From Tropicibacter sp. R16_0 (GTDB taxonomy: Bacteria > Pseudomonadota > Alphaproteobacteria > Rhodobacterales > Rhodobacteraceae): a stretch of DNA of 64,000 bases. Numbering within the stretch: the first letter of the stretch is position 1; every line of letters begins with the position of its first letter. Positions 1 to 64,000 of this stretch are shown piece by piece. A model generated the notes under the pieces. The model was not told the origin of the DNA. It searched no databases and was given only the letters and a program-made list of their open reading frames with translations. The DNA is taken from NCBI RefSeq assembly GCF_017743935.1, contig NZ_JAGHRE010000008.1, positions 62,001 through 126,000 of the forward strand. The letters are read 5' to 3'. The position numbers and the translations under genes were made by a program.

Positions 1-113
1 TGCGCCACAACCTGCAGGGCGTCCAGCTGAAGAACGGTCACAGGGATCTGCTTGCCGTCTTCTTTGAACACGCGGGTCATGCCCACTTTCTTTGCGATAA
101 TACCAGAGCGCAT
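1..113 (-). CDS. rplC: 50S ribosomal protein L3, 5' part only
   Basis: Only the first 37 codons lie in the window; the gene runs off the left edge. The reading begins [16 protein letters not shown], the conserved N-terminus of L3, a 23S rRNA-binding protein needed early in large-subunit assembly. It starts 18 bp after the rpsJ stop, the usual order at the head of the S10 operon. Family identity is firm even though the gene is truncated by the window. Confidence 0.93.
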
Positions 114-131
114 AATCAATACCCTCCGATC

Positions 132-446
132 TTACGACTGCAGCTTGATCTCGACGTCCACACCAGCGGCGAGGTCGAGCTTCATCAGCGCGTCAACGGT
201 CTGGGGGGTCGGATCAACGATGTCGAGCAGACGCTTGTGCGTCCGGATCTCGAACTGGTCACGGGATTTCTTGTCAACGTGGGGGCCACGCAGAACAGTG
301 AATTTCTCGATCTTGTTCGGCAGGGGGATCGGGCCGCGTACGTTGGCGCCGGTCCGCTTGGCAGTGTTGACGATCTCTTGTGTGGACGCATCCAGCACGC
401 GATAGTCAAATGCCTTCAACCGAATACGGATGTTTTGGCTTTGCAT
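132..446 (-). CDS. rpsJ: 30S ribosomal protein S10
   Basis: S10 of the 30S head, also the NusE partner of NusB and NusG in antitermination. The sequence [16 protein letters not shown], followed by [16 protein letters not shown], is diagnostic, and the length of about 104 residues is normal. An upstream in-frame ATG two codons earlier (452) is possible, but AAAGG lies only 3 nt from that ATG and about 9 nt from the chosen one, so 446 is preferred. It is first gene of the S10 operon here, followed by rplC, and is separated from tuf by an inserted PIN-like gene. Confidence 0.95.
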
Positions 447-516
447 CAGCATATGCCTTTATCTAGGCGTTGAGGTTGAGAGGAAGGGACCGCGCTCACC
501 GCGCCCCCTCATCGAA

Positions 517-543
517 CCCAAAAGGCGGGAATCACCCCGCCTT
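517..543 (-). terminator. stem-loop with short T-run upstream of rpsJ
   Basis: On the minus strand an 8-bp stem (AAGGCGGG at 536-543 pairing with 522-529) closes a 6-nt loop and is followed by TTTT. It is about 80 bp downstream of the PIN-like gene stop and about 75 bp before rpsJ. It could end the PIN transcript or act as an attenuator in the S10 leader, since a likely rpsJ promoter lies upstream of it. Confidence 0.55.
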
Positions 544-567
544 CATGTTCTTACTGAGAACTCGCGC

Positions 568-596
568 GTATTAGTGGGGTTGGAGGGGTTTGGCAA
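568..596 (-). promoter_or_regulatory. predicted promoter of the S10 operon
   Basis: On the minus strand TTGCCA (591-596) and TAATAC (568-573) are separated by exactly 17 bp. This fits a housekeeping sigma-70 promoter and would give a leader of roughly 115 nt before rpsJ that contains the 522-543 stem-loop. It is a sequence match only; no transcription start is known. Confidence 0.5.
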
Positions 597-623
597 GGGG
601 GAATCCATAGATGCGAAAGCAGT

Positions 624-1196
624 TCACCACATCGCAACGGCCTCAAACGGAGTACAAATCTTCAAGTGCGCAAAGCCGTCCTTTCCCGCCAGCTTCCTTC
701 GGAAATTTTTGTCACTTGTTACGAACACATCCCGCCCATGATACTCGTGTGCCCAAATCATCTGTCTATCACACCAAGCGTTTCGCCATCTTTTCTTGTA
801 TTTCATCTCTTGCTCGTCAGAGGTTGGCCTCATTCGTGCGACATACTCTGATGCCTTAAAATCAGTGTTAGGGAAAAGCGCTTCGTGAAACTGACGCTCT
901 CTGCTCAACATGTTCTCATCTACAATAATCGCGTGACCGATGTAGGACATATCGTTGTATGACATACCCAATATGGAACTCACGTCACCGAGCCCCAGTT
1001 CGTTTAGTCGAGTTGAAAAGATGTCAAACGTGGGTAAATAGTAGTCCCCCTCCTGCTTTTCAGACGCGCTAACAGCAACAAAAGCCACATCGCAGCGTCC
1101 TTCACGAAATGCGGAAACCAATTCAAGGATTGCGGGCGCTGCTTCGCGACCCAAATCAACATCGACAATACAATTCGTGTCAAAGGTGAATGTAAG
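624..1196 (-). CDS. PIN-like domain protein, function unknown
   Basis: The N-terminus reads LTFTFDTNCIVDVD and the C-terminal part has VFVTSDKNF. Both resemble the acidic motifs of PIN-fold ribonucleases (D7 and D13 from the chosen start, plus the late SD). A longer reading opens with TTG at 1245-1247, but that codon lies inside the tuf terminator; the GTG at 1194-1196 has GGGG 6 nt upstream and gives a compact protein of 190 residues. The gene sits alone between tuf and rpsJ, where most relatives have nothing, and its base composition is visibly less GC-rich than both neighbours, suggesting acquisition. No antitoxin-like partner is adjacent, so a VapC-type toxin role is not supported; an orphan RNase or a defence-related PIN protein are alternatives. 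Confidence 0.6.
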   Translation of the reverse strand, partial: LTFTFDTNCIVDVDLGREAAPAILELVSAFREGRCDVAFVAVSASEKQEGDYYLPTFDIFSTRLNELGLGDVSSILGMSYNDMSYIGHAIIVDENMLSRERQFHEALFPNTDFKASEYVARMRPTSDEQEMKYKKRWRNAWCDRQMIWAHEYHGRDVFVTSDKNFRRKLAGKDGFAHLKICTPFEAVAMW

Positions 1197-1244
1197 CACT
1201 TGGAACCCCGCCTGGAAATCGCGCCACTTCGAACTGACTAAATG

Positions 1245-1276
1245 CAAAAGGCCGCTCCGGTTGGAGCGGCCTTTAT
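1245..1276 (-). terminator. rho-independent terminator after tuf
   Basis: A perfect 12-bp stem (1247-1258 with 1263-1274) closes a 4-nt loop, with TTTT beyond the stem on the minus strand and TTTATGTTT beyond it on the plus strand. It ends the rpsL-rpsG-fusA-tuf transcript about 80 bp after the tuf stop. Two weaker hairpins lie between (1305-1325 and near 1340-1358). Confidence 0.85.
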
Positions 1277-1356
1277 GTTTGTCTCACCGGTGTGGCTTTC
1301 GGGAGCTTTTGCCTGAGGCAAAAGCCCCTGTCGCCACCATCACAGCAAAGCTGTGA

Positions 1357-2532
<1,176 letters not shown>

Positions 2533-2595
2533 GGTGATGGCCTCCTTTTTCGGTAATGAAGGGAGCCCGCGGCGCGCGCTCCCTCAAATTTTCGC

Positions 2596-4713
2596 TTATG
2601 CGTATTTGGCCTGGATCTCTTCCGAGATGTTACCAGGAACCGGATCGTAGTGATCGAACTGCATGGTGAACTGGGCACGACCCGACGACATCGAACGCAG
2701 GGTGTTGATGTAGCCGAACATGTTCGCCAGCGGAACAAACGCATCGATTGCGATGGCGTTGCCGCGCGGCTCTTGGCCCGACACCTGACCGCGACGCGAG
2801 GTCAGGTCGCCGATGATACCGCCGGTGTACTCTTCCGGGGTGATCACTTCGACCTTCATCACCGGTTCCAGCAGTTTCGCGCCAGCTTTCTTCATGCCTT
2901 CGCGCATGCCCATACGAGCTGCGATTTCAAAGGCCAGAACGCTGGAGTCAACGTCGTGGAACTTACCGTCGATCAGAGCAACCTTAAAGTCGATCACGGG
3001 GAAGCCGGCCAGCGGGCCGCTGTCCATGACGGACTGGATGCCTTTTTCAACACCGGGGATGTATTCCTTGGGAACGGCACCACCAACGATGCGGCTCTCG
3101 AACGAATAACCTTCGCCAGCTTCTGTCGGCGAGATGATCATCTTGACCTCGGCGAACTGACCCGAACCACCCGACTGTTTCTTGTGGGTGTAGGTGTGCT
3201 CGACCTCTTTCGAGATGGTCTCACGATAGGCAACCTGCGGCGCACCGATGTTCGCCTCGACCTTGAATTCACGCTTCAGACGGTCAACCAGGATGTCCAG
3301 GTGAAGTTCGCCCATGCCTTTCATGATGGTCTGACCCGATTCCAGGTCAGTTTCCACACGGAAGGAGGGGTCTTCTGCAGCCAGACGACCCAGACCCTGA
3401 GACATTTTCTCTTGGTCTGCTTTGGTTTTTGGCTCAACCGCGATCTCGATCACCGGATCGGGGAAGGTCATGGTTTCCAGAACCACCGGATCGTTCTGTG
3501 CACACAGGGTGTCACCGGTTGTGGTGTCTTTCAGACCTGCCAGCGCGATGATGTCGCCCGCGAACGCTTCGGTGATTTCCTCACGGTCGTTCGAGTGCAT
3601 CATCATCATACGGCCAACGCGCTCTTTCTTACCCTTGGTCGAGTTCAAAAGAGTGTCGCCCTTGTTCAGGGTGCCCGAGTAGATGCGGGTGAAGGTCAGC
3701 GAACCAACGAAGGGGTCGTTCATGATTTTGAACGCCAGGCCCGAGAACGCCATGTCGTCGTCCGCACGGCGGGCAATGTCACGGGTTTCAGTTTCGTCGC
3801 CGGGTTTGAAGCCCATGTAGTCAACAACGTCCAGCGGGCTGGGCAGATAGTCGATCACAGCGTTGAGCAGCGGCTGAACGCCTTTGTTCTTGAACGCCGA
3901 ACCACCCAGAACCGGAACGAATGCCAGCTCCAGAGTACCCTTGCGCAGCAGGGCGCGCAGGGTCGGAACGTCGGGCTCTTCGCCTTCCAGGTAAGCCATC
4001 ATCGCGTCGTCGTCCATTTCGACGGCCGCTTCGATCATCTTACCGCGCCATTCGTCGGCCATGTCTTTCAGGCTGTCGCGGATCGGTGCTTTGATCCACG
4101 AAGCGCCAAGGTCTTCACCCTGCCACAGCCATTCTTCCATGGTGACCAGGTCAACCAGGCCTTCCAGCTCGTTCTCTGCGCCGATCGGAACACCAACCGG
4201 AACAGCGCGTGCGCCGGTGCGGTCTTCGATCATGTTGACGCAGTTGAAGAAGTCGGCGCCGATTTTGTCCATCTTGTTGACGAACACCATACGCGGAACC
4301 TTGTAGCGGTCAGCCTGACGCCACACGGTTTCGGTCTGGGGTTCAACACCGGCGTTTGCGTCCAGAACGCAGACGGCACCGTCGAGAACCGCCAGCGAGC
4401 GTTCAACTTCGATGGTGAAGTCAACGTGGCCGGGGGTGTCGATGATGTTCAGGCGGTGCTTGGGCGTGTCAGCGGTCTTGCCGTCCTCGGTGCGCTCCCA
4501 GAAGGTGGTGGTCGCAGCCGAAGTGATGGTGATGCCGCGTTCCTGCTCCTGCTCCATCCAGTCCATGGTGGCTGCACCGTCGTGCACCTCACCGATGTTG
4601 TGGGATTTGCCGGTGTAATACAGGATCCGCTCGGAACAGGTGGTTTTACCTGCATCGATGTGCGCCATGATACCGAAGTTACGGTAATGGTTGAGTGTAT
4701 ACTCGCGTGCCAT
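2596..4713 (-). CDS. fusA: translation elongation factor G
   Basis: EF-G catalyses GTP-driven ribosomal translocation and, with RRF, ribosome recycling. The 705-residue protein is the usual length and has AHIDAGKT (17-24), RGITI in switch I, DTPGH (92-96) and NKMD (146-149), followed by domains II-V with [14 protein letters not shown] and [15 protein letters not shown]. It lies between rpsG and tuf in the canonical str operon. A degenerate paralogue is found at 39368-41290; this copy is clearly the working factor because all G motifs are intact. Confidence 0.97.
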
Positions 4714-4734
4714 TGGTCTAATGTCCTCTGGGAA

Positions 4735-5220
<486 letters not shown>

Positions 5221-5592
5221 TTACTTAGGACGCTTCGCGCCGTACTTCGAACGACGTTGCTTACGGTCTTTGACGCCCTGGGTATCCAGAACACCGCGAA
5301 GGATGTGGTAACGCACACCGGGAAGGTCTTTTACACGGCCGCCACGGATCAGAACAACCGAGTGCTCTTGGAGGTTGTGGCTTTCACCGGGGATGTACGA
5401 GATGACCTCGAACCCGTTGGTCAGGCGCACTTTGGCAACCTTACGCATAGCCGAGTTCGGTTTCTTCGGTGTGGTGGTGTACACGCGGGTGCAGACGCCG
5501 CGCTTCTGCGGGCACTGCTCCAGGTGCATGGACTTCGAGCGTTTGACTTTGGGCTGACGCGGCTTGCGGATCAGCTGTTGAATAGTTGGCAT
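5221..5592 (-). CDS. rpsL: 30S ribosomal protein S12
   Basis: S12 sits at the decoding centre and is the site of streptomycin-resistance mutations. The 123-residue protein begins [14 protein letters not shown] and has the conserved [18 protein letters not shown] and [10 protein letters not shown] segments; the classical lysine in PKKPNS is present. A reading 12 codons longer exists, but the chosen ATG has GGGGAAG at good spacing and matches the family start. It is the first gene of the str operon, behind a strong predicted promoter. Confidence 0.96.
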
Positions 5593-5817
5593 TCCGGTTT
5601 CTTCCCCGTTTTGCAACACACATGACATGCACGCGGTTGCGTGCGGTTAAACTTGCTGCACTTGTGCGTCCACAAGCGCAAAATCCGCGAGCGTTCCCAT
5701 TCCGAGGTGAACGTCGCGGTTGGTTCTCAGAGGGCGCGAACGAAAAAAGAGTTCGGGCCTTGACCACTCCATCTCTGAAGTCGGCGGCGGGGCGACCCCC
5801 TATGCCGAGATAGCGCG

Positions 5818-5846
5818 CATATATGGGGAGTCGGCCTTGGTGTCAA
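5818..5846 (-). promoter_or_regulatory. predicted str operon promoter
   Basis: On the minus strand a consensus TTGACA (5841-5846) and TATATG (5818-5823) are 17 bp apart, the best promoter match in the window. It would start transcription about 215 nt before rpsL, leaving a long leader. The 333-bp gap 5593-5925 holds this promoter, the leader, and on the other strand the ribosome binding site of the gene at 5926. I see no other gene in it. Confidence 0.75.
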
Positions 5847-5925
5847 CAGCAAGGCCGGTGCTTGCCACGAGACGGATGCGCTGCAACAGTGCGACGGGCA
5901 TTCACGGCAAGGCAGGAGCCAAAAA

Positions 5926-6735
5926 TTGCAGGTCATCGGTATTTGCCGCTTTTCTTATCCAGGTCAAGGTGGCTTTCAGGTTGAACACGAAACCCTGGAC
6001 GACAGAATCGCCTATCTCTATGCCGCTGAACGGATGGAAGAACGGTTTCGCACGTTCCAGTCCTTCACACTTCCGCCTCTTCGCACCCAGACCGACGATG
6101 ACTTTACCTTTCTTGTCGTGATCGGCGACAGCATGCCGGACGTCCATCGCCAAAGGCTCGAAGCCTTGCTTGAAGGCATGCCTCAGGCCGTGATCCAGGC
6201 CCATCCTCCGGGCCGGCACCGCAAAGTGATGCAGGATGCCATCAACTCGGTTCGACGCTTTGACAACGAGCCTTGTTTGCAATTCCGGATGGATGACGAT
6301 GATGCAGTTGCGCGCCGCTATGTGGCAAGCTTGCGTGAAGCCGCCCAGGACGTCCGCAAACTGTCGCGCAAGAACCGCGAGATTGCCATCGATTTCAACC
6401 AGGGATTTCTGGCCCAGGCTGGCCCGCACGGGATTTCTGCGAAGGCCACAAATGGCCCGTATACGACGGCCGCGCTTGCGCTGATGTTCAAGCCCAGCAA
6501 CCGGCTGAGCGTGATGAACTTCTCGCATGTAAAAGTGGCCCAGAAGATGCCGACAGTCACCTTTACCGGAGAGGACATGCTGGTGCGGGGGCACAACGAC
6601 TACAACGATTCACGGCAGAGACCGGGGATCAAGAAGATAGAACTCGATCCTCTGGACGACCTGGGCGAGGAACACTTTCGCGAGGTGTTCAATATCGACG
6701 CCGACCTTGTCCGCGATCTGTATTCATCGTCGTAA
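5926..6735 (+). CDS. putative rhamnosyltransferase family glycosyltransferase
   Basis: The 269-residue product resembles the putative rhamnosyltransferase family (PF11316): RFRTFQSFTLPPLRTQTDDDF near residue 40 and the acidic FRMDDDDAV near residue 124, a DxD-type nucleotide-sugar/metal motif. It starts with TTG, supported by AGGAG 7 nt upstream. No signal peptide or membrane segment is seen, so it probably acts in the cytoplasm on a glycan precursor. It converges on the EamA transporter gene with a 12-bp overlap and is a distant paralogue of the product of 7593-8396 (shared MELRF/MEERF, LPPLRTQTD/LPSLVRQTD and DDDDAV). The acceptor sugar is unknown. Confidence 0.78.
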   Translation: MQVIGICRFSYPGQGGFQVEHETLDDRIAYLYAAERMEERFRTFQSFTLPPLRTQTDDDFTFLVVIGDSMPDVHRQRLEALLEGMPQAVIQAHPPGRHRKVMQDAINSVRRFDNEPCLQFRMDDDDAVARRYVASLREAAQDVRKLSRKNREIAIDFNQGFLAQAGPHGISAKATNGPYTTAALALMFKPSNRLSVMNFSHVKVAQKMPTVTFTGEDMLVRGHNDYNDSRQRPGIKKIELDPLDDLGEEHFREVFNIDADLVRDLYSSS

Positions 6736-7590
6736 CAGAGCACGCTCCCGGAACAGCGTGAACAGACCGGTTGCGACCACGATGCTGGCGCCCAGCAAGG
6801 TCACGGGATCCGGCCAATCCCCGAACAAGACAAAGCCAAGCACAAGCGCCCAAATCAGACTGGTATAGCGGAACGGCGCAACAAACGACACGTCGCCAAC
6901 CCGCATGACCATCACGCTGCACGTGTACCCCAGCAGGACAAACACAGCAGCAGTGACAACCAACGCCATCAGCGACGGCGATACAGGAACCCAGGTTTCA
7001 GTGGTTGAGACAATGGCGGCAACCACAGTAACCGACACGGCCGTTGCAAGGGTTACGGTCATGGAGGGGACCTCGGCCGACATCTTGCGTGTCACCAAAT
7101 CGCGCAGTGTGACCAAAAGCATCGCCGCCAAGGCATAGAGCGAATAGATGTTGAACCCGTCCGGCCCGGGCCGCACAATGAGCAGCATCCCGCAAAATCC
7201 GATCCCGATGGCCAGAAACCGCCTCCAGCCGACACGCTCGCCAAAGAACAAAGCCGCCCCAAGGGTCACTGTAAGCGGCAACGCCTGCAACACCGCCGTC
7301 ACGTTTGCCAGCGGGATGTTCATCAAAGCGTTCAGGAAGAAATAGGTCGTCGCCACCTCGGCTGCACAGCGGACAACCACCAGAATACGGTCTCCCTTGG
7401 GAATTCGCAGGTCGACTTTCCCAAGGTAACGCGCCAACACGTAGAGCAAAATGCACGTCAAAACGCCCCGCATGGTAATCAGCTGGAACAACGGCACCGA
7501 CGCACCAAGCTGCTTCATGATGGCATCATTGAAGGTGAAAGCCGCCATACTGCCCATCATGATGAGCGCACCACGAATATTGGGTGCCAT
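6724..7590 (-). CDS. DMT superfamily (EamA) transporter
   Basis: The 288-residue protein has about ten hydrophobic segments in two repeated halves, the drug/metabolite transporter EamA pattern, beginning MAPNIRGALIMMGSMAAFTFNDAIMKQL. It starts 2 bp after the stop of the glycosyltransferase at 7593-8396, so the two are very likely co-transcribed. Substrate cannot be read from sequence; context with a putative rhamnosyltransferase hints at a metabolite or sugar-related solute, but this is weak. It is one of three EamA transporters in the window. Confidence 0.85.
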   Translation of the reverse strand: MAPNIRGALIMMGSMAAFTFNDAIMKQLGASVPLFQLITMRGVLTCILLYVLARYLGKVDLRIPKGDRILVVVRCAAEVATTYFFLNALMNIPLANVTAVLQALPLTVTLGAALFFGERVGWRRFLAIGIGFCGMLLIVRPGPDGFNIYSLYALAAMLLVTLRDLVTRKMSAEVPSMTVTLATAVSVTVVAAIVSTTETWVPVSPSLMALVVTAAVFVLLGYTCSVMVMRVGDVSFVAPFRYTSLIWALVLGFVLFGDWPDPVTLLGASIVVATGLFTLFRERALLRR

Positions 7591-7592
7591 GG

Positions 7593-8396
7593 TCAGAGCT
7601 TTCTCAGGTCATCAAGAGAAACTTGGAAGTGTTTCATCAGGTCTGTGGCAATATCTTCGGCATTCATCTTGTGTGTCAGCCCCATTTGCGCAGGGCTGGA
7701 TTTGTTGTCACCGTGAACTGTCCTGATGAACGACGGTACCGAAATATCTGAGTAGGTGTTGAAGTACTGAGGGAAATGGCGGTGATTGAACCGATATGGG
7801 TTTGCGCCGTGATGAACCGGCGCCACCAGGGTCGTTCCTGTCGACAAGGGCGCACGTTCGCAGGCGTCAAAAATCTCGGGTTCTCCGCCGGTTGTTCGGA
7901 CATAGAAACCACGGTTGTAAGCGATCACAAACGGATTGCGTGTGGTCTGCAGCTTGAGCATTCCATTGGCCAGTCGTTTGGTCCGTTTGACAAAGTTGAT
8001 GTCAACGGCATCGTCATCGTCCAAACGAAACAGAACCCGGTGAGTGTAATCCTCTTTTGGGACCGAGTTGTAGCCGGCCTGCAAAAGCTTGTAGTGGTTG
8101 TCGGTTCCGACGGGGCGGCAATGAATGTTGGGCAGCGGCTCCAACAGGTCCAGAAGGCGCTCCAGATATTGATCGGGCATGGATTCAGCCGTCAGAACAA
8201 TCATTTCGAATTCAGGATCGGTCTGGCGAACCAAAGACGGCAGACACAGATTTTCGAACAGGTGAAACCGCAACTCCATCCGCTCGGGCGAAAAAATGTG
8301 CGCCGCCGTTTCCTCCAGTGTCTTGAAGCGTTCCGAATAATACGTCGGTGTCAGTACTGAAAACCGCAGCAGTCCTATTGTATTGAGTTTCCGCAT
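7593..8396 (-). CDS. putative rhamnosyltransferase family glycosyltransferase, second copy
   Basis: The 267-residue protein belongs to the same family as the product of 5926-6735: MELRFHLFENLCLPSLVRQ near residue 40 and FRLDDDDAVD near residue 122. The GAGG upstream sits only 1 nt from the ATG, so the true start could lie slightly downstream. It is the first gene of a two-gene unit with the EamA transporter. The similarity to the neighbouring paralogue is moderate, so the two may have different acceptors or be an old duplication. Confidence 0.75.
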   Translation of the reverse strand: MRKLNTIGLLRFSVLTPTYYSERFKTLEETAAHIFSPERMELRFHLFENLCLPSLVRQTDPEFEMIVLTAESMPDQYLERLLDLLEPLPNIHCRPVGTDNHYKLLQAGYNSVPKEDYTHRVLFRLDDDDAVDINFVKRTKRLANGMLKLQTTRNPFVIAYNRGFYVRTTGGEPEIFDACERAPLSTGTTLVAPVHHGANPYRFNHRHFPQYFNTYSDISVPSFIRTVHGDNKSSPAQMGLTHKMNAEDIATDLMKHFQVSLDDLRKL

Positions 8397-8462
8397 ACCT
8401 CGATCCCATAGCGTATTTCACCCACCTGACACTGGACGCATCAAAAATGGAAGCCTCGAAAC

Positions 8463-8494
8463 GAAAAAACGGGCAGCCCCATCGGCCTGCCCGT
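8463..8494 (-). terminator. terminator after rpiB
   Basis: On the minus strand ACGGGCAG (8487-8494) pairs with 8469-8476 and is followed by TTTTTTCGTTT. It lies about 30 bp after the rpiB stop and separates rpiB from the glycosyltransferase unit. Confidence 0.85.
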
Positions 8495-8520
8495 GTCAAT
8501 CCTCATATGCCGTTTGGCGA

Positions 8521-8961
8521 TCAGTCTTCGATAGCAGTAATCATGTCGACCCGCGTCGCGTGGCGACCGCCCTCGAACTCTGCATCCAGGAAGGCGTCGA
8601 CAATCTCGACTGCAAGCGATTCACCAACAACGCGGGCACCGATGGACAGCATGTTGGCGTTGTTGTGCTCGCGGGTCATCCGGGCCGAGAAGGGATCGGC
8701 GCAGACACCGCATCGGATGCCTTTGACCTTGTTGGCAGCCATCATGATGCCTTGGCCAGTTCCACACAGGATGATGCCCAGTTCAGCTTCGCCCGATGCC
8801 ACCTGACGCGCGGCGGCTTCGCCATGTTTCGGGTAATGCGTGCTTTCGGTTGTGGTCGGGCCGATATCGCTGACCTCATAGCCCTTGGCCTCGATGTGTT
8901 TGGCAAGGGTCTGGCGCAGGTCGATGGCGGCGTGATCGCTGGATAGAACGATGCGTGTCAT
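8521..8961 (-). CDS. rpiB: ribose 5-phosphate isomerase B (RpiB/LacAB family)
   Basis: Interconverts ribose 5-phosphate and ribulose 5-phosphate in the pentose phosphate pathway. The 146-residue protein begins MTRIVLSSDHAAIDL and carries the active-site region GIILCGTGQGIMMAANK with the catalytic-type cysteine, then EHNNANMLSIGARV. A longer reading starts 27 codons earlier inside the rpoC terminator and is rejected. It stands alone between two terminators downstream of rpoC. Related enzymes act on other sugar phosphates, so the exact substrate is inferred. Confidence 0.92.
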   Translation of the reverse strand: MTRIVLSSDHAAIDLRQTLAKHIEAKGYEVSDIGPTTTESTHYPKHGEAAARQVASGEAELGIILCGTGQGIMMAANKVKGIRCGVCADPFSARMTREHNNANMLSIGARVVGESLAVEIVDAFLDAEFEGGRHATRVDMITAIED

Positions 8962-9027
8962 GGCGGTGTCCGTCTGTGGTGAGTGGTGATCAGAACTGCG
9001 GCCCGTGTACCAGAGGGCCGTAAAAAA

Positions 9028-9061
9028 GAAAAACCCCCGCACCGTGAGTGCGGGGGTTTTT
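9028..9061 (-). terminator. rho-independent terminator after rpoC
   Basis: A near-perfect stem, CCCCCGCAC pairing with GTGCGGGGG, flanked by A5 and T5 and followed on the minus strand by TTCTTTTTT. It lies 18 bp after the rpoC stop and ends the rplJL-rpoBC transcript. Confidence 0.93.
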
Positions 9062-9078
9062 GTTAGCTATTGATCAGA

Positions 9079-13323
<4,245 letters not shown>

Positions 13324-13376
13324 TTTGATACCTCAAATCTTGCGGAAGGGGGGACGGGAGGAAGGGCGCGACGCCC

Positions 13377-17513
<4,137 letters not shown>

Positions 17514-17650
17514 GTCAGATGTCACCTTTTCAAGTTCTCACCGGTCAAGTCTGCCGCCGGGCCCCAGCAGCTTGGCCATTCGAGACAACGCGATCGGATC
17601 AATTCATGGCCACCGTCCCGAGTGGCAGCCTCCCGATCCATGAACCGCGT

Positions 17651-17687
17651 CTTAGAAAGGGCTTTGGGCAACAAAGCCCTTTCTAAG
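17651..17687 (-). repeat. perfect 16-bp stem-loop in the rplL-rpoB gap
   Basis: CTTAGAAAGGGCTTTG (17651-17666) is exactly complementary to 17672-17687 around a 5-nt loop. There is no T-run on either strand, so it is not a standard terminator. In E. coli the same gap holds a partial attenuator and an RNase III site that set the ratio of L7/L12 to RNA polymerase; a similar role here is inference from position. Confidence 0.85.
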
Positions 17688-17695
17688 ACAGGTTC

Positions 17696-17725
17696 GGCTG
17701 GACCCGGATTTCTCCGGGCCCAGCC
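17696..17725 (-). repeat. 13-bp stem-loop with GAAA loop in the rplL-rpoB gap
   Basis: On the minus strand a 13-bp stem with one G-U pair closes a GAAA tetraloop, a stable RNA hairpin. It lies about 40 nt after the rplL stop and just before the 17651-17687 hairpin on the transcript. Together they would make a double stem-loop between ribosomal protein and polymerase genes. Confidence 0.8.
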
Positions 17726-17763
17726 AAATTTGCGATGCATCAGCGACGCATCTGTCGTGCGGC

Positions 17764-18138
17764 TTAGGCCAGCTCGACTTCGGCGCCAGCTGCTTCCAGC
17801 TTGCCTTTGACGTCTTCGGCTTCTGCCTTGTCGACGCCTTCTTTGATCTTGCCGCCAGCTTCAACCAGTTCTTTGGCTTCTTTCAGGCCCAGACCGGTGA
17901 TCGCGCGAACTTCTTTGATCACGTTGATTTTCGAAGCGCCGGCGTTCTTCAGAACGACGTCGAATTCGGTTTTTTCTTCCTCAGCTGCGCCACCGGCGTC
18001 GCCACCAGCTGCCATGACAACTGCGCCGCCAGCTGCGGGCTCGATGCCATATTCGTCTTTGAGGATGGTTTTCAGTTCCTGTGCTTCCAGCAGGGTCAGA
18101 CCCACGATGCTTTCTGCGAGTGCTTTCAGATCAGCCAT
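17764..18138 (-). CDS. rplL: 50S ribosomal protein L7/L12
   Basis: Stalk protein that recruits elongation and initiation GTPases. The 124-residue sequence has the N-terminal dimerisation helix ([23 protein letters not shown]), an Ala/Gly-rich hinge, and the C-terminal domain with [20 protein letters not shown]. It follows rplJ by 81 bp. Stalk protein is needed in several copies per ribosome, which fits the strong hairpins that separate it from rpoB. Confidence 0.97.
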
Positions 18139-18219
18139 TTTATCAGCTCTTTCCGTTTACAGTGTGTGTGTTCCAACGTCTTTGGGATATCCCGACGCCA
18201 GTCATTCAGTGCCAACCGC

Positions 18220-18738
18220 TTACGCAGCTTCCGCCTTCTCTTCGATGGTCGAAAGGATGCTTGCGATGTTGCTTGCAGGTGCGCCAATTGCGCCAGCGAT
18301 GTTCGAAGCAGGTGCGCCGATGCAGCTTGCGATCTGAGCAATGAGCTCTTCGCGCGAAGGCATTTTCGACACGGCTTCAACGCCGGCACGGTCCAGAGCG
18401 TTCTCGCCCATTGCACCGCCAAGGATTTCGAACTTCTTGTTCTCCTTGGCGAAGTCCTCGGCAACCTTGGCCGCAGCCACAGGATCCTCGGAATAGGTCA
18501 GAACGGTCATCCCTGTCAGCAGGTCGGCCATGCTTTCACACGGCTTACCCTCAAGGGCGATTTTGGCGAGCCTGTTCTTGGCAACACGCACGGCGCCGCC
18601 CGCGTCACGAGCACGTGCGCGAAGGTCCTGCATCTCGGCAACTGTCAGACCGACGTAGTGGGAAACCACAACGACGCCAGAGCTTTCGAAGATTTGGCCG
18701 AGTTCCTCGACCACTTTCTCTTTCTGGGCTCTATCCAC
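18220..18738 (-). CDS. rplJ: 50S ribosomal protein L10
   Basis: L10 anchors the L7/L12 dimers to 23S rRNA. The 172-residue reading starts at GTG (18736-18738), translated [17 protein letters not shown], with GGAG 6 nt upstream; an ATG ten codons earlier lacks such a site. The C-terminal helices that bind L12 contain a repeated IGAPASNIA. In many bacteria L10-L12 binds its own leader RNA and shuts off translation; a leader of that type is recognisable just upstream. Confidence 0.95.
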
Positions 18739-18744
18739 AGTTCT

Positions 18745-18930
18745 CTCCAAGTTAGGGGTGTCAGACACCCCGGCTCATATTTGCCGGAACCGAAATCCCG
18801 GCGTTCAAGTCCGCAAGTACGGGGTTGAGCCAAAATTCGCCCGAAGGTGTAACCCTCGATCTCTTTGGTCTTTCCCGTCTCAGGCAGGAAATTAAGACCT
18901 TTCGCAAGGTCACCCACCGTCTTGGACGAA
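18745..18930 (-). promoter_or_regulatory. L10 leader (autoregulatory 5' UTR of rplJL)
   Basis: The minus-strand segment contains GACGGTGGGTGACC, an AAAGGTC stem partner and TTTCCTGCCTGAGACGG, which I recognise as the alphaproteobacterial ribosomal protein L10 leader that binds the L10-L12 complex. It ends just before the rplJ ribosome binding site. Boundaries are approximate. Confidence 0.75.
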
Positions 18931-18965
18931 ACAAAATAAAGCGCACGACGAATCGCACGCTTTAT
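18929..18965 (-). terminator. hairpin with UUCG loop and T-run
   Basis: A 13-bp stem with two G-U pairs (18936-18948 with 18953-18965) closes a TTCG tetraloop and is followed on the minus strand by TTTTGTTT. It would end the rplK-rplA-glycosyltransferase transcript about 70 bp after the last stop. It also lies immediately downstream of a predicted rplJ promoter, so it may be the 5' end of the rplJ transcript. Confidence 0.7.
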
Positions 18966-18975
18966 TCCGCACTCC

Positions 18976-19004
18976 TACTTAGGGCAGAGCGCATGGGTTT
19001 CCAA
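18976..19004 (-). promoter_or_regulatory. predicted rplJL-rpoBC promoter
   Basis: TTGGAA (18999-19004) and TAAGTA (18976-18981) on the minus strand are 17 bp apart. The expected start is within a few bases of the UUCG hairpin, giving a transcript that runs into the L10 leader. Prediction from sequence only. Confidence 0.45.
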
Positions 19005-19031
19005 GAGGTAAAACGCGCGTTCTGGCGGAAA

Positions 19032-19952
19032 TCAGCCAGTGAAGGCGTCGCCAAACTCACGCTGCGCGATTGCGTCGATATTCAGCTCAAGATCCAGGCG
19101 CGAACCTTCGGCCGCAAGGCGCTCTAATACGTCGGGCGACGCTTTGTGCAAACGCGCGTGCAGCTCTTTCAGTTCCGCATCGGCATTGTCCGACGCCATG
19201 GCCGCTTCGACCCGCTGCGTCATTGGAACGGTAAAGCCGCGCGAGCCAGCTCGCCACGCCAGCTTGCCATGCCAGGCATCGTAATCCAGGCCGATAAAAT
19301 GCAACAGAAAGGCACCATCCTGACGACCGATCAATTTATCGACCATCGGTTCGCCATTGCGACGCTGCGGCCAGTGTTGGCGTAGCGAAACCCCGTCAAT
19401 TCCAGTGCGCGTGGCAGATTTGCCCTGCGGGTGACCCACCAACCCCTTGCGGCGTGGTCCAAACAGCTCTGCATTGTCTGCATAGACACGGCGCAACACG
19501 TCCCGCTCCATCGGCAGACGAAACGTCAGCGCATCTTGCGCGACCAGCGGCTCGACGATTTCCGCTGTTTCGATACGGATTGTTTCCGTCTCTGCCGTCT
19601 GCGCAGACAACAGGTCAACAATTCCACCGTCCGCCACATAGACAAACTCGTCCGCATCCACATTGAGCAACCAGTCCTCGGACGTGTTGCGGTAAAGGTT
19701 GCTCAGGGCAAAGTTCTGGCGCTTGGGGAAACGGGTTTCCTGCGTCAGACCCAGTTCTTCCCAGAATTCCGGGGTACAGGGGATGCAGGTGATTTTGGGA
19801 TGGGTATCCAGGACCCCGATCGCGGGGTCCTGGGGATTGTCAAACATCAGGGTCAGACCATCAGCACCGGCCTCCAGATACCAAGCCGCAAACCGAAGAG
19901 TATCGGCCAGCGTTTCGTTCAGGATGGCTCCGACGCGCCAGGTTGCGGTCAT
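19032..19952 (-). CDS. glycosyltransferase family 2-like protein
   Basis: The 306-residue protein looks like the Glyco_tranf_2_4 type: VGAILNETLADTLRFAAWYLEAGAD at the N-terminus, and WLLNVDADEFVYV near residue 95, in which DADEF is a DxD-type metal and nucleotide-sugar motif. No membrane segment is seen. It starts 14 bp after rplA with a GGAGG-type ribosome binding site, so it is almost certainly co-transcribed with rplK-rplA. A surface-glycan or exopolysaccharide role is likely from the family but not shown; linkage to ribosomal genes would tie its expression to growth rate. Confidence 0.8.
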   Translation of the reverse strand: MTATWRVGAILNETLADTLRFAAWYLEAGADGLTLMFDNPQDPAIGVLDTHPKITCIPCTPEFWEELGLTQETRFPKRQNFALSNLYRNTSEDWLLNVDADEFVYVADGGIVDLLSAQTAETETIRIETAEIVEPLVAQDALTFRLPMERDVLRRVYADNAELFGPRRKGLVGHPQGKSATRTGIDGVSLRQHWPQRRNGEPMVDKLIGRQDGAFLLHFIGLDYDAWHGKLAWRAGSRGFTVPMTQRVEAAMASDNADAELKELHARLHKASPDVLERLAAEGSRLDLELNIDAIAQREFGDAFTG

Positions 19953-19966
19953 GCCCTGCCTCCGGC

Positions 19967-20665
19967 TTATTCGCCAGATGCCTGTGCGACGTCGATGGTC
20001 ACGCCTGGACCCATGGTCGAAGACAACGCGATCTTCTTCATGTAGGTGCCTTTGGCGCCCGACGGCTTGGCCTTGGCAACAGCCGAAACAAAGGCGCGGA
20101 CGTTTTCGACCAGCTTGGCTTCGTCGAAGGACGCTTTGCCAACACCGGCGTGCACAACGCCACCTTTTTCAGCTTTGAACTGAACTTCGCCGCCCTTGGC
20201 TGCTTCCACGGCCGCTTTGACGTCCATGGTCACGGTGCCAACCTTGGGGTTCGGCATCAGGTTGCGCGGGCCCAGGATCTTACCCAGACGACCAACGACC
20301 GGCATCATGTCCGGGGTCGCGATGCAGCGATCGAATTCGATGGTTCCGCCCTGGATGGTTTCCATCAGGTCCTCTGCGCCAACGATGTCTGCGCCAGCTG
20401 CCTGAGCTTCTTCAGCTTTGGGGCCACGTGCGAACACAGCAACGCGCATTGCTTTACCAGTGCCGTTGGGCAGGCCAACAACGCCGCGAACCATCTGGTC
20501 TGCGTGACGGGTGTCAACGCCCAGGTTCATCGCGATTTCGATGGTTTCATCGAATTTCGAGGTTGCGTTGCCCTTGACCAGTGCAACAGCTTCTTCCACC
20601 GACAGGTTTGCCTTGCCAGCGACAGCTTCGCGCGCAGCGCGGGTGCGTTTACCAAGCTTTGCCAT
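19967..20665 (-). CDS. rplA: 50S ribosomal protein L1
   Basis: L1 forms the mobile stalk at the E site and is a translational repressor of its own operon in E. coli. The 232-residue sequence begins [18 protein letters not shown] and contains the conserved [16 protein letters not shown]. It follows rplK by a single base, the usual coupled arrangement. A glycosyltransferase follows it instead of rplJ. Confidence 0.97.
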
Positions 20666-20666
20666 C

Positions 20667-21092
20667 TTACTTCACCTCGATGCCCATGGAGCGGGCAGAG
20701 CCCAGGATGATCTGCATTGCGCCTTCGATGTCGTTGGCGTTGAGATCTTTCATCTTGGCTTCGGCGATTTCTTTCACCTGAGCCACGGTCACGGTGCCAA
20801 CGGTCTCACGCGACGGGTTGTTTGCACCCGACTTAACCTTGGCGGCCTTCTTCAGGTAGTAAGACGCGGGCGGCGTCTTGATGTCCATGGTAAAGGACTT
20901 GTCCTGATAGTAGGTGATCACGGTCGGGCACGGCGCGCCGGGCTCCATTTCCTGCGTCTTGGCGTTGAACGCCTTGCAGAATTCCATGATGTTGATGCCG
21001 CGCTGACCCAGAGCCGGACCAACCGGCGGGGACGGGTTTGCTTGACCTGCAGGGACCTGCAGTTTCATTGTACCAGCAAGCTTCTTGGCCAT
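20667..21092 (-). CDS. rplK: 50S ribosomal protein L11
   Basis: L11 forms the GTPase-associated centre with 23S rRNA and is needed for RelA activation. The 141-residue protein begins [30 protein letters not shown], with the proline-rich N-terminal domain intact. AAGGAGA precedes the ATG. Normally nusG lies directly upstream; here a DUF3179 gene intervenes, and a promoter at 21219-21247 can serve rplK-rplA. Confidence 0.97.
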
Positions 21093-21218
21093 TATGCCAA
21101 TCTCCTTGATAACTCCGCGCCGAACGCGTCCGGGCGGACATGTTAACGTGGTCAGGGTCGGTGATCGCGATCACGCCGCCTCCCACAGGGGAATCTGCCG
21201 CAAAAGCAGCAGATGTGC

Positions 21219-21247
21219 GCTTTAGAGCATCGCTGGAGCTATTGCAA
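21219..21247 (-). promoter_or_regulatory. predicted rplKA promoter
   Basis: TTGCAA (21242-21247) and TAAAGC (21219-21224) on the minus strand with a 17-bp spacer, about 120 bp upstream of rplK. It overlaps the end of the DUF3179 transcript region. Sequence match only. Confidence 0.45.
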
Positions 21248-21256
21248 GCACCCCTC

Positions 21257-22642
21257 TCAGGGTGTCCACAGCACCGTGCCCGGATAAAACTGTGACCAGG
21301 CGAACCAAAACGCCTGATGACTGCCGAGATCCGATCCATCCGCGCCAATCGCCTTGATCCCGCCCGCATCCAATTCTAGCCGGACGTTTTCATATGCAAT
21401 CTCTTCTCCTGCGCGCAGGGCAAGGAAGGCCTTGTTACGTGGGAAAGCCACTGGCGTACCCGAGGCGGTGACCACGCCGATCACATCCTCCTGAACTCCC
21501 AGTCTTGGATCGACATCCCCAACCGGAAAGATCGGCCCATTCGCATCACGACCGTTGCGAAAATCAAAGTCACGACCCAAAGCCAATTCTTCGACCAGAA
21601 CCGTGGTTTCCGGATGGGCACGACGCCAGGAACCCCAATCTGACGTAACAACCGTGGCCTGTTCCAACTCAATGCCCCGACGCGCCAGCGGCCCGGTCAC
21701 TGCCTTGCCCAGAAACGTGTCGAACACCGAAAAGGTCTCGAGATCATACATCACCTTGTTGGATCGGATCAGCAGGCCCGAAGTGCGCAGGACCGGGCGC
21801 TTGACCCCCGCTGGCAATCCATCAGTGAAATAAGCCTGTGCCGCGCCACACAGCGTGCAATAGGGAATCCCCAGATCGCGGCCACCCAGCGTGTCGTTAA
21901 CCATCTCGCGCACTTCCATGATACGACGAGGATAGGCGCGGTATTCACCGTTCACCTCGATCCCGAAAATAATGTCGCTGTCTTTGAGCCATGTCGCTTC
22001 TTTGGCTGAGCTGACCTTGGGGTTGTCAGCCGCCGGGATACAGTTGCAGGCGATGTCGGTCTGATCAAAGGGGCGATCATCAATCGGCACACCGCCCCAG
22101 GACACCAGCCGCCAGTCGATATCCCCTTTGACAAAGATCCGGCTCCAACCAGGTACAAGCTGGGTGAAGATGGCGCGTTTGGTCTTGAGGTATCCGGGGT
22201 AGGCCGGGATGTCCCAGGCAATAAGATGGTCGGTCACCTGATCCCAACGCTGGTCCGAGGAATAGGTGATCCCCAACAAAGTCGCAGCTGCCTCGGCCAG
22301 AGAATCGTCAAAACTCTGCCGCCAGGAAAAACGCATCATGTCGCTGATGGCCCAGGCGATGCGCGGGTCTTTGGACTGGGCGATCGTGACAAGGGCCTCT
22401 TGCTGGTCCGGCCCCCAAACAGACTGCTTCAGACTGTCGACCAAGGCCGTACGCACCGCCCGCTTGAGCTCTCGCGAGAGCGATCCTGTGGGCACCACGG
22501 GCGGATGCCCAAACTCTTCGATCACATAGGCAGGCAGTTGGCTCGCTTGCTGCGTGTCAGCTGACGTTGGCGCGGTAAAGAAGCCGCCAGCCACAAACAG
22601 CAAGCAAAGCACCCGGATGCAGGAATTGAAAACGGAAAACAT
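21257..22642 (-). CDS. DUF3179 domain-containing exported protein
   Basis: The 461-residue protein has an N-terminal signal peptide (residues 1 to about 28, ending near TSA-DT) and a DUF3179 region with AYPRRIMEVREMVND, IPYCTLCGAAQAYF and VMYDLETFSVFDTFLGKA. The CTLC pair is a plausible metal or redox site. The N-terminal 150 residues look helical. Function of the family is unknown. It lies between nusG and rplK on the same strand but is bounded upstream by a long inverted repeat and downstream by the rplK promoter, so it is probably its own unit. Confidence 0.8.
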   Translation of the reverse strand: MFSVFNSCIRVLCLLFVAGGFFTAPTSADTQQASQLPAYVIEEFGHPPVVPTGSLSRELKRAVRTALVDSLKQSVWGPDQQEALVTIAQSKDPRIAWAISDMMRFSWRQSFDDSLAEAAATLLGITYSSDQRWDQVTDHLIAWDIPAYPGYLKTKRAIFTQLVPGWSRIFVKGDIDWRLVSWGGVPIDDRPFDQTDIACNCIPAADNPKVSSAKEATWLKDSDIIFGIEVNGEYRAYPRRIMEVREMVNDTLGGRDLGIPYCTLCGAAQAYFTDGLPAGVKRPVLRTSGLLIRSNKVMYDLETFSVFDTFLGKAVTGPLARRGIELEQATVVTSDWGSWRRAHPETTVLVEELALGRDFDFRNGRDANGPIFPVGDVDPRLGVQEDVIGVVTASGTPVAFPRNKAFLALRAGEEIAYENVRLELDAGGIKAIGADGSDLGSHQAFWFAWSQFYPGTVLWTP

Positions 22643-22719
22643 GAACGCCTCGCTCAGCTAGCCCTTTGAACCCACCCGTCCCGGGCGCCAGTTCTTATAA
22701 GCGTACTGTCGAAGCAATT

Positions 22720-22779
22720 GCGCCGCTGATCCAATCACGTTCGCTCAGAGATAAGTGAACGGGATTGGATCAGCGGCGC
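22720..22779. repeat. 23-bp inverted repeat between nusG and the DUF3179 gene
   Basis: Left arm 22720-22742 and right arm 22757-22779 match at 22 of 23 positions around a 14-nt centre. No T-run follows on the minus strand, but the position, 37 bp after the nusG stop, suggests a transcript-ending or processing structure. The stem is unusually long for a terminator. Confidence 0.8.
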
Positions 22780-22815
22780 CAAAGAGATCAGGCACACATC
22801 GCGCCCGAACCGTCA

Positions 22816-23349
22816 TCAGATCTGCTTGGTGACCTGGGTGAATTCCAGTTCGACCGGGGTTTCGCGGCCAAAGATCGACACCGACACCTTCAGGCGCTGG
22901 TTGTCGTCGTCGACCTCTTCGATCATGCCGTCGAAGTCTTCGAACGGGCCATCGTTGACCTTGACCTTTTCGCCCACTTCGAAAGTGATCAGCAGCTTGG
23001 GTGCCTCTTCGCCTTCCTGGACGCGGCCCAGGATGCCCTGCACCTCGGCATCGCGCATCGGCATCGGTCGGCCTTGCGGACCCAGGAAACCGGTGACTCG
23101 GTTGATCGAGTTGATCAGGTGATAGCCGTGATCCGACATTTCCATGTGAACCAGAACATAGCCGGGCATGAAACGGCGCTCGGTGGTGACCTTCTTGCCG
23201 CGACGAACCTCAATCACCTCTTCGGTGGGGACCAGAACCTCGTCAATGTCGTCTTCCAGACCCTGCTCGGCCACGGAGGTGCGGATCTGTTCCGCGATCT
23301 TCTTTTCGAAGTTCGAAAGTACGCTGACCGAGTACCACCGTTTCGCCAT
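22816..23349 (-). CDS. nusG: transcription termination/antitermination protein NusG
   Basis: NusG couples RNA polymerase to Rho and to the ribosome. The 177-residue protein starts [17 protein letters not shown], has the NGN domain with [16 protein letters not shown], and a C-terminal KOW domain with [17 protein letters not shown] reading 50 codons longer is rejected because the family starts here. Gap to secE is 206 bp, much longer than usual for this pair, with a repeated AGGTAACGCG inside it. Confidence 0.96.
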
Positions 23350-23555
23350 GAACCTGCCGTCCTTGTCCTGTTCAGCCTGCCCAATCGGACCGGCCCAAAA
23401 ACCTGTGTTTGCCTGCGACCTCTCCCGCCGCAGCTCCCGGAATAAAAAGCGGCGCGCAACTCGAATCGCCGCACGCCCATCCCGAAGGTAACGCGTCACC
23501 TACTCTGACGGCGCAAAATGCGCAAGAGGTAACGCGGTATTTTGCCAGTTCAGCC

Positions 23556-23753
23556 TTAGCTGAACATGCCCAAAACCAGCTTGAGCCCCTCGCGGATCGA
23601 CAGATCGACCAACGCAAAGAACACAGCAGTCAGGGCCGCCATGATGAACACCATGACCGTGGTCAGCAGAACTTCGCGGCGGGTCGGCCAGACGACCTTG
23701 GAAACCTCGGCGCGGACCTGCTGAATAAACTGGATCGGATTGGTGGTGGCCAT
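23556..23753 (-). CDS. secE: preprotein translocase subunit SecE
   Basis: SecE clamps SecY in the inner-membrane translocon. The 65-residue single-span form typical of alphaproteobacteria: an amphipathic segment FIQQVRAEVSKVVWPTRREV, then one membrane helix TTVMVFIMAALTAVFFALV. The VWPTRRE motif is diagnostic. It heads the secE-nusG unit with a predicted promoter 34-62 bp upstream. No tRNA-Trp gene is found in front of it. Confidence 0.95.
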   Translation of the reverse strand: MATTNPIQFIQQVRAEVSKVVWPTRREVLLTTVMVFIMAALTAVFFALVDLSIREGLKLVLGMFS

Positions 23754-23786
23754 TTGGCTGTCATTCCTTCTCTACCGAATGAAGGG

Positions 23787-23815
23787 GACATAACGGGGCT
23801 GGCAGGCAAATTCAA
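23787..23815 (-). promoter_or_regulatory. predicted secE-nusG promoter
   Basis: TTGAAT (23810-23815) and TATGTC (23787-23792) on the minus strand, 17-bp spacer, 34 bp upstream of secE. Prediction only. Confidence 0.45.
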
Positions 23816-23845
23816 GGCCGCTTTGCCCCACCGCCCCTGAGCGTG

Positions 23846-24958
23846 TCAAACTTGACGGTGATCCGGTTGACGCAAGCGTTCAAACGGGTCGGTGGCCAAT
23901 TTGCGCGACACCTCTTTGCTCCGCCCTGCCCATACCATCGACAATATCCCGCCTCTGCCGGACCGAGCGTGGTTTCGTGGCATCATTCGCCACGCGAGAA
24001 TCCCAACTGCGACCATCGCAGCCAAGGTCGGAGGCAGGATGAACACCGCAGCGATTCCGGCGATCCCCCAGAGCATCTTGACCCAAATACGGGTTGCCCG
24101 TTTCGGCACATGGCGCCCATCGATACTGACTTGCTCTTCGATCTGCCTGGATTGCAGCGGTTTGGCGGCGGCAAGCCGCCCCACGGGGCTTTCTTTGGCC
24201 TGGGCCAAGCGCGCAACTGTCTGCGGTTGCGGATCACCCCCTGACGTGACGATCGGGCCATTGGCAAAGCTGTCCCCTGTTTGCAGGCGCATGCTCTTGC
24301 GACGCATCACAACCTTGCTGAGGGCAAGCAAGACCAAAGCACCCGCGATCCCATACCCGAACGTGCGGATGTCCAGACCCAAGTTCGGATCGGGCGCAAG
24401 GGCAGCCTCTCGTCCATGAAAATAGGGCTCCAGGTAAAAGAAGTTTTTAGCCCGTGTAACGCCCTGCTCTTTCATCGCCTTGCGGGCTACATCCGAGAAC
24501 GACATGGACGACGTCGCGCGTCCGTTGAATGTCATCTCGAACCCTTGCGGCAACAAGCCACTCAGAAATTGGCCCGAGTTCTCGGCAAAGAATTCACGCT
24601 CGGCTTCGGTCAGAATAAGAACCGCGCGCGCAATTCTGGAGCCTTCGGGATCACCTTCGCCCGCCATCACAAACATGTAGCGCGTGCCGGTGGTGATACC
24701 GTTCTTGGATTTGGTCAGCTCGGTGTTGTGCTCGGTTTTGATCCAGCCCGACACCATGACCTCATCCGCAAGCGCCTTGTTGCGAGTCGGATCATAGGCG
24801 CTCAAATCAACGACCTGAGGCGGGTCTCGTTTCAGAGCCTCGGCTCTTTCGGCTTCTTTCTTTCGGTCGTGAACAACCATCTGCTCGGTCATGTATCCGA
24901 AACACACGGCCATCACCAAATACACCCAAAACGGCAATCTGAAAAACAAACTCAGCAT
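23846..24958 (-). CDS. conserved membrane protein of unknown function
   Basis: The 370-residue protein starts at the ATG at 24958, where GGAG lies 7 nt upstream; a reading 19 codons longer is rejected. It has an N-terminal membrane segment (FWVYLVMAVCFGYM), a soluble stretch of about 170 residues, a second span near residue 210 (GYGIAGALVLLALSKVV) and a third near 310 (LWGIAGIAAVFILPPTLAAMVAVGIL). The C-terminal tail is basic. I do not recognise a family. Its stop lies just upstream of the secE promoter, and it does not look linked to the ribosomal genes. Confidence 0.65.
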   Translation of the reverse strand: MLSLFFRLPFWVYLVMAVCFGYMTEQMVVHDRKKEAERAEALKRDPPQVVDLSAYDPTRNKALADEVMVSGWIKTEHNTELTKSKNGITTGTRYMFVMAGEGDPEGSRIARAVLILTEAEREFFAENSGQFLSGLLPQGFEMTFNGRATSSMSFSDVARKAMKEQGVTRAKNFFYLEPYFHGREAALAPDPNLGLDIRTFGYGIAGALVLLALSKVVMRRKSMRLQTGDSFANGPIVTSGGDPQPQTVARLAQAKESPVGRLAAAKPLQSRQIEEQVSIDGRHVPKRATRIWVKMLWGIAGIAAVFILPPTLAAMVAVGILAWRMMPRNHARSGRGGILSMVWAGRSKEVSRKLATDPFERLRQPDHRQV

Positions 24959-25053
24959 TGAAACTCTCCAAAACAAATGTCTGAAGACTTCAATGACGCC
25001 AAATTGCGTCAACACTTGGCCGACGTCATGTCGAAAGTGAAACGGTCAGAGGT

Positions 25054-25458
25054 TTATTGGGGCGGCGTCAGATAATCTGCGTCGGTGACCTGCTCCAGCC
25101 AATCCGCAACGCGTCCCTCGTGCGCCTCCTGCATGGCAAGGTGCACCATCCCGGTTTCAGGACCTGCTCCGTGCCAGTGCTCTTCACCCGGCGGTATCCA
25201 AACCGTATCGCCCGCGCGAATGACCTGCGGTGGCTGGCCGCGCAATCCGACAAGCCCCACGCCACTGAGCACATGCAAGGTCTGCCCCAATGGGTGCGTG
25301 TGCCACGCCGTACGTGCACCCGGTTCAAACCCCACACGCAAAGCTCTGAGCCGGGCGGGTTCAGGTGCCTCGATGACCGGGTCTTGCCAAACCGTACCTG
25401 TGAACCAATCCGCCTTGGCCTTGCGAGAAGGGCGGGTGCCTGCGCGGTAGATGTCCAT
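25054..25458 (-). CDS. cupin domain protein, quercetin dioxygenase/ManA-like
   Basis: A 134-residue single-cupin protein. The metal-binding motif is H53-T-H55-xxx-Q59 followed by H94 in IPPGEEHWHG; WFTGTVW and EPGARTAWHTHPLGQ are typical of the small cupins that include bacterial mandelonitrile lyases. The ATG giving MDIYRAGTRPS fits the family better than the reading 16 codons longer. It is 23 bp downstream of ccoS and may be read through from the cco operon, but no functional link is evident. Confidence 0.8.
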   Translation of the reverse strand: MDIYRAGTRPSRKAKADWFTGTVWQDPVIEAPEPARLRALRVGFEPGARTAWHTHPLGQTLHVLSGVGLVGLRGQPPQVIRAGDTVWIPPGEEHWHGAGPETGMVHLAMQEAHEGRVADWLEQVTDADYLTPPQ

Positions 25459-25481
25459 CGGGGGTTGGTTCCTTTCCGGGT

Positions 25482-25640
25482 TCAAGGCTTGGGCTTGTCG
25501 TCCCATTCATCGTTCAGGATGCGACGCGCGTCACCTTCGGGGTCGTCATACTGATTGCTGCGCACGGTATAGACAAACGCGATGAGACCAACGGCCCCAA
25601 GAAACAGGGAAATCGGGATCAGGAATGAGATCACTTCCAT
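25482..25640 (-). CDS. ccoS: cbb3-type cytochrome oxidase assembly protein CcoS
   Basis: A 52-residue protein starting MEVISFLIPISLFLGAVG with one membrane helix and an acidic tail (YDDPEGDARRILNDEWDD), the CcoS pattern. CcoS is needed to insert haem and copper cofactors into the cbb3 oxidase. It begins 4 bp after ccoI and is last in ccoGHIS. It is short enough to be missed by length-limited gene finders. Confidence 0.92.
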   Translation of the reverse strand: MEVISFLIPISLFLGAVGLIAFVYTVRSNQYDDPEGDARRILNDEWDDKPKP

Positions 25641-25644
25641 CGGT

Positions 25645-27828
25645 CTACCTCAGCCGCAGTGCGTTGAGCGAAACCGTAATCGAAGAGGTCGACATCGCCA
25701 AGGCGGCAATCAGCGGTGTTGCCAGTCCCGCCACGGCCAAAGGCACGGCGATGACGTTGTATACGGTTGCAATACGGAAGTTTTCGCGAATCCGCCGCGT
25801 CGCTTTCTTCGCAACATCACAGGCCTCTGCGATCGGGGAGAGGTCCGTACCAAGCAGCACGATGTCCGACGCTACGCGCGCCGCATCCAGCGCCGTCGCT
25901 GGAGAGATCGAGACATGCGCCGCCGTCAGGGCCGCCGTATCGTTCAACCCATCGCCGACCATCAGCACACGTTGCCCCTGATTGGTCATTTCGGTGATCC
26001 GAGCGGCCTTGTCCTGCGGCAAGGCCTCGGCCAGCCAATCGGTGATGCCAAGGCGTTCGGCCAAAGCCTGAACTGCGCCAGTTGTATCACCAGACATCAG
26101 GATCACACGCTTGCCTGATGCGATCAGCGATGAAACCGCCTCTTCGGCCCCGGGGCGCAGCGCATCGTTGAACCGGAACTCAACCGGTTCAGCACCATCC
26201 ACCGACAGCCATGCGGCGGTATGCGCCCCCTGCGCAGCGCCAACCCAGGCAGCGCGACCAAAGCGAACCATCTGGCCATTCAGCATGCCTTGCGTCCCAA
26301 AGCCTGGCACCTCGGACACATCCGAGACCTCTGCTGGTTCAATCCCCGCCGTCTCAGCCGCTTGGATCACTGCGCGTGACAACGGATGCGACGAGGCCAT
26401 CGCCAAAGCAACCGCAACCGAAGCGGCATCGCCCGGGATGCCGTCGAGATTGGTCAATTCAGGCGTGCCTTGGGTCAGCGTGCCGGTCTTGTCAAAAACA
26501 ACCGTGTCGATCTCGGCCAGACGCTCGAGCGCAGTGGAATGCTTGATCAACATGCCCTTCCGGAACAACCGACCAGAAGCCGCAGTCGTCACCGCAGGCA
26601 CGGCCAGCCCAAGAGCACAGGGACAGGTAATGATCAGAACCGCAGCGGCGATATTCAACGCCGTCCGCAAATCGCCAGAATAAAGATACCAACCCAAGAA
26701 ACTGAGCGCAGACAGGATATGCACGCCCGGCGCATAGAGCTTTGCCGCGCTATCCGCCAACGATGTGTACCGCGAGCGCCCGGATTCAGCGACAGCAACC
26801 AAATCAGCCATTTGGTGCAATGACGTATCCGACCCCACAGCCGAAGCTCGAATGGTCAACGGCCCCGTCAAATTGACCTCGCCCGCGCTTACGTTCGTGC
26901 CGGGTTCCGCATAAACGGGAACGGTTTCCCCGGTTAGCAGAGAGCGGTCGAGTTCTGACTGACCTTCGACAATATCGCCATCCACGGGCATGCGCCCGCC
27001 GGGACGCACCCGGATCAGATCACCGATCCGCAGGTCGGCCACGGCAACCTCATGTTCGGCGCCGTCTTCGATCCGCAGCGCCCGCGGCACTTCGAGAGCG
27101 GACAGTTCTTGCGCTGCCGATCGCGCAATGGCGCGCGTGCGGTGATCCAGATAGCGGCCTGCCAACAAGAAGAACACCAGTGTCAGAGCCGCGTCGAAAT
27201 AGGCATGTTCTCCACTGAGCGCCGTTTCCCAAAGCGAAGTGACCAGCGCCAGAACGATGGCCAGCACAATCGGCACGTCCATGTTCAGTCGGCGTACGCG
27301 AAGGGCGCTCCATGCGCTTTCGAAGAAAGGCTTGCCCGCAAAGGCAATCGCCGGCAACGCAATCGCCGCCGAGATCCAATGGAACATGTCCCGTGTCGCA
27401 TCCGTGGCCCCCGACCAGACGGACACCGACAACAGCATGACGTTCATCGAAGCAAAGCCAGCCACCGCCAGCCGCATCAACAACTCGCGCCCGGCCTTGT
27501 CGCTGCCGGTGACGGACAAGGCGCCCGCGTCCAGCTCATGCGCCTCGAACCCTTCGGCCTCGAGCACCGGGATCAAAGCATCGGCACGTATCTCGGGGTC
27601 GGCCTGTATCATCGCCCGTTTGAGCGTCAGATTGACCCGCGCCGATTGCACGCCCGGCACCGCGTTCAAGGCCCGCTCGACCTTGGAGATACAGGCCTGA
27701 CAGTGGATTGTCGGCAGGGACAGCGCCAGTTGCACATCCTCGGGGATCGGGCGCGCAGGCTCGGTCGGGGTGGCAACGCAACCGGGACAAGCCGCCGCAG
27801 GCTGTGGTCGTGCAGTGGCCGTCGCCAT
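25645..27828 (-). CDS. ccoI: copper-translocating P1B-type ATPase CcoI/FixI
   Basis: Exports copper across the inner membrane for cbb3 oxidase assembly. The 727-residue protein has an extra N-terminal CPGC, a heavy-metal domain with HCQAC, eight predicted membrane spans, the channel motif TCPCALG near residue 400, the phosphorylation motif DKTGTLTQG, and MVGDGLNDTAAL. The P1B signature CPC assigns it to monovalent copper transport; placement between ccoH and ccoS gives the CcoI assignment rather than a detoxifying CopA. Confidence 0.93.
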   Translation of the reverse strand: MATATARPQPAAACPGCVATPTEPARPIPEDVQLALSLPTIHCQACISKVERALNAVPGVQSARVNLTLKRAMIQADPEIRADALIPVLEAEGFEAHELDAGALSVTGSDKAGRELLMRLAVAGFASMNVMLLSVSVWSGATDATRDMFHWISAAIALPAIAFAGKPFFESAWSALRVRRLNMDVPIVLAIVLALVTSLWETALSGEHAYFDAALTLVFFLLAGRYLDHRTRAIARSAAQELSALEVPRALRIEDGAEHEVAVADLRIGDLIRVRPGGRMPVDGDIVEGQSELDRSLLTGETVPVYAEPGTNVSAGEVNLTGPLTIRASAVGSDTSLHQMADLVAVAESGRSRYTSLADSAAKLYAPGVHILSALSFLGWYLYSGDLRTALNIAAAVLIITCPCALGLAVPAVTTAASGRLFRKGMLIKHSTALERLAEIDTVVFDKTGTLTQGTPELTNLDGIPGDAASVAVALAMASSHPLSRAVIQAAETAGIEPAEVSDVSEVPGFGTQGMLNGQMVRFGRAAWVGAAQGAHTAAWLSVDGAEPVEFRFNDALRPGAEEAVSSLIASGKRVILMSGDTTGAVQALAERLGITDWLAEALPQDKAARITEMTNQGQRVLMVGDGLNDTAALTAAHVSISPATALDAARVASDIVLLGTDLSPIAEACDVAKKATRRIRENFRIATVYNVIAVPLAVAGLATPLIAALAMSTSSITVSLNALRLR

Positions 27829-27832
27829 CAGC

Positions 27833-28291
27833 TCAGCCCCTCACATCCAGCACGACGCGCTGGACGAACTCGGTGCCGTCCTGCGCCTTGGCCTTCATGC
27901 GGATGTTCCAGTTGCCGCCACCCAAGGTTGCCTTGGCGACATAGGCGGTGCCATCGAACTGGAAATCCGGTTCAAAATCTTCTTTCACGTGGGTTGCGCG
28001 GCCCAAAACGGCCTCAAGCTCGGCCACCTGAACCGGCTGCCCCGCCTCATCCAGTATCGACAGGATCACCAGACCGCCTTTGGCCTCGGCATCAACGGTC
28101 CAACCCAACCCGTCTTGCGCGTCGCGACGTTCATTGAATTGCTGCGAAGCGACGTAGGAGTTCTTGGCCTCAAGCCCCGGAAAGGTCGCCACCGCGTTAT
28201 AGGCCAGGATCAGATTGACCGTGATGATGACCCCGAAGGCACCAACAAATATGGCCAACATATGTTTGCCGGTAAACTCACGCTCGGCCAT
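27833..28291 (-). CDS. ccoH: FixH/CcoH family protein
   Basis: The 152-residue protein begins MAEREFTGKHMLAIFVGAFG with one N-terminal membrane helix and a periplasmic beta-rich domain (RDAQDGLGWTVDAEAKGG). CcoH/FixH supports cbb3 assembly and stays associated with the complex in Rhodobacter. It is 2 bp after ccoG and 4 bp before ccoI, consistent with translational coupling. Confidence 0.92.
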   Translation of the reverse strand: MAEREFTGKHMLAIFVGAFGVIITVNLILAYNAVATFPGLEAKNSYVASQQFNERRDAQDGLGWTVDAEAKGGLVILSILDEAGQPVQVAELEAVLGRATHVKEDFEPDFQFDGTAYVAKATLGGGNWNIRMKAKAQDGTEFVQRVVLDVRG

Positions 28292-28293
28292 GA

Positions 28294-29721
28294 TCAGTTG
28301 CCCTTCCCGTTGAAGTTGGTGTCCTTGAACGCGCGATCGCCGTTCGACGTATCCTCGATCCAGATCCGGACATCGGTGCTGCCAGTGTTGGATGGGCCCG
28401 CATCCTTGGGCGCCACGATGTACACCCGCTGCAGGAACGACGTATCGGCAGGCACGTCCACTGTATCACCAGAAAGCCCTTCAAGCTCAATCCGCATGGA
28501 AGGATCGCCCACGATGGACAGCTGGAAGGGGCGCTCTTCCCCGTGCTTGTTGCGCAAACGCACGTCATAGGTGTTGCGGATCGAACCGTCGGACAGGGTC
28601 ACAAAGGTCGGGTTCCGTACCGGGGCCACGGTCAGTTCGATGTCCGACCGGATGAAGAGCGCAAACAGCAGGCCAACACCCACAAGCGACCAAAGCGAGG
28701 TGTAAAGCATCGTGCGCGGGCGGAAGATGTGTTTCCAGATGTTCTTGGGCGGCTTGCCCTGACGTTCGTTGGCCTCATCGCTCAATGCCATATAGTCGAT
28801 CAGACCGCGTGGCTTGCCGATCTTATCCATCATGTCATCGCAGGCGTCGATGCAAAGTGCACAGGTGATGCATTCCATTTGCTGCCCGTCGCGAATGTCG
28901 ATGCCCATGGGGCAGACGTTGACGCAGGCCATGCAGTCGATGCAATCGCCAAGCTCGGAACCCGCGGTGCGCTTGCCCTTGCCACGCGGCTCGCCCCGCC
29001 ATTCGCGGTAACCAACGGTCAGCGTATCTTCGTCCATCATCGCGGCCTGGATGCGCGGCCAGGGACAGGCGTAGATACAGATCTGCTCGCGAGCAAAGCC
29101 ACCAAAGAAAAAGGTGGTCGCGGTCAGAATGGCCATGGTGGTGTAGGCAATCGGATGCGCATTGCCGGTCACCAGATCAACAGCCAGCGTTGGTGCGTCG
29201 GCGAAATAGAAAACCCAAGCCCCGCCGGTCGCCAGACCGATCAACAGCCAAGTAATCCATTTTGTAATCCGCAACCGAACCTTGCGGAAATCCAGTTTCT
29301 TTTGGCGATGCAAGCGCAAGCGAGCGTTGCGGTCGCCTTCGATCCAGCGCTCCACCAGGATGAACAAGTCGGTCCATACGGTTTGCGGGCAAGCATATCC
29401 GCACCAGACCCGACCAAGCGCTGAGGTGAACAGGAACAGGCCAAGCCCCGCCATGATGAGCAGGCCGGCCACGAAGTAAAACTCGTGCGGCCAGATCTCG
29501 ATCCAGAAGAAATAAAACCGCCGGTTCGCCATATCCAGCAGCACGGCCTGATCCGGCAGGCTGGGGCCACGGTCCCAGCGGATCCACGGGGTCAGATAGT
29601 AGATCCCGAGGGTCACCGCCATGATGATCCATTTGAGGTTGCGGAACGGCCCTGAAACGCGTCGAGGAAAGATCGGTTCCCTGGCGGCGTACAGGCTGGG
29701 GGCGGGCTCGGAATCGCTCAC
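28294..29721 (-). CDS. ccoG: cytochrome c oxidase accessory protein CcoG (RdxB/FixG)
   Basis: A 475-residue membrane iron-sulphur protein involved in copper reduction during cbb3 biogenesis. It has about five membrane spans and two clusters of ferredoxin cysteines, CIDCMACVNVCP and CITCALCIDAC, near residues 260-300, plus CGYACPQTVW upstream. The start is GTG with GGAG 7 nt upstream. A periplasmic-type C-terminal Ig-like domain follows. First gene of ccoGHIS, with an FNR box 64 bp before it. Confidence 0.94.
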   Translation of the reverse strand: MSDSEPAPSLYAAREPIFPRRVSGPFRNLKWIIMAVTLGIYYLTPWIRWDRGPSLPDQAVLLDMANRRFYFFWIEIWPHEFYFVAGLLIMAGLGLFLFTSALGRVWCGYACPQTVWTDLFILVERWIEGDRNARLRLHRQKKLDFRKVRLRITKWITWLLIGLATGGAWVFYFADAPTLAVDLVTGNAHPIAYTTMAILTATTFFFGGFAREQICIYACPWPRIQAAMMDEDTLTVGYREWRGEPRGKGKRTAGSELGDCIDCMACVNVCPMGIDIRDGQQMECITCALCIDACDDMMDKIGKPRGLIDYMALSDEANERQGKPPKNIWKHIFRPRTMLYTSLWSLVGVGLLFALFIRSDIELTVAPVRNPTFVTLSDGSIRNTYDVRLRNKHGEERPFQLSIVGDPSMRIELEGLSGDTVDVPADTSFLQRVYIVAPKDAGPSNTGSTDVRIWIEDTSNGDRAFKDTNFNGKGN

Positions 29722-29784
29722 GGCGTCACTCCAGATAATGGGGTTAATCGAGGCGTGTTTTCACAGGTTATACATGAGGCAACT

Positions 29785-29798
29785 TTGACATGGGTCAA
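29785..29798 (-). promoter_or_regulatory. FNR/FnrL box upstream of ccoG
   Basis: TTGAC-N4-GTCAA, a symmetric match to the FNR consensus TTGAT-N4-ATCAA, centred 70 bp upstream of the ccoG start. A possible -10, TATAAC, lies at 29767-29772, which is closer to the box than in a standard class II promoter. Confidence 0.8.
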
Positions 29799-29934
29799 AA
29801 AGCGCATCCAAGGTTCACGTTTTAGAATCGCAGTTTGGGCTGATGGTGACCCGGCGATGGTGCAAACTCAGCGGCTGGAAAAATTGTGGGATCGGCCCGA
29901 AACCCCTAAAACCGTCCTTATTTCACAGTATTTC

Positions 29935-30804
29935 CTACGGTTTTTGGCGCCTCAGCCATTGAAGGAACGCCTTGACCGGAGGTCGTTGAACGCCCGGTCT
30001 GGTCACGATGAAGTACCCCCGTGCAACTTCGTCGCAGAAGAGCTCGACCAATCGCCCCGAGGCCAGATCATCCTCGACAAACTTGCGCACCGTGGCCGCA
30101 ACCCCCTGCCCTGCACGCACACCTTCGATCAGCAGGTTTCCGGGCAGTTGAATGCGCGCGCCACGCGACAACAACTCGACCCCATGAGACTCAAACCATG
30201 TATTGGCCTCGTTTGCGCCGATCTCTTCCAGCCAGGGCAGTTCCCCCAACTCCTCTGGCGTCACGCTTTCCCGACCCTCTAACAAAGCTGGAGACGCCAC
30301 CACCGAAATCGCGGATGGAACCAACATTTCCACGTCCAAGCCCGGCCAATTGCCGTCACCATGCCGGATCGCCAAATCGACGCCCCCGGGTCGCAGAGTC
30401 ACGATCTGCGGGTTGGGATCCAGCATCAGGTCGATTTCGGGGTGTTTCGAGCGAAAGTCCGGCAGCCGCGGCATCAGCCAGACAGTCGCAAAGGTCGATG
30501 TGCAGGAAATATGCAGCGGACGCGCGGCATCGATCTGCATCAATTCCTCGACGGCCGAGGTGATCGCACCAAAGCCAAGTCGCAAGGCCCGCGCCAACTG
30601 CTCGCCTTCCTCTGTCAGGACAAGGCTTCGACCACTGCGATCAACAAGCGAGACCCCTAGATGCTCTTCGAGCTGTTTGAGGTGCTGACTTATGGCAGCA
30701 TGACTAACATTCAAAACTTGTCCAGCTTTGACCACGTTCCCCTCTACTGCAAAGGCATCCAGAGCACGTAGCGAGATCAGGGATGGCATGCTTCGCCAAC
30801 TCAT
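29935..30804 (-). CDS. LysR family regulator, GcvA-like
   Basis: The 289-residue protein has an N-terminal helix-turn-helix (LRALDAFAVEGNVVKAGQVLNVSHAAISQHLKQLEE) and a periplasmic-binding-like effector domain. The ATG giving MSWRSMPSLISLRALDAF has AGGA at good spacing; a longer reading of 29 codons runs into the divergent promoter and is rejected. It is transcribed away from the small gene at 30904, with about 100 bp between, and LysR proteins often control their divergent neighbour. Confidence 0.88.
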   Translation of the reverse strand: MSWRSMPSLISLRALDAFAVEGNVVKAGQVLNVSHAAISQHLKQLEEHLGVSLVDRSGRSLVLTEEGEQLARALRLGFGAITSAVEELMQIDAARPLHISCTSTFATVWLMPRLPDFRSKHPEIDLMLDPNPQIVTLRPGGVDLAIRHGDGNWPGLDVEMLVPSAISVVASPALLEGRESVTPEELGELPWLEEIGANEANTWFESHGVELLSRGARIQLPGNLLIEGVRAGQGVAATVRKFVEDDLASGRLVELFCDEVARGYFIVTRPGVQRPPVKAFLQWLRRQKP

Positions 30805-30903
30805 ATGTAATCCTGACTTACATAATTGAATTCTGATTGAGTCGCATTTTTCGCGACCCCGATCAATATGAATGTCAGACACCAACAACAAAGGACATTC
30901 GCA

Positions 30904-31059
30904 ATGCTTGGAGTTTACGCAGACAGTTTCCTCACCGCCGCGCGTGTTGCCCCCCGCCGGAGACCCTCTTTTCCCGAGCCGCCGGAAGGCGCCGTTGTGA
31001 AAAAGAAATCAGCCGTAACCCGCGCGCTGTCGCAGTTCTCGCGCAAGGCCCGCGCATAA
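30904..31059 (+). CDS. small basic protein of unknown function
   Basis: A 51-residue reading, MLGVYADSFLTAARVAPRRRPSF followed by a lysine/arginine-rich tail. AGGA lies 8 nt before the ATG. It is divergent from the LysR gene. No membrane helix and no recognisable domain. The arrangement regulator/small gene and the ribosome binding site make it more likely real than chance, but there is no family evidence. Confidence 0.5.
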   Translation: MLGVYADSFLTAARVAPRRRPSFPEPPEGAVVKKKSAVTRALSQFSRKARA

Positions 31060-31090
31060 GAAAACCCGTCCACCTGCAAAGGTGGACGGG
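31060..31090 (-). terminator. terminator downstream of ccoP
   Basis: CCCGTCCACC (31065-31074) pairs with 31081-31090 around a 6-nt loop, a perfect 10-bp stem, followed on the minus strand by TTTTCTT. It abuts the stop of the small plus-strand gene at 31059. Confidence 0.8.
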
Positions 31091-31122
31091 CTGCGAACCA
31101 GACCTTAGTCTGGGGGATATCA

Positions 31123-31195
31123 GCGTCGGCTATTCAGGAAACGCGCGAACAGATCGAATAGCCGACGCCTGCCTTCGGGCCTAGTGGTCCGAAGG
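31123..31195. repeat. two further inverted repeats after ccoP
   Basis: A perfect 13-bp inverted repeat (31123-31135 with 31156-31168) has a 20-nt centre, and a 10-bp stem (31172-31181 with 31186-31195) has a 4-nt loop. Neither has a T-run. With the terminator at 31060-31090 they make three successive stem-loops in 150 bp, possibly protecting the ccoNOQP mRNA 3' end. Confidence 0.7.
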
Positions 31196-31210
31196 TGTCT
31201 CAAACAGCAC

Positions 31211-32086
31211 TCACTCGCCGCCGCCCAACTGATGGACATAAGCCGTGACGGCGCGGATCTGCGCTTCGGTCAGGCGGGTGTTCCACGGGGGCATCACGCC
31301 ATAACGGCTGTACGTCACCGTATGCTTGATGTCCTCATAGTCCCCCCCATAGAGCCAGATCGCATCGGCCAGGTTGGGCGCGCCCTGTTCGCGGTCGCCA
31401 GTGCCGTCTTCCATGTGGCACGAGGCGCAGTTGTCGGCATAGAGCACCGAACCTGCTTCGACCTGCGAGGCATCGTTGGCTTCACCCGAAAGCGACATCA
31501 CGTAATTGGTGACCTGATCGACCTCTTCTTCGGTCAACAGCTCGTCGCGACCAAAAGCGGGCATCTCGGAATAGCGCGCATCATCGCTTTCCTCGTTGCG
31601 AATGCCGTGCGCCACGGTGTGATGGATTGCCTCCATATCACCGCCCCAGAGCCAGTCATCGTCCAACAGGTTGGGATAGCCCTTGGCACCCGCTGCACCC
31701 GAACCGTGACACTGAGCACACCAAGTGCGGAACACAGCGCCACCGGCCGAAACCGCATAGGTGTTCAATTCGGCGTCGCCAACGATGGCATTCAGGTCGA
31801 CCGATTCCAACTTGGCGTTGATCGGCGCATTGGCTTCTTCGACGGCCTGGATTTCGGCTGCCACGTCACCACGTGTCGACCATCCCAGAACCCCGGCAGT
31901 TGCCCCGTTGATCAACGGCCACGCAGGATACGCGATGACGTAACCGATGCCCCAGATGATGGTTAGGTAGAAGGTCCAGACCCACCAGCGTGGCATGGGG
32001 TTGTCCCATTCTTCGATCCCGTCCCAGCTGTGACCGGTCGTGCCATGCCCGTGCTCGTTCTTCTTTTCAGACGTATTGTCGCTCAT
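31211..32086 (-). CDS. ccoP: cbb3-type cytochrome c oxidase subunit III (dihaem cytochrome c)
   Basis: Carries electrons into the cbb3 oxidase. The 291-residue protein has one membrane helix (about residues 34-52) and two cytochrome c domains with CAQCH at 123-127 and CASCH at 220-224, the expected pair, plus distal methionine candidates (MPAFG and MPPWN). Its start overlaps the ccoQ stop by 4 bp. The C-terminus is the normal length. Confidence 0.96.
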
Positions 32087-32268
32087 TGCCTCGCCTCCTT
32101 GGATGTGGCGGGTTTGTCTTCATGTCGGAACGGGATGTTCGCCGTATCCTGATAGGTTTTGGTACTGCCGGGACGAAACACCCAGAACACCACGCCTACA
32201 AAGAAGGCAAACAGTCCGACCAGGAACCAGCTGTCTGCGAGTTGCCGTAGAAAGGTATACTCTTCCAT
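32083..32268 (-). CDS. ccoQ: cbb3-type oxidase subunit CcoQ
   Basis: A 61-residue single-span protein, [34 protein letters not shown], the CcoQ/FixQ pattern. It stabilises the complex and protects it from oxygen. It sits between ccoO and ccoP with a 4-bp overlap to ccoP. Confidence 0.93.
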
Positions 32269-32279
32269 GATCCCCTCCC

Positions 32280-33008
32280 TCAGCGGCTCGCGTCAGGGGT
32301 GAAGGTCGAGAAATCAACCAACGTGCCCAACATCTGCAGATAGGCGATGATCGCATCGGCCTCGGAGATTCCCGGCTGACCGTCAAAGTTGCGCACATTC
32401 ACCTTGTCGCCATAGCGTTCCAGCAAACCGTCATAGTCGCTGTCCGGATCGGCCTGGGCACGGAAATCGGCCTGCGCCTGCGCCAGCATCTCGTCCGTGT
32501 AGGGCACGCCCACCATCGAGTGGCTGGTCATAACATCCTGGATGTATTTCCCGTCGATCCGGGTCTCTTCCAGAAAGCCGTACTTCGGCATGATCGATTC
32601 CGGCACCACCGATTGCGGGTTGCGCATGTGGTCGACGTGCCATTCATCCGAATAGCGACCGCCCACACGGGCCAGATCCGGCCCGGTCCGCTTGGACCCC
32701 CACTGGAACGGGTGATCGTACATCGATTCCGCCGCCAGCGAGTAGTGACCATAGCGCTCGACCTCGTCCCGCATGGGGCGGATCATCTGGCTGTGGCAGG
32801 TGTAGCACCCTTCGCGAATGTAGATCTCGCGCCCGGCCAGTTCGAGAGGGGTGTAAGGGCGCATGCCCTCCACCTTCTCGATGGTGTTTTCCAACCAGAA
32901 CAGCGGTGCGATCTGCACGATGCCGCCAATGGTCACGACCAGGAAGCTGAAGATCAGCAGGAGGGTCGCGTTGGTCTCGAGGATCTTATGTTTGTCGAGA
33001 ATAGCCAT
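32280..33008 (-). CDS. ccoO: cbb3-type cytochrome c oxidase subunit II (monohaem)
   Basis: The 242-residue protein has one N-terminal membrane helix and a single haem motif CYTCH at residues 68-72, with the distal methionine likely in [12 protein letters not shown]. It accepts electrons from CcoP and passes them to CcoN. It lies 14 bp after ccoN. Confidence 0.96.
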
Positions 33009-33022
33009 TGCTCCGGCCCTCC

Positions 33023-34630
33023 TTATTCAGCCGGGACCGCGACGGACAGGCTGGCCTCTTTGGCCGGCGCTTTCCGCACAGTCATCCACAGGTTGTAGCA
33101 CATGATGATGGCACCAGCGAGGAACATGACCCCACCCAGACCCCGCGCCACATAGGGCAGGAACTTGGCGGCCACGGTGTCAGCGAACGAGTTCACGAGG
33201 AAACCGTTGGCGTCCACTTCGCGCCACATCAAGCCTTCCATGATGCCGGTTACCCACATCGACGCGGCGTAGAGCACGATGCCGATGGTGGCCAGCCAGA
33301 AGTGCCAGGAGACGAGGCTCAGCGAATAGAGGCGTTCACGCTTCCACAGGACAGGCACCAGGAAGTACAGCGCACCAAAGGTGATCATGCCGTTCCAGCC
33401 AAGCGCACCCGAGTGCACGTGACCAATGGTCCAGTCGGTGTAGTGGCTCAGCGAGTTCACCGCACGGATCGACATCATCGGGCCTTCAAAGGTCGACATG
33501 CCGTAGAAGCCGAGCGAGATCACCATCATCCGGATCACCGGGTCGGTGCGCAGCTTGTCCCATGCACCAGACAGCGTCATCAGACCGTTGATCATGCCAC
33601 CCCAGCTGGGCATCCACAGCACGACCGAGAACACCATACCAAGGGTCGAGGCCCAGTCAGGCAGAGCGGTGTAGTGCAGGTGGTGCGGGCCGGCCCAGAT
33701 GTACAGGAAGATCAGCGCCCAGAAGTGGATGATCGACAGCTTGTACGAAAACACCGGACGCTCGGCCTGTTTCGGGATGAAGTAATACATCATGCCCAAG
33801 AAGCCTGCCGTCAGGAAGAAGCCCACAGCATTGTGGCCATACCACCATTGCGTCATCGCATCTTGCACACCGGACATCACCATGACCGAACGCGAGCCCC
33901 AGATCGACACCGGCAGGGCCAGGTTGTTGACCACATGCAGCATCGCAACGGTGACGATAAACGACAGGAAGAACCAGTTTGCCACGTAGATGTGCGGCTC
34001 TTTCCGTTTGATGATGGTGCCCAGGAACACAGCCAGATAAGCGACCCAGACGATGGTCAGCCACAGGTCAACATGCCATTCGGGCTCGGCGTATTCCTTG
34101 GACTGGGTCGAACCCAGCAGATACCCGGTTGCAGCCAGCACGATGAACAGCTGGTAGCCCCAGAACACGAACCACGCCAGATTGCCGCCCCAAAGCCGCG
34201 CCGCACAGGTGCGTTGCACCACGTAGAACGAGGTTGCGATCAGCGCATTGCCACCAAAGGCAAAAATTACTGCCGATGTGTGCAGCGGGCGCAGGCGACC
34301 AAAGTTGGCATACCCCTCGGCCCATTCAAAGTTCAGCGACGGAAACGCCAGCTGAAAGGCGATGACCACACCAACAAGAAAGCCAACAACGCCCCACAAG
34401 GCCGTCGCGATCACGCCATAGCGGATCACGCCGTCCATATACTCACCCGAGTAGTCGACGTAGGTTTCTGGCTCGTCCGTATGGCGCAGCGTCCAAAGAA
34501 ATAGCCCACCGGTGACGATCAGAATGATGATCGCATGCACCATGTAAGCCGGATCGCGCGCATAGTTGGCGGCCATCATCGCGAAGATGGCCACCACACC
34601 AAGCGCGATAAGCTTGATATAATTCGACAT
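33023..34630 (-). CDS. ccoN: cbb3-type cytochrome c oxidase subunit I
   Basis: Catalytic subunit that reduces oxygen to water and pumps protons at very low oxygen. The 535-residue protein has about 12 spans and the haem/copper ligands seen as [46 protein letters not shown] and [14 protein letters not shown]. It heads ccoNOQP, with a perfect FNR box 94 bp before the start, so induction by FnrL at low oxygen is expected. Confidence 0.97.
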
Positions 34631-34723
34631 TTTGCGTCCCTTTGCCTTGTCCCACGCGATTCTTTCGTCACGCCAGACGAATTCAGACTAGGCGCTTCAT
34701 GAAGAACGGTGGTCCAACTTGCT

Positions 34724-34737
34724 TTGATCTGTATCAA
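34724..34737. promoter_or_regulatory. perfect FNR/FnrL box between ccoN and usp
   Basis: TTGAT-CTGT-ATCAA, an exact match to the FNR consensus, roughly midway between the divergent starts of ccoN (34630) and the universal stress gene (34828). It can serve either or both genes. Confidence 0.88.
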
Positions 34738-34827
34738 GACTCTAACGCGAAATCTGTGACAGGCATAACTCAATGAATACGAGAATGCGTAATCCGTAAC
34801 GGTGCGCACTGTAGTCAAGAGGTTCAA

Positions 34828-35667
34828 ATGGCTTACAAATCTCTACTAACCGTACTGACGGATCCCGAACTGCCCAAGGCAGCGCTTGGGCAAATGGTCG
34901 CTTTGGCCGAAGCCCAGAACGCCCATGTCGAGGCACTCTGCCTGGGCGTCGATCGTTCGCAAACCGGATATTACTATGCCGGGGCCAACGCGATGATCCT
35001 GCAGGAATCCCTTAAACGCGCCAACACCGATGCCGAAGAGATCAACGCGGCCGCCAAGGCTTATCTTGAGGGCACGACTGTGCGTTGGTCGACCGAAGAT
35101 GGCGTGGCACAGATCGCCGACATCGGGCGGCACGTGGCACATCGCGCGCGCTTTTCGGATCTGGTGGTGTTGCAGCGCCCCTATGGCGACGACAAGGGCG
35201 CCGAGGCGGAACCGATTGTCGAGGCAGCAATGTTCGAAGGGCATGCGCCGGTTCTGATCGTGCCGGACAATGCGCAACCCGTGGCACAACCCAAGACCGT
35301 GTTGGTGGCCTGGAACGAAAGCGTTGAGGCGATGCGCGCAATTCGCCGCGCCCTGCCCTTCCTTGTCGCGGCTGATACCGTACGCATTGTTGTTATCGAC
35401 CCGCCGAAACACGGGCCAGATCGGTCTGATCCGGGCGGCTTGCTGTCGCAGATGCTGGCACGTCATGGGGTACGCTGCGAGATCGACGTACTGAGCAAAA
35501 CCATGCCGCGCGTGTCCGATGTGCTGAACCGGCACGCAGCCGACACCGAGGCCGACATGATCGTGATGGGGGCTTATGGCCACTCGCGTTTCCGCGAAGC
35601 GATCCTGGGTGGCGCCACGCGCAACATGCTGGAGAACGGAACTGTTCCGGTGTTCCTCGCGCACTAG
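34828..35667 (+). CDS. universal stress protein, tandem UspA domains
   Basis: A 279-residue protein with two UspA folds. The second keeps the ATP-binding signature GAYGHSR...GGATRNML near residues 252-270; the first, residues 1-150, is degenerate. Usp proteins aid survival in anaerobic or starved cells. Divergent from ccoN and sharing its FNR box, it is likely a low-oxygen stress protein. A strong terminator follows. Confidence 0.9.
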   Translation: MAYKSLLTVLTDPELPKAALGQMVALAEAQNAHVEALCLGVDRSQTGYYYAGANAMILQESLKRANTDAEEINAAAKAYLEGTTVRWSTEDGVAQIADIGRHVAHRARFSDLVVLQRPYGDDKGAEAEPIVEAAMFEGHAPVLIVPDNAQPVAQPKTVLVAWNESVEAMRAIRRALPFLVAADTVRIVVIDPPKHGPDRSDPGGLLSQMLARHGVRCEIDVLSKTMPRVSDVLNRHAADTEADMIVMGAYGHSRFREAILGGATRNMLENGTVPVFLAH

Positions 35668-35726
35668 GTCGAAATCAATACGGGTGCCTTTTCGGCTTAG
35701 CCCGTACTGCAATTGCTAAGACAATG

Positions 35727-35757
35727 AGAGCCCGCTGCAAATGTAGCGGGCTCTTTT
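35727..35757 (+). terminator. terminator after the universal stress gene
   Basis: A perfect 10-bp stem (35727-35736 with 35745-35754) with an 8-nt loop and TTTT, about 60 bp after the stop. Confidence 0.9.
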
Positions 35758-35949
35758 GCACAAGGCTTCTTAAAGAGTGTCGCAAGAGGTTCTTCGGATT
35801 TTGGAGTAAGACTTTGACTTCAGCTATGCGGGACTTTACAGCCGTTCATCCCAGATGGTTAGGCGGCAAAGCTGAAATGCTTCTTGCTGCATGAGATTCG
35901 AAAATGGAAGGACCCTGTAATTCTGTATGGAATAGAGTATCTTGCTATC

Positions 35950-36162
35950 ATGAAGCCACTTATCTTGATGTCCCTCGTAGCTGCTGTATGGGCTGTCATG
36001 TACGTCATCTTTCTGCAAATGAAGTACCGAGGATGCGATATCGAAAGCGTTGTTCTTGTGCCGTCGCGCTGTTTAACGCGCGACACAACATCGGTAGAGA
36101 AAGCAACTTACTTCTTTTCTCTTTCAGCGGCCACTATTCTTGGGATCAAGGCACTGGCTTGA
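35950..36162 (+). CDS. possible small membrane protein
   Basis: A 70-residue reading beginning MKPLILMSLVAAVWAVMYVIFLQMKYRG with two predicted membrane helices (about 3-22 and 52-68) and two central cysteines. No convincing Shine-Dalgarno is seen. It lies in a stretch of about 880 bp (35758-36638) with visibly lower GC than its surroundings and no recognisable genes. Called on hydrophobicity only; it may be a chance reading. Confidence 0.35.
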   Translation: MKPLILMSLVAAVWAVMYVIFLQMKYRGCDIESVVLVPSRCLTRDTTSVEKATYFFSLSAATILGIKALA

Positions 36163-36310
36163 CTGCGACTTGTCTCAGCAAGTTATCTGGCAGATAGAGC
36201 TCATTGCACACATGTGCCGCATCTGATCCAAATGGCTGCAAGGAGGACTTTACTGCCGTTACCTCAAGTGACAATGATATCTCTGGTAGGTCGAAAACCC
36301 GGATTTCCCT

Positions 36311-36478
36311 ATGAGCTGTCGCATTTTGTCATCAATGCTGATCCTATCTGCGTGTGCCATTGGTATTTTGTTCTGCGGATTTCGGTTAGTCACAGGATCT
36401 TTGCAGCCAGAAACTGGCATCTTACTCGTTTGCTTCTGTCTCTTGGGCGGACGTGCCGTTCTCAACTTGAGAAAGTAG
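36311..36478 (+). CDS. possible tiny two-helix membrane protein
   Basis: A 55-residue reading, MSCRILSSMLILSACAIGILF..., with two hydrophobic helices and a short connecting loop, ending in a basic RK tail. It lies in the same low-GC stretch as 35950-36162 and has the same layout. No clear ribosome binding site. No family recognised. Confidence 0.3.
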   Translation: MSCRILSSMLILSACAIGILFCGFRLVTGSLQPETGILLVCFCLLGGRAVLNLRK

Positions 36479-36638
36479 ACGGGTCAATGGAAATCAGAGG
36501 AACTTTGGGCTCAACGCGGACACCCAAATACAAACGTCGGATGTCCGCTCCCTGAACCGAGATGTCTGTTCACTTGGATCTGATTGGTAGCTTGTTTCCA
36601 CATTTCGGCATGAACTGTATCTCGCGCATCTGGTGTCG

Positions 36639-36893
36639 TCAGGCCTTGCGGATCAATCCGATCAGAAACAGCAGAATGACCGCCCCTATGGTGGCGTGAA
36701 ACACCGACGCTATGAAACCGCCGCCAACTGAAAACCCAAGCGCAGGGAAAATCAGGCCTGCAGCAAAGGCGCCAACAACGCCGACGATGATGTTGCCAAG
36801 GATACCGAATCCCCGGCCCTCCATCAGTTTGCCTGCAAACCACCCGGCCAAAGCCCCGATGATGAGCATCGCAAATACGCTGCTGAATTCCAT
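36639..36893 (-). CDS. GlsB/YeaQ/YmgE family stress response membrane protein
   Basis: An 84-residue glycine-rich protein with three membrane helices: FAMLIIGALAGWFAGKLM, GFGILGNIIVGVVGAFAAG and TIGAVILLFLIGLIRKA, the transglycosylase-associated family. These proteins are induced by envelope or acid stress; the molecular role is unknown. It is 70 bp downstream of fnrL on the same strand and may be read with it. Confidence 0.88.
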   Translation of the reverse strand: MEFSSVFAMLIIGALAGWFAGKLMEGRGFGILGNIIVGVVGAFAAGLIFPALGFSVGGGFIASVFHATIGAVILLFLIGLIRKA

Positions 36894-36963
36894 GACGTTA
36901 CCCTTTCACTGTCTTGTTCGTCCAAGACAAGCAGCCTTGCGCGTTTCAGGCAAGCCTTGACCG

Positions 36964-37707
36964 TCAGTTCAAAAAGCCGCCGTCGCTGTCATCACCTGCC
37001 TCTTCCATCAGGCGGCGCATGTCCGGGATGGTCACGTGGCGTTTGCCTTCGAGCTGAATGACCCCGTCTTTTTTCAAAGCCGAGATCTGACGACTGACGG
37101 TTTCCAGCGTCAAACCAAGATAGTCGGCCATCGCCTCGCGCGTCAGGGGCAGGTCAAACGTTGTCGGTCCAGCGTTCCCCTTGGCGGCAACCGACGCATC
37201 GCGGCGTGCGATGATCGACAACAGGCTGGCGATCTTTTCCCGCGCAGTCTTGCGCCCCAGAACCAGCATCCATTCGCGCGCGGCGTCCAGCTCGTCCAGC
37301 GTCATCTGCAACAGGCGGTGCGCGATGTGCGGGGTCCGCGCCATCAGCTCTTCGAACGGTTTCTTGCGGAAACAGCACATGACCACATCCGTTGTCGCCA
37401 CAACGTTATAAGCCGCGCCATCGCGACCGGGACGGCCGACAAAATCCGACGGCAACAACAGGCCAACCATCTGGGTTCGACCATCTTCCATCGTCTGCGT
37501 CAGCGTCGCGATACCGGACACGACAGAGCCCACAAAGCTCATCATGTCGCCAGACCAGATGATGGTCTGTCCCGCCTCGAAGGTGCGGTAGTATTTGATC
37601 TCCTCCAATTCCAGCAATTCGTCGTGGTCGCAATGCGAGCACACGGCACGATGCCGGATCGGACAATCCCCGCAGGCGGAGGGAACATGTAGAGTTTGAG
37701 TGGTCAT
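36964..37707 (-). CDS. fnrL: FNR-type oxygen-sensing regulator FnrL
   Basis: A 247-residue Crp/Fnr regulator. The N-terminal cysteines C12, C15, C23 and C26, with C111/C112, supply the ligands of an oxygen-labile [4Fe-4S] cluster. The C-terminal helix-turn-helix is LTREAMADYLGLTLETVSRQISALKKDG, whose ETVSR makes the FNR-box contacts. The ATG at 37707 has GGGG 6 nt upstream. It is divergent from hemN, with an FNR box 13 nt before its start, so it probably regulates itself and its neighbour. Confidence 0.94.
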   Translation of the reverse strand: MTTQTLHVPSACGDCPIRHRAVCSHCDHDELLELEEIKYYRTFEAGQTIIWSGDMMSFVGSVVSGIATLTQTMEDGRTQMVGLLLPSDFVGRPGRDGAAYNVVATTDVVMCCFRKKPFEELMARTPHIAHRLLQMTLDELDAAREWMLVLGRKTAREKIASLLSIIARRDASVAAKGNAGPTTFDLPLTREAMADYLGLTLETVSRQISALKKDGVIQLEGKRHVTIPDMRRLMEEAGDDSDGGFLN

Positions 37708-37719
37708 GATCTGCCCCAA

Positions 37720-37733
37720 TTGATCTGGGTCAA
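37720..37733. promoter_or_regulatory. FNR/FnrL box between fnrL and hemN
   Basis: TTGAT-CTGG-GTCAA, one mismatch from the symmetric consensus. For hemN a TATTAC at 37754-37759 follows at 20 bp, matching a class II FNR-activated promoter. For fnrL the box lies 13 nt from the start codon, suiting autorepression. Confidence 0.85.
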
Positions 37734-37768
37734 GGTTATTCGTTGAAGGCTCATATTACAGTATCGGA

Positions 37769-39124
37769 ATGATAGCGAAATCCCAATTGGCTCAGCTCGG
37801 ACTATTTGACGCGAAAGTCCCCCGCTACACGAGCTACCCGACCGCGCCCCACTTCAGCAATGACGTGGGGCCTGATCTTTTTGGGCAGTGGATGTCCGAA
37901 ATTGCGCCTGAAAGCGCGATTTCCCTGTATATTCACGTGCCATTCTGCCGCCGCCTGTGTTGGTTCTGCGCCTGCCGGACCCAAGGCACGCAATCGGACG
38001 ACCCGGTGATAGCGTATCTGGAAACGCTGAAATCCGAGTTGCGCTTGATCGCAGATCGCCTGCCCAGGGGAATCACCCTGTCGCGCCTGCATTGGGGTGG
38101 CGGCACGCCGACCTTGTTGCAACCCGCGATGATGACGGACCTGGCGCAAGCGATCTTTGATGTGGCTCCTTTGGGCGAGAACGCCGAATTTTCGGTCGAG
38201 ATCGACCCCAACGAGATCGATGCAGACCGTCTGGATGCCTTGGCCGCTGCAGGCATGAACCGCGCCTCGATCGGGGTGCAGGATTTCGACCCCGTCATCC
38301 AGAAAACCATTGGCCGCATCCAAGGCTATGACATCACCCGGGACGCGGTCGAGATGATCCGCGAGCGCGGCATTGCCAGCCTGAACGCCGACATCCTGTT
38401 TGGCCTGCCGCATCAGACCAAGGCACGCATGACGGAAAGCGTGCAGAGGCTCCTGTCGCTCAATCCGGACCGGGTTGCGCTCTATGGGTATGCCCATGTG
38501 CCCTGGATGGCCAAGCGGCAACAGCTAATCCCTTCGGACAAGCTCCCCACCCCTGAAGAGAGACTGGACTTGTTTGAAACCGCCCGCCGCCTTTTCAAAT
38601 GGGACAATTACGCTGAAATCGGGATCGACCATTTCGCCACCCAGGATGACGGGTTGACCCATGCCCTCAAGGCCGGGCGGCTCAAGCGAAACTTTCAAGG
38701 CTACACCGACGATCAGGCCGATGTACTGATCGGCGTTGGTGCCTCTTCGATCTCCAAGTTCCCGAGCGGCTATGCCCAGAACGCACCCGCCACCTCGGCT
38801 CATACGGCCGCCATTCGCGACGGCCGTTTCTCGACCTCGCGCGGGCATCAGTTCAAAGGACAGGACACGCTTCGCGGCCGCCTGATCGAGGCTTTGATGT
38901 GCGATTTCCGAATCGACCAAGCCGAAATCCTGCGCGATCATGACATTTCCCCAAGCGCACTGACTGCCCTCTTTGACCAGGTCAATCGCGCGTTTGACGG
39001 GGTCTTGCGGGTATCGAACGAGGGACTGTTCATCCCCCCCGAGGCGCGCCCGCTGACGCGGATGATCGCGCGCGGGTTTGATGAATACGACCTCAGCAAA
39101 GCCGGGCACAGCTCGGCCATCTGA
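37769..39124 (+). CDS. hemN: oxygen-independent coproporphyrinogen III dehydrogenase
   Basis: Radical-SAM enzyme that converts coproporphyrinogen III to protoporphyrinogen IX for haem and bacteriochlorophyll synthesis without oxygen. The 451-residue protein has C60-x3-C64-x2-C67-x-C69, the SAM and cluster motif with the extra HemN cysteine, and HVPFC and GGGTPTLL. No ribosome binding site precedes the ATG at 37769, and the predicted transcription start falls within 3 nt of it, so the mRNA may be leaderless. Control by FnrL fits the box upstream. Confidence 0.93.
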   Translation: MIAKSQLAQLGLFDAKVPRYTSYPTAPHFSNDVGPDLFGQWMSEIAPESAISLYIHVPFCRRLCWFCACRTQGTQSDDPVIAYLETLKSELRLIADRLPRGITLSRLHWGGGTPTLLQPAMMTDLAQAIFDVAPLGENAEFSVEIDPNEIDADRLDALAAAGMNRASIGVQDFDPVIQKTIGRIQGYDITRDAVEMIRERGIASLNADILFGLPHQTKARMTESVQRLLSLNPDRVALYGYAHVPWMAKRQQLIPSDKLPTPEERLDLFETARRLFKWDNYAEIGIDHFATQDDGLTHALKAGRLKRNFQGYTDDQADVLIGVGASSISKFPSGYAQNAPATSAHTAAIRDGRFSTSRGHQFKGQDTLRGRLIEALMCDFRIDQAEILRDHDISPSALTALFDQVNRAFDGVLRVSNEGLFIPPEARPLTRMIARGFDEYDLSKAGHSSAI

Positions 39125-39175
39125 TCCGGAGGGGGAGAGCCGGATCAGAGCGGCGGGCGCCCTGAGGCCCGCCGC
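39121..39175 (+). terminator. two stem-loops at the hemN stop
   Basis: A 9-bp stem (39121-39129 with 39140-39148) overlaps the stop codon and a second 9-bp stem (39150-39158 with 39167-39175) follows. There is no strong T-run, so termination is probable but not certain. Confidence 0.5.
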
Positions 39176-39367
39176 ATCCTTTCCAAAACACTTGACGGAA
39201 CAGCCTGCGATTTCCGACACTCAAAGGGTGAAACGCCGCCGACCATAAGGTCCGCGCGTCACGAGGCAGGCAGGTTACAAGACCTCTGAACGAACGCCTT
39301 GCAGTTCGTCTGACCCCTTCGTGCAGCTTCGAAACCCGTGCTGTGCACCAGTCAGAGGGACATTCAA

Positions 39368-41290
39368 ATGCGCGTTTTTTCAGTTCTAGGCCCAACCCAA
39401 TCAGGCAAATCCACGCTCGTCGAGGCGATCAGCCGCCTGGACGGGCGATCCACCAAGTTCAGCGTGTCCGATGTGGTTCACCTGCACAGTTTTTCCTATC
39501 TCGATGAACCATGGTGCGCCGTTGACGTGAACGGCGGTGGCGATGCGCTGGCTTACGTCGGCCCTGCCATGGCAATCAGTGACGCCGCCGTGATCGTCGT
39601 GCCACCAGACCCTGATGCCGCCGTTCTGGCCGCGCCCTACCTGCGCCTGGTCGAAGAGGCTGGTATCCCGAGCTTTCTGTTCATCAACAAGATGGACAAT
39701 CCCAACGGCCGCATCCGCGACATCGCCGCAGCCCTTCAGGCCTATTGCACGCACCACATCACCCTGCGCCAGATCCCGATCCGCGAAAATGAGCAGATCG
39801 TCGGTGCGGTCGATCTGATCTCGGAACGTGCCTGGAAGTATCAGGAGGGACAGCCTTCAGCCCTGATCGAATTGCCATCTTCGGCTGAGGACCGCGAACA
39901 AGAAGCCCGCACCGAACTGCTCGAGACCCTGTCTGACTTCGATGACAACCTGCTGGAGCAACTGATTGAAGATAAACAGCCACCCAGCAAAGAGATTTTT
40001 GATCTGGCAGCCAAGGTGCTCCAGAACCATCAACTCATACCCGCCTACCTTGGCGCAGCAGGCCACGCCAACGGGTTGACGCGGATGATGAAGGCCCTGC
40101 GTCACGAAGCCCCCGAGTTCGACATCGCCCGTGATCGGGATGAAGCAGGCGAAAAGGCACGCGCCATCGCAGGCTTTGCTGACGTAAAAAAACACATCGG
40201 CAAAATCACTGTCCTGCGCGGACTGGGGGACGGCATCACAGCCCATGAGAGCCTGGGCGGCGATACGGTTGGCTCTTTGGTCGCCTTGGACACCAAGACC
40301 CAGATCGACCGGGTCAACGCAGGCGAGATCGGTTTAGCCGTGAAATCCGACCACCTGAGCCCTGGCGCCATCTACGACAGTGCCGGATCTTCGCCCCTGC
40401 CTGAATGGTCGACCAGCCACGCCCCCAGCCACCGCCAAAAGGTAACTCCGACGCACGAGCGGGACGACGTTCGGCTGTCGAATGCGCTCTCGCGGCTGAA
40501 TGAAATCGATCCTGGCCTGCATCAAAGTCAGGATGAGTTGAGTGGTCACGCCATTCTGGGCACACAAGGCCCGCAGCATATGCGGCGGTTGGCCGAGAAA
40601 CTGGCCGACGACTTTGGCATCGAAGTCACGACAGAGCCGGTGGAGACGGCCTATCGTGAGACGATCTCGAAATCCGTGGATCACCGCCACCGACATCGCA
40701 AGCAATCCGGCGGGGCTGGGCAGTTTGCGGATGTCGTGCTGACGATTGCGCCCTTGCCCCGAGGATCAGGGTTTCAGTTCGACGATACCGTCAAGGGGGG
40801 CGCGGTACCCAAGAACTATATCCCCTCGGTCGAAGCTGGCGCTTTGGACGCGTTGACCGAAGGCCCCGAGGGCCACCCGGTGGTCGACGTCAAAGTCACC
40901 CTGACCGACGGCAAACACCACAACGTCGACAGTTCGGACTATGCGTTCAAGATGGCAGGTAAGGTCGCCGTGCGCGAAGCGATCGGCATGGCAAAACCTG
41001 TGGTGCTGCAACCCATCCTGCACGCCGAGATCCACCTGCCGACATCTTTTGTCGGGGACATGGTTCCGACAATCAGCAGCTTGCAGGGCCAGGTTCTGGG
41101 GTTCGAGGCCAATCCAAATGCCGCCGGATGGGAGATTTTCAACGCGCTGTTGCCCGCTGTCGCCGAGGACGAGCTGCATCGTACGATCGCCAGCTCAACG
41201 CGCGGCACCGGCTGGGTAAATCTGAGCTTTGATCATTATGAGGAAATGCGCGGCCAAAGCGTCAAAGCCAAGATGGCGCCCGCCAAGTAA
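39368..41290 (+). CDS. EF-G-like GTPase paralogue with degenerate G domain
   Basis: A 640-residue homologue of elongation factor G. The P-loop GPTQSGKST (8-16) and NKMD (107-110) survive, but the switch I RGITI is absent and DTPGH is replaced by DVNGGGD (53-59), removing the residues that activate GTP hydrolysis. Domains III-V are well kept: HRHRHRKQSGGAGQFADV, GGAVPKNYIPSVEAG and FKMAGKVAVREA. The ATG at 39368 has AGGG about 8 nt upstream; a reading 10 codons longer is rejected. It follows hemN. Ribosome binding without normal turnover is a possible mode, in which case it could be a hibernation or stress factor; a specialised translocase is the alternative. Function is not known. Confidence 0.88.
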   Translation: MRVFSVLGPTQSGKSTLVEAISRLDGRSTKFSVSDVVHLHSFSYLDEPWCAVDVNGGGDALAYVGPAMAISDAAVIVVPPDPDAAVLAAPYLRLVEEAGIPSFLFINKMDNPNGRIRDIAAALQAYCTHHITLRQIPIRENEQIVGAVDLISERAWKYQEGQPSALIELPSSAEDREQEARTELLETLSDFDDNLLEQLIEDKQPPSKEIFDLAAKVLQNHQLIPAYLGAAGHANGLTRMMKALRHEAPEFDIARDRDEAGEKARAIAGFADVKKHIGKITVLRGLGDGITAHESLGGDTVGSLVALDTKTQIDRVNAGEIGLAVKSDHLSPGAIYDSAGSSPLPEWSTSHAPSHRQKVTPTHERDDVRLSNALSRLNEIDPGLHQSQDELSGHAILGTQGPQHMRRLAEKLADDFGIEVTTEPVETAYRETISKSVDHRHRHRKQSGGAGQFADVVLTIAPLPRGSGFQFDDTVKGGAVPKNYIPSVEAGALDALTEGPEGHPVVDVKVTLTDGKHHNVDSSDYAFKMAGKVAVREAIGMAKPVVLQPILHAEIHLPTSFVGDMVPTISSLQGQVLGFEANPNAAGWEIFNALLPAVAEDELHRTIASSTRGTGWVNLSFDHYEEMRGQSVKAKMAPAK

Positions 41291-41300
41291 AGCTCGGAGC

Positions 41301-41378
41301 GCTCCCGCCCGTCGTTGGTGTCCCTTGCGGGACACCGCCTCCCGTTGGGCCGGGCCTCGCTCCGCTCGGCGGTTGGTG
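41301..41378 (+). repeat. dispersed structured element, copy 1
   Basis: A 78-nt block starting 10 nt after the EF-G-like stop. It matches 58017-58094 at about 67 of 78 positions without gaps. Hairpin A (GGTGTCCC at 41317-41324, loop TTGC, partner 41329-41336) is followed by the invariant GTTGGGCCGGGCC and a second weaker hairpin. The 170 bp that follow to 41549 hold no gene but contain a perfect 9-bp stem at 41460-41480 and an inverted CGCGGGAGC near 41530 that mirrors the GCTCCCG start. Confidence 0.8.
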
Positions 41379-41549
41379 TTCAACACTGGCGATTTCCGCG
41401 ATAAAAACACACGGTTGAAGAACTGCTGACAAATCACAACGCGAACCACAGGCGCACCCGCGCCGGGCAACGCCCGGCGCTACGCCCAAGGCCGCTGGCG
41501 GAGCTGACGCAGTCAGGTCTGCCCGGGCGCGGGAGCCGCCCCCCTTTGC

Positions 41550-43127
41550 TTACCCAGCTGCTGCGATCAGTTCGCGGGTGTAATCCGTCTGTGGCGCTTC
41601 AAACAGCATCTCGGATGGGCCCATTTCGACAACATCGCCCTGCTTCATCACCATCACTTGATGCGACATCGCACGCACCACTTTCAGGTCATGCGAGATG
41701 AACAGATAAGCCAGCCCGTATTTCTGCTGCAGGTTCCGCAGCAGCTCGACAATTTGCACCTGCACCGTCATGTCCAGAGCACTCGTCGGTTCGTCCAGCA
41801 CCAGCAATTTGGGACGCAGCACCATCGCCCGCGCGATTGCGATCCTCTGACGCTGCCCGCCCGAGAATTCATGCGGGTAGCGGTCCATGGCCGCCGGATC
41901 CAACCCCGTCTCTTCCATCACCTCGGCCACCAGGTCGCGGGGCGCGCGATGCGGATCGACTTTGTGAACCGCCAACCCCTCGGCGATGATCTGGGCGCAG
42001 GTCATGCGGGGGCTGAGCGAGCCAAACGGGTCCTGGAAAACGATCTGCATGTCCTTGCGCAATCGCCGCAGCTCTCGCGTGGACCACTTGCGCACATCCT
42101 GATTGCGGTAGGTTATGCCACCATCGGACGAAATCAGCCGCATCAAGGCCAGCGCCAGCGTTGTTTTGCCCGAGCCGGATTCGCCGACAATGCCAAGCGT
42201 CTCACCTGCCCGGACACTGATGGTGGCATCATTGACCGCCTTTACGTGACCAACCGTGCGTTTCAGGAATCCGTGCTGGATGGGGAACCAGACGCGCAGT
42301 CCGTCGGTATGTGCAATCACCTCGGCATCAGGTGCGATGGGTTCAGGAACACCCGAAGGCTCAGCTGCCAGAAGCTTCTGCGTGTACGGATGCTGCGGGT
42401 TGTCGAAAATCTCGGACGTCGGTCCGGTTTCGACGATCTCACCGTCCTTCATCACACAAACCCGGTCTGCGATCCGCCGCACGATGCCAAGGTCGTGGGT
42501 GATGAACAAAAGCCCCATGTTTTCGGACTTTTGTAGCTCGGCCAACAGCTCCAGGATTTGTGCCTGAATTGTAACATCCAGCGCTGTTGTCGGCTCATCC
42601 GCGATCAGAACGTCCGGCTTGTTGGCCAGTGCCATCGCGATCATCACACGTTGACGCTGACCACCAGACAGCTGATGCGGATAGCTGTCGAGCCGGTCCT
42701 GCGGGTCGCGAATACCCACCTTGGTCAACAGATCGATGATCCGCTGCTTTGCAGCTTCTCCGGTCACGCCCTGATGCAGGGCCAGCGATTCCGCCATCTG
42801 TTTGGCAATCGTGTGCAGCGGGTTGAGCGAGGTCATCGGTTCTTGGAAGATGAAACTGATGTCGTTGCCGCGCACCTGTTGCAGGCGCTGTTCGTCGGCG
42901 CCGATCATCTCTTGCCCGTCATAGGTCACAGACCCTTCGACTTCGGCACTGCCACCCAACAGGGACACGGTCGACAGGGCAGTCACCGACTTGCCGGAAC
43001 CGGATTCACCCACGAGGGCCACGGTCTCGCCACGATCGACGGTGAATGACACGCCCTTGACTGCCTGGGTCAGCTGACCATCCTGGCGGAACGACACGCG
43101 CAGATCGTTGACTTCCATCAAGCTCAT
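41550..43127 (-). CDS. yejF: peptide ABC transporter ATP-binding protein, two domains
   Basis: A 525-residue ATPase with two nucleotide-binding domains, each with its own Walker A (GESGSGKS and GESGSGKT), LSGGQRQR or FSGGQRQR signature, and Walker B (LIADEPTTALD and LVLDEPTSALD). It powers the YejABEF importer, which takes up peptides and microcin-like compounds in relatives. The start overlaps the yejE stop by 4 bp. Last gene of the operon, followed by the repeat at 41301. Confidence 0.93.
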   Translation of the reverse strand: MSLMEVNDLRVSFRQDGQLTQAVKGVSFTVDRGETVALVGESGSGKSVTALSTVSLLGGSAEVEGSVTYDGQEMIGADEQRLQQVRGNDISFIFQEPMTSLNPLHTIAKQMAESLALHQGVTGEAAKQRIIDLLTKVGIRDPQDRLDSYPHQLSGGQRQRVMIAMALANKPDVLIADEPTTALDVTIQAQILELLAELQKSENMGLLFITHDLGIVRRIADRVCVMKDGEIVETGPTSEIFDNPQHPYTQKLLAAEPSGVPEPIAPDAEVIAHTDGLRVWFPIQHGFLKRTVGHVKAVNDATISVRAGETLGIVGESGSGKTTLALALMRLISSDGGITYRNQDVRKWSTRELRRLRKDMQIVFQDPFGSLSPRMTCAQIIAEGLAVHKVDPHRAPRDLVAEVMEETGLDPAAMDRYPHEFSGGQRQRIAIARAMVLRPKLLVLDEPTSALDMTVQVQIVELLRNLQQKYGLAYLFISHDLKVVRAMSHQVMVMKQGDVVEMGPSEMLFEAPQTDYTRELIAAAG

Positions 43128-44230
43128 GAGAAGGTCTTTCTTGGATCAAACGCATCGCGCACGCCTTCGAAAATGAAGACCAGAAGCGACAGCATGATGG
43201 CAAATGTGAAGAATGCGGTGAAAGCCAACCACGGTGCATTTAGGTTGTTTTTAGCTTGCAAGGTCATCTCACCAAGCGAAGGAGCCGACGAAGGCAAGCC
43301 AAATCCCAAGAAATCGAGTGAGGCCAAGCCGCCGATGGTGCCGGTCACGATGAACGGCATGAAGGTCAGCGTTGCCACCATCGCGTTCGGCAACATGTGG
43401 CGCCGCATGATCGTGGCGTTGCCCACGCCAAGCGCTTTCGCCGCGCGGACATATTCCAAGTTCCGGGCGCGCAGGAATTCGGCGCGCACCACACCCACCA
43501 GACCGGTCCAACCAAAGAGGATCATCAAGGCAACCAACAGCCAGAAACTGCGTCCCAGAATGGCGAACATGATGATGATCACATAGAGCGAAGGGGTGGC
43601 AGACCAGATCTCGATCACGCGTTGAAAAATCAGGTCGGTCCAGCCGCCAAAATACCCCTGCACCGCGCCGGCAACCACGCCCAGAATGCTGGCCACACCT
43701 GTCACGAGCAATGTGAACAGGATTGACAGGCGGAAGCCGTAGATCACCCGCGCCAGCACATCACGCTTGGCGCTGTCGGTGCCCAGCAGGTTCTGGCCAT
43801 TGGGTGGCAGCGGGGCTGCGCCCGGGCGGTCGACGGTGGTGTTGAACGAGTAGGGGATCGGCGGCCAGACGGCCCAACCTTTTTCGAACCCTTCGGCTTG
43901 GAACGTGCCCGCGCTGATCTGCTCCAGCATCTCTTCGGGCTCATCAAAGCATTCTTCCAACCCGCCGCTTGCGATCAGACATTTGACCTCGGGGTCGCCA
44001 TAGATCGCCTCGGTTTGAAAATCACCACCAAAGGCGGTTTCAGGATAAAAGTTGAAAACCGGCGTGAAGTATTCGCCCCGGTAATTCACCAGGATCGGCT
44101 TGTCGTTGGCGATGAACTCGGCAAACAAGGACAGGGTGAACAGCACCGAGAAGATGATCAGCGACCAATAGGCACGGCCATTCTTGCGGAAATTGCGCCA
44201 GCGGCGTTGATTGAGGGGGGAAAGTGCCAT
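43124..44230 (-). CDS. yejE: peptide ABC transporter permease
   Basis: A 368-residue permease with about six spans and the EAA motif region (EFLRARNLEYVRAAKALGVG) that contacts the ATPase. A long periplasmic loop after the first span is typical of YejE. It lies between yejB and yejF; start ATG MALSPLNQRRWRNFRKN. Confidence 0.92.
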   Translation of the reverse strand: MALSPLNQRRWRNFRKNGRAYWSLIIFSVLFTLSLFAEFIANDKPILVNYRGEYFTPVFNFYPETAFGGDFQTEAIYGDPEVKCLIASGGLEECFDEPEEMLEQISAGTFQAEGFEKGWAVWPPIPYSFNTTVDRPGAAPLPPNGQNLLGTDSAKRDVLARVIYGFRLSILFTLLVTGVASILGVVAGAVQGYFGGWTDLIFQRVIEIWSATPSLYVIIIMFAILGRSFWLLVALMILFGWTGLVGVVRAEFLRARNLEYVRAAKALGVGNATIMRRHMLPNAMVATLTFMPFIVTGTIGGLASLDFLGFGLPSSAPSLGEMTLQAKNNLNAPWLAFTAFFTFAIMLSLLVFIFEGVRDAFDPRKTFS

Positions 44231-44233
44231 GAA

Positions 44234-45319
44234 TTACCCCTCCCGGCTTTCAAAGTCGATGCGCGGATCGACCAGGACATACATCAGGTCGGACAGGATG
44301 CCGACCACCAGGCTCATGAGGCCAAAGATGAAGAGCGTGCCAAAGATCACCGGATAGTCGCGCGCAACAGCAGCCTCGAACCCAAGTCGCCCCAAACCAT
44401 CAAGCGAGAAGATCGTCTCGATAATGATAGAGCCTGAGAAGAAGACGCCGATGAATACCGCCGGAAACCCCGCGATCACGATCAGCATCGCGTTGCGGAA
44501 CACGTGACCGTAAAGGACCTTGCTCTCGCTCAGCCCCTTGGCGCGGGCGGTCATGACATAGTGTTTCTTGATCTCATCCAGGAACGAGTTCTTGGTCAGC
44601 AGTGTCAGCGTGGCAAAGGCCGAGATGGTCGAGGCGATGACCGGCAGCGCAATATGCCAGAAATAATCGCCGATCTTGCCCAGCAGGCTCAGCTCATCAA
44701 AGTTGTCGGACGTCAGGCCGCGCAGGGGGAAGATCTGCCAATAGGATCCACCGGCAAAGAGCACCAACAACAGGATCGCAAACAGAAAGCCGGGGATCGC
44801 ATAGGCCACGATGATCGCGCCACTGGTCCAAGTGTCAAAGGTTGACCCATCCCGCACCGCCTTGCGAATGCCCAGAGGGATCGACACCAGATAGGCGATC
44901 AGGGTGGACCACAGGCCCAGAGAAATCGATACCGGCATCTTTTCCAGCACCAGATCGATGACGCTGATCGAGCGGAAATAACTCTCGCCGAAGTCGAGCG
45001 TCAGATAGTTGCCCATCATGGTCAGAAAACGTTCGAGCGGCGGCTTGTCAAAGCCGAACTCTTTCTCGAGTTCAGCGATAAACTCAGGCGGCAGGCCACG
45101 TGCGCCGACGTATTCCTCGTTCGGAGCGCCGGATTGCGTCTGCACGTCGTCGCCACCACCGGCAAACCCTTCGAACACGTCACCGCCGCCTTGCAGTTCA
45201 GCGATGATCTGTTCGACCGGGCCACCAGGGACAAATTGCACCAGCGTGAAGTTGACGATCATGATGCCCAAAAGGGTCGGGATCACCAGCAACAGGCGTC
45301 TTAGGATATAGGCTCCCAT
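44234..45319 (-). CDS. yejB: peptide ABC transporter permease
   Basis: A 361-residue permease of the oligopeptide type, [20 protein letters not shown], with a large periplasmic insertion before the second span (residues 45-95, acidic) and the EAA loop [20 protein letters not shown]. Partner of YejE in the same importer; 3 bp separate it from yejE and 9 bp from yejA. Confidence 0.93.
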
Positions 45320-45328
45320 AGGTCTGGC

Positions 45329-47266
45329 TTACCTCAACGCGCCTTCGGATTTCAGCTTGGCCGCCTTTTCGGCGTCATACCACCAGAAGTCCAACACACC
45401 GACGGCGTATTCCGGCAGGTTCTCCGGATGGTCATACTGATCCCAATAGGCGACCCAGCTTTTGTCGTTGTACCAGACCGGGACCATGATCCGTTCATAC
45501 CGCAGCGCACGGTCCAGGGCTTGCAGGGCGGCGGCCTCTTCTTCTTTGGTTGTGGTCACCAGAGAGCGTTCGATGATCGCATCTACCAGTGGGCTCGCCA
45601 GACCGGCGGGGTTGAACAGGCTGAATTCCGCCTCGCCCGAGCCATACATCTGCATCAGGCCGGTGCCAGCCGACAAAAAAGCGCGGTAGTTGTCGAACAC
45701 GATGTCATAATCTCGGTCGCGGTTGCGCAGCGTATATTGCGCCGAGTCGATCTTGTCGGGGCGCGCATCGACCCCCATCGCCACCAGGTTCTTGGCAAAA
45801 CCATCAATCACAGCGGTCAGCGTTGGCGATGACGACGAGGGATAGGGAATTTCCAGAACCAGCTTTTCGCCTGACGCGTTGCGGCGCATGCCATCATCAC
45901 CAACGGCCCACCCGGCCTCGTCCAGCAATTTCATCGCAGTCCGCAGGTTGCGGCGGTCATTCAGGCGCTTGGCCCGCGATTCATGGGCGCGCACGGACGG
46001 TTCGGTCAACATGTCAGCAGGCACAAGATCGCCGAGCGACTTGAGCAGTTCCAACTCGGCCCCTTCGGGCGCGCCTTGTGCCATGTGCGGAGCGTTCTCG
46101 ACAAAGGAATGACGCTGTTTGAACAACCCGTACTGCAGGGACTCGTTGGTCCATTCAAAGTTGAACGCAAGCGACAGCGCCTCGCGCACTCGTTTGTCCT
46201 GCAACGCAGGACGACCCAGGTTGAACACAAACCCGGTGGGTGTCGGCGGCGTCAGATCCGGAATTTCTTCGCGCTTGATCCAGCCTTTGGTAACGGCCGG
46301 AAAGTCATATTCGGTTGCCCACCGTTTCGAGTTCCCTTCACCACGGAAGGTATATTCACCTGCTTTGAACGCCTCGAACCCGGCGGTGTCATCGGCAAAA
46401 TACTCCACCCGGATGGTGTCGAAGTTGAACCGGCCCTTGTTGATCGGCAGGTCCTTGCCCCAATAGTCCGGGTTGCGTTTGTACACGATGCGGCGGTTCA
46501 CATCATAGCTGTCCAGCTGATAGGGCCCCGAACCGGGTGCAGCATCCAAACGCGGCTCGTCCAGCCGTGCGCCGGTTTCCTCATACCACGCCTTGGGAAA
46601 CACCGGCACGCCACCGGCTTGATCAATCAGGGAACGGCGCGAAATACCGGTGGCAAACGTGAATTTTACCGTGTGGTCGTCCAAAGCCTCAGCCGACAGG
46701 ATACGTTTCTTGACCGCTTGCGCGTATGACGGCAGCCCCTGCTCCAGGAACAGGTTGTGGCTGAACACCACGTCATGCGCGGTCACGGGCGAGCCGTCGG
46801 CAAACCGCGCTTCGGGACGCATGTAGAAGATCACCCAGGTTTTGCCTTCGTCATATTCCAGCCGTTCGGCAAGCAAACCATAGCTTTCGCCAATCTGATC
46901 TGCTGGCAGTGCACCTCCGGTCGCGGGCATCTCACCCAACAGGCTTTCATAAACCATCCAGGAATAGCGCCCTGCTCGCCCCTTGCGGCTGTAGGGATTC
47001 ATCGAATCAAAGGTGCCAGGAGCGGATACGGCGATTTCGCCACCTTTGGGCGCATCCGGGTTCACATAGTCGAAATGCTCGAAATCAGCCGGATAGCTTA
47101 GATCGCCGAAAAACGAATACCCGTGGCTTTCGATAATCTTGTCATCTTCGGCCCGCGCAAGGCCGGTGGCGGCAAGCAGCAAGCCGATCGACAATCCGAT
47201 CGCCCCCAGCACCTTTGGACGACTGTCCATTGAACGGGTTCGGGTCGCGACGCGGGGCGATGTCAT
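45329..47266 (-). CDS. yejA: peptide ABC transporter substrate-binding protein
   Basis: A 645-residue extracellular solute-binding protein family 5 member with a signal peptide ending near GLARA-EDD (residues about 15-40). It contains SAPGTFDSMNPYSRKG and FADGSPVTAHDVVFS, typical of the family. GGAGG 9 nt before the ATG supports the start; an internal ATG at 47230 is the alternative. First gene of yejABEF. Binding specificity for peptides is inferred from the family. Confidence 0.92.
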   Translation of the reverse strand: MTSPRVATRTRSMDSRPKVLGAIGLSIGLLLAATGLARAEDDKIIESHGYSFFGDLSYPADFEHFDYVNPDAPKGGEIAVSAPGTFDSMNPYSRKGRAGRYSWMVYESLLGEMPATGGALPADQIGESYGLLAERLEYDEGKTWVIFYMRPEARFADGSPVTAHDVVFSHNLFLEQGLPSYAQAVKKRILSAEALDDHTVKFTFATGISRRSLIDQAGGVPVFPKAWYEETGARLDEPRLDAAPGSGPYQLDSYDVNRRIVYKRNPDYWGKDLPINKGRFNFDTIRVEYFADDTAGFEAFKAGEYTFRGEGNSKRWATEYDFPAVTKGWIKREEIPDLTPPTPTGFVFNLGRPALQDKRVREALSLAFNFEWTNESLQYGLFKQRHSFVENAPHMAQGAPEGAELELLKSLGDLVPADMLTEPSVRAHESRAKRLNDRRNLRTAMKLLDEAGWAVGDDGMRRNASGEKLVLEIPYPSSSSPTLTAVIDGFAKNLVAMGVDARPDKIDSAQYTLRNRDRDYDIVFDNYRAFLSAGTGLMQMYGSGEAEFSLFNPAGLASPLVDAIIERSLVTTTKEEEAAALQALDRALRYERIMVPVWYNDKSWVAYWDQYDHPENLPEYAVGVLDFWWYDAEKAAKLKSEGALR

Positions 47267-47433
47267 CAGGCTCTACCTCCGTATGGGTCTATCTGTTCCT
47301 GCCAGAACATAGACCAATTTTTGTTGTTGCCAGCTAAAGGTCCAGCGGGGCGAGATTCAAGTTTAGAATGCGTGAACGCATTGTGAAGACATGTTCATGT
47401 GGCAGGAAATTGCGGATTTCGCGCGCCGAAACG

Positions 47434-47460
47434 AAAAAACCGCCACCCAAGGGGCAGCGG
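47434..47460 (-). terminator. terminator after the cytochrome c gene
   Basis: On the minus strand a 9-bp stem with two G-U pairs (47452-47460 with 47440-47448) is followed by TTTTTT, 27 bp after the stop. Confidence 0.75.
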
Positions 47461-47487
47461 CTTTCGAATTCTCAAGATGCGTGGCGC

Positions 47488-47994
47488 TTAGTTGTCCAGG
47501 CTGTCCAGATAGGCGATCAGGTTGACCCGGTCGCTTTGCTTTTTCAGGCCCGAGAAGCTCATCGAAGTGCCCGAAACGTCAGAGTTCGGCTTCAACAGGA
47601 AGGCATCAAGCGCCTCAGGCGTCCAATCGCCACCTTTGGCTTGCATCGCGCTGGAATAGCCAAATCCGGCCTCGGACGCGACGGCGCGGCCAACAACGCC
47701 ATAAAGGCTTGGGCCGGTGCCGTTTGCGCCAGCTTCCAACTTGTGGCAGGCCGAGCATTTCTTGAACACACGGGCGCCTTTGTCCACGTCGGCGGCCATC
47801 ATCAACTCGTCAAAGCTGACTTCTTCGCCAGTGCTGACTTCTTCGGCTGCCTGTTCGGTATCAATCACGTACGAGGCTTCGCCGTGGCCCCCCACGTTGT
47901 AAATCATCATGGCGGCCCATTTGCCAAGAAGAAGCACCAGGAAGGCGCCAAGCAGGCCTGCTGCGGCCTTGGTAACTGTCATCGTGTCGAACAT
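47488..47994 (-). CDS. cycM: membrane-anchored c-type cytochrome (CycM/cy type)
   Basis: A 168-residue cytochrome c with an uncleaved N-terminal membrane anchor (residues about 8-30), an acidic linker, and the haem motif CSACH at 80-84, with the distal methionine in GTSMSFSGL. It carries electrons between the bc1 complex and terminal oxidases. Upstream AGC- and ATG-starts are possible, but MFDTMTVTKAAAG fits known members. It stands alone between terminator and pheA, divergent from pheA. Confidence 0.9.
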   Translation of the reverse strand: MFDTMTVTKAAAGLLGAFLVLLLGKWAAMMIYNVGGHGEASYVIDTEQAAEEVSTGEEVSFDELMMAADVDKGARVFKKCSACHKLEAGANGTGPSLYGVVGRAVASEAGFGYSSAMQAKGGDWTPEALDAFLLKPNSDVSGTSMSFSGLKKQSDRVNLIAYLDSLDN

Positions 47995-48114
47995 TGATCG
48001 CGAGTCCATTTCAGCTGTCTGGGCGGGTGTCTAAGGGTTCCCCTTGCAAGAGGCAAGGTATAGACACCGCGACTAAACGCCCAATTCAAGAACTTGTTGC
48101 ACGGAAACCGACAA

Positions 48115-48948
48115 ATGACCAACCGCATTGCCTTTCAGGGAGAGCCCGGCGCTTACAGCCACGAGGCTTGCCGCGACGCCCGCCCCGATATGGAGGCGCT
48201 GCCGTGTCGCACGTTCGAAGACGTGATCGAGGCCGTTCGGACGGGCGAGGCCGACCTGGCCATGTTGCCGGTCGAGAACACTACCTATGGTCGCGTGGCC
48301 GACATTCACCGCCTGTTGCCGCACAGCGGATTGCACATCATTGATGAAGCATTTGTGCGTGTTCACATCAATTTGCTGGCAGTTCCGGGTGCAACTCTGT
48401 CCGACGTGACCGAGGCACACTCGCATCTTGTGCTGCTGCCGCAGTGCGAAAAGTTTCTACGCGAAAACAACATCCGGGGCCGTGTCAGCCCTGACAACGC
48501 ACGTGCCGCGCGCGAGGTTGCCGAAGCAGGCGACATCCATTCCGCCGCCCTGGCCAGTGAACTGGCGGGCGAGATTTATGGCTTGGATGTTTTGGCGCGC
48601 CATATCGAAGACCATGGAGACAACACCACACGGTTCCTTGTGATGTCGCCCGAAGCCGACGAATCACGTCGCGGCGATCAAGGCATGATCACCAGCTTTG
48701 TCTTTCAGGTCCGCAACATCCCGGCGGCGCTGTACAAGGCAATGGGTGGGTTTGCCACCAATGGCGTCAACATGATCAAGCTGGAAAGCTATATGGTGGG
48801 TGGTCGCTTTACCGCGACACAGTTCTATGCCGACATCGAAGGGCATCCCGACGATGCCAATGTCCGCCTTGCCATGGACGAGTTGGGGTATTTCACCACC
48901 AACGTCGAGGTTCTGGGCGTCTATCCGGCTGCACGCAAGCGTCACTGA
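48115..48948 (+). CDS. pheA: prephenate dehydratase
   Basis: Converts prephenate to phenylpyruvate in phenylalanine synthesis. The 277-residue protein begins MTNRIAFQGEPGAYSH, has the catalytic-domain motif NTTRFLVM (residues about 170-178), and a C-terminal ACT domain with ESYMVGG for phenylalanine feedback inhibition. No chorismate mutase domain is fused. The chosen ATG has GGAAA about 9 nt upstream; a longer reading of 7 codons is less likely. Its 3' end overlaps the EamA gene by 7 bp, convergent. Confidence 0.94.
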   Translation: MTNRIAFQGEPGAYSHEACRDARPDMEALPCRTFEDVIEAVRTGEADLAMLPVENTTYGRVADIHRLLPHSGLHIIDEAFVRVHINLLAVPGATLSDVTEAHSHLVLLPQCEKFLRENNIRGRVSPDNARAAREVAEAGDIHSAALASELAGEIYGLDVLARHIEDHGDNTTRFLVMSPEADESRRGDQGMITSFVFQVRNIPAALYKAMGGFATNGVNMIKLESYMVGGRFTATQFYADIEGHPDDANVRLAMDELGYFTTNVEVLGVYPAARKRH

Positions 48949-49808
48949 TCCCCCGACACCCGGATCAGCAACACGCCCCCTGCTATGATCAACCCCGCGC
49001 CGAGCAGCACGCCCGGCCCGGGAACCTCGGAAAATGCGACGACGCCTAGCAGGGCTGCAAAGACCAGCCATGTATAGTCCACCGGTCCCAGGATCGAGAC
49101 GGGTGCCAGCCTGTATCCGCGGATGACACAATATTGGGCCGAGATCGCCAAGGGCCCAAGCGCACAGCACAACACAAACTGCCCCAAGCTCATGGAGGTC
49201 CACGACAAGATCGCGGGGATCGCCATCAGCCAGATGCCAAAAAAATTGACGTAAAGCAGGACCGTGAGCGGTGCCTCGCTTTGGGACAACCTGCGGATCA
49301 ACAAAGCCTCAAGCGCCAGCAGGACGGCCCCGGCCAGCGCAATTGCCGATGGCCACATTGTGCTGCCGCCCTGAAATGCGCCTTGTGCTTGAACAACCAA
49401 ACCCGCCCCAAGCGTCGAAACAGCCACCGCAGCCCAATGACCAAGCGAAACGTGTTCCTTCAACACCAGCGCGCCAAGAACGACCACAATCACCACGTTC
49501 AGCAATCCGATGGCGGTGGCATCCATGATCGGCATCATTGCGGACGACTGAATGACAGCGACCCCGGCCGAACACCCCAAAATTGCGCGCAACAAATGGG
49601 CCGCCGGTTGACGGCTTTGAAACCTGCGCAGGGATCCCCCTGACCATGCCAACATCACGACCGTTGCAAACCCACCAAGATACCTCAAACAAACGATCTG
49701 AAACGACGAAATTGTCCCACCAGAAAACTTGGCCGAAGCATAGACCAATGTGAACAGCGCCGTGCCTGCCAGAACCCAACCCACCGCTACCGCCGTATTG
49801 GTCACCAT
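48942..49808 (-). CDS. DMT superfamily (EamA) transporter
   Basis: A 288-residue protein with about ten membrane spans in two EamA repeats, MVTNTAVAVGWVLAGTALFTLVYASAKF. Substrate unknown. It is divergent from the LysR gene at 49899, with 90 bp between, so control by that regulator is likely. It resembles the EamA transporters at 6724 and 61932 only at family level. Confidence 0.87.
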   Translation of the reverse strand: MVTNTAVAVGWVLAGTALFTLVYASAKFSGGTISSFQIVCLRYLGGFATVVMLAWSGGSLRRFQSRQPAAHLLRAILGCSAGVAVIQSSAMMPIMDATAIGLLNVVIVVVLGALVLKEHVSLGHWAAVAVSTLGAGLVVQAQGAFQGGSTMWPSAIALAGAVLLALEALLIRRLSQSEAPLTVLLYVNFFGIWLMAIPAILSWTSMSLGQFVLCCALGPLAISAQYCVIRGYRLAPVSILGPVDYTWLVFAALLGVVAFSEVPGPGVLLGAGLIIAGGVLLIRVSGDQ

Positions 49809-49898
49809 CCCTTTAACTCCTTGAAATTTTCAGAAACGATGCCTCCACTCGTGCAATGAAAACAAAGCAATGAAACTCACACCAATTGAGATTTTTTG

Positions 49899-50756
49899 AT
49901 GCAAACTCAGGTCTCACTGAACGCCGTGCGCGTTTTTGCACTCACCGCGCGCCACATGAGCGTGACGAAAGCAGCAGCTGCGCTGAACGTGTCACCCGGT
50001 GCGGTCAGCCATCAGATCAAAGCGTTGGAAGGCGCGCTTGGCGTGCAACTCTTCTCGCGCAGCAACAATGCGCTGTCCCTGACGCCAGATGGCGCGCGCT
50101 TTGCCGATGGCATTCAACCGGGCTTGGATATCCTGGACCAATCCATTCAATCCGTGACGCGTGGCGCCAACGAATTGAACCTGAACGTGTCCTTGACGCT
50201 GGCCATGCGATGGCTGGTGCCGCGCCTTGAGCGGTTCAAAGCACGTCATCCAAGGGCGCGCATTCGCATCGAAACGCATTCCGGCGACGTGCCGCCTGAT
50301 AGTGCATCTGCTGATATCACCATTTGCTATTGCAGAGGGATGCCTGATGAAAAGGCGGATGTCCTGATGCTGGATTGCAGCCAACCGCTGGTGTCACCTA
50401 CCCTGTTGGAACGCTTGGGTTCTGACATTTCAGGTATACCTGCGCTGCAATGCGCCAGGGACAATTGGGACTGGCACGACTGGCAAGCAGCGGCGGGCTT
50501 GGCTGATCGGCAATTGAGCTTTGATGCACGTTTCGATCTGGATGATGCAGCCGTCCGCGCAGCCGTCGCAGGGATGGGAATGGTTCTGTCACCGTCGTTC
50601 ATGGCGCAGGACGACCTAGATACAGGCCGCTTGGTTCCTTTGCCCGGGGTCCCAGCCGTACCATTAGGCCATTATCGTATCCAGCTTGGTCCACGCGACA
50701 CCGGACTGCGCAAACAGTTCTGTGATTGGCTGCGCAAAGAAGCAGGCAAAGCGTAG
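49899..50756 (+). CDS. LysR family regulator, GcvA-like
   Basis: A 285-residue regulator with MQTQVSLNAVRVFALTARHMSVTKAAAALNVSPGAVSHQI at the N-terminus, a typical helix-turn-helix, and an effector-binding domain. The ATG at 49899 is preceded by TTG at 49896 in the same frame; either start is possible. Divergent from the EamA transporter, which is the probable target. Confidence 0.87.
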   Translation: MQTQVSLNAVRVFALTARHMSVTKAAAALNVSPGAVSHQIKALEGALGVQLFSRSNNALSLTPDGARFADGIQPGLDILDQSIQSVTRGANELNLNVSLTLAMRWLVPRLERFKARHPRARIRIETHSGDVPPDSASADITICYCRGMPDEKADVLMLDCSQPLVSPTLLERLGSDISGIPALQCARDNWDWHDWQAAAGLADRQLSFDARFDLDDAAVRAAVAGMGMVLSPSFMAQDDLDTGRLVPLPGVPAVPLGHYRIQLGPRDTGLRKQFCDWLRKEAGKA

Positions 50757-50758
50757 GT

Positions 50759-51226
50759 TCAAGCCAAACGGGACTGTCGCCGCTCGATCTCTTTCGCCAT
50801 ATCTGCCAGTCGCAGTTTGAACTTTTTGTTCAGGCTGTTGCGGGCAAGCTTCAGCGATTGCAAAAACAACCGGGCGGCCAATGTGTTGGCTGTGAGTTTA
50901 ACGTCGATGCTCAATCTGGTCCGGCGCGGCGACAGGGCCAACAGCTCGATAACGCAGTCGCCGTTGATCCCCTTGCTGCGCGAATCGAACCGCATGAGCG
51001 AAGGTTCCACAAACTCTGCCAAGGTGATGTGCATATCCCGAGGTTTTCCACGCAGAGAGAAGGTGGTGTCCCATGCCAGTCCTGGCGCGATTGGATTCAC
51101 GCTCCCAACACGTCGAACCTCGATCCCCCGGCGAATTGCCGAACGCTCGAAGCTCTCGAATTCCGAGACCGAAGCAAAGACGTTGCCGATCGGCGCTTCG
51201 ATATCTTCCTTACCCGAAAACTGCAT
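50759..51226 (-). CDS. SRPBCC family protein
   Basis: A 155-residue protein of the START/Bet v1-like ligand-binding fold: MQFSGKEDIEAPIGNVFASVSEFESFER at the start, a strand-rich middle and a C-terminal helix ending KFKLRLADMAKEIERR. No catalytic motif is visible; a lipid or hydrophobic-ligand role is a guess. It converges on the LysR gene with 2 bp between stops, and its start is 35 bp from the nudC stop on the same strand, so it may share a transcript with nudC. Confidence 0.72.
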   Translation of the reverse strand: MQFSGKEDIEAPIGNVFASVSEFESFERSAIRRGIEVRRVGSVNPIAPGLAWDTTFSLRGKPRDMHITLAEFVEPSLMRFDSRSKGINGDCVIELLALSPRRTRLSIDVKLTANTLAARLFLQSLKLARNSLNKKFKLRLADMAKEIERRQSRLA

Positions 51227-51261
51227 GTCGCCCCATTGATCCTCTTTGGTAAATTGTCGTC

Positions 51262-52245
51262 TTAATCCAGCGTATCTGCAAGCCAGTTTTCCAAAAGGAA
51301 ATGCGCAATAGCCCCTTCGCGGGCTGGTAGAATCTTTGGGTGCTCCCCCGCAAACGCCCGCATCATGTCCTGTCGTGTCACCCAGATTGCATCTTCAATC
51401 TCGACCGGATCGATCTTGATTTCATGTGAAAGTGCCTCTCCGGCACATCCAAACATCAGGGACGACGGGAACGGCCAGGGTTGGCTGGACAAGTAATCGA
51501 CCTGTCCGACTTTCACACCAGCCTCTTCCATGACTTCACGTCGCACGGCGGCCTCAAGCGTTTCGCCGGGTTCCACAAAACCGGCCAAAAGCGAATACAT
51601 CCCTTCAGGCCATCCCGGCGAGCGACCCATCAGCACCGAGTCCCCGTGGGTAATCAACATGATCACAACCGGATCGGTGCGCGGGAAATGCTGCGCACCG
51701 CACGCGTCGCATGAGCGCTGCCACCCGGCTTGCACAATCTCGCTCGCGGCACCGCAACGGGCGCAAAACTGATGTGTTTCGTGCCAACCGATCACCGCTT
51801 TGGCCGTGGCCGCCAGTTCGGCATCTCGCGGGGACAGTCGGGTCATGATCCGGCGCAACTCGGCAAAAACATGCCCTGGAGGGCAGTCTGGATGCTGCTG
51901 CTCGGTGCGATCCACAAAAGCGCCAACCGAGCTGATGTCTTGCCCCACAGGTTCCCACCCCGAGATATCAAGAGCAAAGCTGGGGGCGCCATCATCTTCG
52001 AACCCCAAAAAGATAATTTCCTCGGCGGCCGTCTGATACCCGGCCTTCAAGATCGGATGCGCCATCGTCACCCATGAAAGCTTGTCCAGCCGGTCACCAT
52101 AAACCATCACCTTGCCGCGCCATAGAAGCATGCAAGCCGCCTGTGGGTGTTGCCGAGCTTCGGTCAGCGCCACGACATCATTTCGGATATGTGCGGCCCG
52201 ATTCAAACCCGACCCGCCAAAAGTAACCTGCTCTGCCCGCTTCAC
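51262..52245 (-). CDS. nudC: NAD(+)/NADH diphosphatase
   Basis: A 327-residue Nudix hydrolase that splits NAD(H) and removes NAD caps from RNA. It has a zinc ribbon (CARCG and CDACG near residue 170), the Nudix box GFVEPGETLEAAVRREVMEE near 226, and SQPWPFPSSLM, which is specific to the NudC group. N-terminal NUDIX-like domain is present. Divergent from the phosphodiesterase gene at 52461. Confidence 0.92.
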   Translation of the reverse strand: MKRAEQVTFGGSGLNRAAHIRNDVVALTEARQHPQAACMLLWRGKVMVYGDRLDKLSWVTMAHPILKAGYQTAAEEIIFLGFEDDGAPSFALDISGWEPVGQDISSVGAFVDRTEQQHPDCPPGHVFAELRRIMTRLSPRDAELAATAKAVIGWHETHQFCARCGAASEIVQAGWQRSCDACGAQHFPRTDPVVIMLITHGDSVLMGRSPGWPEGMYSLLAGFVEPGETLEAAVRREVMEEAGVKVGQVDYLSSQPWPFPSSLMFGCAGEALSHEIKIDPVEIEDAIWVTRQDMMRAFAGEHPKILPAREGAIAHFLLENWLADTLD

Positions 52246-52460
52246 TTTGCGCCTCCCGTTCCCTTGACCAGAACTTCTTAAAGCCTTGAGCGTCTACCAC
52301 AACCCGCTTGACGGAATATGACCTGAGCACCCACAATTGACGCAACTTAGGATCACATCTGACACAAATTGAAAGCTACTAAGTCCTTGTTAAGGATTTA
52401 CATTTCCGAGCTCTGATAGAAACAACAACTTTAACGCGAAAAAACTAAACATTGGACGAC

Positions 52461-54368
52461 ATGACACCAAGACAAAGCTCTTCGTCGACAGGAATGGATG
52501 TCTGCCCAGCAGGTCAAACAGCACAGTTGCGTATTCTGGCAACCAGTGACCTTCACATGAATCTGTCCAGTTTTGACTATTACGCGGACCGACCTGACCC
52601 TTCGATTGGAATGACCCGCGTTGCAACCCTGATCCGCACCGCACGCCAGAGTGCTGAAAAGGCGCTCGTTGTGCTTGTCGACAACGGGGACAGCATGCAG
52701 GGCACGCCGATCGGTGATCTCGCCGCCCAAGACACGTCACAACGTCATCCCCTCATGGCAGCGTTCGAAGCGCTGAATTACGATGCAATCGGTCTGGGAA
52801 ACCACGACTTCAACTTCGGCTTGGACACGCTGGGGCGAATTTTGGACGACGCCCAGTGCCCGGTGGTTTGCTCTAACGTCAGCGCCATTGATGGCACCCG
52901 GTTGAACTGGCGCCCCCAAACCACCCTTGAACGCACAATCACGGCAAGCGGTCGGGATTGGCCCATCCGGATCGGCATTTTATCCGTTTTGCCGCCCCAG
53001 ACTTTGGCTTGGGACACGCATCACCTACGGGACCGGGTTCGAATTTCAGACATCGTCTTGACCGCCCGTGACACAGCGCGGGACCTACGGCGGCATGGTT
53101 GCGATCTGGTGATTGCGCTGGCCCACACCGGTCTGGCGACGGGCCCTGAGCTGCCAAATGCTGAAAACGCAGCCATAGCACTTGCCGAGGTGGCGGATGT
53201 CGATGCCTTGATCACAGGGCACACGCACCTGCACCTTCCGGGGGCCGCACACAACGGAATGGCCAATGTCGATGCGAATGCGGGCACAATCCATTGCAAG
53301 CCAGCGGTTATGCCAGGGTCGGCGGGCTCTCATCTGGGTCTGATTGATCTAGATGTGACGGCAGATGGCAAAGGCGGTTGGACCGTCGCATCGCACCACA
53401 GCAAACTGCTGCCAATTTCCCGGCCAACAGCCCAAAGCGCGCTGAAATCGCTTGCGGATGAAGACCCCGAACTGCAGCAGTTGTTTCGCCCCCACCACCT
53501 GCAAACTCGTCAAAGCATGCAGGAGCCGGTTGGGAAAACCGCAAACCCCTTGCACAGCTTCTTCTCGTTCTTTGCTCCGGATCGCGGGTTGGCCTTGGTT
53601 GCCGAAGCACAAGCGGCAGCTTTGCGAGAGTATCAGTCTTCGACGTCGGCCCGGGATCTGCCCTTGCTGTCAGCGGCTGCGCCGTCCAAATTTGGCGGAC
53701 GGGCCGGGCCGCTCAGATACACCGATGTGCCTGCGGGCGTTGTGTCGATGCGGCATGTCGCGGATCTTCATGTGTTTCCAAATGAACTCAGCGCCGTGAT
53801 TGCGACCGGCAAGCAGATTCGGGAATGGCTGGAGATGTCTGCGAGCGTCTTCAACCAAATTTCCCCCGGCACCTCACACATGCCGCTGCGGAACGGCGAG
53901 CATCCCGGTCACAATTTTGATGTCCTTCACGGATTGACCTATCAGATTGATCTGACGCCCCCCGCCCGGTTCGATCTGCTCGGCACACTTCTGAACCCCG
54001 ATCATCACCGCATTCGAAACCTGCGCCATCATAACCACCCGGTTGAAGACGATCAAAAGTTTGCCGTGGCTTTGACGAATTACCGCGCCAATGGGGGCGG
54101 AAACTTTGCAGCGCTCAAGGATGTCGAACCGATTCCGGTGCCGTCCCATCGAATTCAGCAGTTGGTCCGCGACTATGTGGCGAACAAGTTGCCGCCAGAA
54201 CCGCAATTTGCAGGGTCCTGCTGGCAATTGGCAAGTATCCCGAACACCCGAGTTCTTGAGCTCACCGGCCCTGCCGCACGACACCATTTGCACGAACTCC
54301 CCTCGGGGCTGGCCAAAGACCTTGGGCTCAACGATGAAGGCTTCTTGCAACTGTCGATCGCCCTGTGA
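52461..54368 (+). CDS. 2',3'-cyclic-nucleotide 2'-phosphodiesterase/3'-nucleotidase-like protein
   Basis: A 635-residue metallophosphoesterase with a 5'-nucleotidase C-terminal domain. Metal motifs: ATSDLHMN, DNGDSMQGTP, GNHDFNFG, AHTG and GHTH; the C-terminal domain has RTNYRANGGGNFAAL-like residues that bind the base. The E. coli homologue CpdB is periplasmic with a signal peptide; here the N-terminus shows none, so the enzyme may be cytoplasmic or exported another way. Start choice is uncertain (TTG 52452, ATG 52461, ATG 52494). It ends just before the SRP RNA gene. Confidence 0.85.
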   Translation: MTPRQSSSSTGMDVCPAGQTAQLRILATSDLHMNLSSFDYYADRPDPSIGMTRVATLIRTARQSAEKALVVLVDNGDSMQGTPIGDLAAQDTSQRHPLMAAFEALNYDAIGLGNHDFNFGLDTLGRILDDAQCPVVCSNVSAIDGTRLNWRPQTTLERTITASGRDWPIRIGILSVLPPQTLAWDTHHLRDRVRISDIVLTARDTARDLRRHGCDLVIALAHTGLATGPELPNAENAAIALAEVADVDALITGHTHLHLPGAAHNGMANVDANAGTIHCKPAVMPGSAGSHLGLIDLDVTADGKGGWTVASHHSKLLPISRPTAQSALKSLADEDPELQQLFRPHHLQTRQSMQEPVGKTANPLHSFFSFFAPDRGLALVAEAQAAALREYQSSTSARDLPLLSAAAPSKFGGRAGPLRYTDVPAGVVSMRHVADLHVFPNELSAVIATGKQIREWLEMSASVFNQISPGTSHMPLRNGEHPGHNFDVLHGLTYQIDLTPPARFDLLGTLLNPDHHRIRNLRHHNHPVEDDQKFAVALTNYRANGGGNFAALKDVEPIPVPSHRIQQLVRDYVANKLPPEPQFAGSCWQLASIPNTRVLELTGPAARHHLHELPSGLAKDLGLNDEGFLQLSIAL

Positions 54369-54409
54369 CCGGTGTCTTGTCATTTCTCGCACCAACCCCT
54401 ATATCGGCG

Positions 54410-54507
54410 GTGAGAGGTTGGCGCGGGCGAGCGCCTCGCCAACCTGGTCAGGTCCGGAAGGAAGCAGCCACAACGAGCCCCGCTTGGGTCGATGTCCAAC
54501 CTCTCAC
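54410..54507 (+). ncRNA. ffs: signal recognition particle RNA, 4.5S type
   Basis: A 98-nt hairpin RNA. The closing stem GTGAGAGGTTGG (54410-54421) pairs with 54496-54507. The conserved apical loop GGTCAGGTCCGGAAGGAAGCAGCC contains the SRP54/Ffh-binding internal loop and GGAA tetraloop. It pairs with Ffh for co-translational membrane targeting. Ends are judged from the stem. Confidence 0.95.
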
Positions 54508-54689
54508 TTGATCCATCCCGGATCACATTGATGACCACTCAGCCCAAGGAGGGACTTTATGATTGTAGTTGCATCCCCTCGGGCAGAGACCGTCTGAACC
54601 AAAGCTTTCCCGTTTCTGCCTGACACACTGACGCAGTCGCGCGCTTGGCCGCCACTGCGGTTTGTTTGCATTCTGCAACAGGTAGACCG

Positions 54690-55721
54690 ATGTCTTACAC
54701 CTATTCGGACCTGGGATGGTCCAATCACTTTGCGGCGCAAGAGGCCGCACCCGAAGTTGACCGCATCTTTCGTGTCACCGCCGTTCACCGCGACCGGCTG
54801 ACCGGCCTTTCACCGCGCGGCGAGCGCGTTCTGCTTCCTCGCGCCGGTCAATCCACCGGCAGTTTTGCCGTTGGAGACTGGGTAGAGGCGAACCGGGATG
54901 GGTTGATCGACCGAACACTGGATCGCAAAACCCTGCTTTCGCGGCGAGCTGCAGGCAGTAGCGCACAATCACAGCTGATCGCGGCCAATGTCGATGTGCT
55001 GTTCATCACCAGTTCGTGCAACGCGGATTTCAATGTTGCACGGCTGGAGCGTTATCTGGCGCTTGCTCATCAGGCTGGATGTTACCCGGTCGTTGTCCTG
55101 ACAAAGGCGGATGCCTGTGATGGTCCACAAGACTATATCCGACAGGCCGAAGCGTTGGAGCCATTTCTGACGGTTCTGGCGGTGAACGCCCATGATGAGA
55201 ACGATCTGCGGCAGGTACTCGCCTGGTGCCCTCGTGGCCAAACCGGCGCTTTGGTCGGGTCCTCGGGCGTGGGTAAGACAACCCTCACCAACGGGCTGAG
55301 CCAATCAGCCGATGCCACAGCAGGCATTCGCGAGGACGATGCGAAAGGACGACACACCACCACAGCCCGCGCGCTGCGCCCCATGACAAATGGTGGTTGG
55401 CTGATAGACACGCCGGGGATGCGCGCCTTGCGCATGCTCGACAATGCCGATGGCATTGACGAGGTCTTTTCCGACCTTGTTGAGCTCTCGCATGATTGTC
55501 GGTTTTCGGACTGCAGCCATGGGTCCGAGCCCGGTTGCGCCGTTCAAGCCGCCATTCAGGCGGGGGTCCTGGATCCGAATCGCTTGCGTCGATGGCAAAA
55601 GCTGCTGCGTGAGGATCGGATGAACTCGGAAACTGTGGCCGAGGCCCGAGCCCGCGACAAGGCCTTTGGCAAAATGGTTCGTTCCGTCATGAAGGACAAA
55701 AAAGGCCGCAAAGGCATGTGA
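54690..55721 (+). CDS. rsgA: ribosome small subunit-dependent GTPase A
   Basis: A circularly permuted GTPase that checks and matures the 30S subunit. The 343-residue protein has an N-terminal OB fold, then TKAD (138-141) before GSSGVGKT (190-197) and DTPGMR, the permuted order, and a zinc motif CRFSDCSHGSEPGC near residue 270. The ATG at 54690 has AGG 7 nt upstream; a reading 15 codons longer is rejected. Sits after the SRP RNA. Confidence 0.94.
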   Translation: MSYTYSDLGWSNHFAAQEAAPEVDRIFRVTAVHRDRLTGLSPRGERVLLPRAGQSTGSFAVGDWVEANRDGLIDRTLDRKTLLSRRAAGSSAQSQLIAANVDVLFITSSCNADFNVARLERYLALAHQAGCYPVVVLTKADACDGPQDYIRQAEALEPFLTVLAVNAHDENDLRQVLAWCPRGQTGALVGSSGVGKTTLTNGLSQSADATAGIREDDAKGRHTTTARALRPMTNGGWLIDTPGMRALRMLDNADGIDEVFSDLVELSHDCRFSDCSHGSEPGCAVQAAIQAGVLDPNRLRRWQKLLREDRMNSETVAEARARDKAFGKMVRSVMKDKKGRKGM

Positions 55722-55758
55722 TCGGGGCGGGCGCTTCCTGTCAGGGGAGCGCCCAAGA

Positions 55759-56622
55759 TCAGGCGGATGGCACAAGATCCGGCCACAACGCGCGGCTGCG
55801 GCGGGCAAAGGCCCCCAAGTGCCCCACTTCTTTCAGCCCATAGTCTGACGGTGTGAGAGTGCGTTTCTCGACACCTTCGCCGTAGAGTTCAGACAGCTTC
55901 CACACGCATTTTGGTGGAATGGTGTCGTCATCGCTGAGCGCGATCATGGTCACCGGCGCGTCACTGCGACCCCAATCGGGCGCGGGAATGGTGAGCCCAG
56001 CCTCGGGCAGGTAACTGCGGGGCGAGGTGCACCACTTGCGCCATTGCCAATACACCTTTGGCGGCAAATCGGCCCCAAATCCGGTAATCTTACCGGGCAG
56101 ATAGCCAAGCGCTGTGACCAGCAATGGCACGTGACCAAACCAGAAAAGCCGCGCCAATCCCTGATAGGGCCAATCGTGATCTGTATGGTGCACCAAGCCC
56201 GAACAAACACCGATCATGCGGTCCACCTCTTCGATCCCATCCTGCGACGGCATCAGCATGCCCCCGACCGAGTGTCCGATCACCCACAAGGGAACATCGG
56301 GAAAGCGGCGCTTCATCTCGGTTCGCGCGGCGGGCATGTCGATCAACGCCCAATCCGACATCGTGACCTGCGAATCCTGTAACCGCCCTTTCAGAGACGT
56401 GCCAAAATCACGGTAGTCGTAGGTCAAACACGCCATGCCGCGCTCTTCGACCAGCCACCGCGCGAAATGACGGTAGTAATCACGCGGCACACCGGTTGCG
56501 CCGTTCAAAACCACGGCTGCTGTTGGCGTCGCGGCCGGTCGATACAGGACCGCCGACAATTCGGCGGGGCCTGCCGGAAAGTGAAACTCTTCGACCTCGA
56601 CAACAGTTTGACTGTCCAACAT
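55759..56622 (-). CDS. alpha/beta hydrolase
   Basis: A 287-residue hydrolase with nucleophile elbow GHSVGG (116-121), an oxyanion motif around NGATG (40-44), the likely acid in ALSDDDTIPP and a terminal histidine in GHLGAFAR. No signal peptide. Divergent from the TetR gene at 56715, with two operator-like palindromes between, so it is the probable target. The substrate is unknown; esterase or lipase-type activity is likely. Confidence 0.85.
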   Translation of the reverse strand: MLDSQTVVEVEEFHFPAGPAELSAVLYRPAATPTAAVVLNGATGVPRDYYRHFARWLVEERGMACLTYDYRDFGTSLKGRLQDSQVTMSDWALIDMPAARTEMKRRFPDVPLWVIGHSVGGMLMPSQDGIEEVDRMIGVCSGLVHHTDHDWPYQGLARLFWFGHVPLLVTALGYLPGKITGFGADLPPKVYWQWRKWCTSPRSYLPEAGLTIPAPDWGRSDAPVTMIALSDDDTIPPKCVWKLSELYGEGVEKRTLTPSDYGLKEVGHLGAFARRSRALWPDLVPSA

Positions 56623-56650
56623 TTCGCATCCTCCGACGTGGTGACGAACC

Positions 56651-56692
56651 TAGACCAATCAGTCTAATCACATGACTGGACCATTCGGTCTA
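56651..56692. promoter_or_regulatory. two copies of a TetR-type operator
   Basis: TAGACCAATCAGTCTA (56651-56666) and TGGACCATTCGGTCTA (56677-56692) are near-identical palindromes whose half-site is TAGAC/GTCTA, 26 bp apart between the hydrolase and TetR starts. The arrangement suits binding of two regulator dimers that control both genes. Confidence 0.8.
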
Positions 56693-56714
56693 GACCTGTC
56701 AATATCCCCCGCAC

Positions 56715-57278
56715 ATGACCCAACGTCCGCTTCCGACCAAAGATCGCCTGATCCGGGCCGCTGCCGATTTGTTCCGGCGCAGCGGTTATCACGGTGTGGG
56801 TTTGTCAGAACTGCTGACTGCGGCGGACGCACCCAAAGGCTCGCTTTATCATCACTTTCCGAACGGGAAATCCGATCTGGCCGTGGCAGCAGCAACCTGG
56901 GCTTCAGACGAAATGCTGCGATTGATTGCGGCCTCGTTCGAACCCGCCGAGGATTTCGAGGCGGGCACGCGAACCCTATGCCACAAAGCGGCGAAAATGT
57001 TCGACAAGTCCGGCCAATGGGATGGATGCCCGATTTCAGCGACGCTGTTTGAAGGCCCGGACAATACCGACTTTCGCAAACACGCGCATCACCTGTACGA
57101 AGGCTGGATCACCGAAGTAACCCATCATGCGGCCCGGTTGGGAGAGGCCAACCCACGTGACACTGCGGACACGCTGTTCATCCTGCTGCAGGGCGGATGG
57201 CAATTGGCCCGGGCCCGCCAAAGCTCGGACGAATTACGCAAGTTGCCTGATCGGTTGTTTGCGGCCAAAACCGATTGA
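56715..57278 (+). CDS. TetR family regulator
   Basis: A 187-residue regulator with an N-terminal helix-turn-helix (DRLIRAAADLFRRSGYHGVGLSELLTAADAPKGSLYHHFP) and a ligand domain with several cysteines. TetR members of this size usually repress efflux or hydrolase genes. The 23 bp before its start contain part of the operator region. Divergent from the hydrolase, which it probably represses together with itself. Confidence 0.9.
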   Translation: MTQRPLPTKDRLIRAAADLFRRSGYHGVGLSELLTAADAPKGSLYHHFPNGKSDLAVAAATWASDEMLRLIAASFEPAEDFEAGTRTLCHKAAKMFDKSGQWDGCPISATLFEGPDNTDFRKHAHHLYEGWITEVTHHAARLGEANPRDTADTLFILLQGGWQLARARQSSDELRKLPDRLFAAKTD

Positions 57279-57310
57279 CGTGTACCCCGACAAACAGCTA
57301 GCCATCCCGT

Positions 57311-57491
57311 GATGGTTTCCGAGTCGCTAATACGCGGCCGGGATGAAAAGGGAACACGGTGCGGTCCAATCCGGGACCAAATCCGCGACTGCCCCCGCAA
57401 CTGTAAGCGGAGAGCAAAGCCGAAACACCACTGACCGCAAGGTTGGGAAGGTCGGCCAAGCGATGACCCGCAAGTCAGGAGACCTGCCATC
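57311..57491 (+). promoter_or_regulatory. cobalamin (adenosylcobalamin) riboswitch
   Basis: Contains the B12 box GCGACTGCCCCCGCAACTG, GGGAAGG and GACCCGCAAGTCAGGAGACC, diagnostic of the cobalamin class. P1 pairs GATGG (57311-57315) with CCATC (57487-57491). The 102 bp to the next gene hold no clear T-run but include a GC-rich stretch near the GGAGG of that gene, so translational control is likelier than termination. Confidence 0.93.
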
Positions 57492-57593
57492 GGAACTGAA
57501 ACTCGAACTCGGGCGGGGTGTCCGGGCCGAATTGATGGCATCCTGCCACCAATATCCGGTCATATACCCCGTTCTCTGCGCGGAGGGCGCATC

Positions 57594-57992
57594 ATGATCT
57601 GGAAGACCGACTCTCATCTGTTCACGGCAACGGTATGCCAGCACACGGGGAAAACCTGCCCAGCCGTACAACGCATGGCCGAAAAGCTGTCGCAAGCCAT
57701 GACCGCGTCGAAACCGATGACCTCGGGCGATTTCGAGATCGAAGGCTCCAGCGTGCTCAAACACTGCCCGATGGATTGTCCGGCAAAATTCACCGCCAGT
57801 CACAACCGCATCCGTATCTTCTGTGGCGTAACACCCGAAGCCGAGACAGACGGTTTAAACCGTTTTGCGGACGCCTTGTTTGATCCAAGCCCATATCCGC
57901 TGGCTTTGCCGCAGTTCGAGCGTCCCTGCGCGATTGCTGAAGCCGTTCCCATGACAACACATCAGCCCTCAGAGCATCACGCAGTGATCTGA
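57594..57992 (+). CDS. cysteine-rich protein under cobalamin control, unknown family
   Basis: A 132-residue protein beginning MIWKTDSHLFTATVCQHTGK. Cysteines C15, C22, C58, C62, C77 and C112; C58-x3-C62 (HCPMDC) with C15 and C22 recalls the C-x(n)-C-x(29-35)-C-x3-C layout of thioredoxin-like [2Fe-2S] proteins, though the first spacing is short. GGAGG 8 nt before the ATG. The cobalamin riboswitch immediately upstream implies a role in B12 synthesis, uptake, or a B12-replacing function. I do not recognise the family; metal binding is inferred. A copy of the dispersed repeat begins 25 nt after the stop. Confidence 0.7.
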   Translation: MIWKTDSHLFTATVCQHTGKTCPAVQRMAEKLSQAMTASKPMTSGDFEIEGSSVLKHCPMDCPAKFTASHNRIRIFCGVTPEAETDGLNRFADALFDPSPYPLALPQFERPCAIAEAVPMTTHQPSEHHAVI

Positions 57993-58016
57993 CCAAAAGC
58001 CACAGTCTCGGAAACG

Positions 58017-58094
58017 CTCCCGCCCGTCGTCCGTGTTTCTTACGAAACACATCCTCCCGTTGGGCCGAGCCTCGCTTCGCTCGGCGGTTGGTGA
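58017..58094 (+). repeat. dispersed structured element, copy 2
   Basis: A 78-nt copy, same length as copy 1. Hairpin A here reads GTGTTTC-TTAC-GAAACAC (58034-58051): relative to copy 1, two C-G pairs have become T-A pairs, so pairing is kept. It follows the B12-controlled gene in the sense direction. The 120 bp after it to 58217 hold nothing recognisable. Confidence 0.8.
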
Positions 58095-58217
58095 TTGTGG
58101 CGAACCAGACACCACAAGCGAGACTGTGCCGAGCCGAAGGTGAGGCGCTCGGGCGCGAGAGTGCTACGAGATTGGTTAGAAACGCGATCTCTTTCGGGTC
58201 AAGTTCGGCAAAACATG

Positions 58218-58721
58218 CTACTCCAGCACACGCACCATCCGACCCGTTGAAGCCCATTGCAGTTGCTCGTCCGTTTCCACTGCGCAAGGACGCACCGAAC
58301 GAAGGCGCGCCAGGGCATCACGCGGTTTCTCTCCGCATTCAATCATCAGACGCAGTGCGATCATCCCGGAACGTCCGCACCCCCCCTTGCAGTGCACCAG
58401 AACCCGACCGCCACCGGACAGCGCCTGCCGCGCAGACGCGCTGACGTCCTGCCATTGGTCCAGAACGACCCGTTCGGGCACGCCGAAATCATTGATCGGC
58501 AAGTGCACCCAACGGCAAGCCCGGCTCTGAATGTCCGCTCCGAAGTGGCGCGCGCCGTGTTGCAGCATTTCGACCTCTGTCGTCATCGACAGCACCAGCC
58601 CCGGCGCCCAAGACGCGATCAGATCCAAATCCGACTCATAATCGCCGTACCGGCCGGGCAATGGAGACAGCGCCAAGGTGCCACCACCCACCTGCAACGC
58701 ATAAATCACCATTTCAGACAT
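58218..58721 (-). CDS. dual-specificity/tyrosine phosphatase-like protein
   Basis: A 167-residue protein with the phosphatase signature H110-C111-KGGCG-R117-S118 (HCxxGxxRS) and a general-acid candidate D78 in HLPINDFG. The ATG at 58721 has GGGG close upstream; a longer reading of 44 codons is rejected. It is divergent from dnaX. Substrate unknown. Confidence 0.82.
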   Translation of the reverse strand: MSEMVIYALQVGGGTLALSPLPGRYGDYESDLDLIASWAPGLVLSMTTEVEMLQHGARHFGADIQSRACRWVHLPINDFGVPERVVLDQWQDVSASARQALSGGGRVLVHCKGGCGRSGMIALRLMIECGEKPRDALARLRSVRPCAVETDEQLQWASTGRMVRVLE

Positions 58722-58891
58722 GGCACCCCCCAAGGAAATCAACAGGCTCAAACAGTCTGCCCGCGGATATAATTCCAAAACTTGTACAGCCGACCCGGCC
58801 AAATCCAAACGAAATTCGCGCACGGCGGCAGTGGACGCCGATGGCTGCGGCAACTACGCTACGGCCTCATGACGAATCCGGCAGAGCAGAA

Positions 58892-60649
58892 ATGACCGAC
58901 ACAGCCCCCGCCCCCTATCAGGTTCTGGCCCGCAAATACCGACCCGAGACCTTTGCCGATCTCGTCGGCCAGGACGCTATGGTACGGACCCTGAAAAACG
59001 CGTTCGAGGCGGACAGGATCGCGCAAGCCTTCATCATGACTGGCATTCGCGGTACCGGCAAAACCACCACTGCGCGGATCATCGCCAAGGGCATGAACTG
59101 CATTGGGCCAGATGGTCACGGGCAACCCACAACCGAACCTTGCGGCGTCTGCGAGCACTGTCAGGCCATCATGGAAGGTCGGCACGTCGACGTGATGGAG
59201 ATGGACGCCGCCAGCCGCACTGGCGTGGGCGACATTCGAGAAATCATCGACTCGGTCCGCTATCGCGCGGCTTCGGCCCGCTACAAGATCTACATCATCG
59301 ACGAAGTTCACATGCTTTCCACCAGCGCTTTCAACGCGCTGCTGAAAACGCTCGAAGAGCCGCCCGCGCATGTGAAGTTTATCTTTGCAACGACCGAGAT
59401 CCGCAAAGTTCCGGTGACAGTCCTGTCCCGCTGTCAGCGCTTTGACCTGCGCCGGATCGAGCCCGAAGACATGATCGCGTTGATGCGCAAGATCGCCGCG
59501 TCCGAGAGCGCAGAGATCACGGATGACGCGCTGGCCCTGATCACCCGCGCGGCCGAGGGCTCGGCACGGGATGCAACGTCGCTGCTGGATCAGGCGATCA
59601 GCCACGGTGCAGGTGAAACCACCGCTGATCAGGTCCGCGCCATGCTGGGTCTGGCCGACAGGGGTCGGGTTCTTGACCTTATGGACATGATCCTGCGTGG
59701 CGATGCTGCGGGCGCGCTCACCGAACTCAGCGCGCAATATGCCGAAGGCGCCGACCCGCTGGCGGTTCTGCGAGATCTGGCCGAGATCACGCATTGGGTT
59801 TCGGTGGTAAAAATCACGCCAGACGCCGCTGAAGACCCCACAATCTCGCCCGACGAGCGCACCCGTGGTGCTCAGATGGCCGAGACGCTGCCAATGCGGG
59901 TCCTGACCCGGATGTGGCAGATGCTGCTCAAAGCACTGGAGGAGGTTGCCGCTGCGCCAAATGCCATGATGGCCGCCGAAATGGCTGTGATCCGGTTGAC
60001 CCATGTGGCCGACCTGCCCAGCCCCGAAGAGCTGATCCGCAAACTGCAAGACACCCCGCCCCCACCACCGCCGAACCCCGGTGGCGGAATGACCGCACCC
60101 GGAAACGGCGCGCCTGTTGGGGGCACCACAGCATATGCCCAAGCGGCTCCTCGCGGCGGCGGCGGAGGCAGCGCGCCAGTCACGGCTCTGGCGCAAGACA
60201 CAGTGTCAGCGTTGGCTCGTTATCCGACATTCGAACATGTGGTGGAATTGATCCGCACGCGGCGCGACGTCAAACTTCTGGTCGACGTCGAAAGCGGTGT
60301 GCGCTTGGTCGCCTATCAACCGGGTCGGATTGAGTTTACGCCGTCTGACAAGGCACCTCGCGACCTGGCCGCACGACTTGGTGGCCGCCTGCAATCCTGG
60401 ACCGGAAACCGATGGGCCGTCTCGGTTGTGTCTGATGGGGATGCGCCCACGATTTCAGAACTGCGTGATGCGGCGGAAAACGAACTGCGGTCTGAAGCAG
60501 AGGCACATCCATTGGTTCAGGCCATCTTGGCTGAGTTTCCAAAGGCCAAGATCACGCATATCCAAACACCCGAAGAACGCGCCGCACAGGTTGAGACAGA
60601 AGCGCTCCCCGAGGTCGAAGATGAATGGGATCCATTCGACGACGCGTAG
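58892..60649 (+). CDS. dnaX: DNA polymerase III subunits gamma and tau
   Basis: Clamp-loader subunit. The 585-residue protein has Walker A GIRGTGKT (51-58), a zinc module with C70, C84, C87 and C90, sensor/arginine-finger elements (TTEIRKVPVTVLSRC), and a proline/glycine-rich linker near residue 390 followed by a C-terminal tau domain. A reading 77 codons longer runs against the phosphatase gene and is rejected. No obvious A-rich slippery site was seen. It begins the dnaX-ybaB-recR cluster. Confidence 0.94.
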   Translation: MTDTAPAPYQVLARKYRPETFADLVGQDAMVRTLKNAFEADRIAQAFIMTGIRGTGKTTTARIIAKGMNCIGPDGHGQPTTEPCGVCEHCQAIMEGRHVDVMEMDAASRTGVGDIREIIDSVRYRAASARYKIYIIDEVHMLSTSAFNALLKTLEEPPAHVKFIFATTEIRKVPVTVLSRCQRFDLRRIEPEDMIALMRKIAASESAEITDDALALITRAAEGSARDATSLLDQAISHGAGETTADQVRAMLGLADRGRVLDLMDMILRGDAAGALTELSAQYAEGADPLAVLRDLAEITHWVSVVKITPDAAEDPTISPDERTRGAQMAETLPMRVLTRMWQMLLKALEEVAAAPNAMMAAEMAVIRLTHVADLPSPEELIRKLQDTPPPPPPNPGGGMTAPGNGAPVGGTTAYAQAAPRGGGGGSAPVTALAQDTVSALARYPTFEHVVELIRTRRDVKLLVDVESGVRLVAYQPGRIEFTPSDKAPRDLAARLGGRLQSWTGNRWAVSVVSDGDAPTISELRDAAENELRSEAEAHPLVQAILAEFPKAKITHIQTPEERAAQVETEALPEVEDEWDPFDDA

Positions 60650-60692
60650 CTTTGCTTCTGTTCAAATCATCCTTACTCGAAGTGCTCCCGTG

Positions 60693-60731
60693 AGTGACCC
60701 CACTTCTGGCATTGCCAGAAGTGGGGTCACT
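60693..60731. repeat. perfect 18-bp palindrome after dnaX
   Basis: 60693-60710 and 60714-60731 are exactly complementary around a 3-nt loop. There is no T-run. It lies 3 bp from the next large palindrome and within the third copy of the dispersed element. Confidence 0.9.
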
Positions 60732-60733
60732 CT

Positions 60734-60824
60734 TTGGGCCGGGCCGCGCGTGGGCTTTGCCCACGCGCGGCCCGGCCCAACAGGAGGAGATGTCTTGCAA
60801 AAGACATAGACGACTGGCGGGAGC
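60734..60824 (-). repeat. dispersed structured element, copy 3, with 22-bp palindrome
   Basis: Read on the minus strand, 60769-60824 aligns without gaps to the first 56 nt of copies 1 and 2. Hairpin A is ATGTCTT-TTGC-AAGACAT (60790-60807), keeping the shape with a new set of pairs. The right-hand part is a perfect 22-bp stem with 3-nt loop (60734-60755 with 60759-60780). It lies between dnaX and ybaB, antisense to both. Confidence 0.8.
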
Positions 60825-60909
60825 TTCCCCTTTTCCCCGCTCCACAACCCTTGCGCAGAAAGGGGACCGCCCGTATCTACGCCTCAACGCATTTGCTAGG
60901 AGACACGAG

Positions 60910-61254
60910 ATGCTCAAAGGACTTGGTGGCCTTGGCGACATGGCCAAGATGATGAAATCGGCGCAAGAACTGCAAACCAAGATGACCGACATGCAGGACG
61001 AGCTGCACAATGTCATGGTTGTCGGCGAATCCGGCGCCGGTCTGGTCAAGGCGACCGCTTCGGCCAAAGGTGAGCTCAAAGCCCTGGATATCGACCCGTC
61101 GATCTTCAACGGCGACGACAAGGAAGTGGTCGAAGACCTGATCCTGGCCGCCATCAAGGATGCCCAGACCAAAGCCGCCGACAAGGCGCAGGAAGAGATG
61201 GCCAAGCTGACCGAAAGCATGGGCCTGCCCAAGGACATCAAGCTGCCGTTCTAA
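60910..61254 (+). CDS. ybaB: YbaB/EbfC family nucleoid-associated protein
   Basis: A 114-residue DNA-binding protein beginning MLKGLGGLGDMAKMMKSAQELQ, with the conserved helix-rich N-terminus and C-terminal LGLPKDIKLPF-type tail. AGGAGA lies 6 nt before the ATG. It sits between dnaX and recR, the usual neighbours. Role in nucleoid organisation or recombination is inferred from the family. Confidence 0.93.
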   Translation: MLKGLGGLGDMAKMMKSAQELQTKMTDMQDELHNVMVVGESGAGLVKATASAKGELKALDIDPSIFNGDDKEVVEDLILAAIKDAQTKAADKAQEEMAKLTESMGLPKDIKLPF

Positions 61255-61344
61255 GGCCTCTATGAATGTGGTGCGAGGGCGGCCGCGCCCTCGACCTGAT
61301 GCGCCTGGCGCCCTAGACTGACACAAAACAACGGGCGCAGGCAC

Positions 61345-61935
61345 ATGAGCAACTCTGACATCGACAACCTGATCGAACTGATGGCCAAGCTTCCCGGGCT
61401 TGGACCGCGCTCGGCCCGGCGTGCGGTGCTGCACCTGATCCGAAAACGCGCCCTGTTGCTGACGCCCCTTGCCGACACCATCCAGACGGTTGCCGCCACA
61501 GCGCGCGAATGTCTGAACTGTGGCAACGTGGGCACCACCGACATCTGCGACATCTGTGCCTCGGAAAAACGCGCCACGGGCGAGCTTTGCGTGGTCGAGG
61601 ATGTCGCAGACCTGTGGGCCATGGAGCGCTCGGGCGTGTTTCGCGGACGCTATCACGTCCTGGGCGGCACGCTTTCGGCCCTGGATGCCATTGGCCCCGA
61701 AGAACTGCGCATCCCGCGTCTGGTCGACCGGATTTCGGGTGAAAACATCACCGAGGTGATCCTGGCGCTGAACGCCACGATCGATGGCCAGACCACGGCC
61801 CATTACATTGCGGATCAGCTAGAGGGACGCGTGCGCCTGACCTCGCTGGCGCAGGGCGTGCCCATCGGGGGCGAGCTTGATTACCTGGATGACGGGACAA
61901 TCACCGCAGCCATGCAAGCCCGCAAGGAACTTTAG
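61345..61935 (+). CDS. recR: recombination protein RecR
   Basis: A 196-residue repair protein acting with RecF and RecO. N-terminal helix-hairpin-helix ([16 protein letters not shown]-like), zinc finger C56-x2-C59-x8-C68-x2-C71, and a Toprim domain with [12 protein letters not shown] and GGTLSALD. Its stop overlaps the EamA transporter stop by 4 bp. Confidence 0.95.
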
Positions 61936-62780
61936 CGCCCGTCACGCTGCGACCACAGAACCGCCACGCAGACCACACCACCACCAATCGCGGTTTGCAC
62001 GGCTGGAAGTTCTGCCAGGACAATCCAGGCCAAAAGAGGCGCCAGTGGCATTTCGAGCGTCGAGATCAACGCGGTTTGCGCGGGCGGCAAGCGCCGCGCG
62101 CCTTCCGCCAAAGTGACCGAGGCTACGGCAAAGAAGAGACCAAAGAGCAGCGTTATTCCCACTTCGTAAATCGGCACGGATAGAGGATCGCCAAAGAGCA
62201 CGCCAAAGGGAACAAGAAACAACGACGACATCGCGGCCGGGAACCCCGCAGGCGTTTCTGGCCAGATCCGATAGATCACCATCATCCCCGCCATCATGAC
62301 TGTCATCCACAAAGCCAACAGATCACCCGTCAAATGGCCGCTGACGCCCGAGCCCCAAAAGATCACGACCACGCCACCACAAGCCATGGCGCTGGCAGCC
62401 AGGGTTTTCGGCTCGGGCCGTTCCTTTATGAAGATCCAAGCCAAGGCAGCCGCCACAAACGGCGCCGCGGCATAGATCATCGACACATTGGCAACTGAAC
62501 TGAGCTTGAAGGCTGGAATGAAGGCTGCCGTGCCCGCAGCCCCCAACACTGCGACCGCCAGCGACGGACCGCGAAAGCCGCGGGCCTCGTCACGCAGAGT
62601 TCCGCGAAAAGCCAGATAGGCAAGCGTGAAACCCGCTGCTGCAAGCCCGCGCCAGAAAACGATCTCCCACGCACCCGCCGAAACGCCCTTGGTGAAAATC
62701 CCGGCTGCGCTGAACACGATGGCCGAGACCACGACCAGGCCAACGCCCGTGTTGCGTTGAACTGTCAACTGTTGCGCCAT
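61932..62780 (-). CDS. DMT superfamily (EamA) transporter
   Basis: A 282-residue permease with about ten membrane spans in two EamA halves, [32 protein letters not shown]. It converges on recR with a short overlap. Substrate unknown. Family-level relative of the other two EamA genes. Confidence 0.87.
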
Positions 62781-62857
62781 TCCGCCCTCCGATCCGATAC
62801 GGATCAGAAGTAACCCATCGGTCCTGACACCTGTTTGTCAGGGGAGATGTCGATCAA

Positions 62858-62890
62858 ACAAAAAAACCCCGACACATGGGCCGGGGTTTG
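62858..62890 (-). terminator. terminator after the DUF1013 gene
   Basis: AAACCCCG (62864-62871) pairs with 62882-62889 around a 10-nt loop, with T7 following on the minus strand, 23 bp after the stop. Confidence 0.88.
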
Positions 62891-62912
62891 TCTGTTTTTG
62901 CTCTGGTTGGGA

Positions 62913-63686
62913 TCAGTAACGCGGATCGTGCGAGGTATCTTCTTCCTCGTCGTCATCGCCACCCGACGGCAGGTTGAAGAAGCTGTCCGCGTCCACGATT
63001 GCGTCGCTGTCCTTCTCTTCTTCGTCGGTGCTGCCGCTGAGTGTGAAGGTCTCCAGCCCCTCGATCGCCGTCGGGATCTTGGGTTCGGCTTCCATTTCCA
63101 GCGACTGCTCGGTCGACACCAGCTTGCGGCGCTCGTCATCGCTCATCACGCCACCCTCGGCAGCTTTCTTGGCGGCGGCTTTCTGCACGGCCTGGTCCAG
63201 CTCGGACTGTTTACACAGGCCCAGCGCAACCGGGTCGATCGGTTGGATGTTGGCGATGTTCCAGTGGGTGCGCTCGCGGATCGCCTGGATCGTCGGCTTG
63301 GTGGTGCCCACCAGTTTCGAGATCTGACCGTCGCTCAGTTCCGGGTGGAACTTGACCAGCCACAGGATCGAGGCCGGGCGATCCTGACGCTTGGACAGCG
63401 GGGTATAGCGCGGACCACGGCGCTTTTCTTCGCCCGAAGCAGCCGGGTTGAACTTGAGCCGCAGCTTGTGCAACGGGCTGTTCTGCGCCGCGTCGATCTC
63501 TTCCTGAGTCAGCTGGTTGTTGGCGATGGGATCGAACCCTTTTACGCCAGCGGCCACATCGCCGTCTGCGATGCCCTGAACCTCAAGCTCGTGCATGCCA
63601 ACGAAATCCGCAATCTGCTTGAAGCTGATCGTGGTATTGTCGACCAGCCACACGGCGGTCGCCTTGGCCATCAACGGTTTTGCCAT
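62913..63686 (-). CDS. DUF1013 family protein (TrcR-type cell cycle regulator)
   Basis: A 257-residue protein MAKPLMAKATAVWLVDNTTISFKQIADFVGMHELEVQGIADG with a helix-turn-helix-like N-terminal half, a second predicted helix-turn-helix (SDGQISKLVGTTKPTIQAIRERTHWN near residue 115) and a strongly acidic C-terminal tail (DDDEEEDTSHD). DUF1013 proteins are conserved in alphaproteobacteria and are annotated as transcriptional regulators of the cell cycle. It stands alone, closed by a terminator. Confidence 0.88.
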   Translation of the reverse strand: MAKPLMAKATAVWLVDNTTISFKQIADFVGMHELEVQGIADGDVAAGVKGFDPIANNQLTQEEIDAAQNSPLHKLRLKFNPAASGEEKRRGPRYTPLSKRQDRPASILWLVKFHPELSDGQISKLVGTTKPTIQAIRERTHWNIANIQPIDPVALGLCKQSELDQAVQKAAAKKAAEGGVMSDDERRKLVSTEQSLEMEAEPKIPTAIEGLETFTLSGSTDEEEKDSDAIVDADSFFNLPSGGDDDEEEDTSHDPRY

Positions 63687-63814
63687 GTGAACGTCTCCTT
63701 AAAACACATCTTCCCCGCCGCCTGAAACAGGCGCCTTGGCGATCCAAGGCAGGTTTCCGTTGTCGGGGAACTTCGCCCGTATATAGTCCCGCCAAGGCAA
63801 TAAGGAAAGAGCGA

Positions 63815-64000
63815 ATGCGTTGGTTGGTGTTTTGGACGTTGTCAGCCTTGCCGGTTCTGGCAGATGGGGAAAAAGCCGGAGAGTTCGATTACTACGTGCT
63901 GTCTCTCAGCTGGTCGCCCAATTGGTGCGCAACCACGGGGGATGCACGCGGGTCCGAGCAATGTGACACGCGCCACGACTATGGCTGGATCCTGCACGGG
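63815..64000 (+). CDS. ribonuclease T2 family protein, 5' part only
   Basis: The first 62 codons of a secreted RNase: a signal peptide (MRWLVFWTLSALPVLA), then LSLSWSPNWC, which holds the first conserved cysteine, and YGWILHG with the catalytic histidine region. AAGGAAAG precedes the ATG. The gene continues past the right edge. Confidence 0.88.
   Translation, partial: MRWLVFWTLSALPVLADGEKAGEFDYYVLSLSWSPNWCATTGDARGSEQCDTRHDYGWILHG

Follow-up and report, generated by a model that had tools for sequence, protein, structure and literature searches.

Why does a gene for a 132-residue cysteine-rich protein, with no adjoining gene of the cob, btu or cbt series, stand directly behind a cobalamin (B12) riboswitch? 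The question is raised by a locus of Tropicibacter sp. R16_0 within the stretch of 64,000 nucleotides that was analysed (contig NZ_JAGHRE010000008.1, positions 62,001–126,000; hereafter the window, in whose numbering positions are given). The riboswitch noticed in the preliminary description is borne out by an RF00174 match over the whole model, whereas the start proposed for it, 57311, proved to lie 15 bases inside the aptamer (Table 1). The set of six cysteines (residues 15, 22, 58, 62, 77, and 112) is as first described, and no ATG, GTG, or TTG occurs 5′ of the assigned start in the same open frame.

Table 1. Features of the riboswitch locus, numbered from the first base of the window.
Feature	Position	Strand	Basis
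TetR-type regulator, gene preceding the riboswitch	56715–57278	+	profile match
Cobalamin riboswitch aptamer (RF00174), full length	57296–57505	+	cmscan against Rfam, 123.2 bits (gathering score 31.5), E 1.9e-30, model positions 1–189 of 189
Leader from aptamer to start codon; presumed expression platform	57506–57593	+	position
Shine-Dalgarno-like GGAGGG	57582–57587	+	read from sequence; identical in 4 aligned sequences including the window
ORF of the 132-residue Cys4 protein; sole gene directly 3′ of the riboswitch	57594–57992	+	ORF with ATG start
Phosphatase-like gene, next after the ORF, opposite strand	about 58221–58853	−	profile match

The layout of the locus leaves this ORF as the gene that the riboswitch serves. 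Service of the TetR-type gene was ruled out, as that gene ends before the aptamer begins. Farther neighbors are dnaX (confirmed in the window), ybaB, recR, rsgA, and an alpha/beta hydrolase gene, in agreement with the earlier remark that no cobalamin gene is adjacent. The switching mechanism of the leader is presumed from its position; folding of the leader with a few flanking bases, compared with shuffles, gave z values of −1.62, −0.19, 0.00, and 0.32 for the window and three relatives, which is no convincing excess, and a simple scan of 57200–58250 detected no promoter or terminator. Because cobalamin riboswitches usually shut genes off when B12 is ample, adenosylcobalamin would be expected to switch the gene off, with the protein probably produced under B12 shortage. 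The gene product, in which no signal-peptide-like start is seen, is predicted to be cytosolic. Repression by coenzyme B12 is described for cobG, cobW, cbtB, and btuB in the accessible part of one study (PMC8123684).

The pairing of riboswitch and gene recurs among relatives. Among 394 genomes of the family, 50 gave a total of 51 matches, the window included, and a same-strand cobalamin riboswitch lies directly upstream at 50 of these 51 (30/30 for the best matches, L001–L030; 19/20 for further ones; 1/1 for L096), which rules out chance or artefact as the source of the pairing. Thirty of the 51 were grouped by eye, and the other 21 were scanned for the riboswitch only. The riboswitch is likewise present at all three loci taken from named genomes (L031–L033: Falsiruegeria, Tropicibacter, and a Phaeobacter MAG). 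Sampling across the class (385 genomes) gave seven genomes with a match, four of them outside the family, and two of those four have the riboswitch. The sole family match lacking it is L118 of genome G040, where no cobalamin riboswitch occurs within 1.2 kb; this relative argues against an unbroken riboswitch link. The dnaX cluster is within reach at 15 of 16 loci examined (the window, L031–L033, and L077–L088; the exception is L087, that is, L013), so the position of the gene is old. Members of the group to which the window protein belongs are mostly solo near dnaX and have no conserved co-directional partner, as judged from gene calls that for many loci came from a simple script and missed some genes.

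The protein itself is a divergent relative of DUF1636 (PF07845), as the preliminary description had suspected. In the Pfam search the window protein scores 16.4 bits (E 0.012), below the gathering cut-off of 31.6, and 11 of the 17 members of its group (alignment A2) match DUF1636 at E ≤ 10 (best E 3.7e-5). Comparison of profiles secured the homology: the window's group matches a set of 17 canonical and 3 importer-type DUF1636 sequences (A4) at 97.0% (P 1e-10) and the importer-type group at 98.7% (P 4.6e-16), and the importer-type group in turn matches canonical DUF1636 at 99.5% (P 3.9e-23). Against the 31 canonical sequences alone, the window's group gives 72.8% (P 3.2e-5) with a score of 36.9, compared with 17.2 for the best of 20 column shuffles. 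As homology is detectable at the profile level and the Pfam score is below the cut-off, the window protein is best labeled a relative of DUF1636 rather than filed as a member. It is homologous to the canonical form over about 90 residues, but lacks the C-terminal DGLVPWRERP...ARIPP stretch of the latter, and its gene is solo, whereas the canonical gene sits in front of cobW. No NCBIfam model matches the window protein at E ≤ 10 or the canonical DUF1636 paralog of the same genome at E ≤ 0.001, and PDB sequence searches returned nothing convincing (best E 1.1 for the window protein alone, 0.25 for alignment A1, and 1.1 for A2).

The preliminary view that the function of this protein is not yet named therefore holds in part: a Pfam name and a published fold model exist (PMC4520260, accessible part), and a tested function was not found in the literature searched, most subscription journals being outside its reach. 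The accessible parts of PMC12828279, PMC4809877, and PMC2211319 give no function for a DUF1636-type protein, and searches for COG5469 and for the structure 9JN8 found no paper; among the papers listed for ORF378 together with cobalt or cobalamin, none contained ORF378.

The conserved cysteines divide the relatives into recognizable forms. Among 64 sequences (31 canonical, 11 importer-type, 17 of the window's group, and 5 intermediate; window numbering), C15, C58, and C62 are present in all. A cysteine at position 12 occurs in 31/31 canonical, 11/11 importer-type, 1/17 window-group, and 1/5 intermediate sequences, and one at position 54 in 31/31, 11/11, 0/17, and 0/5, respectively. Cysteine 22 shows the opposite distribution (0/31 canonical, 10/11 importer-type, 17/17 window-group, 5/5 intermediate). 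The window's group thus departs from the canonical five-cysteine set (12, 15, 54, 58, 62) and has its own invariant C15, C22, C58, and C62 (17/17), with C77 in 13/17 and C112 in 15/17. The importer-type group (11 sequences, such as L018), which resembles the window's group in its upstream riboswitch and in C22 but retains cysteines 12 and 54, bridges the two forms. Because this group holds both cysteine sets, the alignment suggests that metal ligands were swapped stepwise, 12 and 54 against 22. The direction and order of the swap are not set by the tree, which was made by a quick method, included 16 of the 31 canonical sequences, and has few well-supported branches; three of the five intermediate sequences fall within the window's group, which is therefore not one clean clade.

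The setting of canonical DUF1636 genes points to cobalt insertion. PF07845 matches occur in 213 of 295 genomes of the family, and at the 30 best-scoring of these loci (a selection by score, not a random draw) a cobalamin riboswitch lies upstream in 30/30 (20/20 and 10/10) and cobW directly downstream in 30/30; the early guess that relatives would adjoin cob or btu genes is supported by these loci and by the importer and B12-uptake genes beside other relatives (see below). Across the 295 genomes, PF07845 and a strong CobN match (E < 1e-100, a threshold chosen after a gap between about 1e-120 and 1e-98 had been seen) occur together in 205, PF07845 only in 8, CobN only in 3, and neither in 79, so that, of the 208 sampled genomes in which CobN matches strongly, 205 carry a DUF1636 gene as well. 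Weaker CobN matches presumably represent related chelatases. The Fisher value for this co-occurrence (3e-58) is overstated, as genomes were treated as independent. Both CobN and PF07845 above the cut-off are present in each of the 14 genomes whose match to the window protein is close (E < 1e-20; 11/11 within the 295-genome comparison and 3/3 checked separately). In the genome of the window, the canonical copy heads a set consisting of riboswitch, DUF1636, cobW (TIGR02475, 518.7 bits), cobN, a NIR_SIR_ferr-domain gene in the place of cobG, and a CbiC-type gene. The window protein and CobW, a G3E GTPase for Co(II) supply, have genes under cobalamin riboswitches in the same genome, and that for CobW directly follows the canonical paralog; the window protein differs in having no GTPase family match.

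According to the accessible parts of two studies, CobW supplies Co(II) for B12 (PMC7689651; PMC7895991), and it matters most at limiting cobalt (PMC7689651). The gene list of a B12-making engineered E. coli contains cobWNST and many cob genes, and in the accessible part of that paper names no DUF1636 gene (PMC7895991), which suggests that the canonical DUF1636 protein may be dispensable, an aid rather than an essential step.

Other relatives have neighbors of a different kind, which share corrinoid or metal uptake. At five loci (L092–L096, covering 3 of the 11 importer-type sequences; domains tested on L092) the gene is followed, in order, by genes for an ABC ATPase, a Peripla_BP_2 protein, and a FecCD permease, and the same order was read by eye at L108, in a genome of another family. 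A FecCD-type importer lies downstream of L018. At L013, the next gene, 3 bases away, encodes a Peripla_BP_2 protein that weakly resembles BtuF (51.4 bits; cut-off 234), and ZnuA and ABC-3 genes lie on the opposite side. L029 precedes DUF1289/DUF6925, ExbB, and ExbD genes; L101, from another family, has a DUF1289/DUF6925 gene downstream and FecCD and CbiZ genes near. The genome of the window itself has a riboswitch-led set of BtuB-like, BtuF-like, and CbiZ genes with DUF6925. Most BtuB-like and BtuF-like names rest on scores below the NCBIfam cut-offs, and the corrinoid-uptake contexts (L013, L029, L101, L015) are each seen in one genome and for the most part involve divergent relatives.

Two side observations concern these neighborhoods. 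The L017 gene is flanked by two cobalamin riboswitches (1222–1415 and 1919–2121, both −), of which the second precedes an EitA-like binding-protein gene (303.2 bits; cut-off 640). DUF6925 recurs in B12-uptake settings (L098:4950–5933, L106:4757–5659, and L074:1732–2787, all −), in two of the three with DUF1289, and may be another B12-linked protein.

Two genomes without a PF07845 match bear on the scope of the function. G153, with no CobN match and no PF07845 match, has two riboswitches, one heading the relative L015 and the other heading BtuB-like and BtuF-like genes followed by ExbB/ExbD-type genes (read by eye); it is an apparent scavenger that keeps a riboswitch-led relative, which speaks against a function limited to CobN. 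In G040, PF07845 finds no match and CobN only a weak one; the single riboswitch of that genome stands at the head of a BtuB-like gene. Both relatives are divergent, with 35% (L015) and 25% (G040) identity to the window protein.

Does the protein have a recognizable metal-site fold? The preliminary description had likened it to thioredoxin-like [2Fe-2S] proteins, a likeness that turned out to be weak. An AlphaFold2 model of the window protein from 4 sequences (mean pLDDT 81.6) has the order strand, helix 23–42, strands 48–55, 62–69, and 73–77, helix 85–96, and strand 113–119, with C15 and C22 in the loop before the long helix and C58 and C62 within, or bordering on, the loop that follows this helix and one strand. 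We take this order of elements, in which two loops each carry a pair of cysteines, to resemble that of thioredoxin-like ferredoxins, which are likewise small with four conserved cysteines. A second model, with L033 as first sequence, has a similar element order but a pLDDT of 58.5, too poor for structure search. Foldseek gave no match for the first model at E ≤ 0.001. The best VIA-align row is a pseudopilin (Z 5.4), with nothing listed higher; thioredoxin-like ferredoxins and 9jn8 are absent among the rows shown, which excludes nothing.

Some ferredoxin similarity is found on the canonical side of the family. The profile of 17 canonical and 3 importer-group sequences matches a canonical DUF1636 structure in PDB (9jn8, "ORF378", E 1.3e-41) and, weakly, the thioredoxin-like [2Fe-2S] ferredoxin 1f37/1m2a (E 0.4), and PF01257 matches 5 of these 20 sequences at E ≤ 10 (best E 0.0026). 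In contrast, PF01257 matches 0/17 of the window's group at E ≤ 10, and Pfam and PDB sequence searches detect no likeness to ferredoxins in the window protein or its group. The weak alignment with 1f37 pairs ferredoxin cysteines with the canonical ones at window positions 12, 54, and 58; as the window protein lacks two of these three and keeps only C58, a simple ferredoxin site is disfavored. In the accessible part of PMC4520260, DUF1636 is modeled on 1m2a and a part in redox homeostasis is suggested.

The genome of the window (5.24 Mb) has eight RF00174 matches in all, a count that also speaks against a chance pairing at the locus, and several head genes of other kinds. On contig C37, one riboswitch (L072:4483–4686, +) heads a glycine betaine monooxygenase-like gene, an arrangement also found in a genome of a different family (L132; G540 C112:14708–14911, −); the two genes score 503.8 and 509.6 bits with the GbcA model, below its cut-off of 670, and possibly provide a B12-independent route. 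A second riboswitch (L072:11393–11584, −) heads genes for the large and small chains of a ribonucleotide reductase, which come after two small genes whose sequences suggest NrdH and NrdI; a riboswitch-led ribonucleotide reductase is a known kind of B12-independent substitute. A third (L072:14052–14258, +) heads a NikA/NikE/NikB-like ABC importer, with scores below the NCBIfam cut-offs, perhaps for cobalt or nickel. A further RNA match in the window is Rhodo-rpoB (17546–17639, −; 75.9 bits).

A B12-linked function, as first proposed, is supported by the near-constant riboswitch and by the B12 contexts of canonical and other relatives, and the window protein probably serves a general role in B12 acquisition. 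Which step it serves is a more tentative matter. The reading that is preferred here, though held with less than even confidence, is redox handling of corrinoid cobalt by a Cys4 Fe-S or metal protein. It is favored by the riboswitch at 50/51 relatives, the corrinoid-uptake settings of L013, L029, and L101, and the relative kept in G153, together with the weak 1f37/1m2a match, the PF01257 matches in 5/20 sequences, and the fold model outlined in the accessible part of PMC4520260. The constancy of cobW next to canonical DUF1636 points instead to cobalt insertion; moreover, the window's group shows no detectable ferredoxin similarity, the window protein keeps only C58 of the aligned cysteines, the uptake contexts are single-genome and mostly divergent, and the relative in G040 is without a riboswitch. 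A close rival accommodates the cobW association: the four cysteines might bind Co(II) and help CobW to load the CobNST cobaltochelatase when B12 is low, the solo copy then being a further, diverged chaperone in addition to the canonical one. Such a cobalt carrier is only slightly less probable than the redox reading. The tracking of CobN by PF07845 in 295 genomes, the presence of both in all 14 close-match genomes, the role ascribed to CobW in Co(II) supply in the accessible parts of PMC7689651 and PMC7895991, and the metal-type importers near some relatives (ZnuA and ABC-3 at L013; FecCD-type at L018) all speak for it. It fits less well with the riboswitch-led relative of G153, which has neither CobN nor PF07845 matches, with the corrinoid-uptake genes beside some relatives, and with the window's group, which is without two canonical cysteines, mostly solo, and without a conserved co-directional partner.

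Two further explanations have lower probability. A regulator or sensor, signaling the cobalt or redox state to the uptake and synthesis machinery through a metal site while carrying neither cobalt nor electrons itself, would suit a small, cysteine-rich protein whose relatives head several kinds of B12-riboswitch gene sets; it is nevertheless unlikely, since the window protein matches no DNA-binding family and the lone MarR_2 match (1/17 group members, E 0.0099) is taken as chance. Least probable of all is the B12-independent substitute raised in the preliminary description, a contributor to some route that stands in for a B12-dependent enzyme under B12 shortage. Riboswitches of the same genome do head a two-subunit ribonucleotide reductase and a GbcA-like oxygenase, but the relatives of the window protein accompany uptake and cobalt-insertion genes, its canonical paralog lies within a synthesis operon, and there is no obvious enzyme for a 132-residue Cys4 protein to replace.

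Under the redox reading, the protein would be made when B12 is short and would act as an accessory of B12 acquisition in the cytosol. C15, C22, C58, and C62 may hold a metal site, with a [2Fe-2S] cluster or a divalent metal as the likeliest occupant, through which electrons would be passed, before adenosylation, to the cobalt of corrinoids that have just been synthesized or taken up.

The window protein is thus a remodeled relative of a known but uncharacterized family, and its function has been narrowed. Pathway schemes usually present aerobic B12 synthesis as complete, yet nearly every genome sampled here that has a strong CobN match also has DUF1636, with a tested job not found in the literature searched; the solo form is kept by some producers, and a relative by one apparent scavenger. 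It is possible, and put forward with reserve, that DUF1636-type proteins form a dedicated low-B12 redox or cobalt-carrier family for both cobalt insertion and corrinoid uptake, of which the solo clade would be a stand-alone version with its metal site rebuilt by a cysteine swap. If this is true, B12 metabolism would gain a small protein component that is missing from current pathway maps. A lone gene behind a B12 riboswitch bears on the routes by which cobalt or electrons reach corrinoids in the cell.
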